DNA of 64,000 nt from contig JAIBBN010000003.1 of assembly GCA_019694655.1 (NCBI GenBank), positions 248,001 through 312,000 on the forward strand, given 5' to 3'. This document shows, one piece after another, positions 1 through 64,000 of this stretch. The DNA comes from Leptospirales bacterium (GTDB lineage Bacteria > Spirochaetota > Leptospiria > Leptospirales > Leptonemataceae). The position numbers were made by a program, and so were the translations under genes. The notes below the pieces were generated by a model. It searched no databases. It was not told the DNA's origin and saw only the letters and a list, made by a program, of their open reading frames with translations. Position 1 is the first letter of the stretch. Every line of letters starts with the position of its first letter.

Positions 1-443
1 CGCGCGTCAGCGAGGTGCGCGCCGATTCCCGAGCGCGCGAAGCGCTGGTGGTGACGCCAGACGATTCCTACAGCATGGCCATTGGCAACAATGGCGCCAA
101 TGTGCGACTGGCCTCGCAGCTGACGGAATACCGACTGACAGTGAAGTCCCAGACACAATTCAGCGAAGAAATGTCCTCGCCGGAGGCGCGCGCGCAACTG
201 GAAGCGCTGTTTGCTCCTCGGCCCGCTGAGGAAGCCGCGGAAGAAGACTACACTCCGCTCAGCGAATTGCCTGGCTTGACCTCGCGCGTCATTGGTTTGC
301 TGGAAGAGGCAGGAATCAAGAGCGTTGAGGATTTGTTGGAGACTGCGCCTGAACAGCTGGAAGCCTTGCCGGGCGTTGGTAAGACTACTGCCAGGCAGAT
401 CTTGCAAATCCTTTCGGAGTCTGTAGAGTTCGAGGAGAACTAA
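1..443 (+). CDS. nusA: Transcription termination/antitermination factor NusA (3' end)
   Basis: NusA binds RNA polymerase and nascent RNA and modulates pausing, termination and antitermination. Only the last 147 or so residues are inside the window; the reading frame is open at the left edge (codons start at base 3). Visible are the end of the second KH domain, with the GNNG loop at bases 84-95 followed by NVRLASQLTEY, and an acidic linker. A helix-hairpin-helix-type C-terminal domain follows, with LPGLTSRVIGLLEEAGI and LPGVGKTTARQI. It ends 122 bp before infB, the usual neighbour of nusA in bacteria. The identification rests on the KH loop, the HhH tail and synteny. Confidence 0.93.
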   Translation, partial: RVSEVRADSRAREALVVTPDDSYSMAIGNNGANVRLASQLTEYRLTVKSQTQFSEEMSSPEARAQLEALFAPRPAEEAAEEDYTPLSELPGLTSRVIGLLEEAGIKSVEDLLETAPEQLEALPGVGKTTARQILQILSESVEFEEN

Positions 444-454
444 CGCTCTTGCAA

Positions 455-485
455 AAGCCAGGAACGATCAATGCTTTCCTGGCTT
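455..485. other. 10-bp perfect hairpin between nusA and infB
   Basis: Bases 455-464 (AAGCCAGGAA) pair perfectly with 476-485 (TTCCTGGCTT) across an 11-nt loop. There is no following T-run, so it is not a classical intrinsic terminator. It could be an attenuator, a processing site or an mRNA stabiliser in the nusA-infB transcript. Function is inferred only from position. Confidence 0.5.
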
Positions 486-565
486 CCAAAATAATTGGAC
501 GCTTCCCCGGAATCTCCTTGTGAGCGTCAGAGCAGCGAAAAAGGTAGCTTGAGACCGTAGACGGA

Positions 566-3112
566 ATGGCGGACGATAAACAAAAGAATCCCGGCAAGAT
601 CAAGGATCAGTTGGGCAGCGCTGGCGGCAGCCAGAAGAAGAAGCTGGTCATCAAGAAGAAAACCGGCGAGCAAGCGCACGATATTTCTGACACCTTCCGT
701 CGTGAAGATGGCGGGCGTCAGCAAGCGCCCCGTCCCGAAAACGCTCCGCAATCCGGCGCGCGCGCGCCCGGCGCCGGCGGCGATCGCCCGGCGCCAGCGC
801 CTCCGCGACCGATGCAGCGTCCCGGCGGCGCACCCGCCGAACGCCGACCGGACGGTCCCGCTCGATCTGGAGCGCCGCGTCCTTATTCTGAAAATCGAGG
901 CGGTCCGCGCCCTTATTCTGACAATCGTGGCGGTCCGCGCCCTTATTCTGACAATCGCGGCGGTCCGCGTCCCGGCGGCGGTCCTGGTCAGGGCGGACCA
1001 CGCGGGCCCGGCGGTCCGCGTCCCGGCGGCGGTCCCGGTCAGGGCGGACCACGCGGGCCCGGCGGACCTCGCCCTGGCGGTCCGCGGCTTGGCGGCGCTA
1101 CCCCCTTTGATGCTGCAGTGCAGAGTGCGCGTCGTCAGCCCGGCGGACCCGGCGGACCCGGCGGTCCGGGGGGATATGGCGGGCAGCGACGTCCAGGCGC
1201 TCCGGGCGCCACCCAGGGCCAGGCAGGCGCGGGCGCAGGCGGGCAGAGACCGCCCGGCGTTGGCCGTACTGACCATCGCCGCGACGACAAAGATCGCGAT
1301 CGTCAGCGCGAGAACGCCAAGTTTTTTCAGAAGCAAGAAAAGAAGAAGGCCTCTTCGGCCAGTTCAGTTCCGAAGCAAATCGAGATAATGGAGAGCATTC
1401 AGGTCGGCGACCTGGCGCGCAAGCTGAACCTCAAGCCCAGCGAGATCATCGGCAAGCTGATGAAGATGGGCGAGATGGTCACAATTACCAAGGCCATCGA
1501 TGCCGACACTGCGACTCTGGTTGCAGCCGAATATGGCTGCGAGGTGAAGGTTGTCTCGCTTTACGAAGAGACGGTCATCAAAGAAGAGCTTGATGCGGAA
1601 GATCGCCAGGAGACGCGTCCGCCGGTGGTAACCGTGATGGGACATGTGGATCACGGTAAAACGCGCCTGCTTGATACCATTCGCAACACCAATGTCATCG
1701 ACACGGAATCGGGTGCGATCACTCAGCACATTGGCGCCTACCAGGCGGTAACTCCCCAGGGCCGTATCACTTTTCTGGATACGCCGGGCCACGAGGCTTT
1801 TACTGCGATGCGCGCCAGGGGCGCAGCTGTCACCGATATCGTTGTCCTGGTTGTGGCCGCCGATGATGGCGTGAAACAGCAGACCATCGAAGCCATCAAC
1901 CATGCTCGCGAAGCAAAGGTTCCGATCATCGTCGCCGTAAACAAAATCGATTTGCCGGCGGCGGATGTGGAGCGCGTCAAGAAGGAGCTGTCGCAATACG
2001 GACTGTCCTCTGAGGACTGGGGCGGGGACACGGTCTACTGTCCCATTTCAGCCAAACAAAATACTGGAATCGAGCACCTGCTGGAAATGATCCTGCTGCA
2101 GGCGGACATTCTCAAATTGAAAGCCAATCCGGCGCTGCGCGCTGTTGGGCGCGTGGTCGAAGCGCGCATTGACCCGGGCAAGGGTCCGGTGGCAACCGTG
2201 CTGGTTCAAAAGGGTACGCTGCGCGAAGGCGATCCCTATGTCGTGGGCGTTTTCTCCGGCCGTGTGCGGGCGATGTTTGACGACCGCGGCCGTCGCATCA
2301 AGGAAGCCGGGCCGGCTACGCCGGTGGAAATCGCTGGTATCGACGGCGTGCCTGATGCGGGCGATCCCTTCCAGGCGGTAGAAAACGAAAAATATGCGCG
2401 CGAGGTTGCCACCAAGCGACAGCATTACAAGCAAATCACCTCCGCCGCCGACCGGACGGCGCCGTCGCTCGATGGCCTGGCCGGCTGGGTGCAGGAACAC
2501 AAGGAAATCAAGATCATCATCAAGGCCGACGTACAGGGCTCGGTGCAGGCAATCCGCGATGGCCTGATCAAGCTCTCCACCGACGATGTCAAGGTGCGCG
2601 TCGTTCACGGCGCTACTGGCGCAATCAGCGAGTCGGACGTGAATCTGGCCAGCGCCTCCGAAGCGCTGGTAGTTGGCTTCCACGTTCGCGCTACGCCGCG
2701 AGCCTCGGAACTGGCCGATCGCCAGCGCGTTCAGATCAAGTACTACAGCATCATCTACGATGTGATCGACGACATTCGTCTGGCGATGGAAGGCATGCTG
2801 GAGCCGGATACGGTGGAAGAGACCACCGGCACAGCCGAGGTGCGCGAGGTGTTCCGCATCAGCCGCGTTGGCAATGTTGCCGGCTGTATGCTCGTCTCCG
2901 GAAAAGTCCAGCGCTCCAATCAGGTGCGCGTCATTCGGGACAATACGGTCATCTACAGCGGCAAGCTGCGCTCGATACGGCGCCACAAGGACGAGGTGAA
3001 CGAAGTGGCCGAAGGGTACGAGTGCGGCATCGCCCTTGAGAACTACAACGACCTTCAGGTTGGCGACCGGCTGGAGTGCTACGAGCTCAAGCAGGTTGCG
3101 CGCAAGCTCTGA
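566..3112 (+). CDS. infB: Translation initiation factor IF-2
   Basis: IF-2 is the GTPase that delivers initiator fMet-tRNA to the 30S subunit and promotes subunit joining. The protein has 848 residues, a normal length. Residues 1-270 are a basic, Pro/Gly/Arg-rich, low-complexity region containing tandem repeats. An IF2_N helical module follows (around 275-325), then the G domain: GHVDHGKT at 359-366, DTPGHE at 405-410 and NKID at 459-462. The rest is the beta-barrel and C-terminal fMet-tRNA-binding domains. The ATG at 566 follows the sequence GACGGA. It lies between nusA and rbfA, the classical operon. The repeats in the N-terminal region are unusual in number and DNA-level precision. Confidence 0.97.
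881..970 (+). repeat. 3 x 30-bp tandem repeat inside infB
   Basis: Three consecutive 30-bp units (881-910, 911-940, 941-970) each begin CCTTATTCTG and end CGGTCCGCG plus C or T. They differ at only a few positions. Each encodes the decapeptide PYS(D/E)NRGGPR. The near identity at DNA level suggests recent slippage or unequal recombination. Confidence 0.95.
971..1072 (+). repeat. 2 x 51-bp tandem repeat inside infB
   Basis: Two consecutive 51-bp units (971-1021, 1022-1072) start CCCGGCGGCGGTC and contain GGTCAGGGCGGACCACGCG. They encode a 17-residue Gly/Pro/Arg-rich unit ([17 protein letters not shown]). They directly follow the 30-bp repeat and extend the flexible N-terminal region of IF-2. 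A further run of GGP triplets lies around 1141-1170. Confidence 0.92.
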
Positions 3113-3142
3113 TCCGGCCAAAACGGGCCAGACTTCTCTTGG

Positions 3143-3499
3143 ATGAAGCCAATACGGAAAGCACGGATGGAATCCGCCATCCTTCGCGAACTGGCCGGCC
3201 TGCTGTTGCGGCGCAAAGCAAAGGACGAACGCCTTGGCCTCGTTTCGCTGACCCGCGCTCACCTCGCCTCCGATCTCTCCACTTTGCGCGTCTCCGTTTC
3301 GCTCTTTGGCGAGCGGAAAGAAAACAATCTGACCTGGAAGGCGCTGCGCGCTCATTCGGTGTGGTTTCAAAGTGAACTGGCGCGCAACCTGCGCTTGCGC
3401 CTGACACCGACGCTTACCTTTGAAATCGATACCAGCATTGCCGAGGGCGACCGAATCTTGAATTTGATCGATGCGAAGCATGAAGAACAGGAGTCTTGA
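3143..3499 (+). CDS. rbfA: 30S ribosome-binding factor RbfA
   Basis: RbfA assists late maturation of the 30S subunit and 16S rRNA 5' end. The 118-residue length is typical. The N-terminus (MKPIRKARMESAILRELAGL) matches the family start, in which a basic helix precedes the KH-like fold. The C-terminal half has the LARNLRLRLTPTLTFEID pattern, equivalent to the widely conserved R-x4-R-x4-P-x-L-x-F segment. It starts 31 bp after infB and overlaps truB, as in many bacteria. An internal ATG at codon 9 is an alternative start. Confidence 0.93.
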   Translation: MKPIRKARMESAILRELAGLLLRRKAKDERLGLVSLTRAHLASDLSTLRVSVSLFGERKENNLTWKALRAHSVWFQSELARNLRLRLTPTLTFEIDTSIAEGDRILNLIDAKHEEQES

Positions 3500-4415
3500 A
3501 GGCTTCTGTCTGGCGGACAAGCCGGCGGGCATGGGTTCGGCGACTCTGGTCGGCAAATTGCGGCGGGAACTGGGCGGGGCCAGCGTTGGCCATTGTGGCA
3601 CACTGGACCGCTTTGCCAGCGGCCTGATGGCGCTGCTGGCGGGCCGGGCCACAAGCCTTGCAGATTTCCTCTTACATTCGCAGAAGGAGTATGTCGCTGA
3701 TTTTCACTTCGGGCGCAGTACGACAACGCACGACCCGGAAGGGGAGACCATAGAAGAATGGTCCGCGGAGCGGACTGCCGAGCGACTGCGCTCGTTGCAG
3801 AATAACATCCAGACGTGGTTCGAGGCCCTCGCTACGCTGGAACAGCAGCGGCCGCCGCTCTATTCAGCGCTGAAGCTTGACGGTCGTCGTTATTCCGATC
3901 GCGCGCGCGGCGGAGAAAGCCTGTCGCCTCCGGCGCGGCCCGTCCGAATTTTCGAGGCGCAGATACTTTCGACGGATTGGAGCCGTGCATGTTTGCAAGC
4001 GCGCTTGCTGGTCAGCGGCGGCTGTTATATCCGCGCCATTGCCCGCGATCTCGGGGAAGACCTTCAGATTCCGCTGCACCTTGGGGTTTTACGGCGCACG
4101 CGTCTGGGCGTCCATAGTATCGAGAGTCCGGGCATCTGGCGTCCCGGAGAAAGTGCGCCAATGCTGCAATCAGCTGCTATCGCCGTGCCCGAGTGGCCGC
4201 GCTTTGTCGTTTCGGCTGCGGCCTGCCAGGAATTGCGGCATGGTCGGCGTCCCTCCTTGCCGGCAGCGGCGAAGACTCCGGGACACACTCTGCTGCTTGC
4301 CGCCGATGGGCGCGTGGTCGCCTGGATTGAGGGCGCCGGGCAGGACTACCGTCTGCGGCGGGTCTTTGCCGGCGCGGAGGCGCCGTCCCCGGAGGGGCTT
4401 GCTCTTCCGGGATGA
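3480..4415 (+). CDS. truB: tRNA pseudouridine(55) synthase TruB
   Basis: TruB makes pseudouridine 55 in the T-loop of tRNAs and has tRNA-folding activity. The GTLDRFASGL motif holds the catalytic Asp (residue 43 from the chosen start). The usual GTLD-P is GTLD-R here, a small deviation. Other family signatures are the PPLYSALKLDGRRYSDRAR segment and CYIRAIARDLGEDL. About 311 residues, including a C-terminal PUA-like region. Two in-frame ATGs exist at 3471 and 3480, both inside the end of rbfA. I chose the second because its MKNRSLEGF start fits the family better. Translation is probably coupled to rbfA. Confidence 0.92.
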   Translation: MKNRSLEGFCLADKPAGMGSATLVGKLRRELGGASVGHCGTLDRFASGLMALLAGRATSLADFLLHSQKEYVADFHFGRSTTTHDPEGETIEEWSAERTAERLRSLQNNIQTWFEALATLEQQRPPLYSALKLDGRRYSDRARGGESLSPPARPVRIFEAQILSTDWSRACLQARLLVSGGCYIRAIARDLGEDLQIPLHLGVLRRTRLGVHSIESPGIWRPGESAPMLQSAAIAVPEWPRFVVSAAACQELRHGRRPSLPAAAKTPGHTLLLAADGRVVAWIEGAGQDYRLRRVFAGAEAPSPEGLALPG

Positions 4416-4418
4416 AAA

Positions 4419-4441
4419 AGCGCTTGGCCCTCCCAGGCGCT
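4419..4441. other. Hairpin between truB and rpsO
   Basis: AGCGCTTGG (4419-4427) pairs with CCAGGCGCT (4433-4441), with one G-U pair and a 5-nt loop. It lies just after the truB stop and 45 bp before the rpsO start. No T-run follows, so it is more likely a processing or leader structure for rpsO than a terminator. Confidence 0.4.
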
Positions 4442-4485
4442 GCGAAAACATGGAGATGACTCAAAGTGTAAAGTGAAATCGCTGT

Positions 4486-4752
4486 ATGGCAACGCAGACT
4501 GTAAAAAAAGAACTGATCAAAGAACACCAGCGCCATGGCAAAGATACCGGCTCCACCGAGGTGCAGGTCGCCCTTCTGACCACGCGTATCCGAGATCTGA
4601 CTGAGCATTTCAAGACCCACGCTCGCGATCATCATTCGCGCCGCGGATTGCTGAAGCTGGTAGGGCAGCGCCGTCGCCTGCTCGACTATCTGAAGCGCAA
4701 GAACGCAGAGCACTACCGGTCGCTGATCCAGCGTCTCGGTATTCGTAAGTAA
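4486..4752 (+). CDS. rpsO: 30S ribosomal protein S15
   Basis: S15 is a primary 16S rRNA-binding protein of the 30S platform. The 88-residue length is exactly typical. Conserved elements include the [19 protein letters not shown] helix region and [21 protein letters not shown]. The C-terminus is [12 protein letters not shown]. It sits between truB and pnp, the classical rpsO-pnp arrangement, and 47 bp separate it from the pnp start. In other bacteria S15 represses its own mRNA. The hairpin just upstream could contribute to that here, but no specific S15 site could be recognised. Confidence 0.97.
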
Positions 4753-4799
4753 TAACGCAGCTCGGAGTGCAGCGCAGGCTGCCCCGCCACAGGTGTACT

Positions 4800-7064
4800 A
4801 TGCCCGTATCACGTACAGAAACCAAAACCGACCGTCAGACTCTGTCTATCGAAACCGGCAACTGGGCCAAGCAGGCCCACGGCGCCGTCGTTTTTCGCAC
4901 CGGCAAGCTCACGTTGCTGGCTACGGTTTGCGCCGAGAAGGAGCCGCGCGAAGGCCAGGACTTCTTTCCGCTGACCGTCGATTATCGCGAAAAGTTTTAC
5001 GCCGCCGGCCGTATCCCCGGCGGCTACTTCAAGCGCGAGCAGCGCCCTGCAGAGCATGAGACGCTGATCTCGCGATTGATTGATCGTCCGGTACGACCGC
5101 TCTTTCCTGAAGGCTACCTTTCCGAGGTTCAGTTGTTGATTACACAGCTTTCCGCGGACGCCGATTGTTCCGTAGAGGGCCACGCCATTACCGCCGCCAG
5201 TGCAGCGCTGATGGCTTCTGATATTCCGTTTCATGGCCCGATCGCCGGCGTGGTAGTGGGTCGCATCAATGGGCAGTTTGTCGCCGATCCATCGCTGAAA
5301 GAAAAGGAAGCCAGCGATCTGGAGCTGGTAGTGGCCGGTTCGCAGGACGCCATAACTATGATTGAGGGCGGTTGCCGCGAATTTACCAATGAGGAAATGA
5401 TTTCCGCCCTGGAATTTGCGCACCAGCGCATTCGTGAGCGGCTCAAGTTTCAGGAGGAGCTGGCCCGGAACAACGGCGCGGCCAAGCGCGAGGTGATTGT
5501 ACACAAGCCAGACCAGACATTGATGACTGCTGTCCGCGACTATGCCTTTGCCAAACTGGAGTCAGCCAATCGCAATTCGGACAAGATGGGCCGCAGCGAA
5601 GGCATATCAGCTGTTTACAAAGAAACGGTGAAGCACTTTCAGGAGAAGCTGGCTTCCGAGAACTTTGTCGGACTGGATCGCGCCGTTAAGGATATCAAAA
5701 AATTCCTTCACGAACTGGAGTACGAGGTTGTTCGCAATAATCTCTTTCAGACTGGCAAGCGCGCCGATGGCCGTCGCGCCGACGAGATTCGCGATATCAG
5801 CATCGAGCTGGACGTGCTGCCCGGCGCCCATGGCTCCGCGGTCTTCACGCGCGGGCAGACGCAATCGCTGGGCGTGGTAACGCTGGGCACTGCGGCTGAC
5901 AATCAGCGTTACGAAACTCTGGCCGGCCAGCAAATCCGCACCTTCATGTTGCATTACAATTTCCCGCCCTATTCCACGGGCGAAGTAAAGCGCATGATGG
6001 GGCCGGGACGCCGCGAAATCGGCCATGGCAATCTGGCCTTTCGCGGACTGCGCGAGGTGCTCCCAGATCAGAAGGAATTTCCCTACGTAACACGTATTGT
6101 TTCGGAGATTCTGGAATCAAACGGCTCTTCATCCATGGCCACGGTATGTTCCGGTTCGCTGGCGATGATGGCGGCGGGAGTACCTGTGCGCGCCGCTGTA
6201 TCCGGCATTGCCATGGGCATGTTCAGCGACCAGGCCAGCGGCAAACACGCTATTCTCTATGATATCGCCGGCATTGAAGACCATTTTGGCGATATGGACT
6301 TCAAGGTAACCGGAACGCGCAAGGGCATTACCGCCTTTCAACTCGATCTAAAGCTAACCGGGATTTCTATTGAGCTGTTGCGCGAGGCGCTGGGCGAAGC
6401 GGAGAAGGGTCGTCTGCACATCATGGACAAGATGGATGCGGCCATCAGCAAACCGCGCGATAGCCTGTCGCCAATGGCGCCCCGGATTACACAGATTCGA
6501 ATCGATCCGGACCGCATTGGCGAGCTGATCGGGCCGGGCGGTAAAATCATCCGCGCTATCATTGAAAAGACCGGCGCCGAAATAAGCGTCGAGGATGACG
6601 GCGTGGTCAGCATCTCTTCCGCTTCGGGCGAGGCCAATGACCATGCAAGACGCATGGTTGAAGATATCTTCCGCGACATTCAGGAAGGCGACGAGTACAA
6701 CGGTATCGTCAAGCGTTTGGTGGATTTTGGCGCGTTCATTGAGATATTCCCGGGTCGCGAGGGTCTGCTGCATATTTCCAAGATGTCTCTGGAGCGGGTG
6801 CGTGCAGTGAGCGATGTGATGAAAGAAGGCGATATTGTGCCGGTGATTGTAGCCGGCGTCGATCGTACCGGCCGCATTGACCTGGCGCATAAGGACGTGG
6901 GACTGGGCGGCCGGCCGCGCGGCGATCGCGGCGGCGAACACGGCGATCGCGGCGATCGCGGACGTCCGGAGCGCGGCGGTCGCGGTCACAGCGACCGGGG
7001 CGGCGGCGGGCGTGGTCACGGAGACCACCGTCGCGGCCGTTCCGATCGCGGCCGTCACAGCTGA
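4800..7064 (+). CDS. pnp: Polyribonucleotide nucleotidyltransferase (PNPase)
   Basis: PNPase is a phosphorolytic 3'-5' exoribonuclease of mRNA decay. Two RNase PH-like domains are visible, the second with [23 protein letters not shown] domain (GPGG loop at residues 578-581) and an S1 domain ([18 protein letters not shown]) follow. From about residue 700 to 754 the protein ends in an Arg/Gly/Asp/His-rich tail with repeated GDRG-type units. I start at the ATG at 4800 ([11 protein letters not shown]). A GTG at 4767 would add 11 residues not expected in the family. It follows rpsO, the usual partner. Confidence 0.96.
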
Positions 7065-7071
7065 CTTGACT

Positions 7072-7536
7072 ATGAGCGGCGAGCGGCCTCGCGTTCAGGT
7101 CTTTCTGGCGCCAGGCGCGCGACTTCCGGAAAAGGCCACGCCCGGCGCGGCCGCTCTGGACGTTTACGCCTGTCTTCCGCCAGATCTGGAAATTGTCCTG
7201 GGTCCTGGCGATCGCATCGACGTGCCGACCGGTCTGTGGTTTGCAATTCCGCCAGGTTATTTGATCTCAGTGCGCGCCCGTTCCGGTCGGGCCTTGCGCG
7301 AAGGTATGGCCTTGCCCAACGCGCCTGGCACCATCGACAGCGACTACCGTGGCGAGTTTCGAGTACTGGTTGTCAATCTGGGTCAGGCGCCGCTGCGCAT
7401 CAAACATGGCGAGCGAATTGCACAGATTCTGCTGGAACGCAGCATTGACTTTGATTGGGAAGAAAGCAAGACGCCTCTGGACCCAGATGCAACGCATCGC
7501 GGTGCAGGCGGATTTGGCAGCACCGGACTGGCCTGA
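7072..7536 (+). CDS. dut: dUTP diphosphatase (dUTPase)
   Basis: The trimeric dUTPase hydrolyses dUTP to dUMP, keeping uracil out of DNA and feeding thymidylate synthesis. All five family motifs are present in a 154-residue protein: AALDVYA (27-33), RARSG (68-72), GTIDSDYRGEF with catalytic Asp89 and Tyr92, GERIAQ (113-118), and the Gly-rich RGAGGFGSTG (143-152). The ATG at 7072 lies 7 bp after the pnp stop, so the two are probably co-transcribed. A separate dCTP deaminase (30038-30562) supplies dUTP in this genome. Confidence 0.96.
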   Translation: MSGERPRVQVFLAPGARLPEKATPGAAALDVYACLPPDLEIVLGPGDRIDVPTGLWFAIPPGYLISVRARSGRALREGMALPNAPGTIDSDYRGEFRVLVVNLGQAPLRIKHGERIAQILLERSIDFDWEESKTPLDPDATHRGAGGFGSTGLA

Positions 7537-7598
7537 ATCTTTTCGCAGGCCAGCTCGTTCTGCTTGAACCTTCCGCGGCCGCAACTCATCTAACTGCT

Positions 7599-8204
7599 AT
7601 GCGACTGGGCTCTGGCATCCTCGGCCTGCTGCTGTTTGCATCGGCCCCGCTGGCAGCGGCGGGAGAAGCGAGGCCGCAGCGAAGGGCGTCGCTTTCCTAC
7701 TACTACGGGCAATTCAGCGACACCAATCTGGGCGACATCTTGCTGACTGCAAGCACCGACTATCGCGGCGACTACCTCCATGCATTCAGCTACAGTCGGC
7801 CGCTGGCTCTGGACTTGATGGAGTTGCCGCTGGAAGCCGAAGGGCAGGTGGTGCGCCACAGCGGACGCACCACGCACATGGAATTCAACGGCGCCCTGGT
7901 TGCTCGCTGGCAATCAAGCGGCGGCGGCTTCAGTCTGGCGGCTGGCGAGGGCCTTTCGCTGGCCACGCGCAATCCCGATCTGGAGAATCCGCGCCGCAGT
8001 CCGCTTTCGCCGGGAACGCAATCGGAATACAGTCGCAATTTGCTGAACTTTCTGCTTTTCGAGGCGGAGGCGGCAATTCCGCTCGATGCTTACCAGCCTC
8101 GCGTCTTCTTACGCGTGCACCATCGCTCGGGAGGCTACGGTCTGCTCTGTCCGCCAACCTGTGGCAGCAACTACGTAGCCTACGGCCTCCGCTTTTCCCT
8201 GTAG
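7599..8204 (+). CDS. Exported outer-membrane beta-barrel protein, PagL-like
   Basis: A 201-residue protein starting at the ATG at 7599. It has a clear signal peptide (residues 1-21, hydrophobic core ILGLLLFASAPLA) and then alternating aromatic/hydrophobic strands typical of a small outer-membrane barrel. The C-terminus ends YGLRFSL, with the terminal aromatic pattern of barrel proteins. Near the end, RVHHRSGGYGL (around 172-182) and CGSNYVAYGLRF resemble the His-x-Ser segment of the PagL/acyloxyacyl-hydrolase-like lipid A deacylase family. The family assignment is tentative because the similarity is limited to this segment. It lies between dut and ftsK. Confidence 0.5.
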   Translation: MRLGSGILGLLLFASAPLAAAGEARPQRRASLSYYYGQFSDTNLGDILLTASTDYRGDYLHAFSYSRPLALDLMELPLEAEGQVVRHSGRTTHMEFNGALVARWQSSGGGFSLAAGEGLSLATRNPDLENPRRSPLSPGTQSEYSRNLLNFLLFEAEAAIPLDAYQPRVFLRVHHRSGGYGLLCPPTCGSNYVAYGLRFSL

Positions 8205-8229
8205 TCTGCGTCGCTACGGGCTTACACGG

Positions 8230-8248
8230 CTGCCCGCTCATCGGGCAG
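8230..8248. other. 7-bp hairpin upstream of ftsK
   Basis: CTGCCCG (8230-8236) pairs with CGGGCAG (8242-8248) over a 5-nt loop. It lies in the 86-bp gap between the outer-membrane protein gene and ftsK. It is followed by A residues rather than T residues on the plus strand, so it is not a plus-strand terminator. Confidence 0.4.
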
Positions 8249-8290
8249 AAAAAGCGCGGCCTGTCTGCAAAAGCCGCCGACATTCCGTTT

Positions 8291-11200
8291 ATGGAGGAAA
8301 ACCGTCCGCTCTCCGCTACGCCCGCATCTTCTGCTACCGCAACCACGCCCCCCGCGGCCCCAGCATTTCGTAAGTCGGCATTGACCGAGGCCCTTGCAGT
8401 AGCGCTGATCATTGCCGGCCTGCTGTCCTTTCTGGCATTGCTCTCCTATCAAGCGCAGATTTCACGCGGCGCCGAACCCTCGGCCGCAGACAATCTGATT
8501 GGCAGCGCCGGTCACTGGATGGCCGCCGCCAGCTTCTTCATGCTGGGCAAGTCCTCCTTCTTGCTTGGCCCGTATTTGCTGCTGCTTGGCGCGCTCACGC
8601 TCTACCGCGGCGGATTCAGCGATCCGCTTTCGCGGGTGATGGCGCTCCTGACATTGCTGCTTGGCACAGCGCTGGTTGCAGCGCTGGCCTTTGCCGAGGA
8701 TGGTCGCGCCTCGCAGCGCGCCGGCGGACTGATTGGCCTCAGTGCTGGCGGCGCTCTACAATCGCTCTTTGGTCACTACGGCGCCTTGATCATTGCCGCC
8801 GGCGTTCTGATGGGCGGCATTTTCCTGGCAGTCCGAATCCCGGCGCCGGTGGCGCTGCGCAGGGTGCAGCTGTGGCTGCGCGAGACGGGCGAACGACTGC
8901 TACAACGCGAGTTGTGGATGGCGCCGGCGCCGACCAGCATAGAGCGCCGCCCGGCTCAACCGCGCGCCGTGCTGGAGCGATCCGAGGCTGAAAACAAGCC
9001 ATGGATCCAGCGCGTCGAGGATCTGATTGCGCCGCTTGCCCAATCGCCTCCCTCCACGTCCGCGTCCGAGCGCGAGCCGGTCGCCAGCGCGGCGCCTGCT
9101 GCAAGCCCTGCGCCGACGCCCCTGTCAGCTTCTCCTGCAGCGCCGCCACTGCGCGCTCCGCGTATGCCGCGGCCGCCGGCGCGCGCGCTACCCGCTACTC
9201 CGCCCCGTCCCCTTCAGGCCACAGCCGGCCTGCGCGGGTATTTCAGCGATGATGGCGCTCGTTTTCACTTTGGCGATTTCTCTGGCAATCGGGCGCGGTC
9301 ATCGCGCCTCCAGTCGCCGCCGCAGCGCTCTTCCCTGATGCGTCCGCTTGATCTGAGCTTGCTGGAGCGCGCCCCGCTGCCGCGGCCTGCGCCTGGCGCC
9401 GCGCTGCAGGTGGAGCTGGAAGATAGCGCTACGTGGTTTGAAGCGATTGAGGAATCGAGGCAGGAAGATGTGGCGCGCCAGAGTCGTCAAGGTCTGGCCT
9501 CCGTCCCGGCGACGGCCGCTGAGCATGGAGCGCCGTCGAGCCTGAAGGCGGACTTAGAGGAGATGGAAGAGACGGCTGAAGGACAGAGCCCATTCGATTC
9601 CTCGACAGCAGTGCAAGTCGAAGAGATGGATGCAATGCCGAGGGTCGAGCTTGCAGCGGCTTTGCCAGGTCCGGAGGAGGCAACACTTGCGCTCCCCGCC
9701 GAAGCGCCGCGCCGCGCCATTCAATCGGAACGTTCGCCGGTTGAATCGATGGTTCCGGTCTTGAACCTAAAGGCTCGCGAGTACCGCGTTCCCGGCTCGC
9801 TTCTGGGTTCGGCGAAGGGCCGGCCCCCGGAAGACATCTCGCGTGAAATCCAGGAAACGCGCAGTCGTCTGGAGCAAGTCATGCGCGATTACGGCATCCA
9901 GGCGCGGGTGGTGGAGATCCAGCGCGGACCAATCATTACGCTTTACGAAGTAAAACTGGAGCCGGGCGTCCGCGTGGCCCGCATCCTTGGAATCGAAGAC
10001 GAGATCAAGATGAACCTTGAGGCGCCATCGGTGCGCATCATCGCGCCGATCCCCGGCAAAGCTACAGTTGGCGTGGAGATTCCCAATCGCCATCGTGAAC
10101 CGGTGCTGCTTGGCGATCTGTTGCGCGGCGAGCTGGAGCAACTGAAGTCCCGTCGCGATTTGACCATTGTGGCCGGCAAGAATATCGCCGGCGAAAAGCA
10201 ATATGTGGATCTTACACGTTTGCCGCACCTGCTGATCGCCGGCGCCACCGGCGCCGGCAAGTCGGTCTACATGAATGCAGTCATTGCCTCGCTGCTCTAT
10301 ACGCGCAGTCCGGAAGATGTTCGCTTCATCATGATTGATCCGAAGATGGTGGAGTTGAAACTCTACGACGGCATACCGCACTTGATCATGCCGGTCATCA
10401 CCGATGTGCGCCGGGCATCCAAGGCATTGCAATGGTTGCTGGCGGAGATGGAGCGGCGCTATTCGATTCTGGCCCGCTTGAAGTGTCGCGATATTCGTTC
10501 CTATAACGATCGCATCGCCGGTCCGCAGGCGCTGCCCGGTCTGGAATCTGGAGAAGGGCGGGCGCGCATGCCCTACATCGTTATGGTCATTGACGAGCTG
10601 GCCGATTTGATGATGGTCTCTGCAAAAGATGTCGAAGACTCGATCATTCGTCTGACGCAAAAGGCGCGCGCTGTCGGCATCCATCTGATTATGGCCACGC
10701 AGCGTCCTTCGGTGGATGTGATCACGGCCTTGATCAAGGCCAACTGTCCGGCGCGCATCGCTTTTCAGGTGGCGCAGCGTACCGACAGCCGTACCATCCT
10801 CGATATGAATGGGGCTGAGACCCTTTTGGGCAAGGGCGATATGCTCTACAAATCGCCGGCATCCACCAGCCTGGTGCGTCTGCAGGCGCCCTTGATTACT
10901 GAGGACGAAATTGAAAAAATCGTCCGCGAGACGCGCCGTTTTGGCGAACCAGCCTATGTCGATCTGGATGATGCGCTGGAGGGAGAAGCCGGCGACGATG
11001 ATTCGGAGATCGATGAGGAGCTATTCCAGCAGGCCTGGCGGGTGGTGGAGGAATCCGGCAAAACCTCGACCTCCTATGTTCAGCGACGACTGCGCATCGG
11101 CTACAATCGGGCCGCCAATTTGATTGAAATCATGGAGCAACGCGGCTACCTCAGCCCCGCCCTGGGCAACAAGCCGCGCGAGATTCTCAGAAGGTCTTGA
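8291..11200 (+). CDS. ftsK: DNA translocase FtsK/SpoIIIE
   Basis: FtsK is a septal, ATP-driven DNA pump that clears and resolves chromosomes at division. The 969-residue protein has four or five N-terminal membrane segments (roughly residues 30-180), a long Ala/Pro/Glu-rich linker, and the alpha/beta motor with Walker A GATGAGKS at 651-658. The Walker B region (PYIVMVIDELADLMM) and the LTQKARAVGIHLIMATQRPS motif follow. The C-terminal winged-helix gamma domain (STSYVQRRLRIGYNRAANLI) normally recognises KOPS sites. The ATG at 8291 is preceded by ACATTCCGTTT, with no strong Shine-Dalgarno sequence. It lies upstream of lolA. Confidence 0.95.
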   Translation: MEENRPLSATPASSATATTPPAAPAFRKSALTEALAVALIIAGLLSFLALLSYQAQISRGAEPSAADNLIGSAGHWMAAASFFMLGKSSFLLGPYLLLLGALTLYRGGFSDPLSRVMALLTLLLGTALVAALAFAEDGRASQRAGGLIGLSAGGALQSLFGHYGALIIAAGVLMGGIFLAVRIPAPVALRRVQLWLRETGERLLQRELWMAPAPTSIERRPAQPRAVLERSEAENKPWIQRVEDLIAPLAQSPPSTSASEREPVASAAPAASPAPTPLSASPAAPPLRAPRMPRPPARALPATPPRPLQATAGLRGYFSDDGARFHFGDFSGNRARSSRLQSPPQRSSLMRPLDLSLLERAPLPRPAPGAALQVELEDSATWFEAIEESRQEDVARQSRQGLASVPATAAEHGAPSSLKADLEEMEETAEGQSPFDSSTAVQVEEMDAMPRVELAAALPGPEEATLALPAEAPRRAIQSERSPVESMVPVLNLKAREYRVPGSLLGSAKGRPPEDISREIQETRSRLEQVMRDYGIQARVVEIQRGPIITLYEVKLEPGVRVARILGIEDEIKMNLEAPSVRIIAPIPGKATVGVEIPNRHREPVLLGDLLRGELEQLKSRRDLTIVAGKNIAGEKQYVDLTRLPHLLIAGATGAGKSVYMNAVIASLLYTRSPEDVRFIMIDPKMVELKLYDGIPHLIMPVITDVRRASKALQWLLAEMERRYSILARLKCRDIRSYNDRIAGPQALPGLESGEGRARMPYIVMVIDELADLMMVSAKDVEDSIIRLTQKARAVGIHLIMATQRPSVDVITALIKANCPARIAFQVAQRTDSRTILDMNGAETLLGKGDMLYKSPASTSLVRLQAPLITEDEIEKIVRETRRFGEPAYVDLDDALEGEAGDDDSEIDEELFQQAWRVVEESGKTSTSYVQRRLRIGYNRAANLIEIMEQRGYLSPALGNKPREILRRS

Positions 11201-11238
11201 CGGAAGCGGCGTGATGCAAGCCCTGGTAGCTTGTTGCA

Positions 11239-11976
11239 ATGCGTCATAAGCCATACATCGTCCTGGGCCTGTTGACGGCGGCGCTGCTCTTATTTGCCGC
11301 CTGCCGGCGGGAGGAGCCCATTCTCGCGGACCAGTCCGGTCGTAGCTGGATTGCCCACAAGGATGTGGCCGATCGTGTACAGAACAAGTTTTCGGAGCTG
11401 GAAAGTTACCAGGCTCGCTTTTCCATATCAACTACGGAAGGATCGCGCGGCGCCCAGATGAGCGGCCGGATTTTCTATCAGAAGCCAGGCAGGATTCGCT
11501 ATGAATTCGACCAGCCGGCTGGCAATCTGATTGTTTCCGATGGGCGCATCATGTGGACCTATATTCGGCGTCTGAATGCCGTCGGAAAACAAGAGCTGGA
11601 TCTACAACGCAACAACCAGAATGACAAGCCAGTGTTCGAAAGCGATGTCGTCACCGGGCTGAGCCGATTGTTTCGCAAGTACCATTACCACTTCGATACG
11701 CCTGAGCAGCCGCGCAGCGTAGATGGCAAGAATTACTTCGTCCTGGATCTCGAGCAGCGGGAGAAGATTGGCGGATTTGAACGTATGCGCCTTTTTGTCG
11801 ATCCAGAGAGCTACCTGATCCAGCGAGCGGAAGGCGCGGATGGTTACGGTAAGAAAAGTGTGATTACCTTTAGCGATATACAGCTCAATCCGCAGATCCC
11901 CGGCTCGCTGTTCCAGTACGAGCCGGCTGAAGGCGTCCGGGTGGTGCCCAACCCCCTGGTGCGCGAAGAGCAGTAA
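11239..11976 (+). CDS. lolA: LolA-family outer-membrane lipoprotein carrier protein, itself a probable lipoprotein
   Basis: LolA shuttles lipoproteins across the periplasm to the outer membrane. Family features seen are the YQARFSISTTEGSRGAQMSG strand region, GRIRYEFDQPAGNLIVSDG and the typical incomplete barrel length (245 residues). Unlike enterobacterial LolA, the signal peptide ends LLFAAC, placing a lipidatable Cys at residue 22. Phe at -3 fits the relaxed spirochaetal lipobox. If lipidated, this would be a membrane-tethered carrier. It follows ftsK by 38 bp, as lolA often does, and precedes a rodZ-like gene. Confidence 0.82.
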   Translation: MRHKPYIVLGLLTAALLLFAACRREEPILADQSGRSWIAHKDVADRVQNKFSELESYQARFSISTTEGSRGAQMSGRIFYQKPGRIRYEFDQPAGNLIVSDGRIMWTYIRRLNAVGKQELDLQRNNQNDKPVFESDVVTGLSRLFRKYHYHFDTPEQPRSVDGKNYFVLDLEQREKIGGFERMRLFVDPESYLIQRAEGADGYGKKSVITFSDIQLNPQIPGSLFQYEPAEGVRVVPNPLVREEQ

Positions 11977-11995
11977 TCAGGGACGGTATATTTCC

Positions 11996-13153
11996 ATGGT
12001 TCTGTCAAAACGAGTAGGCGCAATCTTGCGCGAGGCCCGCGAACTGCGTAAGCTGTCCGTCAAGGATGTGGGCCGCGAAACCAACATCACTCCGCGCTAT
12101 ATTGAAGCGCTGGAAGGCGAGGACTACAGCCAATTTCCTGGCGAAACCTATGCCCTCGGCTTTCTGCGCAACTATGCCGAATATTTGAATCTCGATACCG
12201 ACCATTTGATCAATCTCTATCGCGGCCATCAAATCGATCTCTCCGAGGCGCCGCTCAAGGAACTGACACGCGCAACCTCGCCGGTACTGCCCTTCTTCAA
12301 TTTATCTGCTGTCAATCCGCGCTACTGGTATCTGGCTGCCGGCGCTGGCGCACTGATTCTGATCATTGCCAGCTTTGCCAGCGGTTTGATTTCCCTGCCA
12401 CACTGGTCTTCCTCATCCGGCGGCGGGGCCTACTGCCAGCGCGATGAAGTGACGCCGATCACCTTGCCGCCGCAGGGCTCCTTGCCGCGTGAAGAGCAGC
12501 TTTCGCTTTCCAACGCCGTGCGTTTTACAACCGGGGCGCACACTTTGGTACTCTGTCTGGACAAAGTAGAGCGCGGCGCGGACCAGCAGGCAATCGGCGC
12601 CTTCCACCTGCGCATCAATGAAGATCACAATTATTCCTTCGAAGCCCGCGAGGGTCAGACCATCACTCTCGACGCCAGCGCTGCGGAACTGGCCGGACTT
12701 GATCGACCGGTATTGATTACTCCCGACGTACTTGGCGATGTAAGCGCCCGGGTAGCCATTGAAACCGGCGCTGGCAGCTCTGCCGTAGTTCCTCCGACCG
12801 AGAGCGAAACCCCTGAAGGCAATCCGCCCGGGCAGAACAATCCGCCAGGCGGCGGCGGGGATATCCAGGTTACACTGCAGTTTGACAGCGTGAGTTTCCT
12901 GTCGTGGGTGGAAGACGGCGCCGCGCATAGCGGTCGGGAGATTGCCGCCGGCGAGCGGCGCACCCTGGAAGCGCGCAACCGCCTTGAGATTCGCATTGGC
13001 AATGGCGCCGGCGTACGCATCTTCCGCGAGGGGGCTGCACCAAGGGTTGCCGGACCTCCTGGCAAAATTGTAAATCTGGTTTACCGCCGCGTTCCCCATC
13101 CGCTGGATCCTGGCGCCTCGCGTATTGAAGAAAGCATCGAGGTAGTTCAGTAA
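11996..13153 (+). CDS. RodZ-like protein: XRE helix-turn-helix, one membrane helix, periplasmic domain
   Basis: RodZ links the MreB cytoskeleton to the elongation machinery in the inner membrane. This 385-residue protein has an XRE-type HTH of the HTH_25 class at residues 7-75 (VGAILREARELRKLSVKDVG, then TYALGFLRNYAEYL). One membrane helix follows at about 111-133. The periplasmic part contains a DUF4115-like C-terminal region of beta strands (about 280-385) after a Pro/Gly/Asn-rich linker. The start at 11996 is an ATG 19 bp after lolA. Similar proteins can also be membrane regulators, so I leave the gene symbol empty. Confidence 0.78.
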   Translation: MVLSKRVGAILREARELRKLSVKDVGRETNITPRYIEALEGEDYSQFPGETYALGFLRNYAEYLNLDTDHLINLYRGHQIDLSEAPLKELTRATSPVLPFFNLSAVNPRYWYLAAGAGALILIIASFASGLISLPHWSSSSGGGAYCQRDEVTPITLPPQGSLPREEQLSLSNAVRFTTGAHTLVLCLDKVERGADQQAIGAFHLRINEDHNYSFEAREGQTITLDASAAELAGLDRPVLITPDVLGDVSARVAIETGAGSSAVVPPTESETPEGNPPGQNNPPGGGGDIQVTLQFDSVSFLSWVEDGAAHSGREIAAGERRTLEARNRLEIRIGNGAGVRIFREGAAPRVAGPPGKIVNLVYRRVPHPLDPGASRIEESIEVVQ

Positions 13154-13167
13154 ATTGCTGGCCGGCC

Positions 13168-13199
13168 CCTGGCAGGTCGTTGAATTACTCCCTGCCAGG
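13168..13199. other. 9-bp perfect hairpin between the rodZ-like gene and rimO
   Basis: CCTGGCAGG (13168-13176) pairs perfectly with CCTGCCAGG (13191-13199) over a 14-nt loop, 15 bp after the upstream stop codon and 28 bp before the rimO start. No T-run follows. A processing or partial termination signal is plausible. Confidence 0.45.
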
Positions 13200-13226
13200 C
13201 GCTAGAGCCTTGAGACCGGCAGCGCA

Positions 13227-14555
13227 ATGGCGGCCAGCTACTACATTACAACTCTTGGTTGTCCCAAGAACCAGGCTGATTCCAGAGAGATGGATGTCAG
13301 CCTGGCCCGGCAGGGTTTTGAACGCGCCACAAGCGCCGACCGAGCGGACCTTCACTTGATCAACAGCTGCGCCTTTATTGAGTCGGCGCGCGTAGAAACA
13401 ATTCAGATGGTCATGGAGGCGGCGCAACTGAAGCGCAGCCATGGCGCACAGCATCTCGTTCTGGCTGGCTGCTTTGCTGAACGCTATAGCAGCGAGGTGC
13501 AGAATGAATTGCCGGAGGTGGACCTCAGCTTTGGAACGGGGATCTACCACCGCGCCGGTGAAATCGTAGCGGAGCGTTTTGGACTGAGCGGCGCCCACAG
13601 CATCGATCAGGCTTCGTCGCTTGCCAATTTTCTGCCGACGCGATTCGGTCGACCCTATGCTCCAGTAAAATTGTCCGACGGCTGCGATCGCGGCTGCTCT
13701 TTTTGCGCTATCCCGCAATTTCGCGGCCCATTCCGGCAGCGTGAAGAGACCGAAATTCTCGCTGAATGTGCGGCGCTCGTCGAGCGCGGCGTGCGGGAAT
13801 TGATGCTGGTGAGCCAGGATACAAATCGTTACGGGGGAAGAGATGTGCAGGCGCTGCCGCGCCTGGTCGAAGATATTTCGCAATTGCCGGGCGTGCAATG
13901 GCTGCGGCTGCTCTATCTGTATCCCGATGCTCGTACCGAACAATTGCTGCGCGAGCTGGCCCGACGTCGACCTGCGGCGCTGGTTCCTTATCTGGAGACT
14001 CCCTTGCAGCATGTTAGCGCGCGCGTTTTGCGCGCCATGCGCCGCTCCGGCGACCGAAACCATTTTGCCGATTTATTTGCCCTGGCCCGGGACCTGTTTG
14101 CGGACCTGGAAATTCGCACCAGCTTTCTGGTCGGCTTTCCAGGGGAGGAAGAGGAGGACGTCCAGCAGTTGCTGGAGTTCATTAAGGAAATGCGCCCCGA
14201 GAAAATGGCCGTCTTCACCTATAGCCCGGAGGAAGGAAGTCCCGGCTTCGATCTTGGCGATCCGGTGAGCGAGGAGCAAAAGGCCGAGCGCGCCAATCGG
14301 CTGCGTCAGGCGCATCTGGCGGTGTTGCGCGAATTGCACGCACAGCGCGTCGGGCGCAGCTACCGTTGTATGGTAGAGAAATCCAGCGGTCAGGAACTGG
14401 CCGTCCGGCGGCCGCAGGATGCGCCGGAAGCGGATGAGCTTGTATTCCTCGATCCGGAACCTGGTTTGCGGCCTGGCGATATGGTCGATGTTGAAATCAG
14501 CGGCTTCTTTGAATATGACATGAGCGGCAGACTGCTGGCAAGGAGCGCCCGGTGA
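13227..14555 (+). CDS. rimO: Ribosomal protein S12 methylthiotransferase RimO
   Basis: RimO is a radical-SAM enzyme that methylthiolates an Asp of ribosomal protein S12. The 442-residue protein has the N-terminal MTTase domain (LGCPKNQADS, with cluster Cys at 12, 48 and 82). The radical-SAM domain carries the C-x3-C-x2-C motif (C153, C157, C160 in DGCDRGCSFC). A C-terminal TRAM domain follows (from about residue 372). LGCPKN and the ETPLQHVS segment favour RimO over the related MiaB. The ATG at 13227 is used. It overlaps pgsA by 4 bp (GTGA). Confidence 0.94.
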   Translation: MAASYYITTLGCPKNQADSREMDVSLARQGFERATSADRADLHLINSCAFIESARVETIQMVMEAAQLKRSHGAQHLVLAGCFAERYSSEVQNELPEVDLSFGTGIYHRAGEIVAERFGLSGAHSIDQASSLANFLPTRFGRPYAPVKLSDGCDRGCSFCAIPQFRGPFRQREETEILAECAALVERGVRELMLVSQDTNRYGGRDVQALPRLVEDISQLPGVQWLRLLYLYPDARTEQLLRELARRRPAALVPYLETPLQHVSARVLRAMRRSGDRNHFADLFALARDLFADLEIRTSFLVGFPGEEEEDVQQLLEFIKEMRPEKMAVFTYSPEEGSPGFDLGDPVSEEQKAERANRLRQAHLAVLRELHAQRVGRSYRCMVEKSSGQELAVRRPQDAPEADELVFLDPEPGLRPGDMVDVEISGFFEYDMSGRLLARSAR

Positions 14556-15256
14556 ATCGAATCTGGACGATCCCAAATATTCTGACCTTTCTGCGATTCC
14601 TGACAGTTCCGATCTTTATTTTCCTGCTTCTGCAAAAGGACCAGGCCAGTCGTCTCGCCGCCTTTGCACTGTTCGCAGCGGCCAGCATCACCGACTTCAT
14701 TGACGGCTATCTGGCTCGTCGACTGCGCCAGGAAAGCGAGCTGGGGAAGTTTATGGATCCCCTGGCTGACAAGGCGCTGGTGACTGCGGCGCTCCTGACA
14801 TTCATCAGCATGTCTGTTCAAGTGCAGATGTGGATGGTGCTTTGTATCATCGGTCGCGATCTATTGATTACCGTACTTCGCTATCTCGCCGTTTATCGCG
14901 GGCAGAGCCTGCGCACTTCGCGCTTTGGAAAATTCAAGACAGCCTTTCAGATGTTCAGCATCCTGGCGATCATCATTACGTTCGTGATGATTTCCTATCG
15001 CGAGCGCGATGCGATCAATGCCAGCTATGAGGCGGCACAGCTGCAGGGTATCTCGGCCTACGAAGTGGCGCTCGGCAATTTGCGCAATTTCAGCGCTGAT
15101 CGCGGCGGCGTGGTGTATCAGCTGGCCAGTTTCTCGCCCTATTTCTTGATGCTGTTGACAACCTTCATGACTTTGATCTCCGGCATCCGCTATTTGATTA
15201 CGAACTACCAGCTATTTCTGCCGCCCTACAATCTTCGACGGAAGACGTCTTCATGA
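14552..15256 (+). CDS. pgsA: CDP-diacylglycerol--glycerol-3-phosphate 3-phosphatidyltransferase
   Basis: PgsA makes phosphatidylglycerophosphate from CDP-diacylglycerol and glycerol-3-phosphate, the committed step to phosphatidylglycerol. The CDP-alcohol phosphotransferase motif is complete: D51-G52-x2-A55-R56-x8-G65-x3-D69-x3-D73. The N-terminus MNRIWTIPNILTFLRFL is the typical PgsA start. Several hydrophobic helices follow. The 234-residue length is somewhat long because of an insert around residues 150-190. It starts with GTG inside the rimO stop (GTGA) and overlaps trpD by ATGA, so the three are translationally linked. Confidence 0.93.
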   Translation: MNRIWTIPNILTFLRFLTVPIFIFLLLQKDQASRLAAFALFAAASITDFIDGYLARRLRQESELGKFMDPLADKALVTAALLTFISMSVQVQMWMVLCIIGRDLLITVLRYLAVYRGQSLRTSRFGKFKTAFQMFSILAIIITFVMISYRERDAINASYEAAQLQGISAYEVALGNLRNFSADRGGVVYQLASFSPYFLMLLTTFMTLISGIRYLITNYQLFLPPYNLRRKTSS

Positions 15257-16275
15257 ACGAGAGCAGCATCAGCGACATTCTACGTAAATTGATCGCCGGC
15301 CAGAATCTGACTGCGGCGGAGGCCAGCGAAGCAATCACGGCAATCATGACTGGCGAAGCCGGCGAAGCGCGGACGGCTGCTTTGCTGACGGCCCTTGCCA
15401 TGAAAGGCGAAAGCGCCCAGGAGATTGAAGCCTGCGCTCGCGGAATGCGCAGTGCGGCTCTGACCTGGAGCGGCGGGGCGCCGCCGCTGCTACTGGATAC
15501 CTGCGGAACGGGCGGCGACCGTAGCGGAACGCTCAATATATCTACGCTGGCTGCCCTGTGCCTGGCGGCGATGGATCTGCCCGTTGCCAAGCATGGCAAT
15601 CGCGCTGTATCCAGCAGTACCGGCAGCGCTGACCTTCTGGAAGAGCTGGGCGTTCGTCTGGCAATGAATCCAGAGGAGTGTGTGCAAAGCCTTGCCAGCG
15701 CAAAGATCTGTTTCCTGTTTGCGCAGGCCTGGCACCCGGCGATGAAGTACGCCGCCCCGGTGCGGCGCGCGCTCGGTGTTCGCACTATTTTCAATCTGCT
15801 TGGACCACTGACCAATCCGGCGCCAATTACGCACCAGGTGGTTGGCGTTTTCGACGCCCGATTTGCGACTCCCCTGGCCGAGGCGCTGGCGATGCTTGGT
15901 CGTCGCGGCGCCTTCGTGGTCCATGCGCTGGATGGATTGGATGAGATCAGTCCGGCAGTGGAAACGGATTACATACGAATCGAAGATGGCAAGGTCCTGG
16001 AGCGCGGCCGGATTGCGCCGGAGGATTTTGGCCTGGTCCGTTACAGTCTTGATCAAATCCGGGCCGGCGATCGCGCCCATGCCCTGCTGCGCGCACGCGC
16101 TATTCTAAACGGTCACGGCAGCGATGCGGAAAATGCAACCGTGGCAATGAATACAGCAGTCGCGCTTTGCGCGGCCAGGGTCAGTTCTGGATGGAAGGAA
16201 GCTGCGGATCGGGCGATGGCGACGTTGCAGAGCGGCGCCGGCGCCGCCGTACTGGAGCGCTGGATTCAGCAGTAG
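15253..16275 (+). CDS. trpD: Anthranilate phosphoribosyltransferase
   Basis: TrpD joins anthranilate to PRPP in tryptophan synthesis. The 340-residue protein shows the family landmarks: DTCGTGGDRSGTLNIST (PRPP and Mg binding), KHGNRAVSSSTGSADLLE, FNLLGPLTNP, and the HALDGLDE segment containing the acidic metal ligands. The N-terminal helical domain is intact. The gene overlaps pgsA by ATGA and lies between lipid and Sec genes. No other trp gene is in the window, so tryptophan genes are scattered in this genome or lie elsewhere. Confidence 0.95.
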   Translation: MNESSISDILRKLIAGQNLTAAEASEAITAIMTGEAGEARTAALLTALAMKGESAQEIEACARGMRSAALTWSGGAPPLLLDTCGTGGDRSGTLNISTLAALCLAAMDLPVAKHGNRAVSSSTGSADLLEELGVRLAMNPEECVQSLASAKICFLFAQAWHPAMKYAAPVRRALGVRTIFNLLGPLTNPAPITHQVVGVFDARFATPLAEALAMLGRRGAFVVHALDGLDEISPAVETDYIRIEDGKVLERGRIAPEDFGLVRYSLDQIRAGDRAHALLRARAILNGHGSDAENATVAMNTAVALCAARVSSGWKEAADRAMATLQSGAGAAVLERWIQQ

Positions 16276-16300
16276 CGGCCTGCGTCTTTGGTCGCCTTTT

Positions 16301-16750
16301 GTGTGGACAGTCGCAGCCCAGGCGCAGACGCTGCCGCGCATGGATATGCTCGAGTACATCGCCCAGCAGTCGGCTAGCGCGCCGACCCCTTCGAGCGGCG
16401 CTCAGCAGGCGCCAGCGCCTGGCTCTCAAAGCCCCTTTGGCTTTGGCGATCCTTTCTTCTTTGTCGTGATTGGCGGCCTCTTCTTGTTCATGTGGCTCTT
16501 TGTGATGCGGCCGCAGCGCAAAGAGGAGAAGCGGAAAAAGGAGATGCTGTCGCTTTTGAAGAAGGGCGATCGCGTAGTGACTACTGCCGGTATTCTGGGG
16601 TCCGTCGCCAATGTAAAAGATGAAACCGTCACGCTCAATGTGGGCGATGGCGCACGCATTGAATTTCTCCGGTCGGCAATCAGTTCCGTGGTAAGTGAGA
16701 ACGGAACTGCGGTTGAAGTCGCCGATTCAAAGCCGGCGAAAAAGAAGTAA
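16301..16750 (+). CDS. yajC: Sec translocon accessory protein YajC
   Basis: YajC is the small inner-membrane partner of SecDF. The single membrane helix (about residues 51-69, FFFVVIGGLFLFMWLFVMRP) followed by QRKEEKRKKE and the conserved GDRVVTTAGILGSVANVKDE segment are diagnostic. The start is unclear. GTG at 16301 gives 149 residues, the ATG at 16340 gives 136, and an upstream in-frame CTG at 16280 would add a signal-peptide-like stretch before AAQAQ. The N-terminal region before the membrane helix is longer than usual and Pro/Ser/Ala-rich. It lies before secD-secF with one gene between. Confidence 0.9.
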   Translation: MWTVAAQAQTLPRMDMLEYIAQQSASAPTPSSGAQQAPAPGSQSPFGFGDPFFFVVIGGLFLFMWLFVMRPQRKEEKRKKEMLSLLKKGDRVVTTAGILGSVANVKDETVTLNVGDGARIEFLRSAISSVVSENGTAVEVADSKPAKKK

Positions 16751-16774
16751 ACGCTTCCTTAAGAACGGGAATCC

Positions 16775-17338
16775 ATGAAGGCCTACCTTCTGCGACTGAC
16801 TTTGCTGCTGAGCTTGCTCTTGGGGCCAGGGATTGTGGCGCAGGCGCCGTCGGAAGATAAGCCTGCAGGCGCCCCCGTCGAGTCTCCAGTAGCGGCCCCT
16901 GCGCCTGCGGCGCCTGCGCCAGCGACGCGCCCGGCTGCACCGCCGCAGCAGAAGCAGCCGGAGCGGCGCGAGGTTCGCCCGCCTGCGGCCCCGCGGCCGC
17001 AGCAGGCGGCTGCGCCGAGCCCCGCGTCGCCAGATGCCGGCGGAAATGCGCCGGTCGGCGTGCTCAATGAGCTGCCCGATCTGGACTTCGGTTTCATCCC
17101 GGGCTATGAAGCCGCGGCGCGCGAAAGCTTCTCGATCCCCGAGGGCGCCGAAGCGGCCGACCCAGGCCCCGCGCAAGCTGAGCAAAGCTCGCCGCCGCAG
17201 CCTCGCGGTCCCGGATTCTTTTCCCGGCTCTGGGACAAATTCGGCGCCGACAAAACTTATCTGAATCTTCTGCTGGTTGTGGGCGCGATCATACTGTTCA
17301 TATTCTACCGGCTGCGCGGCGGCCGCGGACGCCCCTGA
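16775..17338 (+). CDS. Exported Pro/Ala-rich protein with C-terminal membrane anchor
   Basis: Unrecognised 187-residue protein. It has a signal peptide (residues 1-24, LLLSLLLGPGIVAQA), then about 65 residues rich in Pro and Ala with some Gln and Arg. A more ordered stretch (about 92-125, LNELPDLDFGFIPGYE) is followed by FFSRLWDKFG and a membrane helix at about 161-179 with a positively charged end (RLRGGRGRP). This predicts a periplasmic protein held in the inner membrane by its C-terminus. Its place between yajC and secD suggests a link to Sec function, but that is inference from position only. Confidence 0.75.
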   Translation: MKAYLLRLTLLLSLLLGPGIVAQAPSEDKPAGAPVESPVAAPAPAAPAPATRPAAPPQQKQPERREVRPPAAPRPQQAAAPSPASPDAGGNAPVGVLNELPDLDFGFIPGYEAAARESFSIPEGAEAADPGPAQAEQSSPPQPRGPGFFSRLWDKFGADKTYLNLLLVVGAIILFIFYRLRGGRGRP

Positions 17339-17375
17339 ATTTCCTCCAATCCCGTGGAAGGATAGCTCCTGGACC

Positions 17376-19316
17376 ATGAATGAAAAAAGTGATCTGATTT
17401 TTCGCAGTGTACTGGCCGGCGTGGTTGTGCTGATCTCCATTCTGCTGCTGCTGCCCAACTTCGCCACCCAGCAACTGGCCATCGCCTTTCGCAGTTACTA
17501 CCGCGATGCTGCGGGGCAGCGCGTTGAGGTAAGCGCCGCGGAGGTGCAGGATTTTGTTCAGGACCGCGAGAACGGTTTACGCCTCTACTTTCCCGGGGCG
17601 GAATGTCTCCCCGCCGCCGAAGGCGCCTATGGCGCCGAGCGGCGATGTGTGCTCAGCGGTCGCTTCATTACCAGCGCTCGTATCAATGAATTGGTTCAGG
17701 CCTTTCCGAACCTGATCGATGAACGGGATACGAAATTGCTGCCTCACTGGAGCGAGCGCCTGACCGGCTTCTGGACGGAACGCGGATTTCGCGATTTGCG
17801 CATCAAGCTTGGCCTGGACTTGCAGGGCGGTATGCGCGCCGTATTTCGCGCCGATTTTGAATCCTATCTGCAGCGGATTCGCGAAAAGAATGAGCCGGAA
17901 ATCCGCCGCGTCAGCGATCGTTTGTCACAGCCTGGCATTGACGCCGAAGAAAAGAAGGAACTCAGCAATCGCCTCGCCGTTTTACAGTCTGAATTGAATC
18001 TCGATGCCGGCCGTCGTCTGGAGCTGCTGCGTGAAGCAAAGACGATTATCGACAAGCGACTGGCCGCCCAGGGACTGACCGAGCCTGAGGTGCGCGCCCA
18101 ACCGGAGAGCGAGAGTATCGCCGTCGATATGCCGGGCGCCGCTAACTCTTCGGAGGTACTGGAACGTATCAAGGACACGACGACGGTTGAATATCGAATT
18201 GTAAACGACGACGCAACAAATCGGGTTAACAGTGCGCCGGAAAGCGCAGCCGCCCTGCGCAGTCTGCGCCAGATCTACGCCAGCGGTCGGGTCGACAGCT
18301 TTGAGGTGAATCAAATTCTGGCCGATACCGCAGCTAAGGCCGGCATCAAAGCGGACGAGGGTCGGCTCTTTTTGCTGTGGCGTCGTCCGCCAGGCATCGA
18401 GGGTCGGGCTGCCGTGCCGCTGGAATTTCGAGTTCTTGGACCGCCGGTGATGGACGGTTCGGATATGTCATACGCCGATGCGGCGGTTGGTCAAAATTCC
18501 GGCTACTACGAGATTCATTTTCGCCTGACCGCCGCCGGCGCGGAGCGGTTTGGCGACATTACTGCCCAGAACGTCAACAAGCAGCTGGCCATCCTGTGGG
18601 GCGATCGCGTAGTCTCCGATCCCAACATCAGAGGACCGATCTATGGCGGCAGCGGCCAGATCACCGGCGACTTTGATCAAGCCGAGGCCTCCGAAATTTC
18701 CGGAGTGATACGCGAGGGCGCATTGCCGATGCCGCTGGAAGTGATTTCGGTTTCCTTTGTCGGCCCAAGCCTGGGACAGGAGTCCATCGTCAACGGCGTC
18801 ATTTCCATTGTGCTGGGCTTCATCGTTGTAGTGCTTTTCATGCTCGGCTACTACAAGTGGTCAGGGGCCGTAGCGGTTGTGGCGCTTTTTCTGAACCTGG
18901 TAATTATGACGGCGGTGCTCAGTTTGCTTGGCTTTACGCTGACTCTGCCCGGATTTGCCGGCGCCATTCTGACCGTCGGTATGGCCGTCGATGCCAATGT
19001 AATCATCTATGAAAAGATCAAGGAAGACCTGCGCGCTGGCAAGGCAGCCTCGGTTGCCGTGGACAGCGGCTTCAAATCTTCGCTCTGGACGATTCTTGAT
19101 TCAAACATAACAACCTTGATCGCTGCCCTGGTGCTGTCGCGAAGCGAGGATGGGCCGATCATCGGCTTTGCCATCGTGCTTTTCTTTGGCCTGATTACTT
19201 CGATGTTTACGGCGCTCTTTGTATCCAGGCTGATCTTCAGCTGGATTCAGCAGTTGAGCGCTTTCCGCCGGCTCTCCATCGGCTACGGCTTTGCCCGCCA
19301 GGGAGGCGGAAGATGA
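17376..19316 (+). CDS. secD: Protein translocase subunit SecD
   Basis: SecD, with SecF, uses the proton gradient to help secretory proteins leave the SecYEG channel. The 646-residue protein has an N-terminal membrane helix (about 9-27) and the large periplasmic region beginning LGLDLQGGMRAVFRADF. The C-terminal six-helix RND-type domain contains LPGFAGAILTVGMAVDANVI. The chosen ATG at 17376 gives MNEKSDLIF and has GGAAGGA upstream. It overlaps secF by ATGA. Confidence 0.96.
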   Translation: MNEKSDLIFRSVLAGVVVLISILLLLPNFATQQLAIAFRSYYRDAAGQRVEVSAAEVQDFVQDRENGLRLYFPGAECLPAAEGAYGAERRCVLSGRFITSARINELVQAFPNLIDERDTKLLPHWSERLTGFWTERGFRDLRIKLGLDLQGGMRAVFRADFESYLQRIREKNEPEIRRVSDRLSQPGIDAEEKKELSNRLAVLQSELNLDAGRRLELLREAKTIIDKRLAAQGLTEPEVRAQPESESIAVDMPGAANSSEVLERIKDTTTVEYRIVNDDATNRVNSAPESAAALRSLRQIYASGRVDSFEVNQILADTAAKAGIKADEGRLFLLWRRPPGIEGRAAVPLEFRVLGPPVMDGSDMSYADAAVGQNSGYYEIHFRLTAAGAERFGDITAQNVNKQLAILWGDRVVSDPNIRGPIYGGSGQITGDFDQAEASEISGVIREGALPMPLEVISVSFVGPSLGQESIVNGVISIVLGFIVVVLFMLGYYKWSGAVAVVALFLNLVIMTAVLSLLGFTLTLPGFAGAILTVGMAVDANVIIYEKIKEDLRAGKAASVAVDSGFKSSLWTILDSNITTLIAALVLSRSEDGPIIGFAIVLFFGLITSMFTALFVSRLIFSWIQQLSAFRRLSIGYGFARQGGGR

Positions 19317-20302
19317 TCCAGTTCTCGCGCTTTCGTTTGCTGTTCATTCTGGTTTCAACAATTGGCATCGTTTCCTTGCTGGCAACGACCTATATCCATT
19401 TTGGCGGATTCAAGCAGTCGATCAGCTTCAATGGCGGCATTCGCTTCTCCATGATCCTTCCGGCTGGAATGAACAAGGATTCCCTGGAAGCGGCGTTCAC
19501 CAGGGCCGGTTACAAGCCTGATCAAGTGCGCGTGACGGATTTGATTGGCAATAAGTACGACGTGGAGCTGGGCCCGGCGCTGCGCGACCAGGTAGCAGCC
19601 CGTCTGAAGCAAGAAGAGCGAGAGCGCGATGCACAGGCCGAGATTTTGCGCCGCGCTGGCAAGCCGATCCCGGCGGAGCTGCGTCGCTCCTACAATGTGC
19701 TCGATGTGATCGAAAGCGCAGCGCTGGCCGAGCTCAAGCTGGAGCCTCAGGTCATTCAGTCGCGCGAAACGATCGCCGCGAGTTATGGCGAAAATCTGAC
19801 CGAAATGGCCATCGGGCTTCTGGGTTTCACCTTTGCCGGCATTGGCATCTATCTGACATTCCGATTCCGCTTCGCCTTTGCGCTGGGCGCCTCGCTGGCG
19901 CTGCTACACGACCTGTTCTTTACCATTGGATTTATTGGCGTGATGCGCATTGAGCCCAGTATTCCGGTACTGGCCGGCGTTTTGACGGTCATCGGCTATT
20001 CGATCAATGACACGATCGTGATTTTCGATCGTATTCGCGAGACAGCCGAGGACCACGCTCAGGCGACAGTCAAGGCGACTATGAACCTGGCAATTACCCA
20101 GACCCTGTCGCGAACGACGATCACCTCGCTGTTGACCCTGCTGGCGGTGCTGGCCCTGCTTCTGGGCGGCGCGCAGACGTTGATTGATTTTGGACTGGTG
20201 ATTGCCTTCGGCATTGTTGTTGGAACCTATTCGTCGATCTTCATTGCCGCCCACTTTGTTCAGTACTACGAAGAATTCCGGGCGCGCCTGCGGGGCGCCT
20301 GA
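19313..20302 (+). CDS. secF: Protein translocase subunit SecF
   Basis: SecF partners SecD in the membrane. The 329-residue protein has one N-terminal helix, the SINFNGG-like segment (SISFNGGIRFS), a periplasmic loop enlarged by about 40 charged residues (around 95-135), and five C-terminal helices. The segments LAGVLTVIGYSINDTIVIFDRIRE and TLSRTTITSLLTLLAVLALL are family signatures. It overlaps secD by four bases and ends 17 bp before ribD. Confidence 0.96.
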   Translation: MIQFSRFRLLFILVSTIGIVSLLATTYIHFGGFKQSISFNGGIRFSMILPAGMNKDSLEAAFTRAGYKPDQVRVTDLIGNKYDVELGPALRDQVAARLKQEERERDAQAEILRRAGKPIPAELRRSYNVLDVIESAALAELKLEPQVIQSRETIAASYGENLTEMAIGLLGFTFAGIGIYLTFRFRFAFALGASLALLHDLFFTIGFIGVMRIEPSIPVLAGVLTVIGYSINDTIVIFDRIRETAEDHAQATVKATMNLAITQTLSRTTITSLLTLLAVLALLLGGAQTLIDFGLVIAFGIVVGTYSSIFIAAHFVQYYEEFRARLRGA

Positions 20303-20319
20303 TCGCACTGCGGCTACTA

Positions 20320-21519
20320 TTGCAGACCGCGCTGCAGGAGCTGGCGCGGCAGTCGCTGCTGGCCATGGGAAGAAGCGCGCCCAACCCGCCGGTGGCGGCG
20401 GTTGTGTTGGAGCGTTGCGGCAGATCCTGGTCCCAGGCTGCAGCCGGCGCGACCGAGCCGCCTGGCAGTCGCCATGCCGAGATTGTCGCGCTGGATCGTC
20501 TGACTGCACACAGGCCGCCGTTTGGTGCAGAGCCTGATGCGCTGCGCATGTATGTGACCCTCGAACCCTGCACGCACACCGGCCGGACGCCGCCCTGCAC
20601 GCGTCGCATCCTCGCCACGGACGCTCTCCATACGCTGCGCGCCGGCTGCCGCGACGCAAGCCTCGCGATTTCCGGCATCGAGCAGCTGCAAAGCGCTGGT
20701 CGCCGCGCCGCTATCTGGCCGCCCCTGGCGCGACTGGCCGACGACTTCCTGGCCGGATTTGTTTCGCGCAGCAGCGGGCAGGGGCCGCGCCTGCATCTCA
20801 AAGCGGCGATCGATAGCGCCGGTCGCATGGGCAGACGCAGCGCCAGGCAGAGGATCAGCGGGCCGGCAGCTACGGCCTTCGTACATGCCCTGCGCTCCAG
20901 AATGGATGCTGTGGTCGTCGGTCCCGGCACAATTGTTTACGATCGTCCGCAGCTCAACGTACGCTCTGCTGATGCGGAGGCTCTAAGCCAGGCGGCCGAA
21001 GGCGCAAGATCCGGTCGCGATTGGCTGAGCGCTTCGATTGTGGCGCACTGTGCGATGCTGCTTCAGTCGCCGCTCCAGCAACCGCGTCGCTTCTTCTTGC
21101 TTGGCGATTTTTTTCAAGATGCCGCCGTCTGGCTGCGCATGCAGGCGGCATTGCCTGGGCCAGCGCCGCACTATGCGCTGCTGGAAAACGGCGATCGGCG
21201 CTGGCTGACGCTGGCCGCCGACTGCTCTACTTTGCCAGCGGTGCGCGATGCGCAATTCCCTGCCGCCTTGCGCTCCTGGCTGACGGCGGCCGGCTGCAAT
21301 GATGCGCTGATCGAATGTGGACCGGGTCTGCTGCGCGCCCTGCGGCCTTCCATGCAGCGCTGCGATCGGCTGCTTCTGCTGGAATCAAGGCTGGTCGCTG
21401 ATCCTGGGCCTGAGGCCGATGCCATCTACGCGCCTCGGGAAATGCTGGAGGGCCTGCGCCGCTTTGCGGATGTTCGCTGGCGGGAAGACGAGTTGAGTCT
21501 CTGGCATGTCGCTGACTGA
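20320..21519 (+). CDS. ribD: Bifunctional riboflavin biosynthesis protein RibD (deaminase/reductase)
   Basis: RibD deaminates and then reduces the pyrimidine intermediate of riboflavin synthesis. The N-terminal deaminase domain has the zinc site H52-A53-E54 and TLEPCTHTGRTPPCT (C84, C93). The C-terminal reductase domain begins near LHLKAAIDSAGRMG. About 399 residues. The likely start is TTG at 20320, 17 bp after secF; no ATG or GTG gives the conserved N-terminus. The 3' end overlaps pcrA by 14 bp. No other rib gene is in the window. The reductase half is more divergent than the deaminase half. Confidence 0.86.
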   Translation: MQTALQELARQSLLAMGRSAPNPPVAAVVLERCGRSWSQAAAGATEPPGSRHAEIVALDRLTAHRPPFGAEPDALRMYVTLEPCTHTGRTPPCTRRILATDALHTLRAGCRDASLAISGIEQLQSAGRRAAIWPPLARLADDFLAGFVSRSSGQGPRLHLKAAIDSAGRMGRRSARQRISGPAATAFVHALRSRMDAVVVGPGTIVYDRPQLNVRSADAEALSQAAEGARSGRDWLSASIVAHCAMLLQSPLQQPRRFFLLGDFFQDAAVWLRMQAALPGPAPHYALLENGDRRWLTLAADCSTLPAVRDAQFPAALRSWLTAAGCNDALIECGPGLLRALRPSMQRCDRLLLLESRLVADPGPEADAIYAPREMLEGLRRFADVRWREDELSLWHVAD

Positions 21520-23791
21520 GAAAATCAAAGCGGAGCTAATCCGCGGACTGAATGATGTCCAACGCGCCGCTGTAGAACACGGCGAGGGGCCGCTGTTGAT
21601 AGTTGCCGGCGCCGGCTCCGGCAAGACGCGAGTCATCACACATCGCATCGCCTATCTGGCGCGCATCCACAATGTCGCGCCCTGGCGGATTGTAGCGGTA
21701 ACCTTTACTAACAAGGCAGCCGGCGAGATGCGCGAACGCCTGGCCTCGATCATGGGGCCAATGGCCGAAAATGTCTTTGTACGCACCTTCCACTCCCTGG
21801 GCCTCTATCTGATCAGTCGCAACGCCGATCGCCTGGGTCTGAAGTCATCCTTTAGCGTTCTCGACCAATCCGCGCAGACCACGCTGCTCAAGACGGTGAT
21901 GAAAGATCTCAAAATGAACGACGGAGGATTGACGCCGCAGGCGGCGGCCCAGGCTATCAATCGCGCCCGCGACGCCTACCAGTCCCCGGAAGACGGCGGG
22001 ACCGACGCCTTTTATGGATCGCGCATTGCCGAGATCTATCGCGAATATCGCAAGCGGCTGCGTGCAGCAAACGCCGTGGACTTCGGCGATCTGCAGTATG
22101 AAGCGGTACGACTTCTGGAGCAACATGAGGACCTTCTGGCCTACTATCAAAATCTCTGGCGCTATCTGCTGATTGATGAATACCAGGATACAAATCGCGT
22201 GCAGTACCTGCTGGGTCGGATGCTGGCAGCGTCGCGGCCTAACATACTGGCCGTCGGCGACGATGATCAATCGATCTATTCCTGGCGCGGCGCAGACATC
22301 AGCAATATTCTGAATTTTCAGAAGGACTATCCTTCAGCGCGCTTGTTACGCTTGGAGGAGAACTACCGCAGCACCCCCGAGATCCTGCGGGCCGCTTCGA
22401 CGCTGATCGCGCACAATCGACAGCGTCATGAGAAAACGCTTTATACGCAGCGCGAGTCCGGAGATCGACTGCGCTACCAGAGCTACGAGGACGAGGAAGG
22501 AGAGGCGCGGGCGATTGTCAGCATGTTGCGAAGTTTACGCTCGCAGGGCCGCGCCTACCGCGAGATGGCGGTCTTTTACCGAACCAACGCCCAGTCGCGC
22601 GCATTGGAAAAGTCGCTGCAGGATGACAACATTCCCTACGTTCTGGTTGGCGACATTCGTTTTTATGAACGCAAGGAGATCAAGGACTTGTTGGCCTACC
22701 TTTCGGTCGCAGTCAATCCGGCAGACGACCTCAGCCTGGAGCGCATCCTGAATACGCCGCCGCGGGGCGCCGGTGAAACCACGCTCGACAAATTGCGCGC
22801 CTTTGCCGCGCGCGAGGGACTTTCGTTGCTGGCAGCGCTGGGGCGCGTTGGCGAGCTGCCCGGCATTCGCGCCGCTGGCAAGCTTGTAGCGCTGTCACGT
22901 CGCTTTGCAGACTGGACCCAGGCCGCAGGCGATCCCGCGCTGGAGGCCCCGGCCAGCCTCGCCGAACGAATCCTGCGCGAAAGCGGCTACGAGGAATGGC
23001 TGGAAAACGATAGCAGCCATGACGCTCCGGGCCGCCTGGAAAACCTGCGCGAATTTCTGGCCGGCGTAGAACGCTTTCAAAAGGACTGGCTGGCCACGCC
23101 GCAACTGGTGCAAGATCAGAACGTTGATCCGGCATCCTTCGTTCCCGATCAGGCGCGCCAGTCGCCGCCGATGCTTCGCGACTACCTGCAGCGCATCGCT
23201 CTGTATACCTCCGATGTGGAAGGCCGTAGTGCAGACGGAGGTGAGAGCGTTTTCTTGATGACTTTGCATAATGCCAAGGGTCTGGAATTTCCTGTGGTTT
23301 TCATTGCCGGCCTGGAAGAGGGCTACATTCCACATGCCCTGGCGGTGGAGGAGGGCGGCTTAGAGGAAGAACGTCGCCTGCTCTATGTAGGGCTGACGCG
23401 AGCGCGCGAACAACTCTTCCTGAGCGGCGCCCGGCGACGCCTGGTCTTTGGCGGCTACGAAAACAGAGCGACATCGCGTTTCTTGCGCGAAGTGGATAGT
23501 AGGGTCTTCGTATCACGACCCGGACTGGAAGAGTTGCACTCCTCGCCGCCGGAAGGACCGCCGCGCGCTGCAGCGGGCGGCACAATGCACTGGCGGGGCA
23601 AGAGCCAACAACGCACGGACCTGCGTCAGTATCGCGTCGGCGAGCGCGTCGTCCACCAGCGCTATGGTCCGGGGGCCATTCTCAGCGCCGAAGCGGCGCC
23701 GGTTGGCCAGAAGGTCTGCATACTGTTTGACGCGGAGCAGCGTGAGCGCTATTTTCTGACCGCTTACACGCCGCTGCGGCCGGAAAAGTGA
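21506..23791 (+). CDS. pcrA: ATP-dependent DNA helicase PcrA/UvrD
   Basis: A superfamily 1A 3'-5' helicase for repair and plasmid or replication-fork maintenance. The 761-residue protein has Walker A AGAGSGKT at 34-41, the TFTNKAAGEM motif Ia, DEYQDTNRVQY (motif II), GDDDQSIYSWRGA (motif III), and LEENYRS (motif IV). TLHNAKGLEFPVVFI (motif V) and VGLTRAREQLFL (motif VI) complete the set. The C-terminus (VGERVVHQRYGPGAIL) resembles the PcrA RNA-polymerase-binding Tudor-like tail. The start codon lies inside the end of ribD, implying coupled translation. Confidence 0.95.
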   Translation: MSLTEKIKAELIRGLNDVQRAAVEHGEGPLLIVAGAGSGKTRVITHRIAYLARIHNVAPWRIVAVTFTNKAAGEMRERLASIMGPMAENVFVRTFHSLGLYLISRNADRLGLKSSFSVLDQSAQTTLLKTVMKDLKMNDGGLTPQAAAQAINRARDAYQSPEDGGTDAFYGSRIAEIYREYRKRLRAANAVDFGDLQYEAVRLLEQHEDLLAYYQNLWRYLLIDEYQDTNRVQYLLGRMLAASRPNILAVGDDDQSIYSWRGADISNILNFQKDYPSARLLRLEENYRSTPEILRAASTLIAHNRQRHEKTLYTQRESGDRLRYQSYEDEEGEARAIVSMLRSLRSQGRAYREMAVFYRTNAQSRALEKSLQDDNIPYVLVGDIRFYERKEIKDLLAYLSVAVNPADDLSLERILNTPPRGAGETTLDKLRAFAAREGLSLLAALGRVGELPGIRAAGKLVALSRRFADWTQAAGDPALEAPASLAERILRESGYEEWLENDSSHDAPGRLENLREFLAGVERFQKDWLATPQLVQDQNVDPASFVPDQARQSPPMLRDYLQRIALYTSDVEGRSADGGESVFLMTLHNAKGLEFPVVFIAGLEEGYIPHALAVEEGGLEEERRLLYVGLTRAREQLFLSGARRRLVFGGYENRATSRFLREVDSRVFVSRPGLEELHSSPPEGPPRAAAGGTMHWRGKSQQRTDLRQYRVGERVVHQRYGPGAILSAEAAPVGQKVCILFDAEQRERYFLTAYTPLRPEK

Positions 23792-23849
23792 CGGCGAGGC
23801 GTAAACAGCGCAGGCCGTGGCGCCGAAATACTGATAGCGAGGGAATCGA

Positions 23850-24290
23850 ATGAAGGCGTTGCTATCTCTGCTGCTTGGCCTGACGGCCCTGGTCCCTGCG
23901 GCCCTGCTGGCTGGCCCGACCGAGGGCATTCGGCAGGAATTCCGGAGGGTGGAAGAGGCAATCCGCAACCAGCGGACCTCGCCGGAAATGCGCCTGCGTA
24001 CGCTTGAAGAAAACCTGACTCGCGCGGTTCGGGCCGCAGTGTTGCGTCACTACTACGCCAAACGAAGCGAATACCTCAACGGCCTGAGCGCCGCGACCAT
24101 CCAGTACGAAGCCCTGCCGGCCAGCGCTGGCGGACCAAGTATGATCTACTACGTGAAGTATCGCAACTTCCTGCTGCAATTGCACTACGCTATCGATCCA
24201 CAGGAATTCATCCAATCGCCCACCAATGAAAAGTTTCTGGAGTCGCCGGGCGACGACTCTCACAGCGCTCCGACCAACCCGGGCGGCTGA
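23850..24290 (+). CDS. Small exported protein of unknown function
   Basis: A 146-residue protein with a signal peptide (residues 1-21, LLSLLLGLTALVPAALLAG). The mature part begins with a charged helical stretch (about 27-70, GIRQEFRRVEEAIRNQRTS) and then a more hydrophobic region (YYVKYRNFLLQLHYAI). It ends in an acidic/Ser/Pro tail. A GAGGGA Shine-Dalgarno sequence precedes the ATG at 23850. No known family was recognised. It sits between pcrA and the cysQ-like gene on the same strand. Confidence 0.72.
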   Translation: MKALLSLLLGLTALVPAALLAGPTEGIRQEFRRVEEAIRNQRTSPEMRLRTLEENLTRAVRAAVLRHYYAKRSEYLNGLSAATIQYEALPASAGGPSMIYYVKYRNFLLQLHYAIDPQEFIQSPTNEKFLESPGDDSHSAPTNPGG

Positions 24291-24298
24291 TTGCAGCC

Positions 24299-25210
24299 TT
24301 GAGCGTCGGGCTCTCAGCATTGCAACCTGGCCTGTTGCGCGCCGCGCTTGCTGCGGCGCTGGGCGCTTTAAGCGTTCAGCGCAGTGGAAGGCTGGATGTT
24401 CGTCAGAAAGAAGACGCCACGCCGGTGACGCGCGCCGATCTTTTGGCCAATTCGATATTGCGCGAGGCCCTTGGCGCCCTCCTGCCGGAAGCAGCCTGGC
24501 TCTCGGAAGAGTCTCACGATGACCTTGATCGGTTGCAGCACAAGCAGGCATGGATTGTCGATCCGATCGATGGTACGCGCGAATTCGCTTCCGGCGTCGC
24601 GGAGTATTCCGTTTCCATTGGTCTGGCTGTTGGCGGCGAAGCCCGTTTGGGTTGCGTGGCGCTGCCTGCCGATGGTCGCATCTTGATTGGCGGCCCGGGG
24701 CTGGGACTCTGTGACTGGCGCTTTGATGCCAATCAGGCGCTGCCAGCGCAGGCTGCAGCGTATTCTCCGGCGGATTGGCTGCATCAGGCCCATGCACTGG
24801 AACTACAGATGACGGCGCTGCCATCGCCCGCAACGCCGGCCTTGCCGCAGGCGCGGATGATGGTCTCACGATCGGAGATGGATCGCGGCGTCTACAATGC
24901 TTTGCAGGGCCGGGTGCAGGTTGTTGCCACCGGCTCCATTGCTCGCAAGCTGGCCTTGCTGGCTGCTGGCCAGTGCGACGTTGTGCTCAGTCTATTTCCC
25001 AAGAGCGAGTGGGACATCTGCGGAGGCGCGGCCTTGATTGGCGCTCGCGAGGGCTGGCGCATGATTGATCTGGAGCGGCGTCAGCCAACGCAATTCAATG
25101 CCCCCTCGGTGCGCAGCTATGGGCTTTGCGCCGGCCCGGCATTGCTGGTGGAAAGCGTACTGCGTCTGGCCGACGATCTGGGACTGAAGTTGCGTCGCAG
25201 CTACGATTGA
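24299..25210 (+). CDS. Inositol-phosphatase-family 3'(2'),5'-bisphosphate nucleotidase, CysQ-like
   Basis: CysQ hydrolyses PAP, a by-product of sulfate assimilation; related enzymes act on inositol phosphates. The Li-sensitive phosphatase signature is clear: E70-E71 in the metal loop, WIVDPIDGTREF at 85-96 (metal-binding Asp residues) and the second signature SEWDICGGAALIGA near residue 240. 303 residues. The start codon appears to be TTG at 24299, 8 bp after the preceding gene, and is uncertain. The T-R-E-F variant after DG is typical of CysQ rather than SuhB, but substrate choice cannot be proven from sequence. Confidence 0.8.
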   Translation: MSVGLSALQPGLLRAALAAALGALSVQRSGRLDVRQKEDATPVTRADLLANSILREALGALLPEAAWLSEESHDDLDRLQHKQAWIVDPIDGTREFASGVAEYSVSIGLAVGGEARLGCVALPADGRILIGGPGLGLCDWRFDANQALPAQAAAYSPADWLHQAHALELQMTALPSPATPALPQARMMVSRSEMDRGVYNALQGRVQVVATGSIARKLALLAAGQCDVVLSLFPKSEWDICGGAALIGAREGWRMIDLERRQPTQFNAPSVRSYGLCAGPALLVESVLRLADDLGLKLRRSYD

Positions 25211-25255
25211 TTTTCGATTGCCAGCGCACCGACTTGCTGGGGTGCTAACGGTGCG

Positions 25256-25480
25256 ATGAGCGAAGTCCGCAAATTGCATCAGGAGCGGCTGCTTGATCAG
25301 GCCATGGAGAAATCACGCCCGGTAACGGCCTTTCTGAAAAACGGCGTTCAGGTGAAGGGCAAGGTGCTGGCTCACGACAATTTTACGATTTTACTGGATA
25401 CCGAGCGCAATTTGACGCTGGTCTACAAGCATTCCATTACCAGTCTTTTCCCGGTGCGCTTTGCGGCGCCGCGTAGATGA
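25256..25480 (+). CDS. hfq: RNA chaperone Hfq
   Basis: Hfq is the hexameric Sm-like protein that pairs small RNAs with mRNAs. The 74-residue protein has the Sm1 motif (RPVTAFLKNGVQVKGKVLAHD) and the Sm2 motif LVYKHSITSLFP, with the Tyr-Lys-His triad for proximal-face RNA binding. Gln9 aligns with E. coli Gln8, while the usual Asp9 is Glu. The C-terminal tail found in enterobacteria is absent. The ATG at 25256 lies in a 45-bp gap after the cysQ-like gene, and the stop overlaps the next gene by ATGA. Confidence 0.87.
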   Translation: MSEVRKLHQERLLDQAMEKSRPVTAFLKNGVQVKGKVLAHDNFTILLDTERNLTLVYKHSITSLFPVRFAAPRR

Positions 25481-26628
25481 AGCGTATAGTAGTAGGCGTC
25501 GATGCCCGCCCGCTGACCTCGCCCACTTCAGGCGTAGCGCGCGTCATCGCGCAAACCATTCGTCATTTTCCGGATCGCGATCGTTTTCGATTCCGGCTGT
25601 ATGCCAGCGCGCCAGCGCATCCTGATTTTGCAGAGCTAACGGCTTCGCCGCTGGTTGAATGGGTGCAGGGCGGCGGTCCGCTGGCTTCGCGCGCCGGACT
25701 CTGGTTCAATGCGGCGCTTCCTCTGGAATTGCATCGACGCCCGGTGGACGTTTTCTGGGGCTCACAACAGGTTACTCCGCCGTTCTTGCCTCGCGCCTTG
25801 CCGGTGGTGTTGACCTTCTACGATCTGGTGCTGGAATTCTTTCCGGAAACGATGCGCCGACTGGCGCGCCTGCAGCAGCGCGCTGTGATTCGGATGAGCA
25901 TCAAGCGCGCGGACCGGATCTATTCAATCTCGGAGCAGACCAATCGCGACATGCAGCGTATCTACGGCTTCCCCGCCGGGCGCGCCGCAGCGGCCCTGCT
26001 GGGCTATGAACCGCCGCCGAATCTCAGTCCGCTGGTCCGTCGCGAGATTCGCCGGGAGCTGGCGCGGCGCCTTGGATTTGCTCTGGATCGAAATTTTATA
26101 CTGGCCGTGTCCACGATTGAACCGCGGAAGAACTATGAGGTCTTGCTGAAGGGCTGGCAGAGTTATCGCCAACGGCTGAAGAAGAAGGCCCTGCCACTGG
26201 TGATTGTCGGTCGGCGCGGTTGGGAGCGTCCTGAGTTTTACGCCGAGCTCGATGGCGCCATTGCCCGGACCGGACAGTTGCATGTTCTGCAGGGACTTTC
26301 CGATCGACTGGTCGAAGAACTCTATCGCAGCGCGGCGATGTTTTGCATCCCCTCGCGCTATGAAGGCTTCGGGCTTTCGCTGCTGGAGGCTTTGTGCTTC
26401 GGCCTGCCAGCGCTGGCCAGCGATCTGCCCTGCTTTCATGAGATTGCCGGAAAAAAGGCCCGCTATCATTCTCCCGATGATGTTCAGTCCTGGACCGCTT
26501 CGCTGACGGAAGAAACCCTTGCCCAGCGCAAGCACGGCTTCAAGCCAGTGAAGTTCAGAGCGGAACGCTGGAGCTGGGAGCGGACGGCCGCAATCTATCG
26601 CGACGCCTTTACTGAACTCACTTCCTGA
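25477..26628 (+). CDS. Glycosyltransferase family 4 protein
   Basis: A GT-B fold retaining glycosyltransferase, 383 residues, probably acting on lipopolysaccharide or another envelope polysaccharide. The start MKRIVVGVDARPLTSPTSGVAR has the GT4 acceptor-loop pattern. The C-terminal domain contains VSTIEPRKNYEVLLKGW, GLSDRLVEELYRSA and the E-x7-E motif EGFGLSLLEA. Donor and acceptor sugars cannot be predicted. It overlaps hfq by four bases and runs 34 bp into the convergent bactofilin gene. Confidence 0.88.
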   Translation: MKRIVVGVDARPLTSPTSGVARVIAQTIRHFPDRDRFRFRLYASAPAHPDFAELTASPLVEWVQGGGPLASRAGLWFNAALPLELHRRPVDVFWGSQQVTPPFLPRALPVVLTFYDLVLEFFPETMRRLARLQQRAVIRMSIKRADRIYSISEQTNRDMQRIYGFPAGRAAAALLGYEPPPNLSPLVRREIRRELARRLGFALDRNFILAVSTIEPRKNYEVLLKGWQSYRQRLKKKALPLVIVGRRGWERPEFYAELDGAIARTGQLHVLQGLSDRLVEELYRSAAMFCIPSRYEGFGLSLLEALCFGLPALASDLPCFHEIAGKKARYHSPDDVQSWTASLTEETLAQRKHGFKPVKFRAERWSWERTAAIYRDAFTELTS

Positions 26629-26990
26629 GGGGAAATCATTTCGCAGTTGCCGTCGAAGACAACGCCATCTGCAATTTGTAGCTTTGCCGTGCGGATGTTA
26701 CCGTGCACCCTTCCGCTGGCCAGCATCTCCAGACGATTGCGCGCCTCAATGTTGCCATAAACCTGGCCGCCAACGACCACGGCGCCGGCGCGAATATTGG
26801 CGCGCACTATTGCTGTCTCTCCAATCAACAGAACGCCATCGGTGATGATCTCACCCTGGAATTCGCCATTGATTTGCAGCGGGCGCTTGAATTCCAGCAC
26901 GCCTTCAAAGCTGGTTTCCCTGCCGAGGACCGTCGAAACGACGCCGCCCTCGGTAATTTCCATAAGCAGGTTATCTTTCTTTTTGGCCAT
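26595..26990 (-). CDS. Bactofilin family cytoskeletal protein
   Basis: Bactofilins polymerise without nucleotide into filaments that position envelope enzymes. The 131-residue protein has a short N-terminal tail, then a repetitive right-handed beta-helix signature (FEGVLEFKRPLQINGEFQGE, GAVVVGGQVYGNIEARNRLE, GRVHGNIRTAKLQIADGVVF). In Leptospira a bactofilin has been linked to helical cell shape. It is the last gene of a minus-strand run, downstream of the mini-TPR gene by 16 bp. Its 3' end overlaps the convergent glycosyltransferase. Confidence 0.92.
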   Translation of the reverse strand: MAKKKDNLLMEITEGGVVSTVLGRETSFEGVLEFKRPLQINGEFQGEIITDGVLLIGETAIVRANIRAGAVVVGGQVYGNIEARNRLEMLASGRVHGNIRTAKLQIADGVVFDGNCEMISPQEVSSVKASR

Positions 26991-27006
26991 CGATGCCCGT
27001 ATCCAA

Positions 27007-27228
27007 CTACTTGGTCTTCATCACGAAGACGCCATCCCAGTCTGCGCCGGGAGGGTCTTTCATGTATGCCTCGCAACGCTCCACATACAATCGCGAGGGA
27101 CCATCTTCTGGCAAGGCCTGCAAGGCCTCCAGGAACTTATCTCGTGCGGCAGACCATTTTCGCTCTTTGTAGAGGGCAAGGCCCTCATCATAGATTTTGA
27201 GGAGTTTCAGCTGCTGGTCAGTGAGCAT
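27007..27228 (-). CDS. Mini-TPR protein resembling the C-terminal module of class III adenylate cyclases
   Basis: A 73-residue protein made of roughly one and a half TPR-like helical hairpins: LKLLKIYDEGLALYKERKW, then AARDKFLEALQALPEDGPS, and ending WDGVFVMKTK. From memory of the family, this pattern (Y-E-x-G-L-x-x-Y, EDGPS-x-x-Y, WDGV-x-x-M-x-x-K) is the short module found at the C-terminus of many bacterial adenylate/guanylate cyclases. Here it stands alone, 16 bp upstream of bactofilin in the same transcript. A scaffolding role is possible but unproven. Confidence 0.75.
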   Translation of the reverse strand: MLTDQQLKLLKIYDEGLALYKERKWSAARDKFLEALQALPEDGPSRLYVERCEAYMKDPPGADWDGVFVMKTK

Positions 27229-27297
27229 GGCGGACCTGAACTCCAGCAGACGGCGCCCGCCCGGTCCTGCAAGCGAAATCAGGCCGAGGATTGCGCT

Positions 27298-28818
27298 TCA
27301 GTGCAGGGCCTCTTCGATTGCCGAACCGGCCTTCTGCAATATTGCCAGCGCTTCCTCTGGCGCCGGCGGTTCATTGCGAAAAGCGGCGCAGAGCTGACGT
27401 ACATATTCCTTACGCCGCATCCCGGCCAGCACGGTGACCGGCGTTGGCCTGGCCAGCAGGTAGAGCAACGCTTGCAGGGCCAACGGCAAGCCGGCCAGCC
27501 GCGGCGAAGATTGACGCAACGCGTCCTCCACCGACGACATTCTCTGGTGGTAGCGAGCATCGAGCTCTCGCTCCCAGTGAGCAAGGGCGGCGTTTGCAGT
27601 CCGTGCCAGGGCCTCTACGGCATAGCGCTCGCCTTCCGTCTCTGCCAGAGCATTGAGACGATTTGCCGCTCGCTGCAGTGGTGATTGCAGCAGATGTAGA
27701 TTGGCCCGCAGCGCCTCGCGATGCAGCAGTCGCGGGCGCAGTTCCTGGATGATTTGAGAGGGCGCCGGCAATTCCGGGCCAAATCGAAAGCGTTCTCCGC
27801 CAAAGCGCTCCTGAATTTCGCTTTCAATTTCCTGCAGTCGTCCGATCGCCGCATCGAAATCGGCAATCTCCGTGTCGCCGTCGTCTGGCGGAGGATCGGC
27901 CAGGCGCGCCAGGCGGACCAGCCCGTGGCGCTCGTGCATGGCGTTCAGCGGGCGGTTGCTCATTGTCCACAAGCCGCGTTGTTCGGCTACGTCGCTCAGC
28001 AGATAGCCGCCCGCTCGACTGAAGCGAAAATCGCTTTCCAGCAAGTTTCCGGGGAATTGCAGCACTCGAAAGTTTGGACCGGCAAGCTCCAGCGTCATCG
28101 GCAGCGAAAGCAAGAGCGGCTGGTCGGCTGCCAGACTCAGGGCATTGGAGGAAACTCCATAGCAGCCGATGCGCCCCTGCTCGACCAACTGCTCCAGGCG
28201 GGCGAAGGCGCGAGCAAGCAAGCCACGCATCTGCTCGATGCTGCGCCTCTTGCCGCTGCTGCCAGACATCGCTGTTTCCGGATTGTGCAACAGCAGTACA
28301 TCCAGACTCGGCTGCTTGAGTCGACTCAAGCTCAGCGCAAGTTGATCCTCGAGAAAGTCAGGGTCCAGAGAGTGCCAGGATTCTGGACCGATCGCATCCA
28401 TTTGTGAGTAGCGGCCCGATCGCAATAGCAGGCGGGCGCTTTGACCTTGTAGAAAGCCAGCCTTGCTGACTAAAACGATCATCTCACGGCGCAGCCGACG
28501 AGCTCGAAAAAGCTCTTCCAGAGTCTGACCAATCATGGTTTCAGAGGCGCCGTCGGCATAGTTGCCGGCTGTGTCGATGACGTTGACGCCGCTTAGCAAT
28601 GCGTCGCGCAGAGCGTCGACGTGTTCGCGCACGCCCCGATGAACGCGATAACTTCCGAAACCAAGACGGGAAACCTCCCAACCGATCGCCGGCCGATGCC
28701 AGTAGCGGTCGATGTAGTCCTGATTGGAATCGGCAATGCGCTGGAAGTATTCCGTTGTAGCTTCGGCGCTTGCCCCGCCACGGGCTTCGCTGGCGCTGCC
28801 AGGCCCTGAGCTGAGCAT
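27298..28818 (-). CDS. Aldo/keto reductase family protein with long extensions
   Basis: The aldo/keto reductase barrel is recognised by its tetrad: D82 and Y87 in VIDTAGNYADGASE, K119 in VLVSKAGF, and H178 in LDVLLLHNPE. GVSSNAL lies further on. At 506 residues it is about 170-180 residues longer than usual. There is a 40-residue N-terminal extension and a long helical C-terminal region rich in Arg, Glu and Leu (about 330-470). A segment resembling the usual C-terminal barrel part (VTVLAGMRRKEYVRQL) follows. The substrate is unknown. It sits 10 bp downstream of the UvrB/C-motif gene. Confidence 0.83.
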   Translation of the reverse strand: MLSSGPGSASEARGGASAEATTEYFQRIADSNQDYIDRYWHRPAIGWEVSRLGFGSYRVHRGVREHVDALRDALLSGVNVIDTAGNYADGASETMIGQTLEELFRARRLRREMIVLVSKAGFLQGQSARLLLRSGRYSQMDAIGPESWHSLDPDFLEDQLALSLSRLKQPSLDVLLLHNPETAMSGSSGKRRSIEQMRGLLARAFARLEQLVEQGRIGCYGVSSNALSLAADQPLLLSLPMTLELAGPNFRVLQFPGNLLESDFRFSRAGGYLLSDVAEQRGLWTMSNRPLNAMHERHGLVRLARLADPPPDDGDTEIADFDAAIGRLQEIESEIQERFGGERFRFGPELPAPSQIIQELRPRLLHREALRANLHLLQSPLQRAANRLNALAETEGERYAVEALARTANAALAHWERELDARYHQRMSSVEDALRQSSPRLAGLPLALQALLYLLARPTPVTVLAGMRRKEYVRQLCAAFRNEPPAPEEALAILQKAGSAIEEALH

Positions 28819-28827
28819 GCCTTGCTT

Positions 28828-29565
28828 CTACCGCGAGACGAATTTCTGAATATCGCTCTGCAGAGAGGCGGCTTCTTCGTAGCGCTCCGCCTGAATTGCT
28901 CGGAACTTTTTCAAGTAGAGCCGGGCCAGATCGAGACCGCCGGCCTTCAAATCGCGCAGCAAGTTTCCCGTATCAAACTGGGGGAAGCGCTGCATGGCGT
29001 GGCGCAGCAGTGAATCCAATCGATCGCGCGAGGCCGAATCGCCGCTGCCGGATAGCGCCTGTTCCATTTCTTCAAACAGTCGCGACTCCGAATTGGGCGT
29101 CTGCGGTTCAGGAGCGGAGGGCGGGGAGGGCAAAGCGCGCAGCCTCCTTCCAGAAGGCGGAGCGCCGGCAGCAAAGCGCTTGCGGCAGAGTTCGACGTAG
29201 GCAAGTACCAGCTCGTTGAGCTGTTCCATCCGACGCCGCATGTAGTCCTCGCGCTCCTCTTCGGCCGGTGCGATATAATCTTCAGTGCGCACGATATCGA
29301 GGCGATCATCCCGTGCGGCAAGCGTCTCCAGCTCGGATAGATCGGCGGCGCTGATCGGCGGAAAGATTACCACCGGGAAATTGCTCTCTTGAGCGCCGAC
29401 GAAGCTCACAGCAATGTGACAGGCAAGCACGCCATCTTCCGGTTCGATTGGATTTTCGCCCCGAACCTCGCAGTAGACCAGCAGGTTGCCGCTGGGTTTT
29501 TCCGGATTTCCCGACTCGAACTGCAGCATCACTGGAAAGCAAGCGCCGGGCTGCGGATTCGTCAA
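28828..29565 (-). CDS. UvrB/UvrC-motif protein of unknown function
   Basis: A 245-residue protein with a beta-rich N-terminal part (about 15-90), a helical middle, a Pro/Ser/Glu-rich linker and a C-terminal helical pair. The pair is FRAIQAERYEEAASLQSDIQ, matching the UVR motif found in UvrB, UvrC, ClpC and McsA. I place the start at TTG 29565 because AGGAG lies 4 bp upstream; an ATG at 29529 is the alternative. A protein-interaction role is likely, but no catalytic domain was recognised. Confidence 0.72.
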   Translation of the reverse strand: MTNPQPGACFPVMLQFESGNPEKPSGNLLVYCEVRGENPIEPEDGVLACHIAVSFVGAQESNFPVVIFPPISAADLSELETLAARDDRLDIVRTEDYIAPAEEEREDYMRRRMEQLNELVLAYVELCRKRFAAGAPPSGRRLRALPSPPSAPEPQTPNSESRLFEEMEQALSGSGDSASRDRLDSLLRHAMQRFPQFDTGNLLRDLKAGGLDLARLYLKKFRAIQAERYEEAASLQSDIQKFVSR

Positions 29566-29575
29566 CCTACTCCTG

Positions 29576-29983
29576 TCATTCGCGAACCAGCAGGTTGCGC
29601 GAGGCAAAGGCCAGCTGCAGCGCCGAACCGGGCAAGAATAGCGCGGCTGCCGGCGCCGCCCGCGACCAGCTCAGCGAAAAAAGAAAGGGGCTGAATAAAA
29701 AGAGCATCGACAGGGCCAGATAGAAGATGCCGCCCCAGAAAAATAGGTCGCGGGAGTCGCCAGGATGGCTGCGCGCACCCCACAGAGCCATGGCGACAAA
29801 CAGCAGCGCGCCCCCTGCCAGGCGGCCAGCCCACAAAAAAGCCGGCGAAGATTCCGCGGACTGGAAGAGCAAAGCCGCCAGCCATTCGGGCGCCGCCAGC
29901 AGTGCAGCGGCCAGGGCCAGCAGCGGCAGCATTGTCAGCAACATGTAGAAGCTGAACTGGCTCTTCCACATGCGCCGGGCCAT
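29576..29983 (-). CDS. Four-helix integral membrane protein, unknown
   Basis: A 135-residue protein made almost entirely of four hydrophobic helices: MLLTMLPLLALAAALLAAP, WAGRLAGGALLFVAMALWG, FFWGGIFYLALSMLFLFS, and a weaker AAPAAALFLPGSALQLAF. Short charged loops (GARSHPGDSRD) separate them. No family was recognised. It lies between dcd and the UvrB/C-motif gene in the same direction, and its stop is 10 bp before the latter's start. Confidence 0.72.
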   Translation of the reverse strand: MARRMWKSQFSFYMLLTMLPLLALAAALLAAPEWLAALLFQSAESSPAFLWAGRLAGGALLFVAMALWGARSHPGDSRDLFFWGGIFYLALSMLFLFSPFLFSLSWSRAAPAAALFLPGSALQLAFASRNLLVRE

Positions 29984-30037
29984 AGTCGGAGACTTGTCTG
30001 TCCGGCCTCGCTGTCAATGGCATTTGCCGGCTGTTGA

Positions 30038-30562
30038 TCAGCGTCTTTCGAAGTCCTTGTAGAGCAGGCTGGGCTGGATCTCGCGATTGTTCTGATACTT
30101 GCCGGAGCGATACTCGACGATGGCGCCCTGCACGGTGTGGTAAAAGATCTGGCAGATGGGCGTACCGGCATAGATTCGAATCGGCTGGATGCAGGAGATT
30201 TCAAGCGTCCAGTAGCCGCAGAAGCCCACGTCGCCGAAACCGGCGGTCACATGGACGAACATCCCCAGCCGGCCAATCGAAGAACGACCTTCCAGCATTG
30301 GCACCAGGTTGCGAGTCTCCGTGTACTCCAGAGTACGGCCAAGATAGAGCCGACCGGGCGAAAGCAGCAGCCCCTCATCCGGTATGCGCAGCTTCTGTGT
30401 TGCGTTTGGACGGCGCATGTCCAGTTCGAGCTCCGCATACACCAGCAGTTCGTCATGCAGGCGCAGGTTGTAAGAGTTGGGATTGATCAGTGATTCATCA
30501 TATGGCTCAATCTTGATGTCGTCATTCAGTCGCTTTTTGATTTCCGGCCCGGTCAATATCAT
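30038..30562 (-). CDS. dcd: dCTP deaminase
   Basis: Dcd converts dCTP to dUTP, the main dUMP source in many bacteria; dut (7072-7536) then acts on the product. The 174-residue length from the ATG at 30562 is typical. Diagnostic segments are MILTGPEIKKRL, INPNSYNLRLHD, EGRSSIGRLGMFVHVTAGFG and GYWTLEIS with catalytic Glu121. A longer upstream reading frame exists, but MILTGPEI is the conserved N-terminus. It starts 5 bp after the enoyl-CoA hydratase stop. Confidence 0.94.
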   Translation of the reverse strand: MILTGPEIKKRLNDDIKIEPYDESLINPNSYNLRLHDELLVYAELELDMRRPNATQKLRIPDEGLLLSPGRLYLGRTLEYTETRNLVPMLEGRSSIGRLGMFVHVTAGFGDVGFCGYWTLEISCIQPIRIYAGTPICQIFYHTVQGAIVEYRSGKYQNNREIQPSLLYKDFERR

Positions 30563-30567
30563 GACTT

Positions 30568-31362
30568 CTATTCTCCAGTGAAAATGGGACGCCGCTTTTC
30601 GCGAAAGGCCGCCAGCGCTTCCTGGCGATCGTGCGTCGGAATTGTGGCCTGGTAGCATTCCTGCTCCCATTGCAGTGCGGCGGACAATTCCATCTGCATT
30701 CCACGGGCCATGGCCAGTTTGGCCTGGCGCAGCGCAATCGGCGCATTGGCCGCGATTTCGGCGGCCAGCTGCGAGGCCGCAGTCTGCAGCGCGGCGGCGG
30801 GCAGGGCGCGATTGACCAGGCCAAGGTTTGCAGCCTCTATGCCGCTGATGCGCCGCGCGCAGTAGATCAATTCAGCGGCTCGCGAGGCGCCAATCAAACG
30901 CGGAAGGCGCTGCGTGCCGCCGGCGCCGGGGATGATCCCCAGCGATGTCTCTGGCAGCCCCAGCAGGGCGTCCTCCGCTGCCAGGCGAAGGTCGCAGCAA
31001 AGTGCAAGCTCAAGGCCTCCGCCCAGGGCAGCTCCGTGGATCACCGCGATGGTTGGGGCGGGGAACTCCGCCAGTTGTTCGAAGAGCGCCGAGTTGCTCT
31101 GCAAAAATTCGCTTACTTCGTCAGGGCGCATGCCGGCGCGCTCTTTGAGATCCGCGCCACTGCAAAAGCCGCGACCAGCGCCGTCCAGAAGCAGCGCGCG
31201 CGTCGAACGCCCTGCCGCCAGACTGCCCAGCTCTTCCTTCAGCGCCTGCTGTAGCTCGCGATTGATTGCGTTGAGCTTCTCCGGACGATTGAGCGTCAGC
31301 TCCACAATTTCACCGCCGCCTGCCAGTGGGCTGCGCTTGAGACTCAGGACCGCCGCGGACAT
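30568..31362 (-). CDS. Enoyl-CoA hydratase/isomerase family protein
   Basis: A crotonase-fold enzyme of 264 residues that acts on acyl-CoA substrates. ELTLNRPEKLNAINRELQ, the CoA/oxyanion region RGFCSGADLKE, HGAALGGGLELALCCDLRLA and LPETSLGIIPGAGGTQRLPR are all present. The Glu of GGGLELA and the Glu of LPETSLG correspond to the two catalytic acids of hydratases, so a hydratase is favoured over an isomerase. The reading frame continues far upstream, but MSAAVLSLKRSP at 31362 is the natural start. It is the first gene of the minus-strand run and is divergent from the CDF gene. Confidence 0.9.
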   Translation of the reverse strand: MSAAVLSLKRSPLAGGGEIVELTLNRPEKLNAINRELQQALKEELGSLAAGRSTRALLLDGAGRGFCSGADLKERAGMRPDEVSEFLQSNSALFEQLAEFPAPTIAVIHGAALGGGLELALCCDLRLAAEDALLGLPETSLGIIPGAGGTQRLPRLIGASRAAELIYCARRISGIEAANLGLVNRALPAAALQTAASQLAAEIAANAPIALRQAKLAMARGMQMELSAALQWEQECYQATIPTHDRQEALAAFREKRRPIFTGE

Positions 31363-31464
31363 AGACTGCGGGCTTTGTCGGCTGCCGGGCTGGCCGGTCA
31401 ACTCGTTCAGCGGGGGGCCGAAGCGACTTGCCCTTGTTCGCCGCCGCGCGGCGATAGGTCGACC

Positions 31465-32502
31465 ATGCCTGCTTCGCTTTCGGAAAGCTCGGCCCGTACC
31501 ATCCAGCGAGCGGCCTTGCTTTCGATTTTCGCCGGCGCTCTGATTTCGCTGATTAAATTTGCGGCCTTTGTGATCACGGATTCGGCTGCCATCTTCTCGG
31601 ACGCTGTAGAAAGCATTAACAACGTGCTGGCAGCAAGCGTGGCCGCTTACGCCGTCTATCAGAGCGCGCGCGCGCCAGATCGTGAACATCCCTTTGGTCG
31701 CGGCCGCTGGGAATACTTCAGCGCTGGCTTTGAGGGCGGCCTGATCATTCTGGCCGCCCTGGCGATCCTGTATGAAGCGGCGCCGCGACTGCTGGGCGGC
31801 GAGGCGTTGCGACAGCTGCGGCTTGGCCTGGCGCTTACTGCCGCGGCTTCGCTGGCCAACGCCGTACTCGGTTGGTACTTGCAGCGAACCGGGCGGCGCC
31901 TGAACAGCGAAGCGCTGGTTGCCGACGGCAAACACGTATTTTCTGATGTCATCACCAGCCTTGGCGTACTGCTGGGGGTTGGCGGCGTCGTATTGAGCGG
32001 CTGGCAATGGCTCGATCCGCTGGTAGCCTGCGCCATGGCTCTGTGGATACTGATTTCGGGAGTGCGCATCGTCCAGTCCAGCTTCCATCGATTGCTGGAT
32101 CGAGTCCGACCGGAGACGCTGCAGGCGGCGGTGGCTGCGCTGCACGCCGCCCGGCGCGACGCAATGATCTTTCCCCATCGACTGCGCCTGCGCGAAAGCG
32201 GCCCGCGTCTGGAGATCAACTTTCATTTGATCACTCCGCGTTTTTATACAATCGAGGAATTGCACCGACTGGAAAGCGCAATCGATCATGATTTGCAGAC
32301 CTCCCTCGACCGCCCGCTGGACTTGCTGATGCATAGCGACCCGTGCTCGCCGCTGCATTGCACCATTTGCCGCGTTCAGGGCTGTCCGCTGCGGCGGGAG
32401 GCTGCTACCGGCGACCTGCACTGGGATGCCAGCAGCCTCACTGGCGACGGTCATCTGGCCCTGGCGCCTGAATCGCGAAGTATTCCCGCCGGCAGCGAGT
32501 GA
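31465..32502 (+). CDS. Cation diffusion facilitator (CDF) metal transporter
   Basis: CDF proteins export divalent metals by proton antiport. The 345-residue protein has six membrane helices and a cytoplasmic C-terminal domain. Helix 2 holds FSDAVESINNVLA, in which the metal-site pair appears as E-x3-N rather than D/H-x3-D. The loop has EHPFGRGRWEYF. Helix 5 has HVFSD (H-x3-D). The C-terminal region ends with a Cys/His cluster (CSPLHCTICRVQGCPLR) that could bind metal. The ATG at 31465 is used. Confidence 0.88.
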   Translation: MPASLSESSARTIQRAALLSIFAGALISLIKFAAFVITDSAAIFSDAVESINNVLAASVAAYAVYQSARAPDREHPFGRGRWEYFSAGFEGGLIILAALAILYEAAPRLLGGEALRQLRLGLALTAAASLANAVLGWYLQRTGRRLNSEALVADGKHVFSDVITSLGVLLGVGGVVLSGWQWLDPLVACAMALWILISGVRIVQSSFHRLLDRVRPETLQAAVAALHAARRDAMIFPHRLRLRESGPRLEINFHLITPRFYTIEELHRLESAIDHDLQTSLDRPLDLLMHSDPCSPLHCTICRVQGCPLRREAATGDLHWDASSLTGDGHLALAPESRSIPAGSE

Positions 32503-32524
32503 AGGCCGCCGGCGCGAATTCGTT

Positions 32525-32553
32525 TTGCCTTGCCAGGCGCACAAACCGATAAA
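32525..32553 (+). promoter_or_regulatory. Possible sigma-70 promoter for fliH
   Basis: TTGCCT (32525-32530), a 17-bp spacer and GATAAA (32548-32553) match the sigma-70 consensus at four of six positions each. They lie about 40 bp upstream of fliH, in the gap after the CDF gene. No flagellar sigma-28 consensus was seen. Weak evidence, from pattern only. Confidence 0.3.
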
Positions 32554-32594
32554 TACAGGGAACGCCGCGCCACTGAGGCGCGCGCCCGGCAACC

Positions 32595-33527
32595 ATGGCG
32601 CAAAGCAATAAGCTCGTCTTCAAGCCCGCCCAGATCGCACAGGTGCAGGAATCGGTGGAGCTTGATATCCCCGATAAGTACAAGAAATACCAGGGGATCG
32701 ATGAGACCGATGAGTACGAGGTAGATGCCGACGGCAATGTAATTGAGCAGTACCACGGCCCAACGATTGAAGAAATCGAAGCCGAACTGGAACGCTACCG
32801 CAAGGAAACCGAAGAGCGCATTCAGAAGGAAGTGGATGAGGCGCACGAGCGCTCGCGCCAGATCGAAGAAGAGGGCAAGGCCGTCGCCTTCAACCTGATC
32901 CAGGAATCCAAGGAAAAAGCCAAACGCGAAGAAGAAGCGGCCCGGCTGAACGCCGAACAGATCATCGAGCGCGCCAAACTGGAAGTCGAGCGCATGGTCA
33001 AGGACGCCGAAATGCGCGTCGCCGAAATCGAGCATGAGGCCTACCAGAAGGGCTATGACGCCGGCCGGGAAGTCGGCTTCAAGAAGGGACAGGCCGAGGT
33101 TCGGCGGCTCATTGACCGCCTTGGAACCATTGTAGGCCAGGCCATTGACGTGCGCGAAGAGATCATTGCCGCCTCCGAAAAGCAGATGGTGGATATGATC
33201 CTGATGATTGCCCGCAAGGTGATCAAGGACGAAGTAGTCGAACGGAAAGAAGTCGTCCTCAACAATATTCGCGAAGCTCTGAAGCGAATTAAGGATCGCG
33301 ACCGCGTCGACATCCGCGTCAACTTTGCGGACCTGGAATTGACCACGGCGCACAAAGACGAACTGATCAAGATGATGGAATCGCTGCGCAAGGTCAACAT
33401 CTACGAGGATTCGCGCATCGATCGCGGCGGTTGTATTATCGAAACCGACGTTGGATCGATCGACGCCCGCATCTCTACCCAGCTCAAGGAAATCGAAGAG
33501 GCAATTCGCAACGCCGAGCCGTTCTAA
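32595..33527 (+). CDS. fliH: Flagellar assembly protein FliH
   Basis: FliH binds and restrains the flagellar export ATPase FliI. The 310-residue protein starts MAQSNKLVFKPAQIAQ. A long charged coiled coil follows (about 55-170, repeated Glu/Lys/Arg heptads including VERMVKDAEMRVAEIEHEAY and the GYDAGREVGFKKGQ Gly-x3-Gly segment). The C-terminal globular domain contains MILMIARKVIKDE, VDIRVN and RGGCIIETDVGSIDARI. These are typical of spirochaete FliH. It normally lies with fliF, fliG and fliI, but no other flagellar gene is in this window. Confidence 0.9.
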   Translation: MAQSNKLVFKPAQIAQVQESVELDIPDKYKKYQGIDETDEYEVDADGNVIEQYHGPTIEEIEAELERYRKETEERIQKEVDEAHERSRQIEEEGKAVAFNLIQESKEKAKREEEAARLNAEQIIERAKLEVERMVKDAEMRVAEIEHEAYQKGYDAGREVGFKKGQAEVRRLIDRLGTIVGQAIDVREEIIAASEKQMVDMILMIARKVIKDEVVERKEVVLNNIREALKRIKDRDRVDIRVNFADLELTTAHKDELIKMMESLRKVNIYEDSRIDRGGCIIETDVGSIDARISTQLKEIEEAIRNAEPF

Positions 33528-33533
33528 CATAGT

Positions 33534-33570
33534 GTGCAGAGCATCAGGCATCCTGCCTGATGCTCTGCAC
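33534..33570. repeat. Perfect 17-bp inverted repeat 6 bp after fliH
   Basis: GTGCAGAGCATCAGGCA (33534-33550) is followed by TCC and its exact reverse complement (33554-33570). A 17-bp perfect stem with a 3-nt loop is very stable as RNA and can extrude as a cruciform. No T-run follows, so it may stop or protect the fliH transcript without being a canonical terminator. It is part of a larger repeat island. Confidence 0.92.
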
Positions 33571-33623
33571 GAAATTCATTCGCAATCGAGACGCGCAAGG
33601 CATCCCTGCCTTGCGCTGGTCTT
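33549..33623. repeat. 75-bp imperfect direct repeat, copy A
   Basis: This stretch recurs 165 bp downstream (33714-33788) with about 10 differences in 75 positions. It includes a perfect 10-bp hairpin, GCGCAAGGCA/TGCCTTGCGC, at 33593-33616 around a TCCC loop. The hairpin is identical in both copies, so it is the better-conserved part. Confidence 0.88.
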
Positions 33624-33633
33624 GCGCACATTC

Positions 33634-33706
33634 GGCCTTTGCGCAAGTTCCTTGCCCGGCGCAGCTTGCATCGCTGCGCCGGCGTCGCTGCGCTCCGGCA
33701 AAGGCC
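33634..33706. repeat. Nested inverted repeats between the two direct-repeat copies
   Basis: An inner perfect 10-bp stem (CCGGCGCAGC at 33656-33665 with GCTGCGCCGG at 33673-33682, 7-nt loop) is enclosed by an outer 9-bp stem (GGCCTTTGC at 33634-33642 with GCAAAGGCC at 33698-33706). Together they would fold into one long branched hairpin. Confidence 0.75.
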
Positions 33707-33713
33707 GCGCCGA

Positions 33714-33788
33714 CATCCTGGCTGATGATCTGCACACAGTTCATTGGCAATTGAGGAGCGCAAGGCATCCCTGCCTTGCGCAGGTCTT
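33714..33788. repeat. 75-bp imperfect direct repeat, copy B
   Basis: The second copy of the element at 33549-33623. It starts CATCCTGGCTGATGATCTG and contains the same 10-bp hairpin at 33758-33781. The 17-bp palindrome found at the start of copy A is not intact here. From 33789 to about 33985 no gene is seen. That stretch holds a further hairpin (33917-33929 with 33955-33967, 13 bp with one G-U or mismatch) just ahead of the pyrophosphatase gene. Confidence 0.88.
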
Positions 33789-33985
33789 CGCTACCCTTGG
33801 CCAGGCGCAGCCTGAGCCGAGGCCCCTGTGTGTTTTAGATTGGGCCTGGCGGCGGCATGAGCCGATGGACGGGGCAGGACAGCTTCGCCCCGCAAAGTTC
33901 CAGGCTTGTCGGATTGGCACAGGGCCCGGTCGACACAGTCGAGAATTCCTCTTGCCGGGCCTTGTGCAGCGGCCACATTCGGCAG

Positions 33986-34582
33986 GTGGCAAGCGAGCAT
34001 ACTTCGAGTCTAACGCCGTGGAAGACGCCAGATCATCTGGAAAATACAGCCTGGCATGCGGTTGATATTGGTCCGGTACACGAGTTGTGGTGTTTCATCG
34101 AAATCCCACGCGGATCCAAATACAAGTACGAGATGCACAAGCCAACAGGCATTGTGATGGTCGACCGCGTGCTGCACAGCGCGGTCCACTATCCGGCCAA
34201 CTACGGTTTCATTCCGCGAACCTTCTGCGACGACAATGACCCCCTTGATGTACTGGTGCTTGGCCAGCAGGAGGTGGGCCCCAGCGTGCTGATGCGCGGC
34301 CGGCCCATCGGCGTCATGACCATGCACGACAATCAAGAACGCGATGATAAGATCATTGCCGTCCATGCCAACGATCCGGAATACAATCACTACCAGGATA
34401 TCAGCGAGCTTCCCGGTCACAAAACCAGGGAACTGGAACGCTTCTTCACCGACTACAAGGCCCTTGAGTATGAGGGGCGGCGCGTGGAAATTGATCGATT
34501 CTCTGGCGCCGAGGCGGCGCGACGCATCATCCATGATGCTGTAGAATTGTATATCACCACCTATGTAAATCGGAAGCAATGA
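33986..34582 (+). CDS. ppa: Inorganic pyrophosphatase (family I)
   Basis: A soluble pyrophosphatase that hydrolyses PPi and drives biosynthesis. Family signatures include [37 protein letters not shown], the metal site [19 protein letters not shown] and the K-x2-D-Y-K segment near FFTDYKALE. Homology begins around [19 protein letters not shown]. The start is uncertain: no ATG lies close in frame, GTG at 33986 gives 198 residues, and CTG at 34039 would be closer to the family start. It overlaps the next gene by ATGA. Upstream lies the repeat island. Confidence 0.9.
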
Positions 34583-34920
34583 GAGCCGCAATGCGCGTTT
34601 TGCTCTCCATTCCGCTCCTGGCGGCGGCGCTGTTGTCTGGCAGCTGTCAGGTAGCGCAGCCAGCCAATGCGCCGCCATTCTCGGCGGTGCATGCCGATGT
34701 AACCTTGCACTATCAGATTCCTGCTGCTGGTCCGCTAGGACCGCGACGCGGAGAGTCTTGTATCTACAGTTATGCAGGCGTCTGGGCCAGCGGCGATGCA
34801 GGCATTCGAGCGGCGGCCGCCGCGGGCGCCGTCAGCAATATTCGTGCGGTGGACTACAGCTATTACAGCTGGTTCTGGATTCTGTTCCAGCGTCAGTGCA
34901 CTGTGGTCTACGGCGATTGA
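34579..34920 (+). CDS. TRL-like lipoprotein
   Basis: A 113-residue small lipoprotein. The signal peptide ([16 protein letters not shown]) puts the lipidated Cys at residue 23. The mature part has the TRL-type pattern: a Gly-x-x-Gly near [13 protein letters not shown], then [20 protein letters not shown] and [25 protein letters not shown] (tRNA-associated locus) proteins are small envelope proteins common in Leptospira and Legionella, with no established role. GGAAG lies before the ATG at 34579, which overlaps the ppa stop. A second ATG at 34591 is possible. Confidence 0.78.
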
Positions 34921-34935
34921 CTGGTCGGAGTTGCG

Positions 34936-35883
34936 CTAGCGTTCTTGCTTTTTGACGATTTCAAACACGCTGCGGCTTCCCAGCAACAAGCCGCGCGAAA
35001 CCCACGGCGCTCGCCCGTGGCGCAACACCTCGCCGATCAGACGTTGCAAACCCAGATCCATGGAAATTGCATAGTCTTCCCAGTGTAACGGAAATTCGAA
35101 ATGCACTGCATCGGCGCCAGGGCGCACACCCTCCGTAGCTCGGGCCGGATCGGGAGAAATAAAACTGAGCGCGCCCTCGGCGCGACGCCCGCGAGCGTCG
35201 CCTTCATGGTGTGCAAAGAGCGCAATGCGCCAGCCGGTAAAGGGCAGGCCATCCATACTGCTGATCTCGCCCCAGGTAACGCCATTCAGTCGAATAAATC
35301 CGCCGCCGCTGCGGGTCTGGCCAATTTCAATCAGTCCAGATCCTATTTGTGCTGAACCGCGCCCGGTGCGAAACAACAGGTCCACCGGCGTTGCCACGTC
35401 CATGTTCAAATCATGGAGTTGCAGGTCGCGCAGTTCCATGCGATAGACTGGCGTTCGAGTCTCATCGCGTACAATGATCAGCCCATTGCGAACATCGCCG
35501 CCGCGGATTTCAACGCGATGTCGGCCGGGCAGGAAGCGATTCTTCTGGTGCGAATCAACGCGATTGACATACTCCAGTCGCGCCCGATCCAGCCGCAGGC
35601 CAACAATACGCAAATGGAAAAAGAAGAGATGCAGAAGGGAGATGCGAAAGCGCAAGCCCTGGCACTCGAAATAGACGCGATCAGATTGCAGCGTCGGTTG
35701 AATCATCATCCGAAAATTCCGCGCCCGAAAACTTAAAAGCGGCAAGATGAAGCCGACGCCGCCAAAGCCAATGCTGAAGGAGGGCGCCAGCCAGCGGTTG
35801 AGCAGTCGCTGCAGCAGAGGTCCGTAGAGCAGCAATTGCGCCAGCAGCAGCAAGGCAAGGGGAAGGGTGGCGTAGACTAACAT
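34936..35883 (-). CDS. AsmA-like, membrane-anchored periplasmic protein (tentative)
   Basis: A 315-residue protein with one N-terminal membrane helix (about 4-22, ATLPLALLLLAQLLLYGPLL) and no other. The rest alternates short beta strands with a repeating pattern (FRMMIQPTLQSDRVYFEC, HRVEIRGGDVRNGLIIV, YRMELRDLQLHDLNMDV). These resemble the beta-taco repeats of AsmA/DUF748-type bridge proteins, which act in phospholipid or envelope transport. The match is by pattern only. It is convergent with the TRL gene (15 bp apart) and lies directly downstream of the tRNA pair on the minus strand. Confidence 0.6.
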   Translation of the reverse strand: MLVYATLPLALLLLAQLLLYGPLLQRLLNRWLAPSFSIGFGGVGFILPLLSFRARNFRMMIQPTLQSDRVYFECQGLRFRISLLHLFFFHLRIVGLRLDRARLEYVNRVDSHQKNRFLPGRHRVEIRGGDVRNGLIIVRDETRTPVYRMELRDLQLHDLNMDVATPVDLLFRTGRGSAQIGSGLIEIGQTRSGGGFIRLNGVTWGEISSMDGLPFTGWRIALFAHHEGDARGRRAEGALSFISPDPARATEGVRPGADAVHFEFPLHWEDYAISMDLGLQRLIGEVLRHGRAPWVSRGLLLGSRSVFEIVKKQER

Positions 35884-35923
35884 GAGAGCGCCGCCGGAGC
35901 AGGTGCGCGGCCCGGAAGGAACG

Positions 35924-35997
35924 TGGCGAGGCGGGGAATCGAACCCCGGACCTACGGGTTATGAATCCGTCGCTCTGACCGGCTGAGCTACCTCGCC
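35924..35997 (-). tRNA. tRNA-Met (CAT), elongator type
   Basis: Cloverleaf of 74 nt read on the minus strand: acceptor GGCGAGG/CCTCGCC, D-stem GCTC/GAGC, and an anticodon loop TTCATAA with anticodon CAT. The T-arm is CGGGG-TTCGATT-CCCCG and the discriminator is A. CCA is not encoded. The D-stem is the elongator type. A CAT anticodon could also mean tRNA-Ile with lysidine modification; I favour Met. It lies 65 bp downstream of the initiator tRNA gene, probably on the same transcript. Confidence 0.85.
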
Positions 35998-36004
35998 CTG
36001 AAAT

Positions 36005-36057
36005 GGGTTCGGCCGGAATTCCTGCCTGTCTGTTTCAGGCATTCTCCGGCCGAACCC
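36005..36057. repeat. Long hairpin in the spacer between two tRNA genes
   Basis: GGGTTCGGCCGGA (36005-36017) pairs perfectly with TCCGGCCGAACCC (36045-36057), a 13-bp stem. Inside it TGCCTG (36023-36028) pairs with CAGGCA (36036-36041). It fills nearly all of the 65-bp gap between the two tRNA genes, so it may guide tRNA end processing or partially terminate transcription. Confidence 0.88.
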
Positions 36058-36062
36058 GCGAT

Positions 36063-36135
<73 letters not shown>

Positions 36136-36146
36136 GTGTTACGGAC

Positions 36147-36174
36147 AGGATAGCCAGAGCGGGTCCAGCGTCAA
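36147..36174 (-). promoter_or_regulatory. Sigma-70 promoter for the tRNA pair
   Basis: Read on the minus strand: TTGACG (36174-36169), a 16-bp spacer and TATCCT (36152-36147). The tRNA-fMet 5' end lies 12 bp downstream. The -35 box matches five of six consensus bases and the -10 four of six. Position and sequence together make this the best promoter call in the window. Confidence 0.6.
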
Positions 36175-36309
36175 GCCGTTCCGCATACTCGAAGCATCAG
36201 GGCCGCGCTGCTCCAGCGATTGACCGGATGCTGCCCCGGAATCAGCTTGCCTCACACTGCGCCAGACAGCGTCATGCGCAGGCGGCCCTTTTGTCGCCAA
36301 GTGAATGCA

Positions 36310-37371
36310 ATGACGCTATCCTACTCGCTTCCTGACGAAATTCAGCACTACGAAAAGAAAATCTATGACTTGCGGCAGCTGCTGGAAATTTCGCGGGCGC
36401 TCAACTCAACCCTCGACTACGAATACTTGATTCAAGCTGTGCTGGATATGTGTCTGGCGCAGGTGCAAACGCTGCGCGCCGCTTTGTTTCTGACGCCGGA
36501 TATGGACGCCGACGCACTGCAATTGATGGATGGCTACAAGGGATTTGAGCTGAATGAAGCGCCCGCGCACTATCGAATCAATCTCGATTCGCCATTGATC
36601 AACTACTTCGAGTCCAACACCAAATCGCTGCCGCTGCAGGATGCCCTGGCTCGCTTCGAAGACGAGGCCGGCGTTCGTCTGGTCCGCGAAATGGGCGGCG
36701 AATTGATTGTACCGATGCGCGCTAAGGGGAAGGTGATTGGCCTGATCGTGCTCGGGGAGAAGGTCATTGGCGGCCTCTATCCGGAAGAGGAGCGCGGATT
36801 TCTTTCCGATCTTGCCTCGCTGGCCGGCGTGGCAGTGGAAAACGCCCGTCTTTACGAACGCGCCACCGTCGATATGATGACTGGCCTGAAGAATCACGCC
36901 TATTTTCAGAGTCGCTTCAAAGAGGAACGCGAAAAGGCCGCTCGCAGAGGGACGCCCCTTGCGCTGCTTTTGACCGATGTGGACAAATTTAAGAACTTCA
37001 ACGATACCCACGGTCATCAGGCCGGCGACGCTGTGCTCAAGGAAGTCGCCCGCAACCTGATGAGCGTGGCCCGCAAATCCGACTTTGCCGCTCGCTACGG
37101 CGGCGAGGAGTTCTGCCTGGTGCTGCCAGGGGCCGATGCCGAGCGCGCCCGCGAAATCGCCGAAACCCTGCGTCGTCAGGTGGAGGCTTGCACTGTAGTG
37201 CACGAAGGCAAGGAAATGCGTGTTACGCTTTCGGTGGGAGTCGCCATCTTTCAGACGGAAGAAGACCTGAAGACCAACAAACGCATGGTGGAACGCGCTG
37301 ACAAAGCCCTTTACGCTTGCAAGCATGGCGGACGCAATCAGGTTCAGGTCTACAGTCCAGCCATGGGCTGA
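36310..37371 (+). CDS. GAF-domain diguanylate cyclase (GGDEF)
   Basis: A cytoplasmic enzyme predicted to make cyclic di-GMP from two GTP. The 353-residue protein has an N-terminal helix, a GAF domain (about 25-185, ending SDLASLAGVAVENARLYERA) and a GGDEF domain. The active-site loop is RYGGEEF, and the product-inhibition I-site RKSD lies five residues before it. DVDKFKNFNDTHGHQAGD supplies the metal Asp residues. All catalytic positions are intact. ATG 36310 is chosen; a GTG at 36301 is close. It is divergent from the tRNA promoter. Confidence 0.92.
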   Translation: MTLSYSLPDEIQHYEKKIYDLRQLLEISRALNSTLDYEYLIQAVLDMCLAQVQTLRAALFLTPDMDADALQLMDGYKGFELNEAPAHYRINLDSPLINYFESNTKSLPLQDALARFEDEAGVRLVREMGGELIVPMRAKGKVIGLIVLGEKVIGGLYPEEERGFLSDLASLAGVAVENARLYERATVDMMTGLKNHAYFQSRFKEEREKAARRGTPLALLLTDVDKFKNFNDTHGHQAGDAVLKEVARNLMSVARKSDFAARYGGEEFCLVLPGADAERAREIAETLRRQVEACTVVHEGKEMRVTLSVGVAIFQTEEDLKTNKRMVERADKALYACKHGGRNQVQVYSPAMG

Positions 37372-37387
37372 GCCGATATTGAATCCA

Positions 37388-37413
37388 GGTCCCTTCAAAA
37401 AAAAACAGGGACC
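37388..37413. other. Hairpin with an A9 loop after the GGDEF gene
   Basis: GGTCCCT (37388-37394) pairs with AGGGACC (37407-37413). The 12-nt loop contains nine A residues. It lies 17 bp after the diguanylate cyclase stop. It may act as a weak terminator for that gene or belong to the leader of the small gene that follows. Confidence 0.45.
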
Positions 37414-37467
37414 AGAACGATGACCGCCGCGCCGCGTTAGTGCGAAACAGAACCACGGAGGGTTCCT

Positions 37468-37665
37468 GTGGCTGCAAATTTGACCCTGGAAGCGAAGCCG
37501 CTGGCGGCGCGGTCCGACCGTTCGGCCGAGGATGTTACTTTCGATGCGCTGGAGTGCCTGACCGAGCTGCGCTCCGAAGACGCATTGACCGGCGTCCAGT
37601 ATCGCGCCTGTCGCATCGAGTACCACCGATGCCCCAACGAACGCTGCGTAAAGCGGCTGCTTTGA
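37468..37665 (+). CDS. Small Cys-rich protein, unknown
   Basis: A 65-residue reading frame with a GTG start at 37468 and a strong Shine-Dalgarno sequence (GGAGG, 6 bp upstream). That is one of the best ribosome sites in the window and the reason I call it a gene. The protein has a mostly acidic N-terminal half, then ECLTELRSEDALTG and a Cys/Arg-rich end (ACR, then RCPNERCVKRLL). Four Cys residues, two of them spaced C-x4-C, could bind metal. No family was recognised. It lies between the GGDEF gene and tRNA-Leu, which is on the other strand. Confidence 0.55.
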   Translation: MAANLTLEAKPLAARSDRSAEDVTFDALECLTELRSEDALTGVQYRACRIEYHRCPNERCVKRLL

Positions 37666-37672
37666 AAAACTG

Positions 37673-37756
37673 TACCGAAGGTCGGACTCGAACCGACAAG
37701 GGATTGCTCCCGGTGGATTTTGAGTCCACTGTGTCTACCAGTTCCACCACTTCGGC
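37673..37756 (-). tRNA. tRNA-Leu (CAA)
   Basis: An 84-nt class II tRNA on the minus strand with a long variable arm (GGGAGCAATCCC region). Acceptor GCCGAAG/CTTCGGT (first pair G-U), anticodon loop CTCAAAA with anticodon CAA, T-arm GTCGG-TTCGAGT-CCGAC, discriminator A, no encoded CCA. A run of five T residues follows on the minus strand just downstream and may help termination. Confidence 0.93.
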
Positions 37757-37835
37757 AACGTTCGATCTCCCGGCGCCGGGGCCGGAAGCGGCTGACAGCC
37801 TGCTGCAAAGCCGGGAGGCGACAATCAATTTTCGA

Positions 37836-37859
37836 GCAGATGGACGATTGTGCATCTGC
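37836..37859. other. Hairpin upstream of rsmE
   Basis: GCAGATG (37836-37842) pairs with CATCTGC (37853-37859) over 10 nt, flanked by ATCAA (37824-37828) and TTGAT (37863-37867), which can extend the stem. It ends a few bases before the rsmE start and could affect its translation or belong to the tRNA-Leu promoter side. Confidence 0.4.
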
Positions 37860-37871
37860 CGGTTGATGTAA

Positions 37872-38594
37872 ATGCTGATCCTTTTTCGCACCTTGGAAGG
37901 GCCGCCGCCACCTTCCGTAACGCTCAATGAAAGCGAGCTGCGCCACTTGCGCGCACGTCGACTGAAACCCGGCGCGACGCTTGGCCTGGGCGACGGCGCC
38001 GGGCGCCGCTGGTCCGGCCAGCTTTCGGCGGACCTGCAAAGGCTCGAGCTGGATCTTTCCAGCGAGCTACGCTGCGCAGAGCCTGAGCTCAGGCTCTATT
38101 GCGCGCCGCCGGAACGCAATCGTCAGGACTGGCTTTTGCCCAAGGCGGTAGAGCTTGGCGTGCACAGCCTGACCTGGCTGCAAACGGCGCGCAGCGAGCA
38201 TCGCCCGCTCGACGCTGCTCGCGCCGAACGAATCATGCGCGAGGCCGCCGCACAGAGCGAGCGTTTCATCTTACCCCAGGCGCCAGCCAGCGTCGCTCTC
38301 GATGAGCTCTATGCGCCGCAGTCTGCATCGTCATTGCGTTTTGTCTTAAGCCCTGGCGCAGAAACCACTTTGCTGGAGGAACTCTGTGCGCTCCGCCAGC
38401 GGGCGCCCGCCCTGTGCGCCCCCTACCGCGCGCCGCTGCAGCTGGCTATCGGACCGGAGGGCGGGTGGGAGCAAACTGAACTTGAACGATTGCAGCAGGC
38501 CGGATGGCGCTGCGCAGCGCTGGGCCGCAGCATCCTGCGTGTGGAGAGCGCCGCCCTGGCGGCGCTTGCCATCGCTCAATCGGCCTGTTACTGA
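37872..38594 (+). CDS. rsmE: 16S rRNA (uracil(1498)-N(3))-methyltransferase RsmE
   Basis: RsmE is a SPOUT-class methyltransferase that modifies U1498 of 16S rRNA. The 240-residue protein has the N-terminal PUA-like domain (SELRHLRARRLKPGATL) and the SPOUT knot with KAVELGVHSL, the AIGPEGGW loop and LGRSILRVESAALAAL, which form the SAM pocket. The ATG at 37872 is used. The gene converges with lpdA and the two overlap by 7 bp. Confidence 0.92.
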   Translation: MLILFRTLEGPPPPSVTLNESELRHLRARRLKPGATLGLGDGAGRRWSGQLSADLQRLELDLSSELRCAEPELRLYCAPPERNRQDWLLPKAVELGVHSLTWLQTARSEHRPLDAARAERIMREAAAQSERFILPQAPASVALDELYAPQSASSLRFVLSPGAETTLLEELCALRQRAPALCAPYRAPLQLAIGPEGGWEQTELERLQQAGWRCAALGRSILRVESAALAALAIAQSACY

Positions 38595-40009
38595 TGGATC
38601 GAACTTTTGCCCACGTCGAGGGCCGCTTCCTTCATCGCTTCCGATAGAGTGGGGTGGGCGTGGAAGCTGCGACCGATATCCTCGGCGCCGGCGCCAAATT
38701 CCATGGCGACGGCGGCCTCGGCGATCAGCTCGGAGGCATTGGGGCCAAGGATAAAGACGCCGAGCAGTTTGTCGGTGCGCTCGTCGGCAATGAACTTAAT
38801 CAGTCCCTCGCTTTCGTTCATGGCCTTGGCCCGACCGTTGGGTTTGAAGAAGAACTTTCCGCTGCGAACCTTTTTGCCTTCGGCCTGCAGCGCCTCTTCT
38901 GATTTGCCAACCCATGCCACTTCCGGCCAGGTATAAACGATGTAGGGCAGCGCATCGTAATTCACGTGACCCGGTTTGCCGGCCAGGATCTCCGCTACCA
39001 TTACGCCCTCTTCCTCGGCGCGGTGCGCAAGCATGCCGCCCTCGATCACATCGCCGATGGCGTAGATGCCCGGCGTCGAACATTGTAAAGTGTGCGGATC
39101 CGCTTCAATCCGCCCGCGTTTGGTAAGTTTGACGCCCACCGCCTCAAGATTCAAACCCTCGACATAGGGCCGGCGGCCGACAGCCACCAGCACGCGATCG
39201 GCTTCCAGTTCCTTCTTCTTTCCGTCCTTGTCGGCAACGCGCACAATGGCGCGGCTGCCCTTGCGTTCGGCGCCTTCTACCTTGTGCTCCAGAAGAAAGC
39301 TCAGTCCTTGCTTCTCGTAGCTGCGCTGAGCCAGCTCGCGAAATTGGCGATCCATGGGCCCAAGCAGCGAGGGCAACATCTCAACGATCTGTACTTTCGA
39401 TCCAAGTCGGCTCCAGACCGATCCCAGTTCGAGTCCGATGACTCCGGCGCCAATGATCGTCAGACGCTCTGGAACGCGCTCAAAGGAGATCGCCTGATCC
39501 GAGGTGACAATCACTTCGCCGTCGATCGGAACGCCCGGTATCTGTATCGTGTCCGAACCCGTGGCTATCACCGAGCGCCGGGCGCGCACTGTCGCCTTCT
39601 GGGCGCCGTCGACCTGGATCACGCTGCCTTCGGCGCTGTGGCTCTGAAAGGAACCGGCGCCCTGAAATACCGTAATCTTGTTCTTCTTCATTAAGAAGTT
39701 CAAGCCATCAGTGAGTTCCTTTACAACCTGCGTCTTGCGCGCCATCATTTTGCTGATGTCGATGCGGACATCCTTTACGGATATTCCATGAGCATCAAGT
39801 CCGTGCTGCGCCTCGGCATATTTGTGCGAGGTGTCGAGCAATGCTTTGGAGGGAATACAGCCGACATTAACGCAAGTCCCGCCAAGCGTTGGCCGCTTCT
39901 CAATCAGTGCGGTTTTCAATCCCAGCTGTGCGCAGCGAATGGCGCAGACGTAGCCGCCTGGTCCTCCGCCGATAATAGCAACATCAAAGACTTCGTTTGT
40001 TTCGCTCAT
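38588..40009 (-). CDS. lpdA: Dihydrolipoyl dehydrogenase (E3)
   Basis: E3 reoxidises the lipoyl group of 2-oxo-acid dehydrogenase complexes, passing electrons to NAD. The 473-residue protein has the FAD motif IIGGGPGGYV, the redox pair C46 and C51 in GGTCVNVGCIPSKAL, the NAD-binding GAGVIGLELGSVW, and the C-terminal dimer segment FHAHPTLSEAMKEA with the catalytic His/Glu. It is the last gene of the sucA-sucB-lpdA transcript, 16 bp after sucB. Confidence 0.96.
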   Translation of the reverse strand: MSETNEVFDVAIIGGGPGGYVCAIRCAQLGLKTALIEKRPTLGGTCVNVGCIPSKALLDTSHKYAEAQHGLDAHGISVKDVRIDISKMMARKTQVVKELTDGLNFLMKKNKITVFQGAGSFQSHSAEGSVIQVDGAQKATVRARRSVIATGSDTIQIPGVPIDGEVIVTSDQAISFERVPERLTIIGAGVIGLELGSVWSRLGSKVQIVEMLPSLLGPMDRQFRELAQRSYEKQGLSFLLEHKVEGAERKGSRAIVRVADKDGKKKELEADRVLVAVGRRPYVEGLNLEAVGVKLTKRGRIEADPHTLQCSTPGIYAIGDVIEGGMLAHRAEEEGVMVAEILAGKPGHVNYDALPYIVYTWPEVAWVGKSEEALQAEGKKVRSGKFFFKPNGRAKAMNESEGLIKFIADERTDKLLGVFILGPNASELIAEAAVAMEFGAGAEDIGRSFHAHPTLSEAMKEAALDVGKSSIHQ

Positions 40010-40025
40010 TCGGGACTTATCCGCC

Positions 40026-41231
40026 TCAAATATCGAGCAGCATGCGCTGCGGATCTTCGATCAATTGCTTGATGCGCACCAGGAAGGTCACGGCCTCTTT
40101 GCCGTCGATTACGCGATGATCATAGGAGAGCGCCAGGTACATCATCGGGCGAATGACAATCTGATCGTTGACGACCATTGGACGCTTCACAATATTGTGC
40201 ATGCCCAGGATGCCTACCTGCGGCGGATTGAGAATTGGCGTCGACATCATCGAGCCGTAGATTCCGCCGTTGGAGATGGTGAAGGTGCCGCCCTGCAGTT
40301 CCTCCAGCGCAATCGAGCCTTCTTTGACGCGCAGCGCCAGACGCAAGATCTCCTGTTCGATGCCGGCGAGGCTGAGCTGATCAGCGTCGCGCACCACCGG
40401 CACCACCAATCCCTTGGGTCCGCCGACGGCGACGCCTATGTCGTAGTAGTTTTTGTAAATCAGGTCTGTGCCGCGGATCTCGGCGTTGACTGCCGGCGTT
40501 TCTTGCAATGCCAGGACAGCGGCGCGCACAAAAAAGGACATGAATCCCAGTCCGACCTGGTGTTTTTCCTTGAAGGCGTCCTTGTAGCGCGCGCGCAACT
40601 CCATGACGGCATGCATATCGACTTCATTGAAGGTCGTCAGAATGGCGGCGGTGTGCTGCGCTTCGACCAATCGTTCGGCGATCTTTTGCCGCAGTCTGGA
40701 CATAGCCACGACGCTTTCGCGTTCGCCGCGGGCGGCGGCGCTGCGCGCTGGCGCCGAAGGTGCAGCGGCGCGCTGCTCGATGTAGTTCACAACGTCTGGC
40801 TTGGTAACCTGTCCGCGCTTTCCGCTGCCGGCGACATCGGCCGGATTGACGCCGGCTTCGGCTGCCAGGCGGCGAGCGCCGGGGGGCAGCGTTTCGTTGC
40901 GCGGACCGGCGGCAGCCGGCGCAGCAGGCGAGGCGGCGGCAGGCGCTGCGGCCGAGGCAGCTGCAGCCGGCGGCGGCGAGGCGGCGCGCCCCGGACCCTC
41001 TTCGTATTCGCCCAGGGTTTCATCGACTTTGACCGTATCGCCGCTGTTGCGCTTGATTTCTTTCAGCGTACCGGAGCTGGGCGCGGGCACCTCCATGGTG
41101 ACCTTGTCCGTTTCCAGCTCTACCAGGATATCGCCGGCGTTGAAGCTATCGCCGGGCTTCACGCGCCACGAAGCGACCGTTGCTTCGCTGATGGATTCAC
41201 CCATGGGCGGCGTCTTGATACTCTGGGCCAT
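40026..41231 (-). CDS. sucB: 2-oxoglutarate dehydrogenase E2 (dihydrolipoyl succinyltransferase)
   Basis: E2 transfers succinyl groups to CoA in the TCA cycle. The 401-residue protein has one lipoyl domain with lipoyl-Lys43 in [17 protein letters not shown]. An Ala/Pro-rich linker, a peripheral-subunit-binding domain ([20 protein letters not shown]) and the catalytic domain ending [16 protein letters not shown], with the active His, follow. Context with sucA shows the substrate is 2-oxoglutarate. It lies 50 bp downstream of sucA. Confidence 0.95.
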
Positions 41232-41281
41232 GCTCTGTCTCCCTTGCCTGCTTGGTTATCGATCTGCGCTCTAAAACGAAT

Positions 41282-44098
41282 TTAATTATGCATCGCGGCG
41301 TGGCTGTGCAACTTCAAAGCCGCATCCAGAATGCCCTGCTGTTCGCGTTGGTGCACCTTGTGGTAGCCGGTCGCCGGGCTGGGCGAGGGGGTGCGTCCAA
41401 AGTAGTGCAGTCGCTGGTTGGGACGCAGCTGCGAATTCAGCCTGCTTTCGATGAAAGTCCACGCCCCCTGGTTGCGCGGCTCCTCCTGAACCCAGCCAAC
41501 TTCGCTGGCCATGGAATAGCGCTGCAGTACGCCGGCGATCTCATTGACCGGATAGAGATAGAGCTGTTCGACGCTGACGATGGCTACGTTTTGCTGCTCG
41601 CGTTTTTTGCGTTCGGCAACCAGCTCGTAGTAGATCTTCCCAGTGCAAAACAACACGCGCTCCACATTCTTCGGATCGATGGCGGGATCGCGCTCATCGA
41701 TCACCTCTTGAAAGCGGCCCTCGCACAGGTCGCCAAAGGAACTGGCCGCTTCTGGCAAGCGCAGCAAGGACTTGGGCGAAAGAACAATCAATGGTTTGCG
41801 GAACTGCCGCTTCATCTGGCGGCGGATCAGATGGAAATACTGGGCCGGCGTCGATGGATTGCAAACCTGGATGTTATTCTGCGAGCAAAGCTGCAAGAAG
41901 CGCTCCGGTCGCGCGCTGGAGTGCTCCGGACCCTGGCCCTCGTAACCGTGCGGCAAGAGCATCACCAGACCGCTTTGACGGTTCCATTTGGCTTCACAGC
42001 TGCAAATGAACTGGTCGATTACCACCTGGGCGCCGTTTACAAAATCGCCAAATTGCGCTTCCCAGATTGTCAGATGACGCGGATCGGCGAGGGAAAAGCC
42101 AAACTCGAAGCCCAGCACCGCTTCTTCCGATAGCAGGCTATTGATGACTTCGAAGCGCGCCTCGCTATTCAGGCTGGCCAGGGCAATATGTTCGGCGCCG
42201 CTTTCCATATCGAAGATCGCTGCGTGGCGATGGCTGAAAGTGCCGCGTTTGGCGTCCTGGCCAGAAATGCGAATACTTGTTCCTTCCATAAGAAGAGATC
42301 CGTAGGCCAGGGTTTCGGCCATGCCCCAATCCAGACGCGATTCGCGCGAGGAAGACATCTGCCGCCGCTGCTCCAGCAAGCGGGCGATCTTACTGTTGGG
42401 CCGGAAACCCTCTGGCAAGCGCGTGATGTGCTCGGCAATCACCTCCAGGTGTTCGCGATCGACGCCGGTCTCCGGATTGAGCTGCGCTGTCGATTCTGCT
42501 TTCTGGAAGCCCGACCAGGCCCCTGAAAAAGCCTCCATCTCTACCTTGAGTTGTCCTTCTTTGACGCGCTGCAACGCCTCTTCCAGGCGCGCATGCACGC
42601 GGTCCTTGATGGCCTGGATCTCGGAGGCGTGGATGCCTTCGGCCAGCAGTCGATCCTCGTAGATCTTGGCAGTGGTGGGCAAATGACGGATGCGATTGTA
42701 GACTACCGGCTGGGTGAAAGCCGGCTCGTCGGTCTCATTGTGTCCCCAGCGCCGATAGCAGATAATATCCAGAAATACATCGCTCTGAAAGCGCTGACGG
42801 AACTCAAGACTGAGCATGATCGCTCGATAGCAGGCCTCGGGATCATTGCCGTTAACGTGGAAAATCGGCGACTGCAGCATTTTGGCAACGTCTGTGCAGT
42901 ACTGCGTGGAACGTGAATCGCTGGGCTCCGTGGTGAAGCCAATCTGGTTATTCACAACGATATGAATGGCGCCGCCGACGCTGTAGCCGCGCAGTCCGCT
43001 CATGTTCAGCGTCTCGTAGTTGATGCCCTGACCGGCGAGGGCTGCGTCGCCGTGAATCAGCACCGGCAGATTGTTGCTGCGCGTTTGATCCTTGCTGCGC
43101 GTCTGCCGCGCTCGACAGGAGCCAAGTACGACGGCGTTGATGACCTCAAGGTGGCTGGGATTGAAGGCCAGGCTGAGGTGCACGCGCTGGCCGCCCAGGG
43201 TCTCTACATCATTGGAATAGCCCAGGTGGTACTTCACATCGCCGGCCATCTCCTCTTCTTCGTGGGCCAGGTTCTCATTGAATTCGGCAAAGATCTGCGC
43301 CGGGTCTTTGCCAAGAATATTGGTTAACACATTCAAACGACCGCGGTGGGCCATACCCAGTACAATCTGTTGAATGTTGAAGCGATCGGCGTTTTCAATG
43401 ATCGAGGACAGCGCCGGGATCAGGCTTTCTCCGCCCTCCAGCGAAAAGCGCTTCTTGCCCGGAAAGCGGGTGTGGATGAACTTCTCGAAGTATTCAGCAT
43501 TGTAGAGCTTGTCGAAGATCATCAGCTGCACGTTTGCCGGCAACTTGCTCAGGTGCTGCTCCGATTCGAGGCGCTCCATCATCCAGCGCCGACGGTCCTC
43601 GTCGCGAATGTAGAAAAATTCTACGCCGATGGAGGAGCAGTAGGTCTTCTCCATACGCGCCACTAGATTGCGCAGGGTGGTGCGCACTTCGCGAGCGCCA
43701 ATCCATGCGATCACATCGCGATCCAGATCCGCTTCCGTAAGCCGATGATCTTCCAGACCAAGATGATCGCGATTGTGTTTCTTGAATCCAAGCGGATCTG
43801 TATCGGCGGCGAAATGTCCGTGTCGGCGATAAGCCTGCACCAGCAGCAGAGCCTTCATGTGCAGGTCGGTAATATCCCGGGTTTGCTGCTCGGCCAGTTT
43901 TCCGGCGCCGGCAAGCAGAGAGACGGCCTGAGCCGCGCCGCCGGCGTTCGCCGCTTGCGGCGAACGCTCCATTTGAATAAAAAATTCCCGCCAGTCGGCC
44001 GGAACAGACTGCGGGTTAGAACTGAATTGTTCGTAAAGTTGTTCGAGTATTTCTAGGTTTGCGCTGTTGAGGACCGAGGTCGACTGGTCTCTGCTCAT
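41282..44098 (-). CDS. sucA: 2-oxoglutarate dehydrogenase E1
   Basis: E1 decarboxylates 2-oxoglutarate using thiamine diphosphate and loads the succinyl group on E2. The 938-residue protein has the N-terminal E2-binding start (LEILEQLYEQFSSNPQSVP), then QQIVLGMAHRGRLNVLTNIL, LIHGDAALAGQG, and NNQIGFTTEPSDSRSTQYCT. In the C-terminal half, LPHGYEGQGPEHSSARPERF is conserved. The ATG at 44098 is used. A stable hairpin and a 117-bp gap separate it from rpsR, so it probably has its own promoter. Confidence 0.97.
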   Translation of the reverse strand: MSRDQSTSVLNSANLEILEQLYEQFSSNPQSVPADWREFFIQMERSPQAANAGGAAQAVSLLAGAGKLAEQQTRDITDLHMKALLLVQAYRRHGHFAADTDPLGFKKHNRDHLGLEDHRLTEADLDRDVIAWIGAREVRTTLRNLVARMEKTYCSSIGVEFFYIRDEDRRRWMMERLESEQHLSKLPANVQLMIFDKLYNAEYFEKFIHTRFPGKKRFSLEGGESLIPALSSIIENADRFNIQQIVLGMAHRGRLNVLTNILGKDPAQIFAEFNENLAHEEEEMAGDVKYHLGYSNDVETLGGQRVHLSLAFNPSHLEVINAVVLGSCRARQTRSKDQTRSNNLPVLIHGDAALAGQGINYETLNMSGLRGYSVGGAIHIVVNNQIGFTTEPSDSRSTQYCTDVAKMLQSPIFHVNGNDPEACYRAIMLSLEFRQRFQSDVFLDIICYRRWGHNETDEPAFTQPVVYNRIRHLPTTAKIYEDRLLAEGIHASEIQAIKDRVHARLEEALQRVKEGQLKVEMEAFSGAWSGFQKAESTAQLNPETGVDREHLEVIAEHITRLPEGFRPNSKIARLLEQRRQMSSSRESRLDWGMAETLAYGSLLMEGTSIRISGQDAKRGTFSHRHAAIFDMESGAEHIALASLNSEARFEVINSLLSEEAVLGFEFGFSLADPRHLTIWEAQFGDFVNGAQVVIDQFICSCEAKWNRQSGLVMLLPHGYEGQGPEHSSARPERFLQLCSQNNIQVCNPSTPAQYFHLIRRQMKRQFRKPLIVLSPKSLLRLPEAASSFGDLCEGRFQEVIDERDPAIDPKNVERVLFCTGKIYYELVAERKKREQQNVAIVSVEQLYLYPVNEIAGVLQRYSMASEVGWVQEEPRNQGAWTFIESRLNSQLRPNQRLHYFGRTPSPSPATGYHKVHQREQQGILDAALKLHSHAAMHN

Positions 44099-44157
44099 GT
44101 TGCTTCCCGGTAGCCGTAGTGCGGCTGACAGGGGAACAGTTAAAATGCGACGCAGAC

Positions 44158-44182
44158 CGCGAAAACAATAAATTTTCGCGGG
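44158..44182. terminator. Hairpin between rpsR and sucA
   Basis: CCGCGAAAA (44158-44166) pairs perfectly with TTTTCGCGG (44174-44182) around CAATAAA. It lies 34 bp after the rpsR stop on the minus strand and before the sucA start. The stem itself carries the A and T runs; no separate T-tail follows. It is a plausible terminator for rpsR transcripts. Confidence 0.45.
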
Positions 44183-44215
44183 CGGTAGAATGCCGCGTCC
44201 CGAGCGGCGACCGGC

Positions 44216-44536
44216 TTATCGGCGGGTGAAGGGGGCCAGGCTGATCTGGCGAGCGCGCTTGATCTCTCGCGCAATCCGGCGCTGGATTCGAGCGGTGGCG
44301 CCGGTCATGCGGCGCGGCAGGATCTTGCCAGTCTTGGAAAGAAAGCGTTCCAGAACCTCGGGATGCTTGTAGTCCAGCACCAGATTGCGGGTATCGAGGA
44401 CCTTTTTACGGTAACGCGGACGCTGCTTTTTGCGCTCAAAGTGGCCCTCGCCTTCGCTCTGGCCTTCTTCCCGTCCACGCTCTTCGCTGCGCTGGCCTGC
44501 CTCTTGTTCCGCTGCCTTGTTCTGCTCTTCGCTCAT
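44216..44536 (-). CDS. rpsR: 30S ribosomal protein S18 with acidic N-terminal extension
   Basis: S18 binds the 30S platform with S6. The core (about residues 42-106) is typical: DTRNLVLDYKHPEVLERFL, LPRRMTGATARIQRRIAREI and KRARQISLAPF. The zinc Cys residues of C+ paralogues are absent. The start at 44536 gives a 106-residue protein with about 40 extra N-terminal residues dominated by Glu, Gln, Gly and Arg. S18 is normally between rpsF/ssb and rplI; here it is alone, downstream of an esterase-like gene. It could be the only copy or a second one. Confidence 0.9.
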   Translation of the reverse strand: MSEEQNKAAEQEAGQRSEERGREEGQSEGEGHFERKKQRPRYRKKVLDTRNLVLDYKHPEVLERFLSKTGKILPRRMTGATARIQRRIAREIKRARQISLAPFTRR

Positions 44537-44600
44537 ATGGTCTACGGGCAGATTTGGCGCTCTGCCCGCCTGGTAAAGCCAAAAAAGGCCGCGCAATGGT

Positions 44601-45575
44601 TTAGCTTTCGTCGAGGGGCGCGGACCCATCCTCGTTGCTCAAGCGAGCGGAGAGGTATTGCAGGGACTTCAGGCGTTCAGCGCGCAGCGGGCCTTCCGGG
44701 GGCTCCTCCGTAAAAATTTCCATGGTCTTATCGGTCTGCAGGCGGTTGAAGAATCCAAAGGCCGGTCGCGGCGGATTGAGCTCATCGTCGAGGCCGGTTT
44801 GGACCAGGGTTGGTTGTTTGATGGCCGCCGACCAGTTGAGCCCATCGAACAGCAATAGCGCCCTTTTTCCGCGGGATCGCGCCCGCTGCGAGCGATCCAG
44901 CAAGCGGCGGGCCTCGCTGCAGAGCGGCGAGCGCGCCAGAGAAAGCCAGCAATCAGACCAGAGCAGCGCCGGTCGCTCAAGCGCCAGAGCCTTCACGTTT
45001 TCCGGCATGGCGGCGGCGGCGAAGACAGCCATGGCAGCGCCAAGGCCGCGACCGACCACGCCAATACGCTGGGAGTCTATGGAGCGGTTGAGCTTCAGGA
45101 AATCAATGGCGCGTACTGCATCCAGAAAGCAACCGAACAGGTAGCTATTCTCCGGCGGCTCCAGTCCCGCATCCTGTAACAGGGCGGGCGGCGCCGGCGC
45201 TTGATCGGCTGAAGCGACTGTGGCCTCTTGCTGGTGGCCGCGCAGCCAGAAAGAGAGATGGGCGACTCCATGCTGCGTGTAGCTGCGCTCACTGTCGATT
45301 TCCTGCTGGTAATCATGGAAGGAAATCACCACAGGAACGCGGCCGCGGCGACGCGGGATGGCGAGAAAGCCGTGCAGGCGCTGGCCGCCGGCGCTGGCAA
45401 AGCTTATCTCATTTTGCGATTCACGGCCCAGCGAGCGCGATAATACCATTTTCTGGCGTGGATCGACCGGGATGCGGCGCAGCTGGGCCAAACCGCCCTC
45501 CCAGAACTGGCGCAGGTTGGCCGGCGGCGTTGCGGTGGGGAAACTCTGGAAGCACTCGTCGAAGGAAAAGCGCAT
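44601..45575 (-). CDS. Acetyl-xylan-esterase-family alpha/beta-hydrolase, probably inactive
   Basis: A 324-residue alpha/beta-hydrolase of the AXE1/cephalosporin-C deacetylase type by length and pattern. MRFSFDECFQSFPTATPP at the start, LHGFLAIPRRRGRVPVVISFHDY, and DAVRAIDFLKLNRSIDSQRIG all fit. The nucleophile elbow, normally GGSQG, reads G175-R-G-L-G179, so the catalytic Ser is Gly177. The Asp loop survives (GLDDELNPP), but the expected His-Glu-Gly near residue 292 reads P-P-E-G. Two of three catalytic residues are therefore missing, and a non-catalytic role is likely. The long reading frame upstream of MRFSF is not conserved in type. Confidence 0.75.
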   Translation of the reverse strand: MRFSFDECFQSFPTATPPANLRQFWEGGLAQLRRIPVDPRQKMVLSRSLGRESQNEISFASAGGQRLHGFLAIPRRRGRVPVVISFHDYQQEIDSERSYTQHGVAHLSFWLRGHQQEATVASADQAPAPPALLQDAGLEPPENSYLFGCFLDAVRAIDFLKLNRSIDSQRIGVVGRGLGAAMAVFAAAAMPENVKALALERPALLWSDCWLSLARSPLCSEARRLLDRSQRARSRGKRALLLFDGLNWSAAIKQPTLVQTGLDDELNPPRPAFGFFNRLQTDKTMEIFTEEPPEGPLRAERLKSLQYLSARLSNEDGSAPLDES

Positions 45576-45694
45576 GACTGGTGCTCCAACCCGGTCGATT
45601 TTCGTCGACGCCCTGTAAAGCGGACTTTTCCCGGGCGCCGACACATTCAAGCAGGGCGTCCTGGCGGCGCACTGCGCCCCTGGAGTCGCAATCC

Positions 45695-46075
45695 ATGTCT
45701 CTATCATTAAAAGAAAAAGGTCGGCCGCTTTCCTACGTGACCGGCGACTACCTTTACCATGCCGACTATACGCTGGGCGAGCCTTCCGTTTTCCTGATCC
45801 TGGAAGGCGAGATCGAGGTTGTTCGACGCTACAATCCCATACAGAAAGAGACCTTTCGCTTTGGCAAAGGAGAGCTGGTGGGATTGCTTGAAGTCTACAC
45901 CGGCAGTTCGCGCGTGACCGATGCCATCGCCCGCGGCGATGTTCGCGCCCTGGGCTTCTCCAGGGCCGAGGTGGAGCGCAATATGGCGCACGATCTGAAA
46001 CTTGGAATTATGGCCATTCGTTCCTTGAGTCGAATGTTACGCCAGGCAAATGACCGCATCAAGACCCTGAACTGA
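45695..46075 (+). CDS. Cyclic-nucleotide-binding-fold protein (first of pair)
   Basis: A 126-residue cupin-like domain of the cNMP-binding family: PLSYVTGDYLYHADYTLGEP, SVFLILEGEIEVVRRYN, FRFGKGELVGLLEVYTGSSR. The phosphate-binding cassette is degenerate: GELVGLLEV replaces the usual F-G-E-x-A-L, so ligand binding is doubtful. There is no DNA-binding domain, only a C-terminal helix (AIRSLSRMLRQANDRI). The ATG at 45695 is chosen from the family start. It heads a plus-strand cassette and is divergent from the esterase-like gene. Confidence 0.82.
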   Translation: MSLSLKEKGRPLSYVTGDYLYHADYTLGEPSVFLILEGEIEVVRRYNPIQKETFRFGKGELVGLLEVYTGSSRVTDAIARGDVRALGFSRAEVERNMAHDLKLGIMAIRSLSRMLRQANDRIKTLN

Positions 46076-46095
46076 GAGCCCTGAAGAAGCACTTT

Positions 46096-46539
46096 ATGGA
46101 AGCAAACGCAGCAGACGCCGATTTGATGAAGCTGGGCTTCGAGGGCGAGCAGGCCATCACCGCCGAGCTGTTTATGAAGTACGGCAAGACCTACGAGCCG
46201 CGGCAAATCATTATCCGTGAGGGCGAGTTCGGGCGCGAGGTGTATCTGATCATTTCGGGACGGGTGGTGGTGACGGAGCGTTTGAACAAGGGTTCCTACC
46301 GCGTGCTCAATTCCCTGGGGCCGGGCGAAATCTTTGGCGAAATGTCGATGATCGAAAACGTGCCACGCTCGGCCACTTTGATAGCCGCCAGCTCCGCCAA
46401 GATTCTGAAGCTGGCGCCCAATGCATTTGAGATGATTTTTCGCAGTCATCCGCGCTGGGCCTTCAAAATCTTGAGCGCGCTCTCGCGGCGGATCCTCACT
46501 GCCTTCAGCCAGGTCGAAAGTTACTATGGCTCCCGCTGA
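46096..46539 (+). CDS. Cyclic-nucleotide-binding domain protein (second of pair)
   Basis: A 147-residue cNMP-binding domain with a better cassette than its neighbour: IIIREGEFGREVYLIISGRV, then GEIFGEMSMIENVPRSATL, with the Glu and Arg expected to hold the cyclic nucleotide. A long C-terminal helix (HPRWAFKILSALSRRILTAF) replaces any HTH. It may be a small regulatory subunit. It follows the first cNMP gene by 20 bp and overlaps the next gene by 14 bp. Confidence 0.87.
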   Translation: MEANAADADLMKLGFEGEQAITAELFMKYGKTYEPRQIIIREGEFGREVYLIISGRVVVTERLNKGSYRVLNSLGPGEIFGEMSMIENVPRSATLIAASSAKILKLAPNAFEMIFRSHPRWAFKILSALSRRILTAFSQVESYYGSR

Positions 46540-47791
46540 GGCGGCCCTGCCGACATTGCAGCGCCTGCGCCGTCAGGGCGAGCGCCTTGTTCCGCTTCCC
46601 TTGCTACTGCGCAACTTCCTTGCCGAACGCGCGCCAGGCGCTCTGGAATTGATTGAGGATGCCGACCTGCCGGCCGGCGCCGCCCAGCGCCTGTCGATGC
46701 AGGGCGTTGCCCGCTGTGAGGCGGGAGGCTTCTTTACGCACGATCGACGCGCGGAGCGCGCTGCTCTGGTGGTCGCTTCGCGTAAGAATGCTTCGCCTTC
46801 GGCTAACGCCCGCCGCGAGCTGGCTCGCGAAATCTACGAGCGCTTGCTGGCCAGCGGTCGGCAGGCGCGCGACTTTCGTCTGATTGTGGCCGGCGGCAGC
46901 GATTTTCTGGCAAACTATCTTGGAAGATACGAAGCCTTGCTGGCTATCAGCTGGCGACCGGAGCGTCCGCTTCTGGAGCAGATCATTGCCAGTCCAGTCA
47001 GCGCCCGCGCCGAGTTCAATGTATTGCGCCTGGCGGATGCTGCCGTCGCCAGCGGTCAGCTGCTGCCATTTGATCTGGCCGATAACCTCAAACCACAACA
47101 GAGTCCCAGGCCGCGGCAGGAACACAATTTCACGGCGCCGGTTGCAGAGAAGCCGCCCGCTACGGCAATCCAGGCTGCGCCGCCGCCGGTCGCCGCCGGG
47201 CAAGGTCGCAGTGGCGATGAGGAATTCCACTCCTGGAATCATTTTCGCTATCGTATCGTCGGTCGCACTCGCGGGCGTATGCAGCGTCGATTTTTCGTGC
47301 GCCGGGAAGACAAACGCCTGGCGCTGGCTATGACCGCCTCCGCCGGCGCGCTGCCGGTGGATTTCACCGCGCAGTTCTTCGAGCGCGTTCAAGCGGCCGA
47401 GGACTCGATCGCCGCACACCGCGCTGCCATTGGCGCGGCGGAGCAGGGTCTTTGCACTCTGACCACGGAACTCTTTGTCGACGGTCGCTTTCGGTCGCTT
47501 TCCGTGGGCGTCACGCCTGTCTTCTTTCGTCTGCAGCAGGGGCGGGCGCTGCTGGTTCCCGATTCGCCTGGCGGCGGCGAAAAGACGCGGACGGTCGAGG
47601 GTCGCTTTCACCCCGGCGACTGTCTGTTGATTGCGCCCGGTCGAATCTCCAGTTCAGAGCAGCGCGAGTTGCTGGAGCTTGCCGAAGCCCTGCAGCAGGC
47701 GCCGCTTGAATTCCCGGCGCGGATTGCCGCCTGGCTGGATTGGCGGGAACGCGGGCGCTCGCTGCTCTTGACGCTCAGCAACAGCGATTGA
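46526..47791 (+). CDS. Unknown protein with a degenerate SpoIIE/PP2C-like C-terminal region
   Basis: A 421-residue protein. The N-terminal 200 residues are helical, rich in Ala, Arg and Leu, and of unknown type. A Pro/Gln/Ala linker follows. The C-terminal part (about 240-415) has a layout like a SpoIIE phosphatase: LCTLTTELFVDGRFRSLSVG, VFFRLQQGRALLVPD, and GDCLLIAPGRISSSEQREL in place of the usual GD-x-LLLYTDG. The metal-binding Asp residues seen in active enzymes are not visible. It could be a pseudophosphatase; the link is by pattern only. It overlaps the preceding cNMP gene. Confidence 0.55.
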   Translation: MAPAEAALPTLQRLRRQGERLVPLPLLLRNFLAERAPGALELIEDADLPAGAAQRLSMQGVARCEAGGFFTHDRRAERAALVVASRKNASPSANARRELAREIYERLLASGRQARDFRLIVAGGSDFLANYLGRYEALLAISWRPERPLLEQIIASPVSARAEFNVLRLADAAVASGQLLPFDLADNLKPQQSPRPRQEHNFTAPVAEKPPATAIQAAPPPVAAGQGRSGDEEFHSWNHFRYRIVGRTRGRMQRRFFVRREDKRLALAMTASAGALPVDFTAQFFERVQAAEDSIAAHRAAIGAAEQGLCTLTTELFVDGRFRSLSVGVTPVFFRLQQGRALLVPDSPGGGEKTRTVEGRFHPGDCLLIAPGRISSSEQRELLELAEALQQAPLEFPARIAAWLDWRERGRSLLLTLSNSD

Positions 47792-47823
47792 CGCAAGCGA
47801 GGCGCAGGCGCTGCTGGTCGCCT

Positions 47824-49509
47824 ATGCGTCGCCGCTTTGCCGCCGTTGCACTGGCTCTGCTTGCGGCGTTTTTTGTTCTCGATCGACTGCTCTTTGGCTG
47901 GCTGATTTTTCAACCCGCCAACCACAGCGGATGGGACAGCTATCCCTGGTACAATTTTGAGCGACAATTTCGCCGGATCGAGGCCTTCCGTGCAGCAAAC
48001 CCGCAGGCGACGCTGGTCCTTGTACCCGGATCGAGTATTTCCAAATACTCGGTGAACGAGCGGTTGCTGGAAGCTTTGCTGGCCGGCGATGGCGTCATCG
48101 AGCCGCATGTCTTCACCCTACAGCATGCTTCGATGCTGCCCGCTGATCTCTATTACTATTCCAGTCGCATTGCGGCGCTGGCGCCAGATCTAATTCTATT
48201 GATCACCGGACCGGCGGACCTGGATCTGGAGCGCTACGCTCCGCCCTGGGAGGCATCGCCCGACTATTCCGATTTTTCCGCTGAAAGCTATTTGAACCTG
48301 CGTCGACCGGGGGCCATCTTCTATCCGGGCGGTCTGGCCCTGCATTCGCCGCTGCCAAATAAGGATCAGCGGTTGAGTCTGCTGGGACGCAGCGCACTTT
48401 TTTCAGCGCGCTTTCGCAACGAATGGTATGAGCCCTGGCGCTACTGGCGCGATAATAGCGAACCGTTACGACGATATCTTTACTACCAGGGCGCCGCTCT
48501 GTCGCACCCAATCTGGCGCGATGGATTTACACGCGCCTGCTTTGAGGCGCCGCCTTCCTTTTTTCCGGAGCGTGTTGCCACGCTGGAAACGCCGGCGGGC
48601 CTTGCCGGTCGCGCCGCTTTGCGTATCTTCGCTGCTCGACAACAGCCAGCGGCGGGCGATCTGCCGCTGCAGCAACTGCAGGGCGAGTTCTGGGAGCAGG
48701 GCGGACCGTCGCGGCCAATTGCTTTGCGAGAGTATGCAACTCTGGCCCGGCGCTACATTGAGCAGCAGAGTCAGCCCTTGCATTGTCAGCAGCCACTGGC
48801 GGCGCGACCGCTGGCCGAGCTCAGGCTGGATCGTGTTGGCTGGAACGACTACAGCCTGCCGCCGCTGGCCGAGGGCGAGGGTTACTTTTTTCAATTGAGT
48901 CACTCCCTGGATGCAGAGGGTCGCGCCGTCGCCGGACTGGCAGATGGACGCGGCCTGCGTCTGCCTGGGAATCTGGGGCTTCTTCAGGCGCGAGTCGACG
49001 ATTTCATGGTGCGACGCCCGGCCTGGGAGGATTATCGTTTGCAGGCAATGGACAGGGCGCAGTACGCCGCTGATTACTATGGACGCATCGAACCGGACGA
49101 CTGGCGCAGCGCAGAGCGCGTTGCCTTTCATCAGCTGAACTCGCTACGACTGTCGCGCTACTATACGGCGTGGTATCCCTGGAGCGAGTCCTTCCAGGCG
49201 CGCAAGCTTCGAGCCTTTGTGGAAGCCATGCCGCCTTCCACTCGCTTTGTCATTGTTGAAAATCCCGAAAATCCGCTGGCCCAGGGCGACTACGATTCGC
49301 AATGGCGCCGCGGCTACAGCAGCTATCTACAGTCGCTGCTCGATGGCCGCTATCCGGCCCACGTTCGCTTTTTGCGTCTGGTCGACGAGCTGCCGGAGCA
49401 GTACTTCCTGGACCCGCACCACCTCAGCCATGCCGGCGTGTTGCGCATAGCCCCCGTTTACGCGGCGGCAGTTTCCGATGTATTTCGGGCGCCGCGTTAC
49501 GGCCGCTGA
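47824..49509 (+). CDS. Membrane-anchored SGNH/DltD-like hydrolase-fold protein
   Basis: A 561-residue protein with an N-terminal membrane helix (about 5-29, AVALALLAAFFVLDRLLFGW) and a large periplasmic part. Near its start VLVPGSSISKYSVNE gives G69-S70-S71, and near its end D530-P-H-H533-L-S-H-A-G resembles the D-x-x-H pair of SGNH esterases. Such Leptospira proteins are often near polysaccharide or acyl-transfer genes. A role in envelope acylation or deacylation is plausible. The ATG at 47824 is 32 bp after the preceding gene. Confidence 0.68.
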   Translation: MRRRFAAVALALLAAFFVLDRLLFGWLIFQPANHSGWDSYPWYNFERQFRRIEAFRAANPQATLVLVPGSSISKYSVNERLLEALLAGDGVIEPHVFTLQHASMLPADLYYYSSRIAALAPDLILLITGPADLDLERYAPPWEASPDYSDFSAESYLNLRRPGAIFYPGGLALHSPLPNKDQRLSLLGRSALFSARFRNEWYEPWRYWRDNSEPLRRYLYYQGAALSHPIWRDGFTRACFEAPPSFFPERVATLETPAGLAGRAALRIFAARQQPAAGDLPLQQLQGEFWEQGGPSRPIALREYATLARRYIEQQSQPLHCQQPLAARPLAELRLDRVGWNDYSLPPLAEGEGYFFQLSHSLDAEGRAVAGLADGRGLRLPGNLGLLQARVDDFMVRRPAWEDYRLQAMDRAQYAADYYGRIEPDDWRSAERVAFHQLNSLRLSRYYTAWYPWSESFQARKLRAFVEAMPPSTRFVIVENPENPLAQGDYDSQWRRGYSSYLQSLLDGRYPAHVRFLRLVDELPEQYFLDPHHLSHAGVLRIAPVYAAAVSDVFRAPRYGR

Positions 49510-49540
49510 GCGAAATTCCTGGTCGGGTAGTTGTCGCTGC

Positions 49541-49948
49541 CTAAAGCTGGCGATGCAGGACTTCGCCGCTGTCCCTGAAATGTCGGCCTTCATCCGTCAG
49601 CCGGAAGTCGCCGTGGCCCATGTGACAGTTGCCACAGTTTCGAAATACCTGGCGACAGGGATCGATGCCTTCGCTCACGCTTTCTGTCTGAAGCTGCCGA
49701 ACACTGGTCGTCGAAGCGTCTGCCTGGTTCAATTGCTGCAGGCAGGCATCCAGTTCTGGCTCGCCCTGGCCGGCGGGGGCCACAAAGCGCGCCAGCTGCA
49801 GCATCACCTGTGTGCGTTGAGCCGGCGATTGCCAGGGCCTGGCGTCTGGATTGCGCAGCGTATAGCCGCGCTGCCAGAACAGGCAGGCGCCGCTTGCTGC
49901 ACAGAGCAGCAGAGCGCCGGCCGTCGCTTGCGGAAGGCTGAAGGACAT
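49541..49948 (-). CDS. Small membrane-anchored c-type cytochrome-like protein
   Basis: A 135-residue protein with an N-terminal hydrophobic segment (residues 8-24, ATAGALLLCAASGACLFW) and one heme c attachment motif, C105-G-N-C-H109, near the C-terminus, followed by MGHGDFRLTDEGRHF. The downstream M110 could serve as an axial ligand, but this is uncertain. Start at 49948. The heme motif lies much nearer the end than in usual cytochromes. It runs on the minus strand after the DoxX gene. No other respiratory gene is near. Confidence 0.68.
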   Translation of the reverse strand: MSFSLPQATAGALLLCAASGACLFWQRGYTLRNPDARPWQSPAQRTQVMLQLARFVAPAGQGEPELDACLQQLNQADASTTSVRQLQTESVSEGIDPCRQVFRNCGNCHMGHGDFRLTDEGRHFRDSGEVLHRQL

Positions 49949-50009
49949 TTCGTTTGGACGGCGGCCCGCGCCGAAGGTTGGTCCTTTTTCAGCAAAGGAA
50001 GCAACTGTC

Positions 50010-50387
50010 CTAGCTGCGCTGCAGCATGGCCGCAAAGGCTTCGCGACGCCGCCACGCAATGACCGCTCCCGTCACAAACAGAAACAGCGCGCCAGGAAGA
50101 TTGGCCGGGTCCAGCATGATGTGATACATCAGAAAATTCAGCACCAGCGGCGCCAGCATCAGCGCCGCCAGACGCAGGTACTGCCCGGAAAGTAGCAGGG
50201 CCCCGATGATCATCTCACAAATGCCGACAAAGGGCAAAAAGTAGCCGGTTGCAGCCATTGCGCCTTTGAAGGCAACTGCGCCGGCGGCCGATTGGGGATG
50301 CGTCAAGAAGGGGGATAGCTTATCAGCCCCGACAACCAGCAGCATCAGGCCGGCAATAATACGCAGCACAAGTTCGATCCATTTCAT
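50010..50387 (-). CDS. DoxX-family membrane protein
   Basis: A 125-residue protein with four membrane helices: WIELVLRIIAGLMLLVVGAD, YFLPFVGICEMIIGALLL, LAALMLAPLVLNFLMYHIML and GALFLFVTGAVIAW. The pattern (R-I-x-x-G-x-x-L, a Gly/Phe-rich first helix and a K-L-x-P loop) matches the DoxX/DoxD-like class, implicated in thiol or membrane redox balance. Its stop lies 61 bp before the heme protein start on the same strand. It is divergent from the LytTR gene. Confidence 0.75.
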   Translation of the reverse strand: MKWIELVLRIIAGLMLLVVGADKLSPFLTHPQSAAGAVAFKGAMAATGYFLPFVGICEMIIGALLLSGQYLRLAALMLAPLVLNFLMYHIMLDPANLPGALFLFVTGAVIAWRRREAFAAMLQRS

Positions 50388-50498
50388 AGTCCTAACGCAA
50401 CGGCCGCCGGCGAGATTACAAGATCAAAATGATCCTTCTGGCTGGCAGGACTGTTGAATTGCGCTGGCCGAGTTTGCAGCTTAGCCTGGACTGCACCG

Positions 50499-51311
50499 AT
50501 GAAGCGGATACTGGCGTGGATTGCGATCCTGCTGGCCGTCGGTATGATCTTGAGTTTTTTTGCCGGCGTCTTTCAGATTCCGATGTCGCTGGAACTGATT
50601 GTCTTTTTTCTGATCGCGTCACTGCTGGTGGGCGGCGCCACCAGCGCTAGCTGCTACTGGCTTGCATCATTGCATCTGCGCTGGACTCTGGCCAGGCTGC
50701 TGGGCGCCGGCGCGCTGGCGGCGATTGCCTGGTCGCTGCTGCTTTGCCATTTGCTGGTCGAACTTATCTATCCTCTGCTCTCGATCAAAGGCTTTCAGCC
50801 CTCCTTTGCGGTCATTGCCCCGGCTATAACCTTTCTTTCGCTCTGCATAACCACGCTCAGCACGCTGATCGAATGGAATCTGGCGTTGCGTCCGGTCGCG
50901 GGCGGATTGGACGGCCAGGCCGCTTCTGCTCGATCGGACGCTGCGACAGGCGCCTTTGAAGCCGTCCCGTCGGCAGACAGCATCGCCATTCGCGAAGGCG
51001 ATGTCCACCATCGCATTGCGCTGGATTCAATCTGTTATCTGGCAAGCGCCGATGATCGTACGGTCATACACACTACGGAGCGGCAATATGTAACCGCCAG
51101 GCCGCTCAAGGATTTGCTGACTGCGCTTCCGGACCGCTTTGTCCGCATCCACAAGAGCTACGCCTTGAACTTGAGCTGGATTGCACGACTGCAGTACTAC
51201 ATGGGCGGCCGTTATCTGGCCTATCTTCGGGATGACGAGGAAACCAACCTCCCTGTTGGACGGAAATACGCCGCCGACCTGCGCTCCCGGATGGGCATAG
51301 TCGGACGTTGA
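50499..51311 (+). CDS. Membrane-anchored LytTR-domain transcriptional regulator
   Basis: A 270-residue protein. Four N-terminal membrane helices (about 4-140; IAILLAVGMILSFFAGVF, ELIVFFLIASLLVGGAT, AGALAAIAWSLLLCHLLV, FAVIAPAITFLSLCI) are followed by a linker and a LytTR DNA-binding domain (about 165-265). The domain has VHHRIALDSICYLASADDRT, PDRFVRIHKSYALNL and the ending GGRYLAYLRDDEETNLPVGR. LytTR proteins bind phased direct repeats; such repeats lie just downstream. The ATG at 50499 is chosen. Confidence 0.87.
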   Translation: MKRILAWIAILLAVGMILSFFAGVFQIPMSLELIVFFLIASLLVGGATSASCYWLASLHLRWTLARLLGAGALAAIAWSLLLCHLLVELIYPLLSIKGFQPSFAVIAPAITFLSLCITTLSTLIEWNLALRPVAGGLDGQAASARSDAATGAFEAVPSADSIAIREGDVHHRIALDSICYLASADDRTVIHTTERQYVTARPLKDLLTALPDRFVRIHKSYALNLSWIARLQYYMGGRYLAYLRDDEETNLPVGRKYAADLRSRMGIVGR

Positions 51312-51385
51312 AGCGTCGCTGGCCGGCGGTTGAGTATCGTTGACCGTGCAAAGGTGTCGTTGGCCGCCGCCAGCTTGCGCGTTGG
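51306..51385 (+). promoter_or_regulatory. Phased CGYTGR repeats, possible LytTR operator
   Basis: Six-base blocks read CGTTGA (51306), CGCTGG (51317), CGTTGA (51338), CGTTGG (51358) and CGTTGG (51380). Spacings are 11, 21, 20 and 22 bp, all near whole helical turns. LytTR proteins are known to bind direct repeats about 21 bp apart. The first block lies in the end of the regulator gene; the others are in the gap before the exported thioredoxin-like gene. Binding is an inference. Confidence 0.4.
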
Positions 51386-51403
51386 GAACGACTCTGCCAT
51401 ACT
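51375..51403 (+). promoter_or_regulatory. Possible promoter for the thioredoxin-like gene
   Basis: TTGCGC (51375-51380), a 17-bp spacer and CATACT (51398-51403) could be a sigma-70 promoter. Its predicted start would fall on or beside the ATG at 51410, so the transcript could be leaderless. The last CGTTGG repeat begins at the end of the -35 box. Confidence 0.3.
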
Positions 51404-51409
51404 GCGGCT

Positions 51410-51973
51410 ATGAAATTGCACAGTTTAAGTCGCCTGGCTGGCGCGGCGTTGATGGCGCTGGCCTTCGGACAGCCAGGGAACCTGACGGCAAGCGGCGAAT
51501 GTACATTCCAGGTGGAGTCGCCAGACGGGCAGCTTTTTACGGAACGGCAATTGGCCGGAAAAGTGACCGTACTATTCTATGAAACGCGCGAGGGAACAAA
51601 CCACAATCGCGCCGCAAAGGATGAGCTCAATCGCTTCTATTCCGAGCAATCGCCGGCCCTCGTGGCTCGCGTCCAGCGCGTGGGCGTCGTAAACGCCGCC
51701 GGCACGCCAGCGATCTTTCGTCCCTTCTGGCGCAGCGGACTGCGCAGCGCCGCGGCTCGCGAGGGCATCACAGTCTACGCCGACTGGGACGGCCAGATGG
51801 GCGCGCGTTGCGGTCTGGCCGACCCCTCCGGTACAAGCCTGGCGCTCTTTGATCATCGCGCACAGAAACGTGCGGTGTATCGAGGCGATCTTACAGAAAT
51901 CGAAACGATCAAGACGCTGCTGGTGCAAATGGTTGTGGCGGCAGGCGCGCCACAGCCAACCAGCCCACGATGA
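51410..51973 (+). CDS. Exported thioredoxin-fold protein, YtfJ-like (tentative)
   Basis: A 187-residue protein with a signal peptide (residues 1-29, LAGAALMALAFG core). The mature part resembles a peroxiredoxin/YtfJ-type thioredoxin fold: GQLFTERQLAGKVTVLFYET (first strand), then NRAAKDELNRFY, a core helix/strand with VQRVGVVNAAGTP, and ADPSGTSLALFDHRAQKRAVYRG. The C-x-x-C of active thioredoxins is absent. Cys residues are at about 31 and 134. Function unknown. It follows the LytTR gene and the phased repeats. Confidence 0.62.
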   Translation: MKLHSLSRLAGAALMALAFGQPGNLTASGECTFQVESPDGQLFTERQLAGKVTVLFYETREGTNHNRAAKDELNRFYSEQSPALVARVQRVGVVNAAGTPAIFRPFWRSGLRSAAAREGITVYADWDGQMGARCGLADPSGTSLALFDHRAQKRAVYRGDLTEIETIKTLLVQMVVAAGAPQPTSPR

Positions 51974-52000
51974 ACGCTAGCGATCGGTGGAGAACAGGCA

Positions 52001-53692
52001 ATGAACGAAACAAGAAACAAACGTGTTGAAGTCGAAGAAATAGACGGCGAGCGCTGGGATGCGATATTCATAGGATCGGGCATTGGTTCGCTGGCGGCGG
52101 CGGCGCTTCTGGCGCGGCGCAAGAATCTGCGCTGCTTGATACTCGAACGACACTATCGCGCCGGCGGCTTTACCCACGCCTTCGAACGCAAAGGCTACAG
52201 CTGGGATGTGGGCATCCACTACATCGGCGGCATGCGCCCCGGTTCGTCGCTCTACCAGCTCCTGAACTATATTTCCAACGGGACCCTGCGCTGGCAGGCA
52301 ATGCCGCACAACTTCGACTGCTTTCACTATCCTGATCTGGATTTTGCGCAGCCGGCCAATGCCGTCGAATTTCAGCAACGCCTGATTGCGACCTTTCCAG
52401 CCGAGCAAAAAGCAATCGAACGCTATTTTCGCGACCTGCGACGCGCAACTAATTGGCTCTCGCTCTATGTGATGAGCCGCATCTTGCCGGCGCCTGCGGC
52501 GCGGCTGGTTGGCTGGTATTCGACTTTACGATCGGGCCTGGCCTTGCAAACAACCGGTCAGTACCTGCAGCGCAATTTCAAGGACCGGCGATTGCGGGCG
52601 CTTCTGGCCTCCCAGTGGGGCGACTACGGTCTGCCGCCCGGCGAGAGCGCCTTTGTGATTCATGCGACAATTGCCAGCCACTACCTGGAAGGCGGTTGGT
52701 ATCCGGTTGGCGGCGGCTCAGCAATCCTTGCGGCCATTGAACCGGTGATCGCCGCGGCAGGCGGCGAGCTGCGCGTCAATCATGAGGTTCTGGAGATCTT
52801 ACAAAATGAGAATGGCGCCGCCTGTGGAGTGCGCGTCGCCTGTGGCGCCGGAAGTCGCAAGACGGTGCGCATTTTCCGCGCGCCGGTGATTGTCTCTGAC
52901 GCCGGCGCCGTAAATACCTACGGGCGCTTGCTGAACGAGCCGGCCCCATTTCTGAAGCAATTGCAGAGTCTGCCTTCGCCGAAGAGCGCTGTGACACTGT
53001 ATCTTGGTCTGAATCGCGACCCGCGCAGCCTGGGGTTTGCGGGCGAGAATCACTGGATCTATTCCGACTTCGATCATGATTCCGTTCCCCACTCGATGGA
53101 TGAGCTGCTTGCCGGCCGTCCGCGGATGGCCTTTCTCTCATTTCCTTCTATGAAAGACCCGCAGGCGCGCAAGCATACGGCGGAGATCATCAGCTTTGCC
53201 GACTATGCGCCCTTTGCGTCTTTTGCCGATTCGCCCTGGAAAAACCGCGGCGAAAAATATGAGGCAATGAAAGAGCGCATCGGTCAGGGGCTGCTGGCCA
53301 CGGTGGAGCGACAATTTCCCGGTTTTTCGGCGCTGGTCGACTACTCCGAGCTCTCAACGCCGGTCACCGTGGAGCATTTCGCCAATTTTGAAAAGGGGGC
53401 CATCTACGGCATTCCGGTGGCGCCGGAGCGCTATCGGCTGCGCTGGCTTGGGCCCCGGTCGCACATCAAAGGCCTCTACCTGACCGGCGCGGACTGTGTG
53501 TCGCTGGGAATTGGCGGGGCCTTGGTGGGCGCTGTAGCCTCAGCCGCGGCGATCCTTGGCGGACCATCCTTCATGAATATCATGCGCGACGCCATGCTTT
53601 CGGGAAGCGCCCCGGTCGAAGCCTCGGAAGAGGACGCCGATCAGGCGAATATTTCCAAACCCGAAGCGGTCGGGGCCGGAAATAAAGGCTGA
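52001..53692 (+). CDS. FAD-dependent carotenoid isomerase/retinol saturase-like oxidoreductase
   Basis: A 563-residue flavoprotein of the CrtI/RetSat/CrtISO family, which desaturates, saturates or isomerises polyene lipids. The FAD-binding Rossmann motif is AIFIGSGIGSLAAAALLARR (GSGIGS at 25-30), with E49 for the ribose and the YRAGGFTHAF segment. GGWYPVGGGSAILAAIEPVI and the C-terminal GLYLTGADCVSLGIGGALVG complete the signature. The actual substrate is unknown, and no carotenoid genes are nearby. The ATG at 52001 has GGAGAA about 15 bp upstream. Confidence 0.86.
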   Translation: MNETRNKRVEVEEIDGERWDAIFIGSGIGSLAAAALLARRKNLRCLILERHYRAGGFTHAFERKGYSWDVGIHYIGGMRPGSSLYQLLNYISNGTLRWQAMPHNFDCFHYPDLDFAQPANAVEFQQRLIATFPAEQKAIERYFRDLRRATNWLSLYVMSRILPAPAARLVGWYSTLRSGLALQTTGQYLQRNFKDRRLRALLASQWGDYGLPPGESAFVIHATIASHYLEGGWYPVGGGSAILAAIEPVIAAAGGELRVNHEVLEILQNENGAACGVRVACGAGSRKTVRIFRAPVIVSDAGAVNTYGRLLNEPAPFLKQLQSLPSPKSAVTLYLGLNRDPRSLGFAGENHWIYSDFDHDSVPHSMDELLAGRPRMAFLSFPSMKDPQARKHTAEIISFADYAPFASFADSPWKNRGEKYEAMKERIGQGLLATVERQFPGFSALVDYSELSTPVTVEHFANFEKGAIYGIPVAPERYRLRWLGPRSHIKGLYLTGADCVSLGIGGALVGAVASAAAILGGPSFMNIMRDAMLSGSAPVEASEEDADQANISKPEAVGAGNKG

Positions 53693-53725
53693 AGGAAAGG
53701 CCGCCCGCCGGGCCTGTGGGCGCTC

Positions 53726-54448
53726 ATGGCAGGAAAAACTGGTAAGCTAAGTCCCACGGCGGAGCGCGCTCTCCAGGCCTACGGCGGCGAAAAAATGTGG
53801 CGCCAGGCAAAATTCCTGGAGGCCGAAGTCAGTACCGGCGGACTGCTGTTTTTGCTGAAGCGGCGTCCGGTTTTCCGGCACGCCCGCCTGCTGCTGTCGG
53901 TGCAGCGTCCGGAAGTATGGCTGCGTCCTATCGACCGCAAAGAGCAGCTCAGCGGCGTGCTATCCGGCGGCGACGTTCGCCTGGAAGATGCCAGCGGCGA
54001 AACCGTGGACTCCAGAAAGGATGCGCGCCGCTTCTTCCCCTATGGCCGTCGGCTGCTCTACTGGGACGATCTCGATCTGGCCTATTTCGCGGGCTATGCC
54101 TTCTGGAATTATTTAACGTTTCCAAATCTTTTGCTAAACTCAAGTATTTCATGGGCGGAAAGCGCGCCGGGCATTCTGGACGCCGAGTTTCCGGATTCGA
54201 TTCCCACCCACAGCCGCCGGCAGCGCTTCTTTTTCGATACGAAGAGCGGTCTCTTGCAGCAGCACAATTATGTCGCCGAGGTGGTCAGCCCTCTGGCTTC
54301 GGCAGCGCATTGCATTCTGGAACACCAGACCCAGGATGGGCTTTGCTTTCCCTCGCGGCGCGCGGTCACGCCAGCCGCCGGCAACGGCCAGCCGCGCAAG
54401 CGCCCGCTGCTGGTCAGCATCGAAGTGCATGGTCTGAAGCTGCGCTAG
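53726..54448 (+). CDS. Conserved hypothetical protein
   Basis: A 240-residue protein without a signal peptide or membrane helix. The start (ERALQAYGGEKMWRQAKFLEAEV) resembles lipid-carrier-like proteins that begin with an Y-G-G-x-x-x-W helix. Beta strands follow (GLLFLLKRRPVF, PEVWLRPIDRKEQLSG) and then a WNYLTFPNLLL segment. No enzyme motif is visible. It may bind hydrophobic ligands, but this is weak. It starts 33 bp after the flavoprotein gene, with which it may be co-transcribed. Confidence 0.68.
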   Translation: MAGKTGKLSPTAERALQAYGGEKMWRQAKFLEAEVSTGGLLFLLKRRPVFRHARLLLSVQRPEVWLRPIDRKEQLSGVLSGGDVRLEDASGETVDSRKDARRFFPYGRRLLYWDDLDLAYFAGYAFWNYLTFPNLLLNSSISWAESAPGILDAEFPDSIPTHSRRQRFFFDTKSGLLQQHNYVAEVVSPLASAAHCILEHQTQDGLCFPSRRAVTPAAGNGQPRKRPLLVSIEVHGLKLR

Positions 54449-54519
54449 GCTGCCGGCGTCTACCGAGCGCAGTCAATCTGTATCCGTACCGCGTCCTGGC
54501 GGTTTTCCCGAAATTGTAG

Positions 54520-54600
54520 ATGTGATTAATTTTTTGATGAAATAAAAAACAAGAATAATGCAAAAATTGCGTTTGCGTCGTCCAATATTGGGTTGTGAAT
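54520..54600 (+). promoter_or_regulatory. AT-rich region ahead of the chemosensory operon
   Basis: The 225-bp gap 54449-54673 contains the most AT-rich stretch in the window, including TTAATTTTTTGATG and AATAAAAAACAAGAATAATG. It is the likely promoter and regulatory region of the seven-gene operon that follows. AATAAT (54554-54559) is a near-consensus -10, but no clear -35 at the right distance was found. Nothing else coding is seen in the gap. Confidence 0.4.
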
Positions 54601-54673
54601 AAGGGGATGGGCGATACTGCGAACTCCCTGTAACCGCGAGTTTGCGATCGCTCAGTCCAAAAGGACGCATGCT

Positions 54674-55144
54674 TTGGCCGCCGAGAATCGAAATTGCCTG
54701 GCCCTGGTCTGTTATGCGGGTGAGCAGCGCGTAGCCTTTCGTTTGCCGCAGATCGTGCGCGTGGTTGCCGCCGCCGCCCTGCAGCAGTCGCCCGATGCAC
54801 CTGAGCATCTGCTGGGCCTGCTGAATCTTGGCGGCGAGATCATCCCTGTATTCGATTTACTCTTTATGCTGGGCGCTGGCCGTCATCGTCTGCGCGCCAG
54901 CGACAGCTTTGTGCTTGTTCAGGCCGAAGGGCGGCGTTTTGGCTTTCGGGTTACTGGCATCGACGCCATTGTCGCAATTCCAGAAGCCTCGGTGCGTCTG
55001 CTTTCCGATTTTCAGATCGAGGGCGAACTGCACGGCGCCGTTGTCGCCGCGGAAGATGGAACCCTGCTGCTGATGACGCCAGAGCGTCTGACGCTGCCCG
55101 ACGCCTTGCGTATGATGCCCATTGCAGCGGGGAGCGGCATCTGA
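54674..55144 (+). CDS. CheW-like adaptor (first)
   Basis: CheW couples receptors to CheA. The 156-residue domain has LALVCYAGEQRVAFRLPQIV, LLGLLNLGGEIIPVFDLLFM with the conserved G-x-x-x-P-V-x-D-L, and the second barrel with FRVTGIDAIVAIP. It starts with TTG at 54674; AAGGA lies about 8 bp upstream, and a nearby ATG at 54669 is out of frame. By position and type it corresponds to WspB of Wsp pathways. It overlaps cheR (TGATG). Confidence 0.88.
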   Translation: MAAENRNCLALVCYAGEQRVAFRLPQIVRVVAAAALQQSPDAPEHLLGLLNLGGEIIPVFDLLFMLGAGRHRLRASDSFVLVQAEGRRFGFRVTGIDAIVAIPEASVRLLSDFQIEGELHGAVVAAEDGTLLLMTPERLTLPDALRMMPIAAGSGI

Positions 55145-56331
55145 TGGAGCAGCTGCTAAGAAAAATCGAGAATGAGTTAGGCCTCGACCTTCGAGGCTCG
55201 CGTCAGGATCGCTTACAGGCCGCCATTTTAGCGCTGCCAATGGCGACCGAACAAAGCCCGGATCTTCCAACTAGCGTTGGACTGTCCGCGGCGGGCGGAT
55301 TGCAGCCGCTGCTTGAGCAGCTGGTCCCTCATGCTACAGTCGGCGAAACCTATTTCTGGCGCGAACCAGAGACCTGGGCCTTATTCGAGTCCAGTCTGCT
55401 GCCGAAGATCCTCGATCAAGCAGAACGCGAAGGAAGATCCCCGCGTTTCTGGTCGGCCGGCTGCTCTACAGGAGAAGAGGCCTACTCCATCGCCATTGCC
55501 TGCAACCGCGTCGCCGGCCGCCGCGACAGCTCCGGCCGCCCGCGGATCCTTGGCAGCGATATCAATGCAGATTCCATTGCCCGGGCGCGCAGGGCAAGTT
55601 TTCGCGATTGGTCGATGCGCGGCGTACCAGACTGGTTCTTTCAATACTTCAGTCGATCGCGCGATGGTCATATCACAATCGAACCTGCAATTGCCAGCGC
55701 TGTTCAATTTCAAGTAGCGAATCTCAATCGCCTGCAGCAGCAGGCGGTTCGCGGAGCGCCCTTCGATGCTATTTTTTGCCGTCATGTTCTGATGTACTTT
55801 CAGCCGGAAGCGATGCGACGCACGGTCGCGGCGCTACGCGCTTTGCTTGCTGAAAACGGGCTGCTGATTGTTGGCGTCGCCGAAGCGTCGCTGCTGGAGG
55901 GAATCGATGGCCTCGAGCGCGCCCATCGCACTTTGCCCGTTTTCCAGCTGGCCGCCGCGCGCCTTGCTCCGGCGCCGGCATTTGCCAGCTCGCGCCAATG
56001 GGAAGTTCCGGCCTCGCCGCCAATGGCCGCTGCCTTTGGTTCAGTTGCGGATTTCAGCGCGACGGAGCAGCAACAGGCCAGCTGGATGAAACAGCTGGAG
56101 GCGATGCTGCGAGAGGATTCGCCCGAAGTTGCTATAGCCATAGTAGACGAGCGCCTGATCGAAGAACCCGAACTTGCCGAACTGCACTACGTGCGCGGAC
56201 TATTGCTTACTCTTTTGCATCGAAAGCGCGAGGCTCTGGCTGCATTTCGCGCCGCTCTCTATCTCGATCCAATGCATGATGGCGCCCGCCAGGCGACCGC
56301 TTCGCGCCGCATGCCGGGCGGAGCATCATGA
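55144..56331 (+). CDS. CheR methyltransferase with TPR tail (WspC-like)
   Basis: CheR methylates receptor Glu residues using SAM. The 395-residue protein has the N-terminal helical domain, the TVGETYFWREPETW segment, motif I FWSAGCSTGEEAYSIAI (102-118), GSDINADSIARAR, and AIFCRHVLMYFQPEAM. Residues from about 300 on add a tetratricopeptide-like helical tail (AELHYVRGLLLTLLHRKREA). This is the CheR-TPR architecture of WspC and FrzF. It lies between two cheW genes. Confidence 0.9.
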   Translation: MEQLLRKIENELGLDLRGSRQDRLQAAILALPMATEQSPDLPTSVGLSAAGGLQPLLEQLVPHATVGETYFWREPETWALFESSLLPKILDQAEREGRSPRFWSAGCSTGEEAYSIAIACNRVAGRRDSSGRPRILGSDINADSIARARRASFRDWSMRGVPDWFFQYFSRSRDGHITIEPAIASAVQFQVANLNRLQQQAVRGAPFDAIFCRHVLMYFQPEAMRRTVAALRALLAENGLLIVGVAEASLLEGIDGLERAHRTLPVFQLAAARLAPAPAFASSRQWEVPASPPMAAAFGSVADFSATEQQQASWMKQLEAMLREDSPEVAIAIVDERLIEEPELAELHYVRGLLLTLLHRKREALAAFRAALYLDPMHDGARQATASRRMPGGAS

Positions 56332-56888
56332 GCTTGATTGCAAATGAGGCTAAGCCGGCGCAGCAAGTAGACGAGCTGCGCGAGGCGAATGTCCTAAGGG
56401 AGCGCGCCGCGCTACTGGCCCGTCCCAGGCAAAGTTCTTCCAGTTCTGAGTCGAATCAAGTCTTGCTGCAATTCAGCAGCTGTGGACAGCGCTTTGCCGT
56501 CGACGCTCTGGCGGCGGCCGGCGTTGCTTATGTGAATCGAGCGATACGACTGCCAAATACGCCGGCGCGGTTGCGCGGCCTGGTTCGCGTCGGCGGTGAG
56601 ACGCTCTATGTGATCGACCTTGCCGCATTTCTCGGGCGCACTGCATCCGCAGCGCCTCTTCCCTCGCGTTTTCTCGCCCTGCGGCTGGCGCTATCGAATC
56701 GCTCAGCCTGCATTGAAATCGAAAGCGACGTCAACGTCGCCACAGTGTCCAGCGTCGACATGGTTCGTGTGACAGCCGAATCCGCCCTGCAGCATTCGTC
56801 GGCCGTGTCGGGCATGCTATCCGATGGTCGGATCATTCTCGATGCCGCCGAACTGCTTCAGCTGGCGGCTGCCCAGGAGAAAAACTAA
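56328..56888 (+). CDS. CheW-like adaptor (second, N-terminally extended, WspD-like)
   Basis: A 186-residue CheW with about 42 extra N-terminal residues (LREANVLRERAALLARP, a charged helix) before the barrel: LLQFSSCGQRFAVDALAAAG, LRGLVRVGGETLYVIDLAAF. The extension matches the WspD type, which has a similar added helix. It overlaps cheR by ATGA and ends immediately before the receptor gene. Confidence 0.88.
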   Translation: MSLIANEAKPAQQVDELREANVLRERAALLARPRQSSSSSESNQVLLQFSSCGQRFAVDALAAAGVAYVNRAIRLPNTPARLRGLVRVGGETLYVIDLAAFLGRTASAAPLPSRFLALRLALSNRSACIEIESDVNVATVSSVDMVRVTAESALQHSSAVSGMLSDGRIILDAAELLQLAAAQEKN

Positions 56889-58529
56889 ATGCACTATTCA
56901 CATTGGAAAATTCGCACCAAGTTTCTGGCTTTGCTTGCGGCCCAGACCCTGCCGTTGGCGCTGGTCGGCGGCCTTTCGCTCTGGAACATCCAGCGCTTAA
57001 TCGACGTAGAGGCGCGAGACAAGCGACTCTCGGATGAAACGGTTGCTCTTCAACGCTTCAGGACTGAGCAGAATCGAATTCGCGCCGACGTTCATCAGTT
57101 GTCCGGTGCAGAAGTTGATCGTCGGGGGGAGTCTGAGACTCTAGTGGCGATCGCGGAAAGCAGAAAAGCTGCGAGAACCCAGCTGCGACTGCTTGCTGAT
57201 CGCCAAAGTCGGGAATGGCGGGATGATGTTCAAAGACTGGTGCAAGCTTGGACTGAACTGGATCAAGACTATGAAGTGAAGCTTTTTCCTTTGCTTCGAA
57301 GCGGAAACTATACGGCGGCTGAGCGCTTGATTCATGGCGAACTATTTCGTCAGAACAATCGAATTACAGAGCGCTGCTCTGTGTTAACCGAAACGATGCA
57401 AGGGGTGATGAGCGCGCGACTGGAAGAATCTCGTGCGCTGGCTTCGGACGTCATTGCCTATGTTAGCTTGATCATGGGTCTCGGATTGGCCGCTTCCATC
57501 GGCCTTACATTGTTTGCGTCGTCAACCTTGCTGCAGCCGCTCAACACGGCGGTCGTTCTTTCCCGAAAAATTGCCTCCGGGGATTTGAGTGCGGACATCC
57601 GCCTGGACGAGCGACGCGATGAGTTTGGCGACCTGCTTGCTGCGCTGAAGTCGATGGCTGATAGTTTGCGCCATTACTCGGCGGAAACCACGGCAGCCGC
57701 CGACAGTATGGCGCAGGCTTCGGATGGAATCTTTTCAGGGGCTGCTGATCTTGCCGCCTCTTCGGCGCAATCGGCGACGGCAATTACTCAGACCACAGCA
57801 ACCGTCGAAGAGGTCAGGAAGACGGCGCAACTTTCCAGCGAAAAAGCAGTCGCCGTGTCGGAGCGAGCCCAGTCTTCGGCGGGCGTCGCCGCCGCCGGTC
57901 GCGAGGCTGTGGAGAAAAGCATCGCCGGAATGGGTCATTTGCAAGAACAAATGCGATCGATGGCCGAGACCATTGTTCAGCTCTCCGAACGTAGTCGGGC
58001 CATTGGCGAGATCATGGCCGTCGTCAATGATCTTGCAGAGCAGTCCAACCTGCTTGCCGTAAATGCTGCGATAGAAGCATCGCGCGCCGGCGAACACGGC
58101 CTTGGATTTTCGGTAGTCGCCGGCGAAGTCAAGTCGCTTGCCAGCGAGTCAAAAAGCGCCGCTGCGCAGGTTCGGACGATCCTGTCCGAAATTCAACAAT
58201 CGATCAGCAGCGCGGTAATGGCCACCGAGCAGAGCGCTAAAGCCGCCGAGGCCGGAATGGTTCAGACGCGTTCCGCCGGTCAGGCGATACGCGATTTGAC
58301 CGATAGCTTTGCACTTTCGGCGGACGCCGCGCTGCAGATTGCCGCGGCCAGTCAGCAGCAATCGATCGCTGTCGGTCAGGTTGCGATCGCCATGGATAGC
58401 ATTCGCGTTGCCGCAGCGCAGCAGGCCTCGGGCGCCGCCAGCGCCGAGAAATCAGCCAGGGGCTTGCAGGATTTGTCGCTGCGTCTGCGGCAAAGCCTCG
58501 GTCGATTCAGGGTTGTGGCCGGGTCATGA
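56889..58529 (+). CDS. Methyl-accepting chemotaxis protein, 4-helix-bundle type
   Basis: A 546-residue receptor. Membrane helix 1 is at about 12-32, a periplasmic four-helix bundle (33-187) follows, and helix 2 is at about 188-212. A HAMP domain ([20 protein letters not shown]), then the signalling coiled coil with tip [19 protein letters not shown] and [13 protein letters not shown]. Gln- and Glu-rich helical pairs could be methylation sites for the neighbouring CheR. The base composition of the sensor part looks more AT-rich than the surrounding genes. It abuts cheW and overlaps cheA by ATGA. Confidence 0.93.
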
Positions 58530-60712
58530 GCAACCTGGAAGAACTACAACAGCGCTTGTCGCTGATCTTCCAGGAGGAGGCGCAGGAGCGCGTCGCTCGC
58601 CTGGAATCGGCTTTGTTCGAGTTGCGCCAGAATCCGCTGGCTCGCGCCGCGCTGCAGTCGGCCTATCTCGAAGCGCACAGCATCAAGGGAGCGGCGCGCT
58701 CCGCCGGAGTTCGCGCCATAGAACGAATCTGCCAGGGATTGGAATCGCAGCTTTCGTTGTATCGCAACGAGGAGCGTAGTTGCACCCCGGAAGCGGCCGA
58801 GCTTGCGCTGGAAGGATGTCAGGCCATCAAGGACGCGCTGCTTCGCGCAACCAAGGGGGAAGCAATCGATAGCGGCGCGTATGCACAGTTGCTGCGTCGT
58901 CTGGATGTTGTCGGAAGCGGCGAATCAGGCGATCGTCCTGCTGCTGAACCAGAGCGTTCCATCGCGCCAGCTGCGAATCCTGGGCCGCCGGTCATCGCGC
59001 CTGCGCTGGAGTCGGCCATGCGCATCCCTGTGGAACGGGTGCACAATCTGCTGCGACGAGCGGATGAGTGGATCGTGGGCGGCGAGGCCATGGCCAGCCC
59101 GCGCACTTCGCTGGAAGAATTGCGCCAATTGTTGCGGAGGGTGGAAACAAAGGCGGCAGCCGCCGTGGAGGTGCGAGAGCATGCTGCGCTGGCGGCGACT
59201 CCGTCCGTTGGGCAGGCGCTTCCATGGCAGTTGCAGGCGCGACAGTTGTTACGCCTCATCGATCGGCAGCTGGTCGAATTGAGCAAAGGGATGCGATCGC
59301 ACGGCGCTGCCTTTCGCGAGAGCGCCAGAGCGCTGCTGGTGCTTCCCGCCCACGATTGGCTGGAGCTATTGCGTTTGAGCATCGAGAGCCTGGCGCGGGA
59401 GCAAGGATGTAAGGTGCAGGTCAGCGTCGCTGGCGGCGACATCGAAGCAGACCGCATGATCCTCGAGGAAATGCGAACTCCGCTGTTGCACCTCCTGCGC
59501 AATGCTATTGCTCATGGCGTAGAAACGCTGGCCGAACGCCTGGCCGCCGGAAAAGGCGAGGCCCTGCAAATCGCTCTGCGGCTGGCGCTCGAACCGGGTG
59601 CGCGGCTGTTGATCTCCGTAGCTGATGATGGTCGCGGGCTGGACGCTCCAGCTTTGCGACGACGAGCCGTCGCCATGGGAATCATCGAGCAGTCGGAGGC
59701 GGAGCTGCTTGATGAAGCGCGGTCTTTCAACTTGATCTTTCATCCTGGTCTCAGTACGCGTCAGAATGTCGATGAGGTTTCGGGGCGCGGCGTGGGCATG
59801 TCCATCGTTCGCGACGCTGTTGATCGGCTCGGCGGCAACATCCAGATTCACTCACAGCCAGGCAAAGGAGCGGAGTTCGTGCTGCGACTGCCGTCGCGGA
59901 TGTCCGCCTTCCGCGCTATCGTGGTGGGCGTGGGACTGGAGCGATTTTGCATTCCGGCCACCGCCGTCCTTCGTGTTCAGAAGCTGGACCGCACGCAGTT
60001 GGCGGATGCTGGCCAGGGCGCCAGTTTGCTCTGGCAGGGGGCCGCAATTCCGGCCTGCGAGCTTGGCGCAGCGCTTGGCGTGGCGTCGGCGGCCGAGTCT
60101 GATGGGCACATTGCCGTGATCGTGAGCAGTCATGGAAGCATGGCCGCTTTACTTGTTGATGCGCTGCTTGACGAACGCGAGATATTGCTACACGGCCTTG
60201 GCAGTCTGGCGCCAGATGTTCATTGTATCAGCGGCGTCGCCGATTGTGGCGATGGAACACTGGCCCCGGTCCTGCATATTCCTCAACTAATTGCGGACGC
60301 CGCCATGCGCCCCTGCGCCGCGCGCGCCGCAGCCTCGCGGGCGGCCGCTCGCATTCTGCTGGTAGAAGATTCCGTAACCTCGCGGGCTCTGCTGCTGGGC
60401 ATCCTGGAGGATGCGGGCTATCAGGTCACTGCCGCTGTCAATGGACGCGAGGCGACGGCGGCGCTGGAGGCGGAGCAATTCGAGCTGGTAGTTTCGGATG
60501 TGGAGATGCCGGAAATGGACGGCATTTTGCTGACAGAGTACATTCGTCGGAGACCAGAATGGGATAAAATTCCGGTAATCCTGGTAACTTCCAGGGCCTC
60601 GCCGGAAGATCGCCGCCGCGGAATGCAGGCCGGCGCCAATGCCTATGTTTCCAAGCTCAGCTTCGACCAGGCCGAACTGCTGGGCGCAATTCGCAATGTG
60701 GTCAGCGTATGA
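58526..60712 (+). CDS. Hybrid histidine kinase CheA-REC (WspE-like)
   Basis: A 728-residue CheA with an extra receiver. The HPt domain has phospho-His51 in [14 protein letters not shown]. After a linker, the dimerisation P3 region is followed by the ATPase P4: [16 protein letters not shown] (N box), VADDGRGLD (G1), and [19 protein letters not shown] (G2). A CheW-like P5 domain follows, and a C-terminal REC domain with acceptor Asp658 in [11 protein letters not shown]. All kinase motifs look intact. The CheA-REC fusion is a hallmark of Wsp-type pathways. It overlaps mcp and cheB. Confidence 0.93.
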
Positions 60713-61752
60713 ATCGAAAGACTAAAGTTATGATTGTCGATGATTCGGCGACGGCGCGCGCCTTGCTGGAGCTAATATTTTCCAGCGATCCTGACTTCGA
60801 GGTTGCGGGCGCGGCGGCCAGCGGCGCCGAGGCGCTGGCTGCCATTGAAAGGATACAGCCAGATCTGGTGACTATGGATCTGCATATGCCAGAGATGGAT
60901 GGTCGCGAGACGACGCGTCGCCTGATGCAAGAGCGTCCTACGCCAATCTTGATGGTCAGCGCCACCACTACCGCAAAGGACGCCCGCCACGGCCTTGGCG
61001 CTCTGGAGGCCGGCGCACTGGCTTTTCTACAGCGCCCCCAGGGGCCGGGCGATCCAACATTTCAGTCATCGGCCGGCGAGATTCGACGCCTGGCCAGATT
61101 GCTGAGCGAAGTTCCGGTCGTTCGGCGCCGGCCAGCGCTTGCAGCCGGCGCAACGACGCCGCACCGCTCTTCGCATCGTATTCGCGTCCTGGGCATCGGC
61201 GGTTCAACTGGAGCTCCTATGCCGCTGCGCACGATTCTGGGCGCGATTCCGGCCGAAGCAGCCTATTCAATTGTTGTGGTCCAACATATATCCGCTGGCT
61301 TCCAGCAAGGTTTGATCGACTGGCTTGCTTCCGCAACGCGCCTTGAGGTGCGCGAGGCAAAAGACAAAGAGCGCCTGGATGTCGGCGTCGTCTATTTCCC
61401 GCCAGAGAACTGGCACATCGGCTTTCATGCGGACCAGAGCATTGAGCTTTCTCAAGCCGCGCCCGAGCACCACGCTCGTCCCTCCGTCTCTTACCTCTTT
61501 CGAGGTCTGGCCACGACCTTTGGCGCTGCGAGCGGCGGCGTTTTGCTTTCCGGAATGGGCGAAGATGGCGCCGCAGAATTGCTGGATATCCGGCGCGCTG
61601 GCGGATTGTCCATCGCCCAATCAGAAGAGTCTTGCATTCTCCACGGCATGCCAGGCGCCGCGCAGCACATGGATGCCGCCGAATTTCTGCTCTCGCCAAC
61701 GGATACTGGAGAGCTGCTGGCGTCGCTGGCGGCTCAGGGAGGCTCTCGATGA
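60709..61752 (+). CDS. CheB protein-glutamate methylesterase (WspF-like)
   Basis: CheB removes receptor methyl groups and is activated by CheA phosphorylation. The 347-residue protein has an N-terminal REC domain with acceptor Asp57 in LVTMDLHMPEMDG. A linker and the esterase domain follow, with the catalytic Ser166 (GIGGSTGAP), His193 (VVVQHISAGF) and Asp286 (GMGEDGAAEL). All active residues are present. It overlaps cheA by ATGA and the next kinase gene by ATGA. Confidence 0.93.
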   Translation: MNRKTKVMIVDDSATARALLELIFSSDPDFEVAGAAASGAEALAAIERIQPDLVTMDLHMPEMDGRETTRRLMQERPTPILMVSATTTAKDARHGLGALEAGALAFLQRPQGPGDPTFQSSAGEIRRLARLLSEVPVVRRRPALAAGATTPHRSSHRIRVLGIGGSTGAPMPLRTILGAIPAEAAYSIVVVQHISAGFQQGLIDWLASATRLEVREAKDKERLDVGVVYFPPENWHIGFHADQSIELSQAAPEHHARPSVSYLFRGLATTFGAASGGVLLSGMGEDGAAELLDIRRAGGLSIAQSEESCILHGMPGAAQHMDAAEFLLSPTDTGELLASLAAQGGSR

Positions 61753-64000
61753 GCTCAATTCAGAATGATGCACGAGTCGTCTGGCCGCATAATCAGACAT
61801 CGGGCTTCGAAGGGCGCGAGCGCAGCGTCGCCGGACGAATCCTCATTGTAGAAGACAGTTCCACGCAGGCCGCGGCATTGCGCGCGCTTCTGGAGTCTGC
61901 GGGCTTTGAGATTGAACTGGCTGGCGATGGCCCCTCCGCTCTGACGGCGCTGCCCTTGTTTCATCCCGATCTGGTCATTACCGACATCGTCATGCCTGGC
62001 ATGACCGGATTTGAGCTCTGCTCGCGCATCAAAGCAGAAGCGGAATGGTCGCAGACGCCGGTCATGCTGCTCACTTCCTTGAACGATACACAGGACATCA
62101 TTCATGCCCTGGAGTGCGGCGCGGACAATTTCTTAACGAAGCCATACAATGTGCAATATCTGGTTTCCCGGATTCGACAATTGATGGCCAGTCTGGAACT
62201 CCGCCAGGGCGGCAAAATGCAGCTCGGCGTAGAGCTGATCTTTGGCAACCGTCGACACTTCATTACCGCGGAACGACAGCAAATTCTGGACTTGCTGCTT
62301 TCCACCTACGAAGCCGCACAGCTGCGCAACAGCGAACTGGCGCGCGCCAGCGACGAATTGCAAGTTATGAACGAGCGACTCGAAGAGCTGGTACAGGAAC
62401 GAACCGCTCAGCTCAACGATAAAGTGCATGCTCTGGAAACCACTCAGACAGCCTTGCAGGCGGAGAAGGAATTCACGACACACGTGGTACAATCCTCGCC
62501 GCTGTTGATCGTCGAACTTGATGCAATGGGCCATATCCTCTTTATCAATGGCGCTGTCGAATCGATGCTTGGCTATCATCCGGAGGAGTGTCTGGGAAAG
62601 GCCTGGAGCGACCTGATGCGCGGCGAGGCGCTGCTGGGACGGCTGAAGGTACAACTGGAGGACGCTGGCGCCGCGCGGCCGCAAAGCAAAGAGCTGGCGG
62701 CACGACATCGAGATGGTACAGAACGGATCATCGCCTGGACCGCTCTTCCGCCCTTGAAGCGCGGCGGCGACCCTGGCTGCATGGCCATTGGCTTGAACCT
62801 CACGGATCTGCGCCAGGCCGAACGCGAAAATCAAAAACAAGAGCGCCTCTTTCGCGACCTGCTGGAATCCGCGCCGGACGCAATGGTCATTGTAGATCAG
62901 CGCGGCGTGATCGAGATCGTCAATTCGCAGGCTGAAAGACTCTTTGGCTGCCGCCGCGAGGAGCTTCTGGGGCAGCCAATGGATATGCTGCTGCCCGACG
63001 AAGAACGCGAAGCCTACCGCCAGCGGCTCTTGATCCACTTTTCACAAAACGCAGAGGGGCAGGCCGCTGCGGCGGTAGAACTCTACGGTCGCAAGAGCGA
63101 TGGTCGCAAGTTTCCAGTGGAAGTCAGTTTGAGTCCGATTCGTAGCGGCGAAACCATGTTGGTAGCCAGCGCCATCCGTGACATCTCCGATCGGCGCGCA
63201 GCGGAACGTGCGCTTCGTGAACGCGATCGCCAGCTGCATGAAACGCAAGAACTGGCGCGGATCAGCGGCTGGGAAATCGATTCGACCGATGACCGGCACA
63301 TCTGGACGGCCGAGGCGCTGCAACTGCTTGGGCTGCAAACGGCCGATAGCGCCTGCGGCATCGACGGACTGTTAGAGCTGCTGGATGCCGAGGGTCGAGA
63401 GCAAGTAGAGAGCGCGTATCGTGAATTGGTCAACCATCTTGTTCCCTTCATTCTTGAATGCCGGGTAGTGCGTGAGAACCGTCCCGATCAATGGCTGCAA
63501 ATGCGCGGCGTTGTTGTTTCAGAAGATGGCGGTCGGCAGCGCCTGGCCGGTACAATTCAAGATGTTACGGAGCGCATGGAACTGACGCTGCAGCTGAACC
63601 AGTCGGCCAAGCTGGCGACGCTCGGAGAAATGGCAACCGGCGTGGCCCACGAGCTCAATCAACCTTTGAATGCGATTCGGATTTCCAGCACCATGGTGCG
63701 CGATGCTCTGGCGGCCGAGGATCTGGACCGCGAATTCATCGCCGCTCGATTGGATCGAATTCAGGATATGGTCGATCGCATGAGCCGCTTTGTATCGCAC
63801 ATGCGTACCTTTGGCCGCAAAAGCGGTCAATCGCGGGTCAACATCGATCCCAACCAGCCGATTCGGAGCGCGCTGGAGTTTCTGGAGCAGAAGCTGAAGA
63901 ACGCCGGCGTCGAAGTGGATTTGCAGCTTTCCGATGGATTGCCGCTTGTTCTGGCTGACGCAATCAACTTTGAACAGGTCTACATCAATCTGATTGTAAA
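61749..64000 (+). CDS. REC-PAS-histidine kinase, 3' end outside window
   Basis: A partial protein of 750 residues reaching the window edge. An N-terminal REC domain has acceptor Asp79 (LVITDIVMPGMTG). A coiled coil (about 200-240, ELVQERTAQLNDKVHALE), three PAS domains (about 240-360, 370-480, and a PAS-like region near 490-590) and a HisKA domain with H634 in TGVAHELNQPLNAIR follow. The ATPase domain begins at FEQVYINLIVN. REC first and kinase last suggests it receives phosphate from the operon's CheA-REC. It occupies the place of WspR. The ATG at 61749 overlaps cheB by ATGA. Confidence 0.9.
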   Translation, partial: MSSIQNDARVVWPHNQTSGFEGRERSVAGRILIVEDSSTQAAALRALLESAGFEIELAGDGPSALTALPLFHPDLVITDIVMPGMTGFELCSRIKAEAEWSQTPVMLLTSLNDTQDIIHALECGADNFLTKPYNVQYLVSRIRQLMASLELRQGGKMQLGVELIFGNRRHFITAERQQILDLLLSTYEAAQLRNSELARASDELQVMNERLEELVQERTAQLNDKVHALETTQTALQAEKEFTTHVVQSSPLLIVELDAMGHILFINGAVESMLGYHPEECLGKAWSDLMRGEALLGRLKVQLEDAGAARPQSKELAARHRDGTERIIAWTALPPLKRGGDPGCMAIGLNLTDLRQAERENQKQERLFRDLLESAPDAMVIVDQRGVIEIVNSQAERLFGCRREELLGQPMDMLLPDEEREAYRQRLLIHFSQNAEGQAAAAVELYGRKSDGRKFPVEVSLSPIRSGETMLVASAIRDISDRRAAERALRERDRQLHETQELARISGWEIDSTDDRHIWTAEALQLLGLQTADSACGIDGLLELLDAEGREQVESAYRELVNHLVPFILECRVVRENRPDQWLQMRGVVVSEDGGRQRLAGTIQDVTERMELTLQLNQSAKLATLGEMATGVAHELNQPLNAIRISSTMVRDALAAEDLDREFIAARLDRIQDMVDRMSRFVSHMRTFGRKSGQSRVNIDPNQPIRSALEFLEQKLKNAGVEVDLQLSDGLPLVLADAINFEQVYINLIV

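Follow-up and report, generated by a model that had tools for sequence, protein, structure and literature searches.

Between the stop codon of fliH and the start of ppa, the genome of an uncultured Leptospirales-type spirochaete contains a gap of 458 bp (positions 33528-33985) that holds an island of palindromic DNA, which raises the question of whether this island belongs to a family of repeat elements, represents a structured RNA or is a chance cluster. The window analyzed here is a stretch of 64,000 nucleotides (64 kb), and the source genome (G000) comprises 33 contigs and is 95.85% complete. The GTG start of ppa at position 33986 is consistent with the end of the gap at 33985. In the following, W designates the island after fliH in the window, S a second array located between pheS and pheT, and R a dispersed element.

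The palindromic island between fliH and ppa

An earlier note, made from the letters of this DNA, had described a perfect 17-bp inverted repeat close behind the fliH stop codon, a 75-bp direct repeat with the same 10-bp TCCC-loop hairpin in each copy, nested inverted repeats between the copies and a further hairpin ahead of ppa. All of these features were recovered, and they are referred to as P1, H2 and inner stems in Table 1; the nested repeats consist of a hairpin with an enclosing long-range stem, and the hairpin ahead of ppa was found to be weaker and is treated as separate from the W element. The GGCATCC(C)TGCC core that the hairpins were said to share is present in P1 and in both H2 copies, whereas it was not found in the second P1 half (GACATCCTGGC), the ppa-proximal hairpin and the other hairpins. 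In total, W extends over 1.45 units.

Table 1. Features of the fliH-ppa locus, with positions counted from the first nucleotide of the window
Feature	Position	Strand	Description
fliH	32595..33527	+	ORF; NCBIfam FliH NF005198, E 3.3e-103; stop codon precedes the island
P1	33534..33570		37-bp palindrome; perfect 17-bp arms, loop TCC, apex GGCA-TCC-TGCC; starts 6 bp past the fliH stop
75-bp direct repeat, copy 1	33549..33623	+	Repeat search
H2 copy 1	33593..33616		Hairpin GCGCAAGGCA-TCCC-TGCCTTGCGC, 10-bp arms
Inner stems	33634..33706		Long-range GGCCTTTGC...GCAAAGGCC around hairpin CCGGCGCAGC...GCTGCGCCGG (33656-33682); centroid fold and hairpin scan
75-bp direct repeat, copy 2	33714..33788	+	Identity to copy 1, 87%; starts of the copies 165 bp apart
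P1'	33719..33737		Right arm of a second P1, in inverted repeat with 33532-33550 (89%)
H2 copy 2	33758..33781		Identical to H2 copy 1: GCGCAAGGCA-TCCC-TGCCTTGCGC
ppa-proximal hairpin	33918..33966 (about)		CACAGGGCCCGG / CCGGGCCTTGTG; read from sequence, also in the gap fold; weaker
ppa	33986..34582	+	GTG start in frame; inorganic pyrophosphatase models to E 5.7e-46; same-place homologues in relatives

The window contains ten hairpins whose arms measure 9 bp or more, and four of them fall inside 248 bp of W. When the window was shuffled 12 times with dinucleotides kept, the arms reached 12 bp at most, compared to 17 bp for P1, and the 263-nt core of W yielded an RNA fold of -142.9 kcal/mol with a z-score of -8.7. 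Both values show that W is not the chance cluster to which a negative outcome would have reduced it according to the earlier note.

The locus was then compared with 48 spirochaete fliH loci. W was absent from every syntenic fliH-ppa gap among them, and in relatives in which ppa comes next, the distance from the end of fliH to the same ppa residue was 7 to 207 nt versus 473 nt in the genome with W. No same-genus genome showing the filled and the empty site was found. Behind the closest fliH (95% identical; locus L021) lies a different array, whose hairpins have GNA triloops; this array (L021:3930-4130) consists of three tandem units of ~90 bp with the hairpins CAGCCG(C/G/A)AGGCTG and GACGGCGTAAGCCGTC and is unrelated to W. 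The 3' side of fliH gathers differing hairpin arrays, of which W and the array of L021 are examples.

Array S and the dispersed element R

The earlier note had named a multi-copy result as support for an element family, and a search by sequence did not provide it. BLAST of W in its own genome returned only the self-match, neither the palindrome of 17 bp nor the hairpin of 24 bp recurs in the genome (BLAST and pattern search), no true copy was detected by BLAST in 60 relatives or in plasmids, and a scan of viral contigs gave nothing for the hairpin core. By sequence alone, W is single-copy and lineage-specific. The 12-mer GGCATCCCTGCC occurs four times in the genome, two of these occurrences lying in W. 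Central BLAST matches in the same genome (e.g., L007-L018) were attributed to chance, being short and GC-rich and lacking the hairpins. By itself, the bare core GGCATCC(N)TGCC was rejected as family evidence, as it is common phylum-wide and exceeds the reversed control in many genomes, and its other occurrences in G000 lie mostly within reading frames and lack long stems.

A structure-based hairpin scan detected S, which lies between pheS and pheT, 70 kb from W on the same contig (G000:C3:211390-212163); in this array, a 174-bp unit is repeated 4.4 times in tandem (94% matches). The opening palindrome of S (C3:211394-211430) has perfect 17-bp arms, a 3-nt loop and the ends GTGCAG...CTGCAC as in W, and a whole-genome pattern search found only two 37-bp palindromes with these ends, those of W and S. 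Both arrays start with ATAGTGTGCAG and have the common ends ATAGTGTGCAG...CTGCACGAA(A)TTCA; the palindrome is followed in both by GAA(A)TTCA and later by a TCC-loop hairpin CGCAA...TTGCGC, and the order P1-spacer-H2 is common to the two. Most inner positions of the palindrome arms differ between W and S, with full complementarity kept. Local alignment of W and S scored 35 under strict scoring (shuffle mean, 20.2; sd, 3.2; maximum, 34 in 500 shuffles) and 43.5 under relaxed scoring (shuffle mean, 20.5; sd, 3.4), values whose significance is overstated because shuffling does not preserve palindromes, the strict score being barely above the best of 500. The resemblance lies mainly at the ends and in H2, and the common ends are a stronger argument for the kinship of W and S than the alignment scores. 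A sequence-only copy search can miss palindromic elements of this kind, in which ends, order and loop are common and the stems are rewritten.

A hairpin survey of 1.24 Mb, about a third of the genome, contained GTCCCAAAAC...GTTTTGGGAC palindromes with the apex CCATCCGTGG, which constitute the 5' part of R. This element of ~190 bp is present in 8 near-full copies (77-92% identity) on many contigs of G000, along with about 10 partial or solo copies of the ~50-bp palindrome. It starts with TAAGAGC, continues with P1, a long-range stem around hairpins, H2 (GCGACCTCCTGTCGC) and a second terminal palindrome (AGAGCCGGTTTTGGGACCGGCTCT) and closes with TTA; its termini are inverted (TAAGAGC...GCTCTTA), inspection of the flanks by eye showed no target-site duplication, and the fold z-score is -10. 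Among the R copies, 94.2% of 62 pairs were kept and five pairs were changed on both sides, with 37 of 500 shuffles as high. Covariation inside R is modest, as expected for recent copies. Elements with the order of R were also found in two genomes from other genera of the same family (G006 and G012), and H2 of the former (GCAAGGTCATCCTGACCTTG) is similar to H2 of W. In G006, a TPP riboswitch (L233:1266-1356, minus strand; RF00059, 71.7 bits) lies directly ahead of the R-like element. Another contig of the source genome (G000:C25; L091:1470-1820) carries, at about 21285-21620, a further intergenic island rich in hairpins, with a stem of 17 bp (94%) and the apex GGGCATCCGTGCCC.

The periods of W and S, 165 and 174, are both multiples of three, and open frames run across both arrays, as would be the case for a relic of repetitive coding sequence. 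Most differences between the copies of W are nonsynonymous whichever frame is read, so W is not a protein. One minus frame of S showed a synonymous-to-nonsynonymous relation near 1:1, which is not decisive. Chance is ruled out by the 17-bp arm and by the z-score of the fold. We consider it highly improbable that W is either such a coding relic or a chance repeat cluster.

Genomic placement and class assignment

According to ORF heuristics, the neighbors of 20 classifiable elements are convergent in 8 cases, co-directional in 12 and divergent in none. Elements with assignable neighbors always lie behind at least one gene 3' end, and in the 12 co-directional cases the mRNA strand carries TCC seven times and GGA five times. 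Published REPs lie mostly between convergent or unidirectional ORFs, near the upstream 3' end (PMC3733652). Placement at 3' ends without strand preference is the behavior of REP, BIME and MITE sequences.

The same placement could be read as a sign that the hairpins have been kept as the 3' end of fliH, as a terminator or an mRNA-stabilizing structure that sets the flagellar operon apart from ppa. The position and the high stability of P1 would fit such a role, as would the unrelated hairpins that follow the close fliH of L021 in the same position. However, no T-run follows the hairpins, and scans of the fliH-ppa gap for standard promoters (sigma-70-like, both strands) and terminators found neither. 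Moreover, syntenic relatives lack the island, and the same layout sits within the pheS-pheT gene pair. A conserved 3'-end function is therefore quite unlikely.

We favor a mobile-element-like origin. Similarly to the GTAG- and CGTC-tagged REPs and the BIMEs (PMC3733652), W is palindromic, extragenic and noncoding, its units are grouped, and it lies close behind an upstream ORF, with divergent gaps avoided by the elements as a whole. It differs from them in being single-copy, where REPs and BIMEs have many copies of one consensus (the related R is multi-copy), and in its 17-bp P1 arms, which are longer than typical REP stems; furthermore, neither P1 nor H2 of W is accompanied by an unpaired GTAG or CGTC tag. 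In R, a CGTC occurs at P1, with most of its bases paired instead of forming an unpaired tag. A search of G000 (95.85% complete) for a Y1 (IS200/IS605-type) transposase (PF01797) of the kind that RAYTs represent found none, with controls positive. CGTC REPs have been reported from Spirochaetes without a dedicated transposase, and no mobilizer has been assigned to them (PMC3733652). The REP- or BIME-like reading of the earlier note is supported in part: the kinship is seen only in the layout and in the compensated stems of the S array and the R elements, and not in repeated copies of the 17-bp palindrome or the 24-bp hairpin.

The second comparison was with small MITEs and ERIC-like elements. 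ERIC elements are intergenic, noncoding, multi-hairpin sequences of about 127-200 bp with inverted termini. The elements described here resemble this group in size, in their several hairpins, in the inverted termini of R and in their intergenic, noncoding nature, and they differ from it in that no target-site duplication was seen, no parent transposase was identified and the units are in tandem (1.45 in W, 4.4 in S). Because W is not multi-copy and carries no REP tag, and because no RAYT was found in its genome, it is placed by resemblance and is not assigned to any named family. With a probability of roughly two in three, we interpret W as a low-copy, lineage-specific, BIME/MITE-like palindromic element that is partly tandem-duplicated and is one of a wider REP/BIME- or small-MITE-type set in this uncultured spirochaete. 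W thus adds a new case, from a spirochaete lineage that is uncultured, to the familiar bacterial palindromic repeats.

According to the model that we propose, one unit of ~200 bp would have a long P1 palindrome at either end and, between them, first the short TCC-loop hairpin H2 and then the inner stems, and W would contain in addition a partial second unit (the P1' half and H2) in tandem, 165 bp on. W probably reached the site immediately after the fliH stop, or expanded there, at a place where such elements may be tolerated. Either the hairpin DNA could have been mobilized in trans, or replication could have slipped at the hairpins. Should the gap be transcribed, the RNA between fliH and ppa would carry stable hairpins, which could protect transcripts or terminate them. 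It is in this sense that we infer mobility, tandem expansion and transcription of W and any effect on fliH or ppa.

The TCC/GGA apex

On the plus strand of the elements (P1 to P1'), the apex TCC was found in all 22 H2 hairpins and in 17 of 20 P1 palindromes, a tally of strings transcribed from earlier listings by a selection that was not blind, with one outer stem pair normalized and the apex untouched. When the loop triplets of every hairpin were counted, GGA/TCC was not strongly enriched; enrichment was seen only with a stricter CA..TG apex: among the 64 triplets at CA-(N)XYZ-TG apices in the 1.24 Mb sampled, GGA ranked first, with 8 noncoding occurrences (3 of them in W) versus a mean of 0.46.

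The minus-strand apices of W, CAGGAUG and CAGGGAUG, resemble the known CsrA hairpin site, and the genome encodes CsrA (G000:C7:61176, E 2.5e-24). Along with the top rank of GGA and with loops that remain constant on varying stems, this would be expected if the minus strand gave rise to a CsrA-binding (CsrB/RsmZ-like) RNA, in which CA-(N)GGA-UG apices sit on arbitrary stems and the array titrates CsrA. RNAs of the CsrB/RsmZ type likewise present several GGA-loop hairpins with variable stems on one strand. However, a strand-specific RNA role such as CsrA titration is disfavored because the class displays no strand preference. The GGA strand of W is antisense to fliH-ppa, the scan for sigma-70-like promoters was negative on both strands, and the tandem and dispersed copies suggest the spread of an element, not one sRNA gene. 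We regard the CsrA-binding reading as possible but not favored, and on balance unlikely. The structured RNA that the earlier note had offered as the alternative to an element family found no match in Rfam either; W gave sub-threshold matches only, and S, R and the elements of G012 and G006 matched no family. The TwoAYGGAY RNA motif (RF01731) is similar by name, its terminal AYGGAY loops recalling the minus-strand apex of R (ACGGAU), and differs in that none of these elements matched it.

A broader and rather improbable hypothesis is that W, S and R are among a class of elements whose stems vary freely while the TCC/GGA apex stays fixed, because the apex is all that a loop-reading factor, either CsrA on RNA or a recombinase on single-stranded DNA, recognizes. 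The elements would then be mobile regulatory hairpins that spread by structure and not by sequence, and comparable apices seen in other spirochaete families would be counted with them. The constant apex, if functional, would allow a direct test for such a factor (CsrA or a hairpin recombinase). Tandem repeats of 54 bp with the hairpins GCCATCCGTGGC and GACACCTCCTGTGTC were observed in a further genome (L149; G033:C3:124877-124997), and TCC-apex hairpins like these also occur in L142 (G066) and L143 (G058). In the source genome, the hairpins GTTACAGGGATGTAAC and CTCCCAAGGATGGGAG (G000:C2:399347 and C3:405127, both minus strand) are located just ahead of ATG codons and resemble CsrA target sites in leaders.
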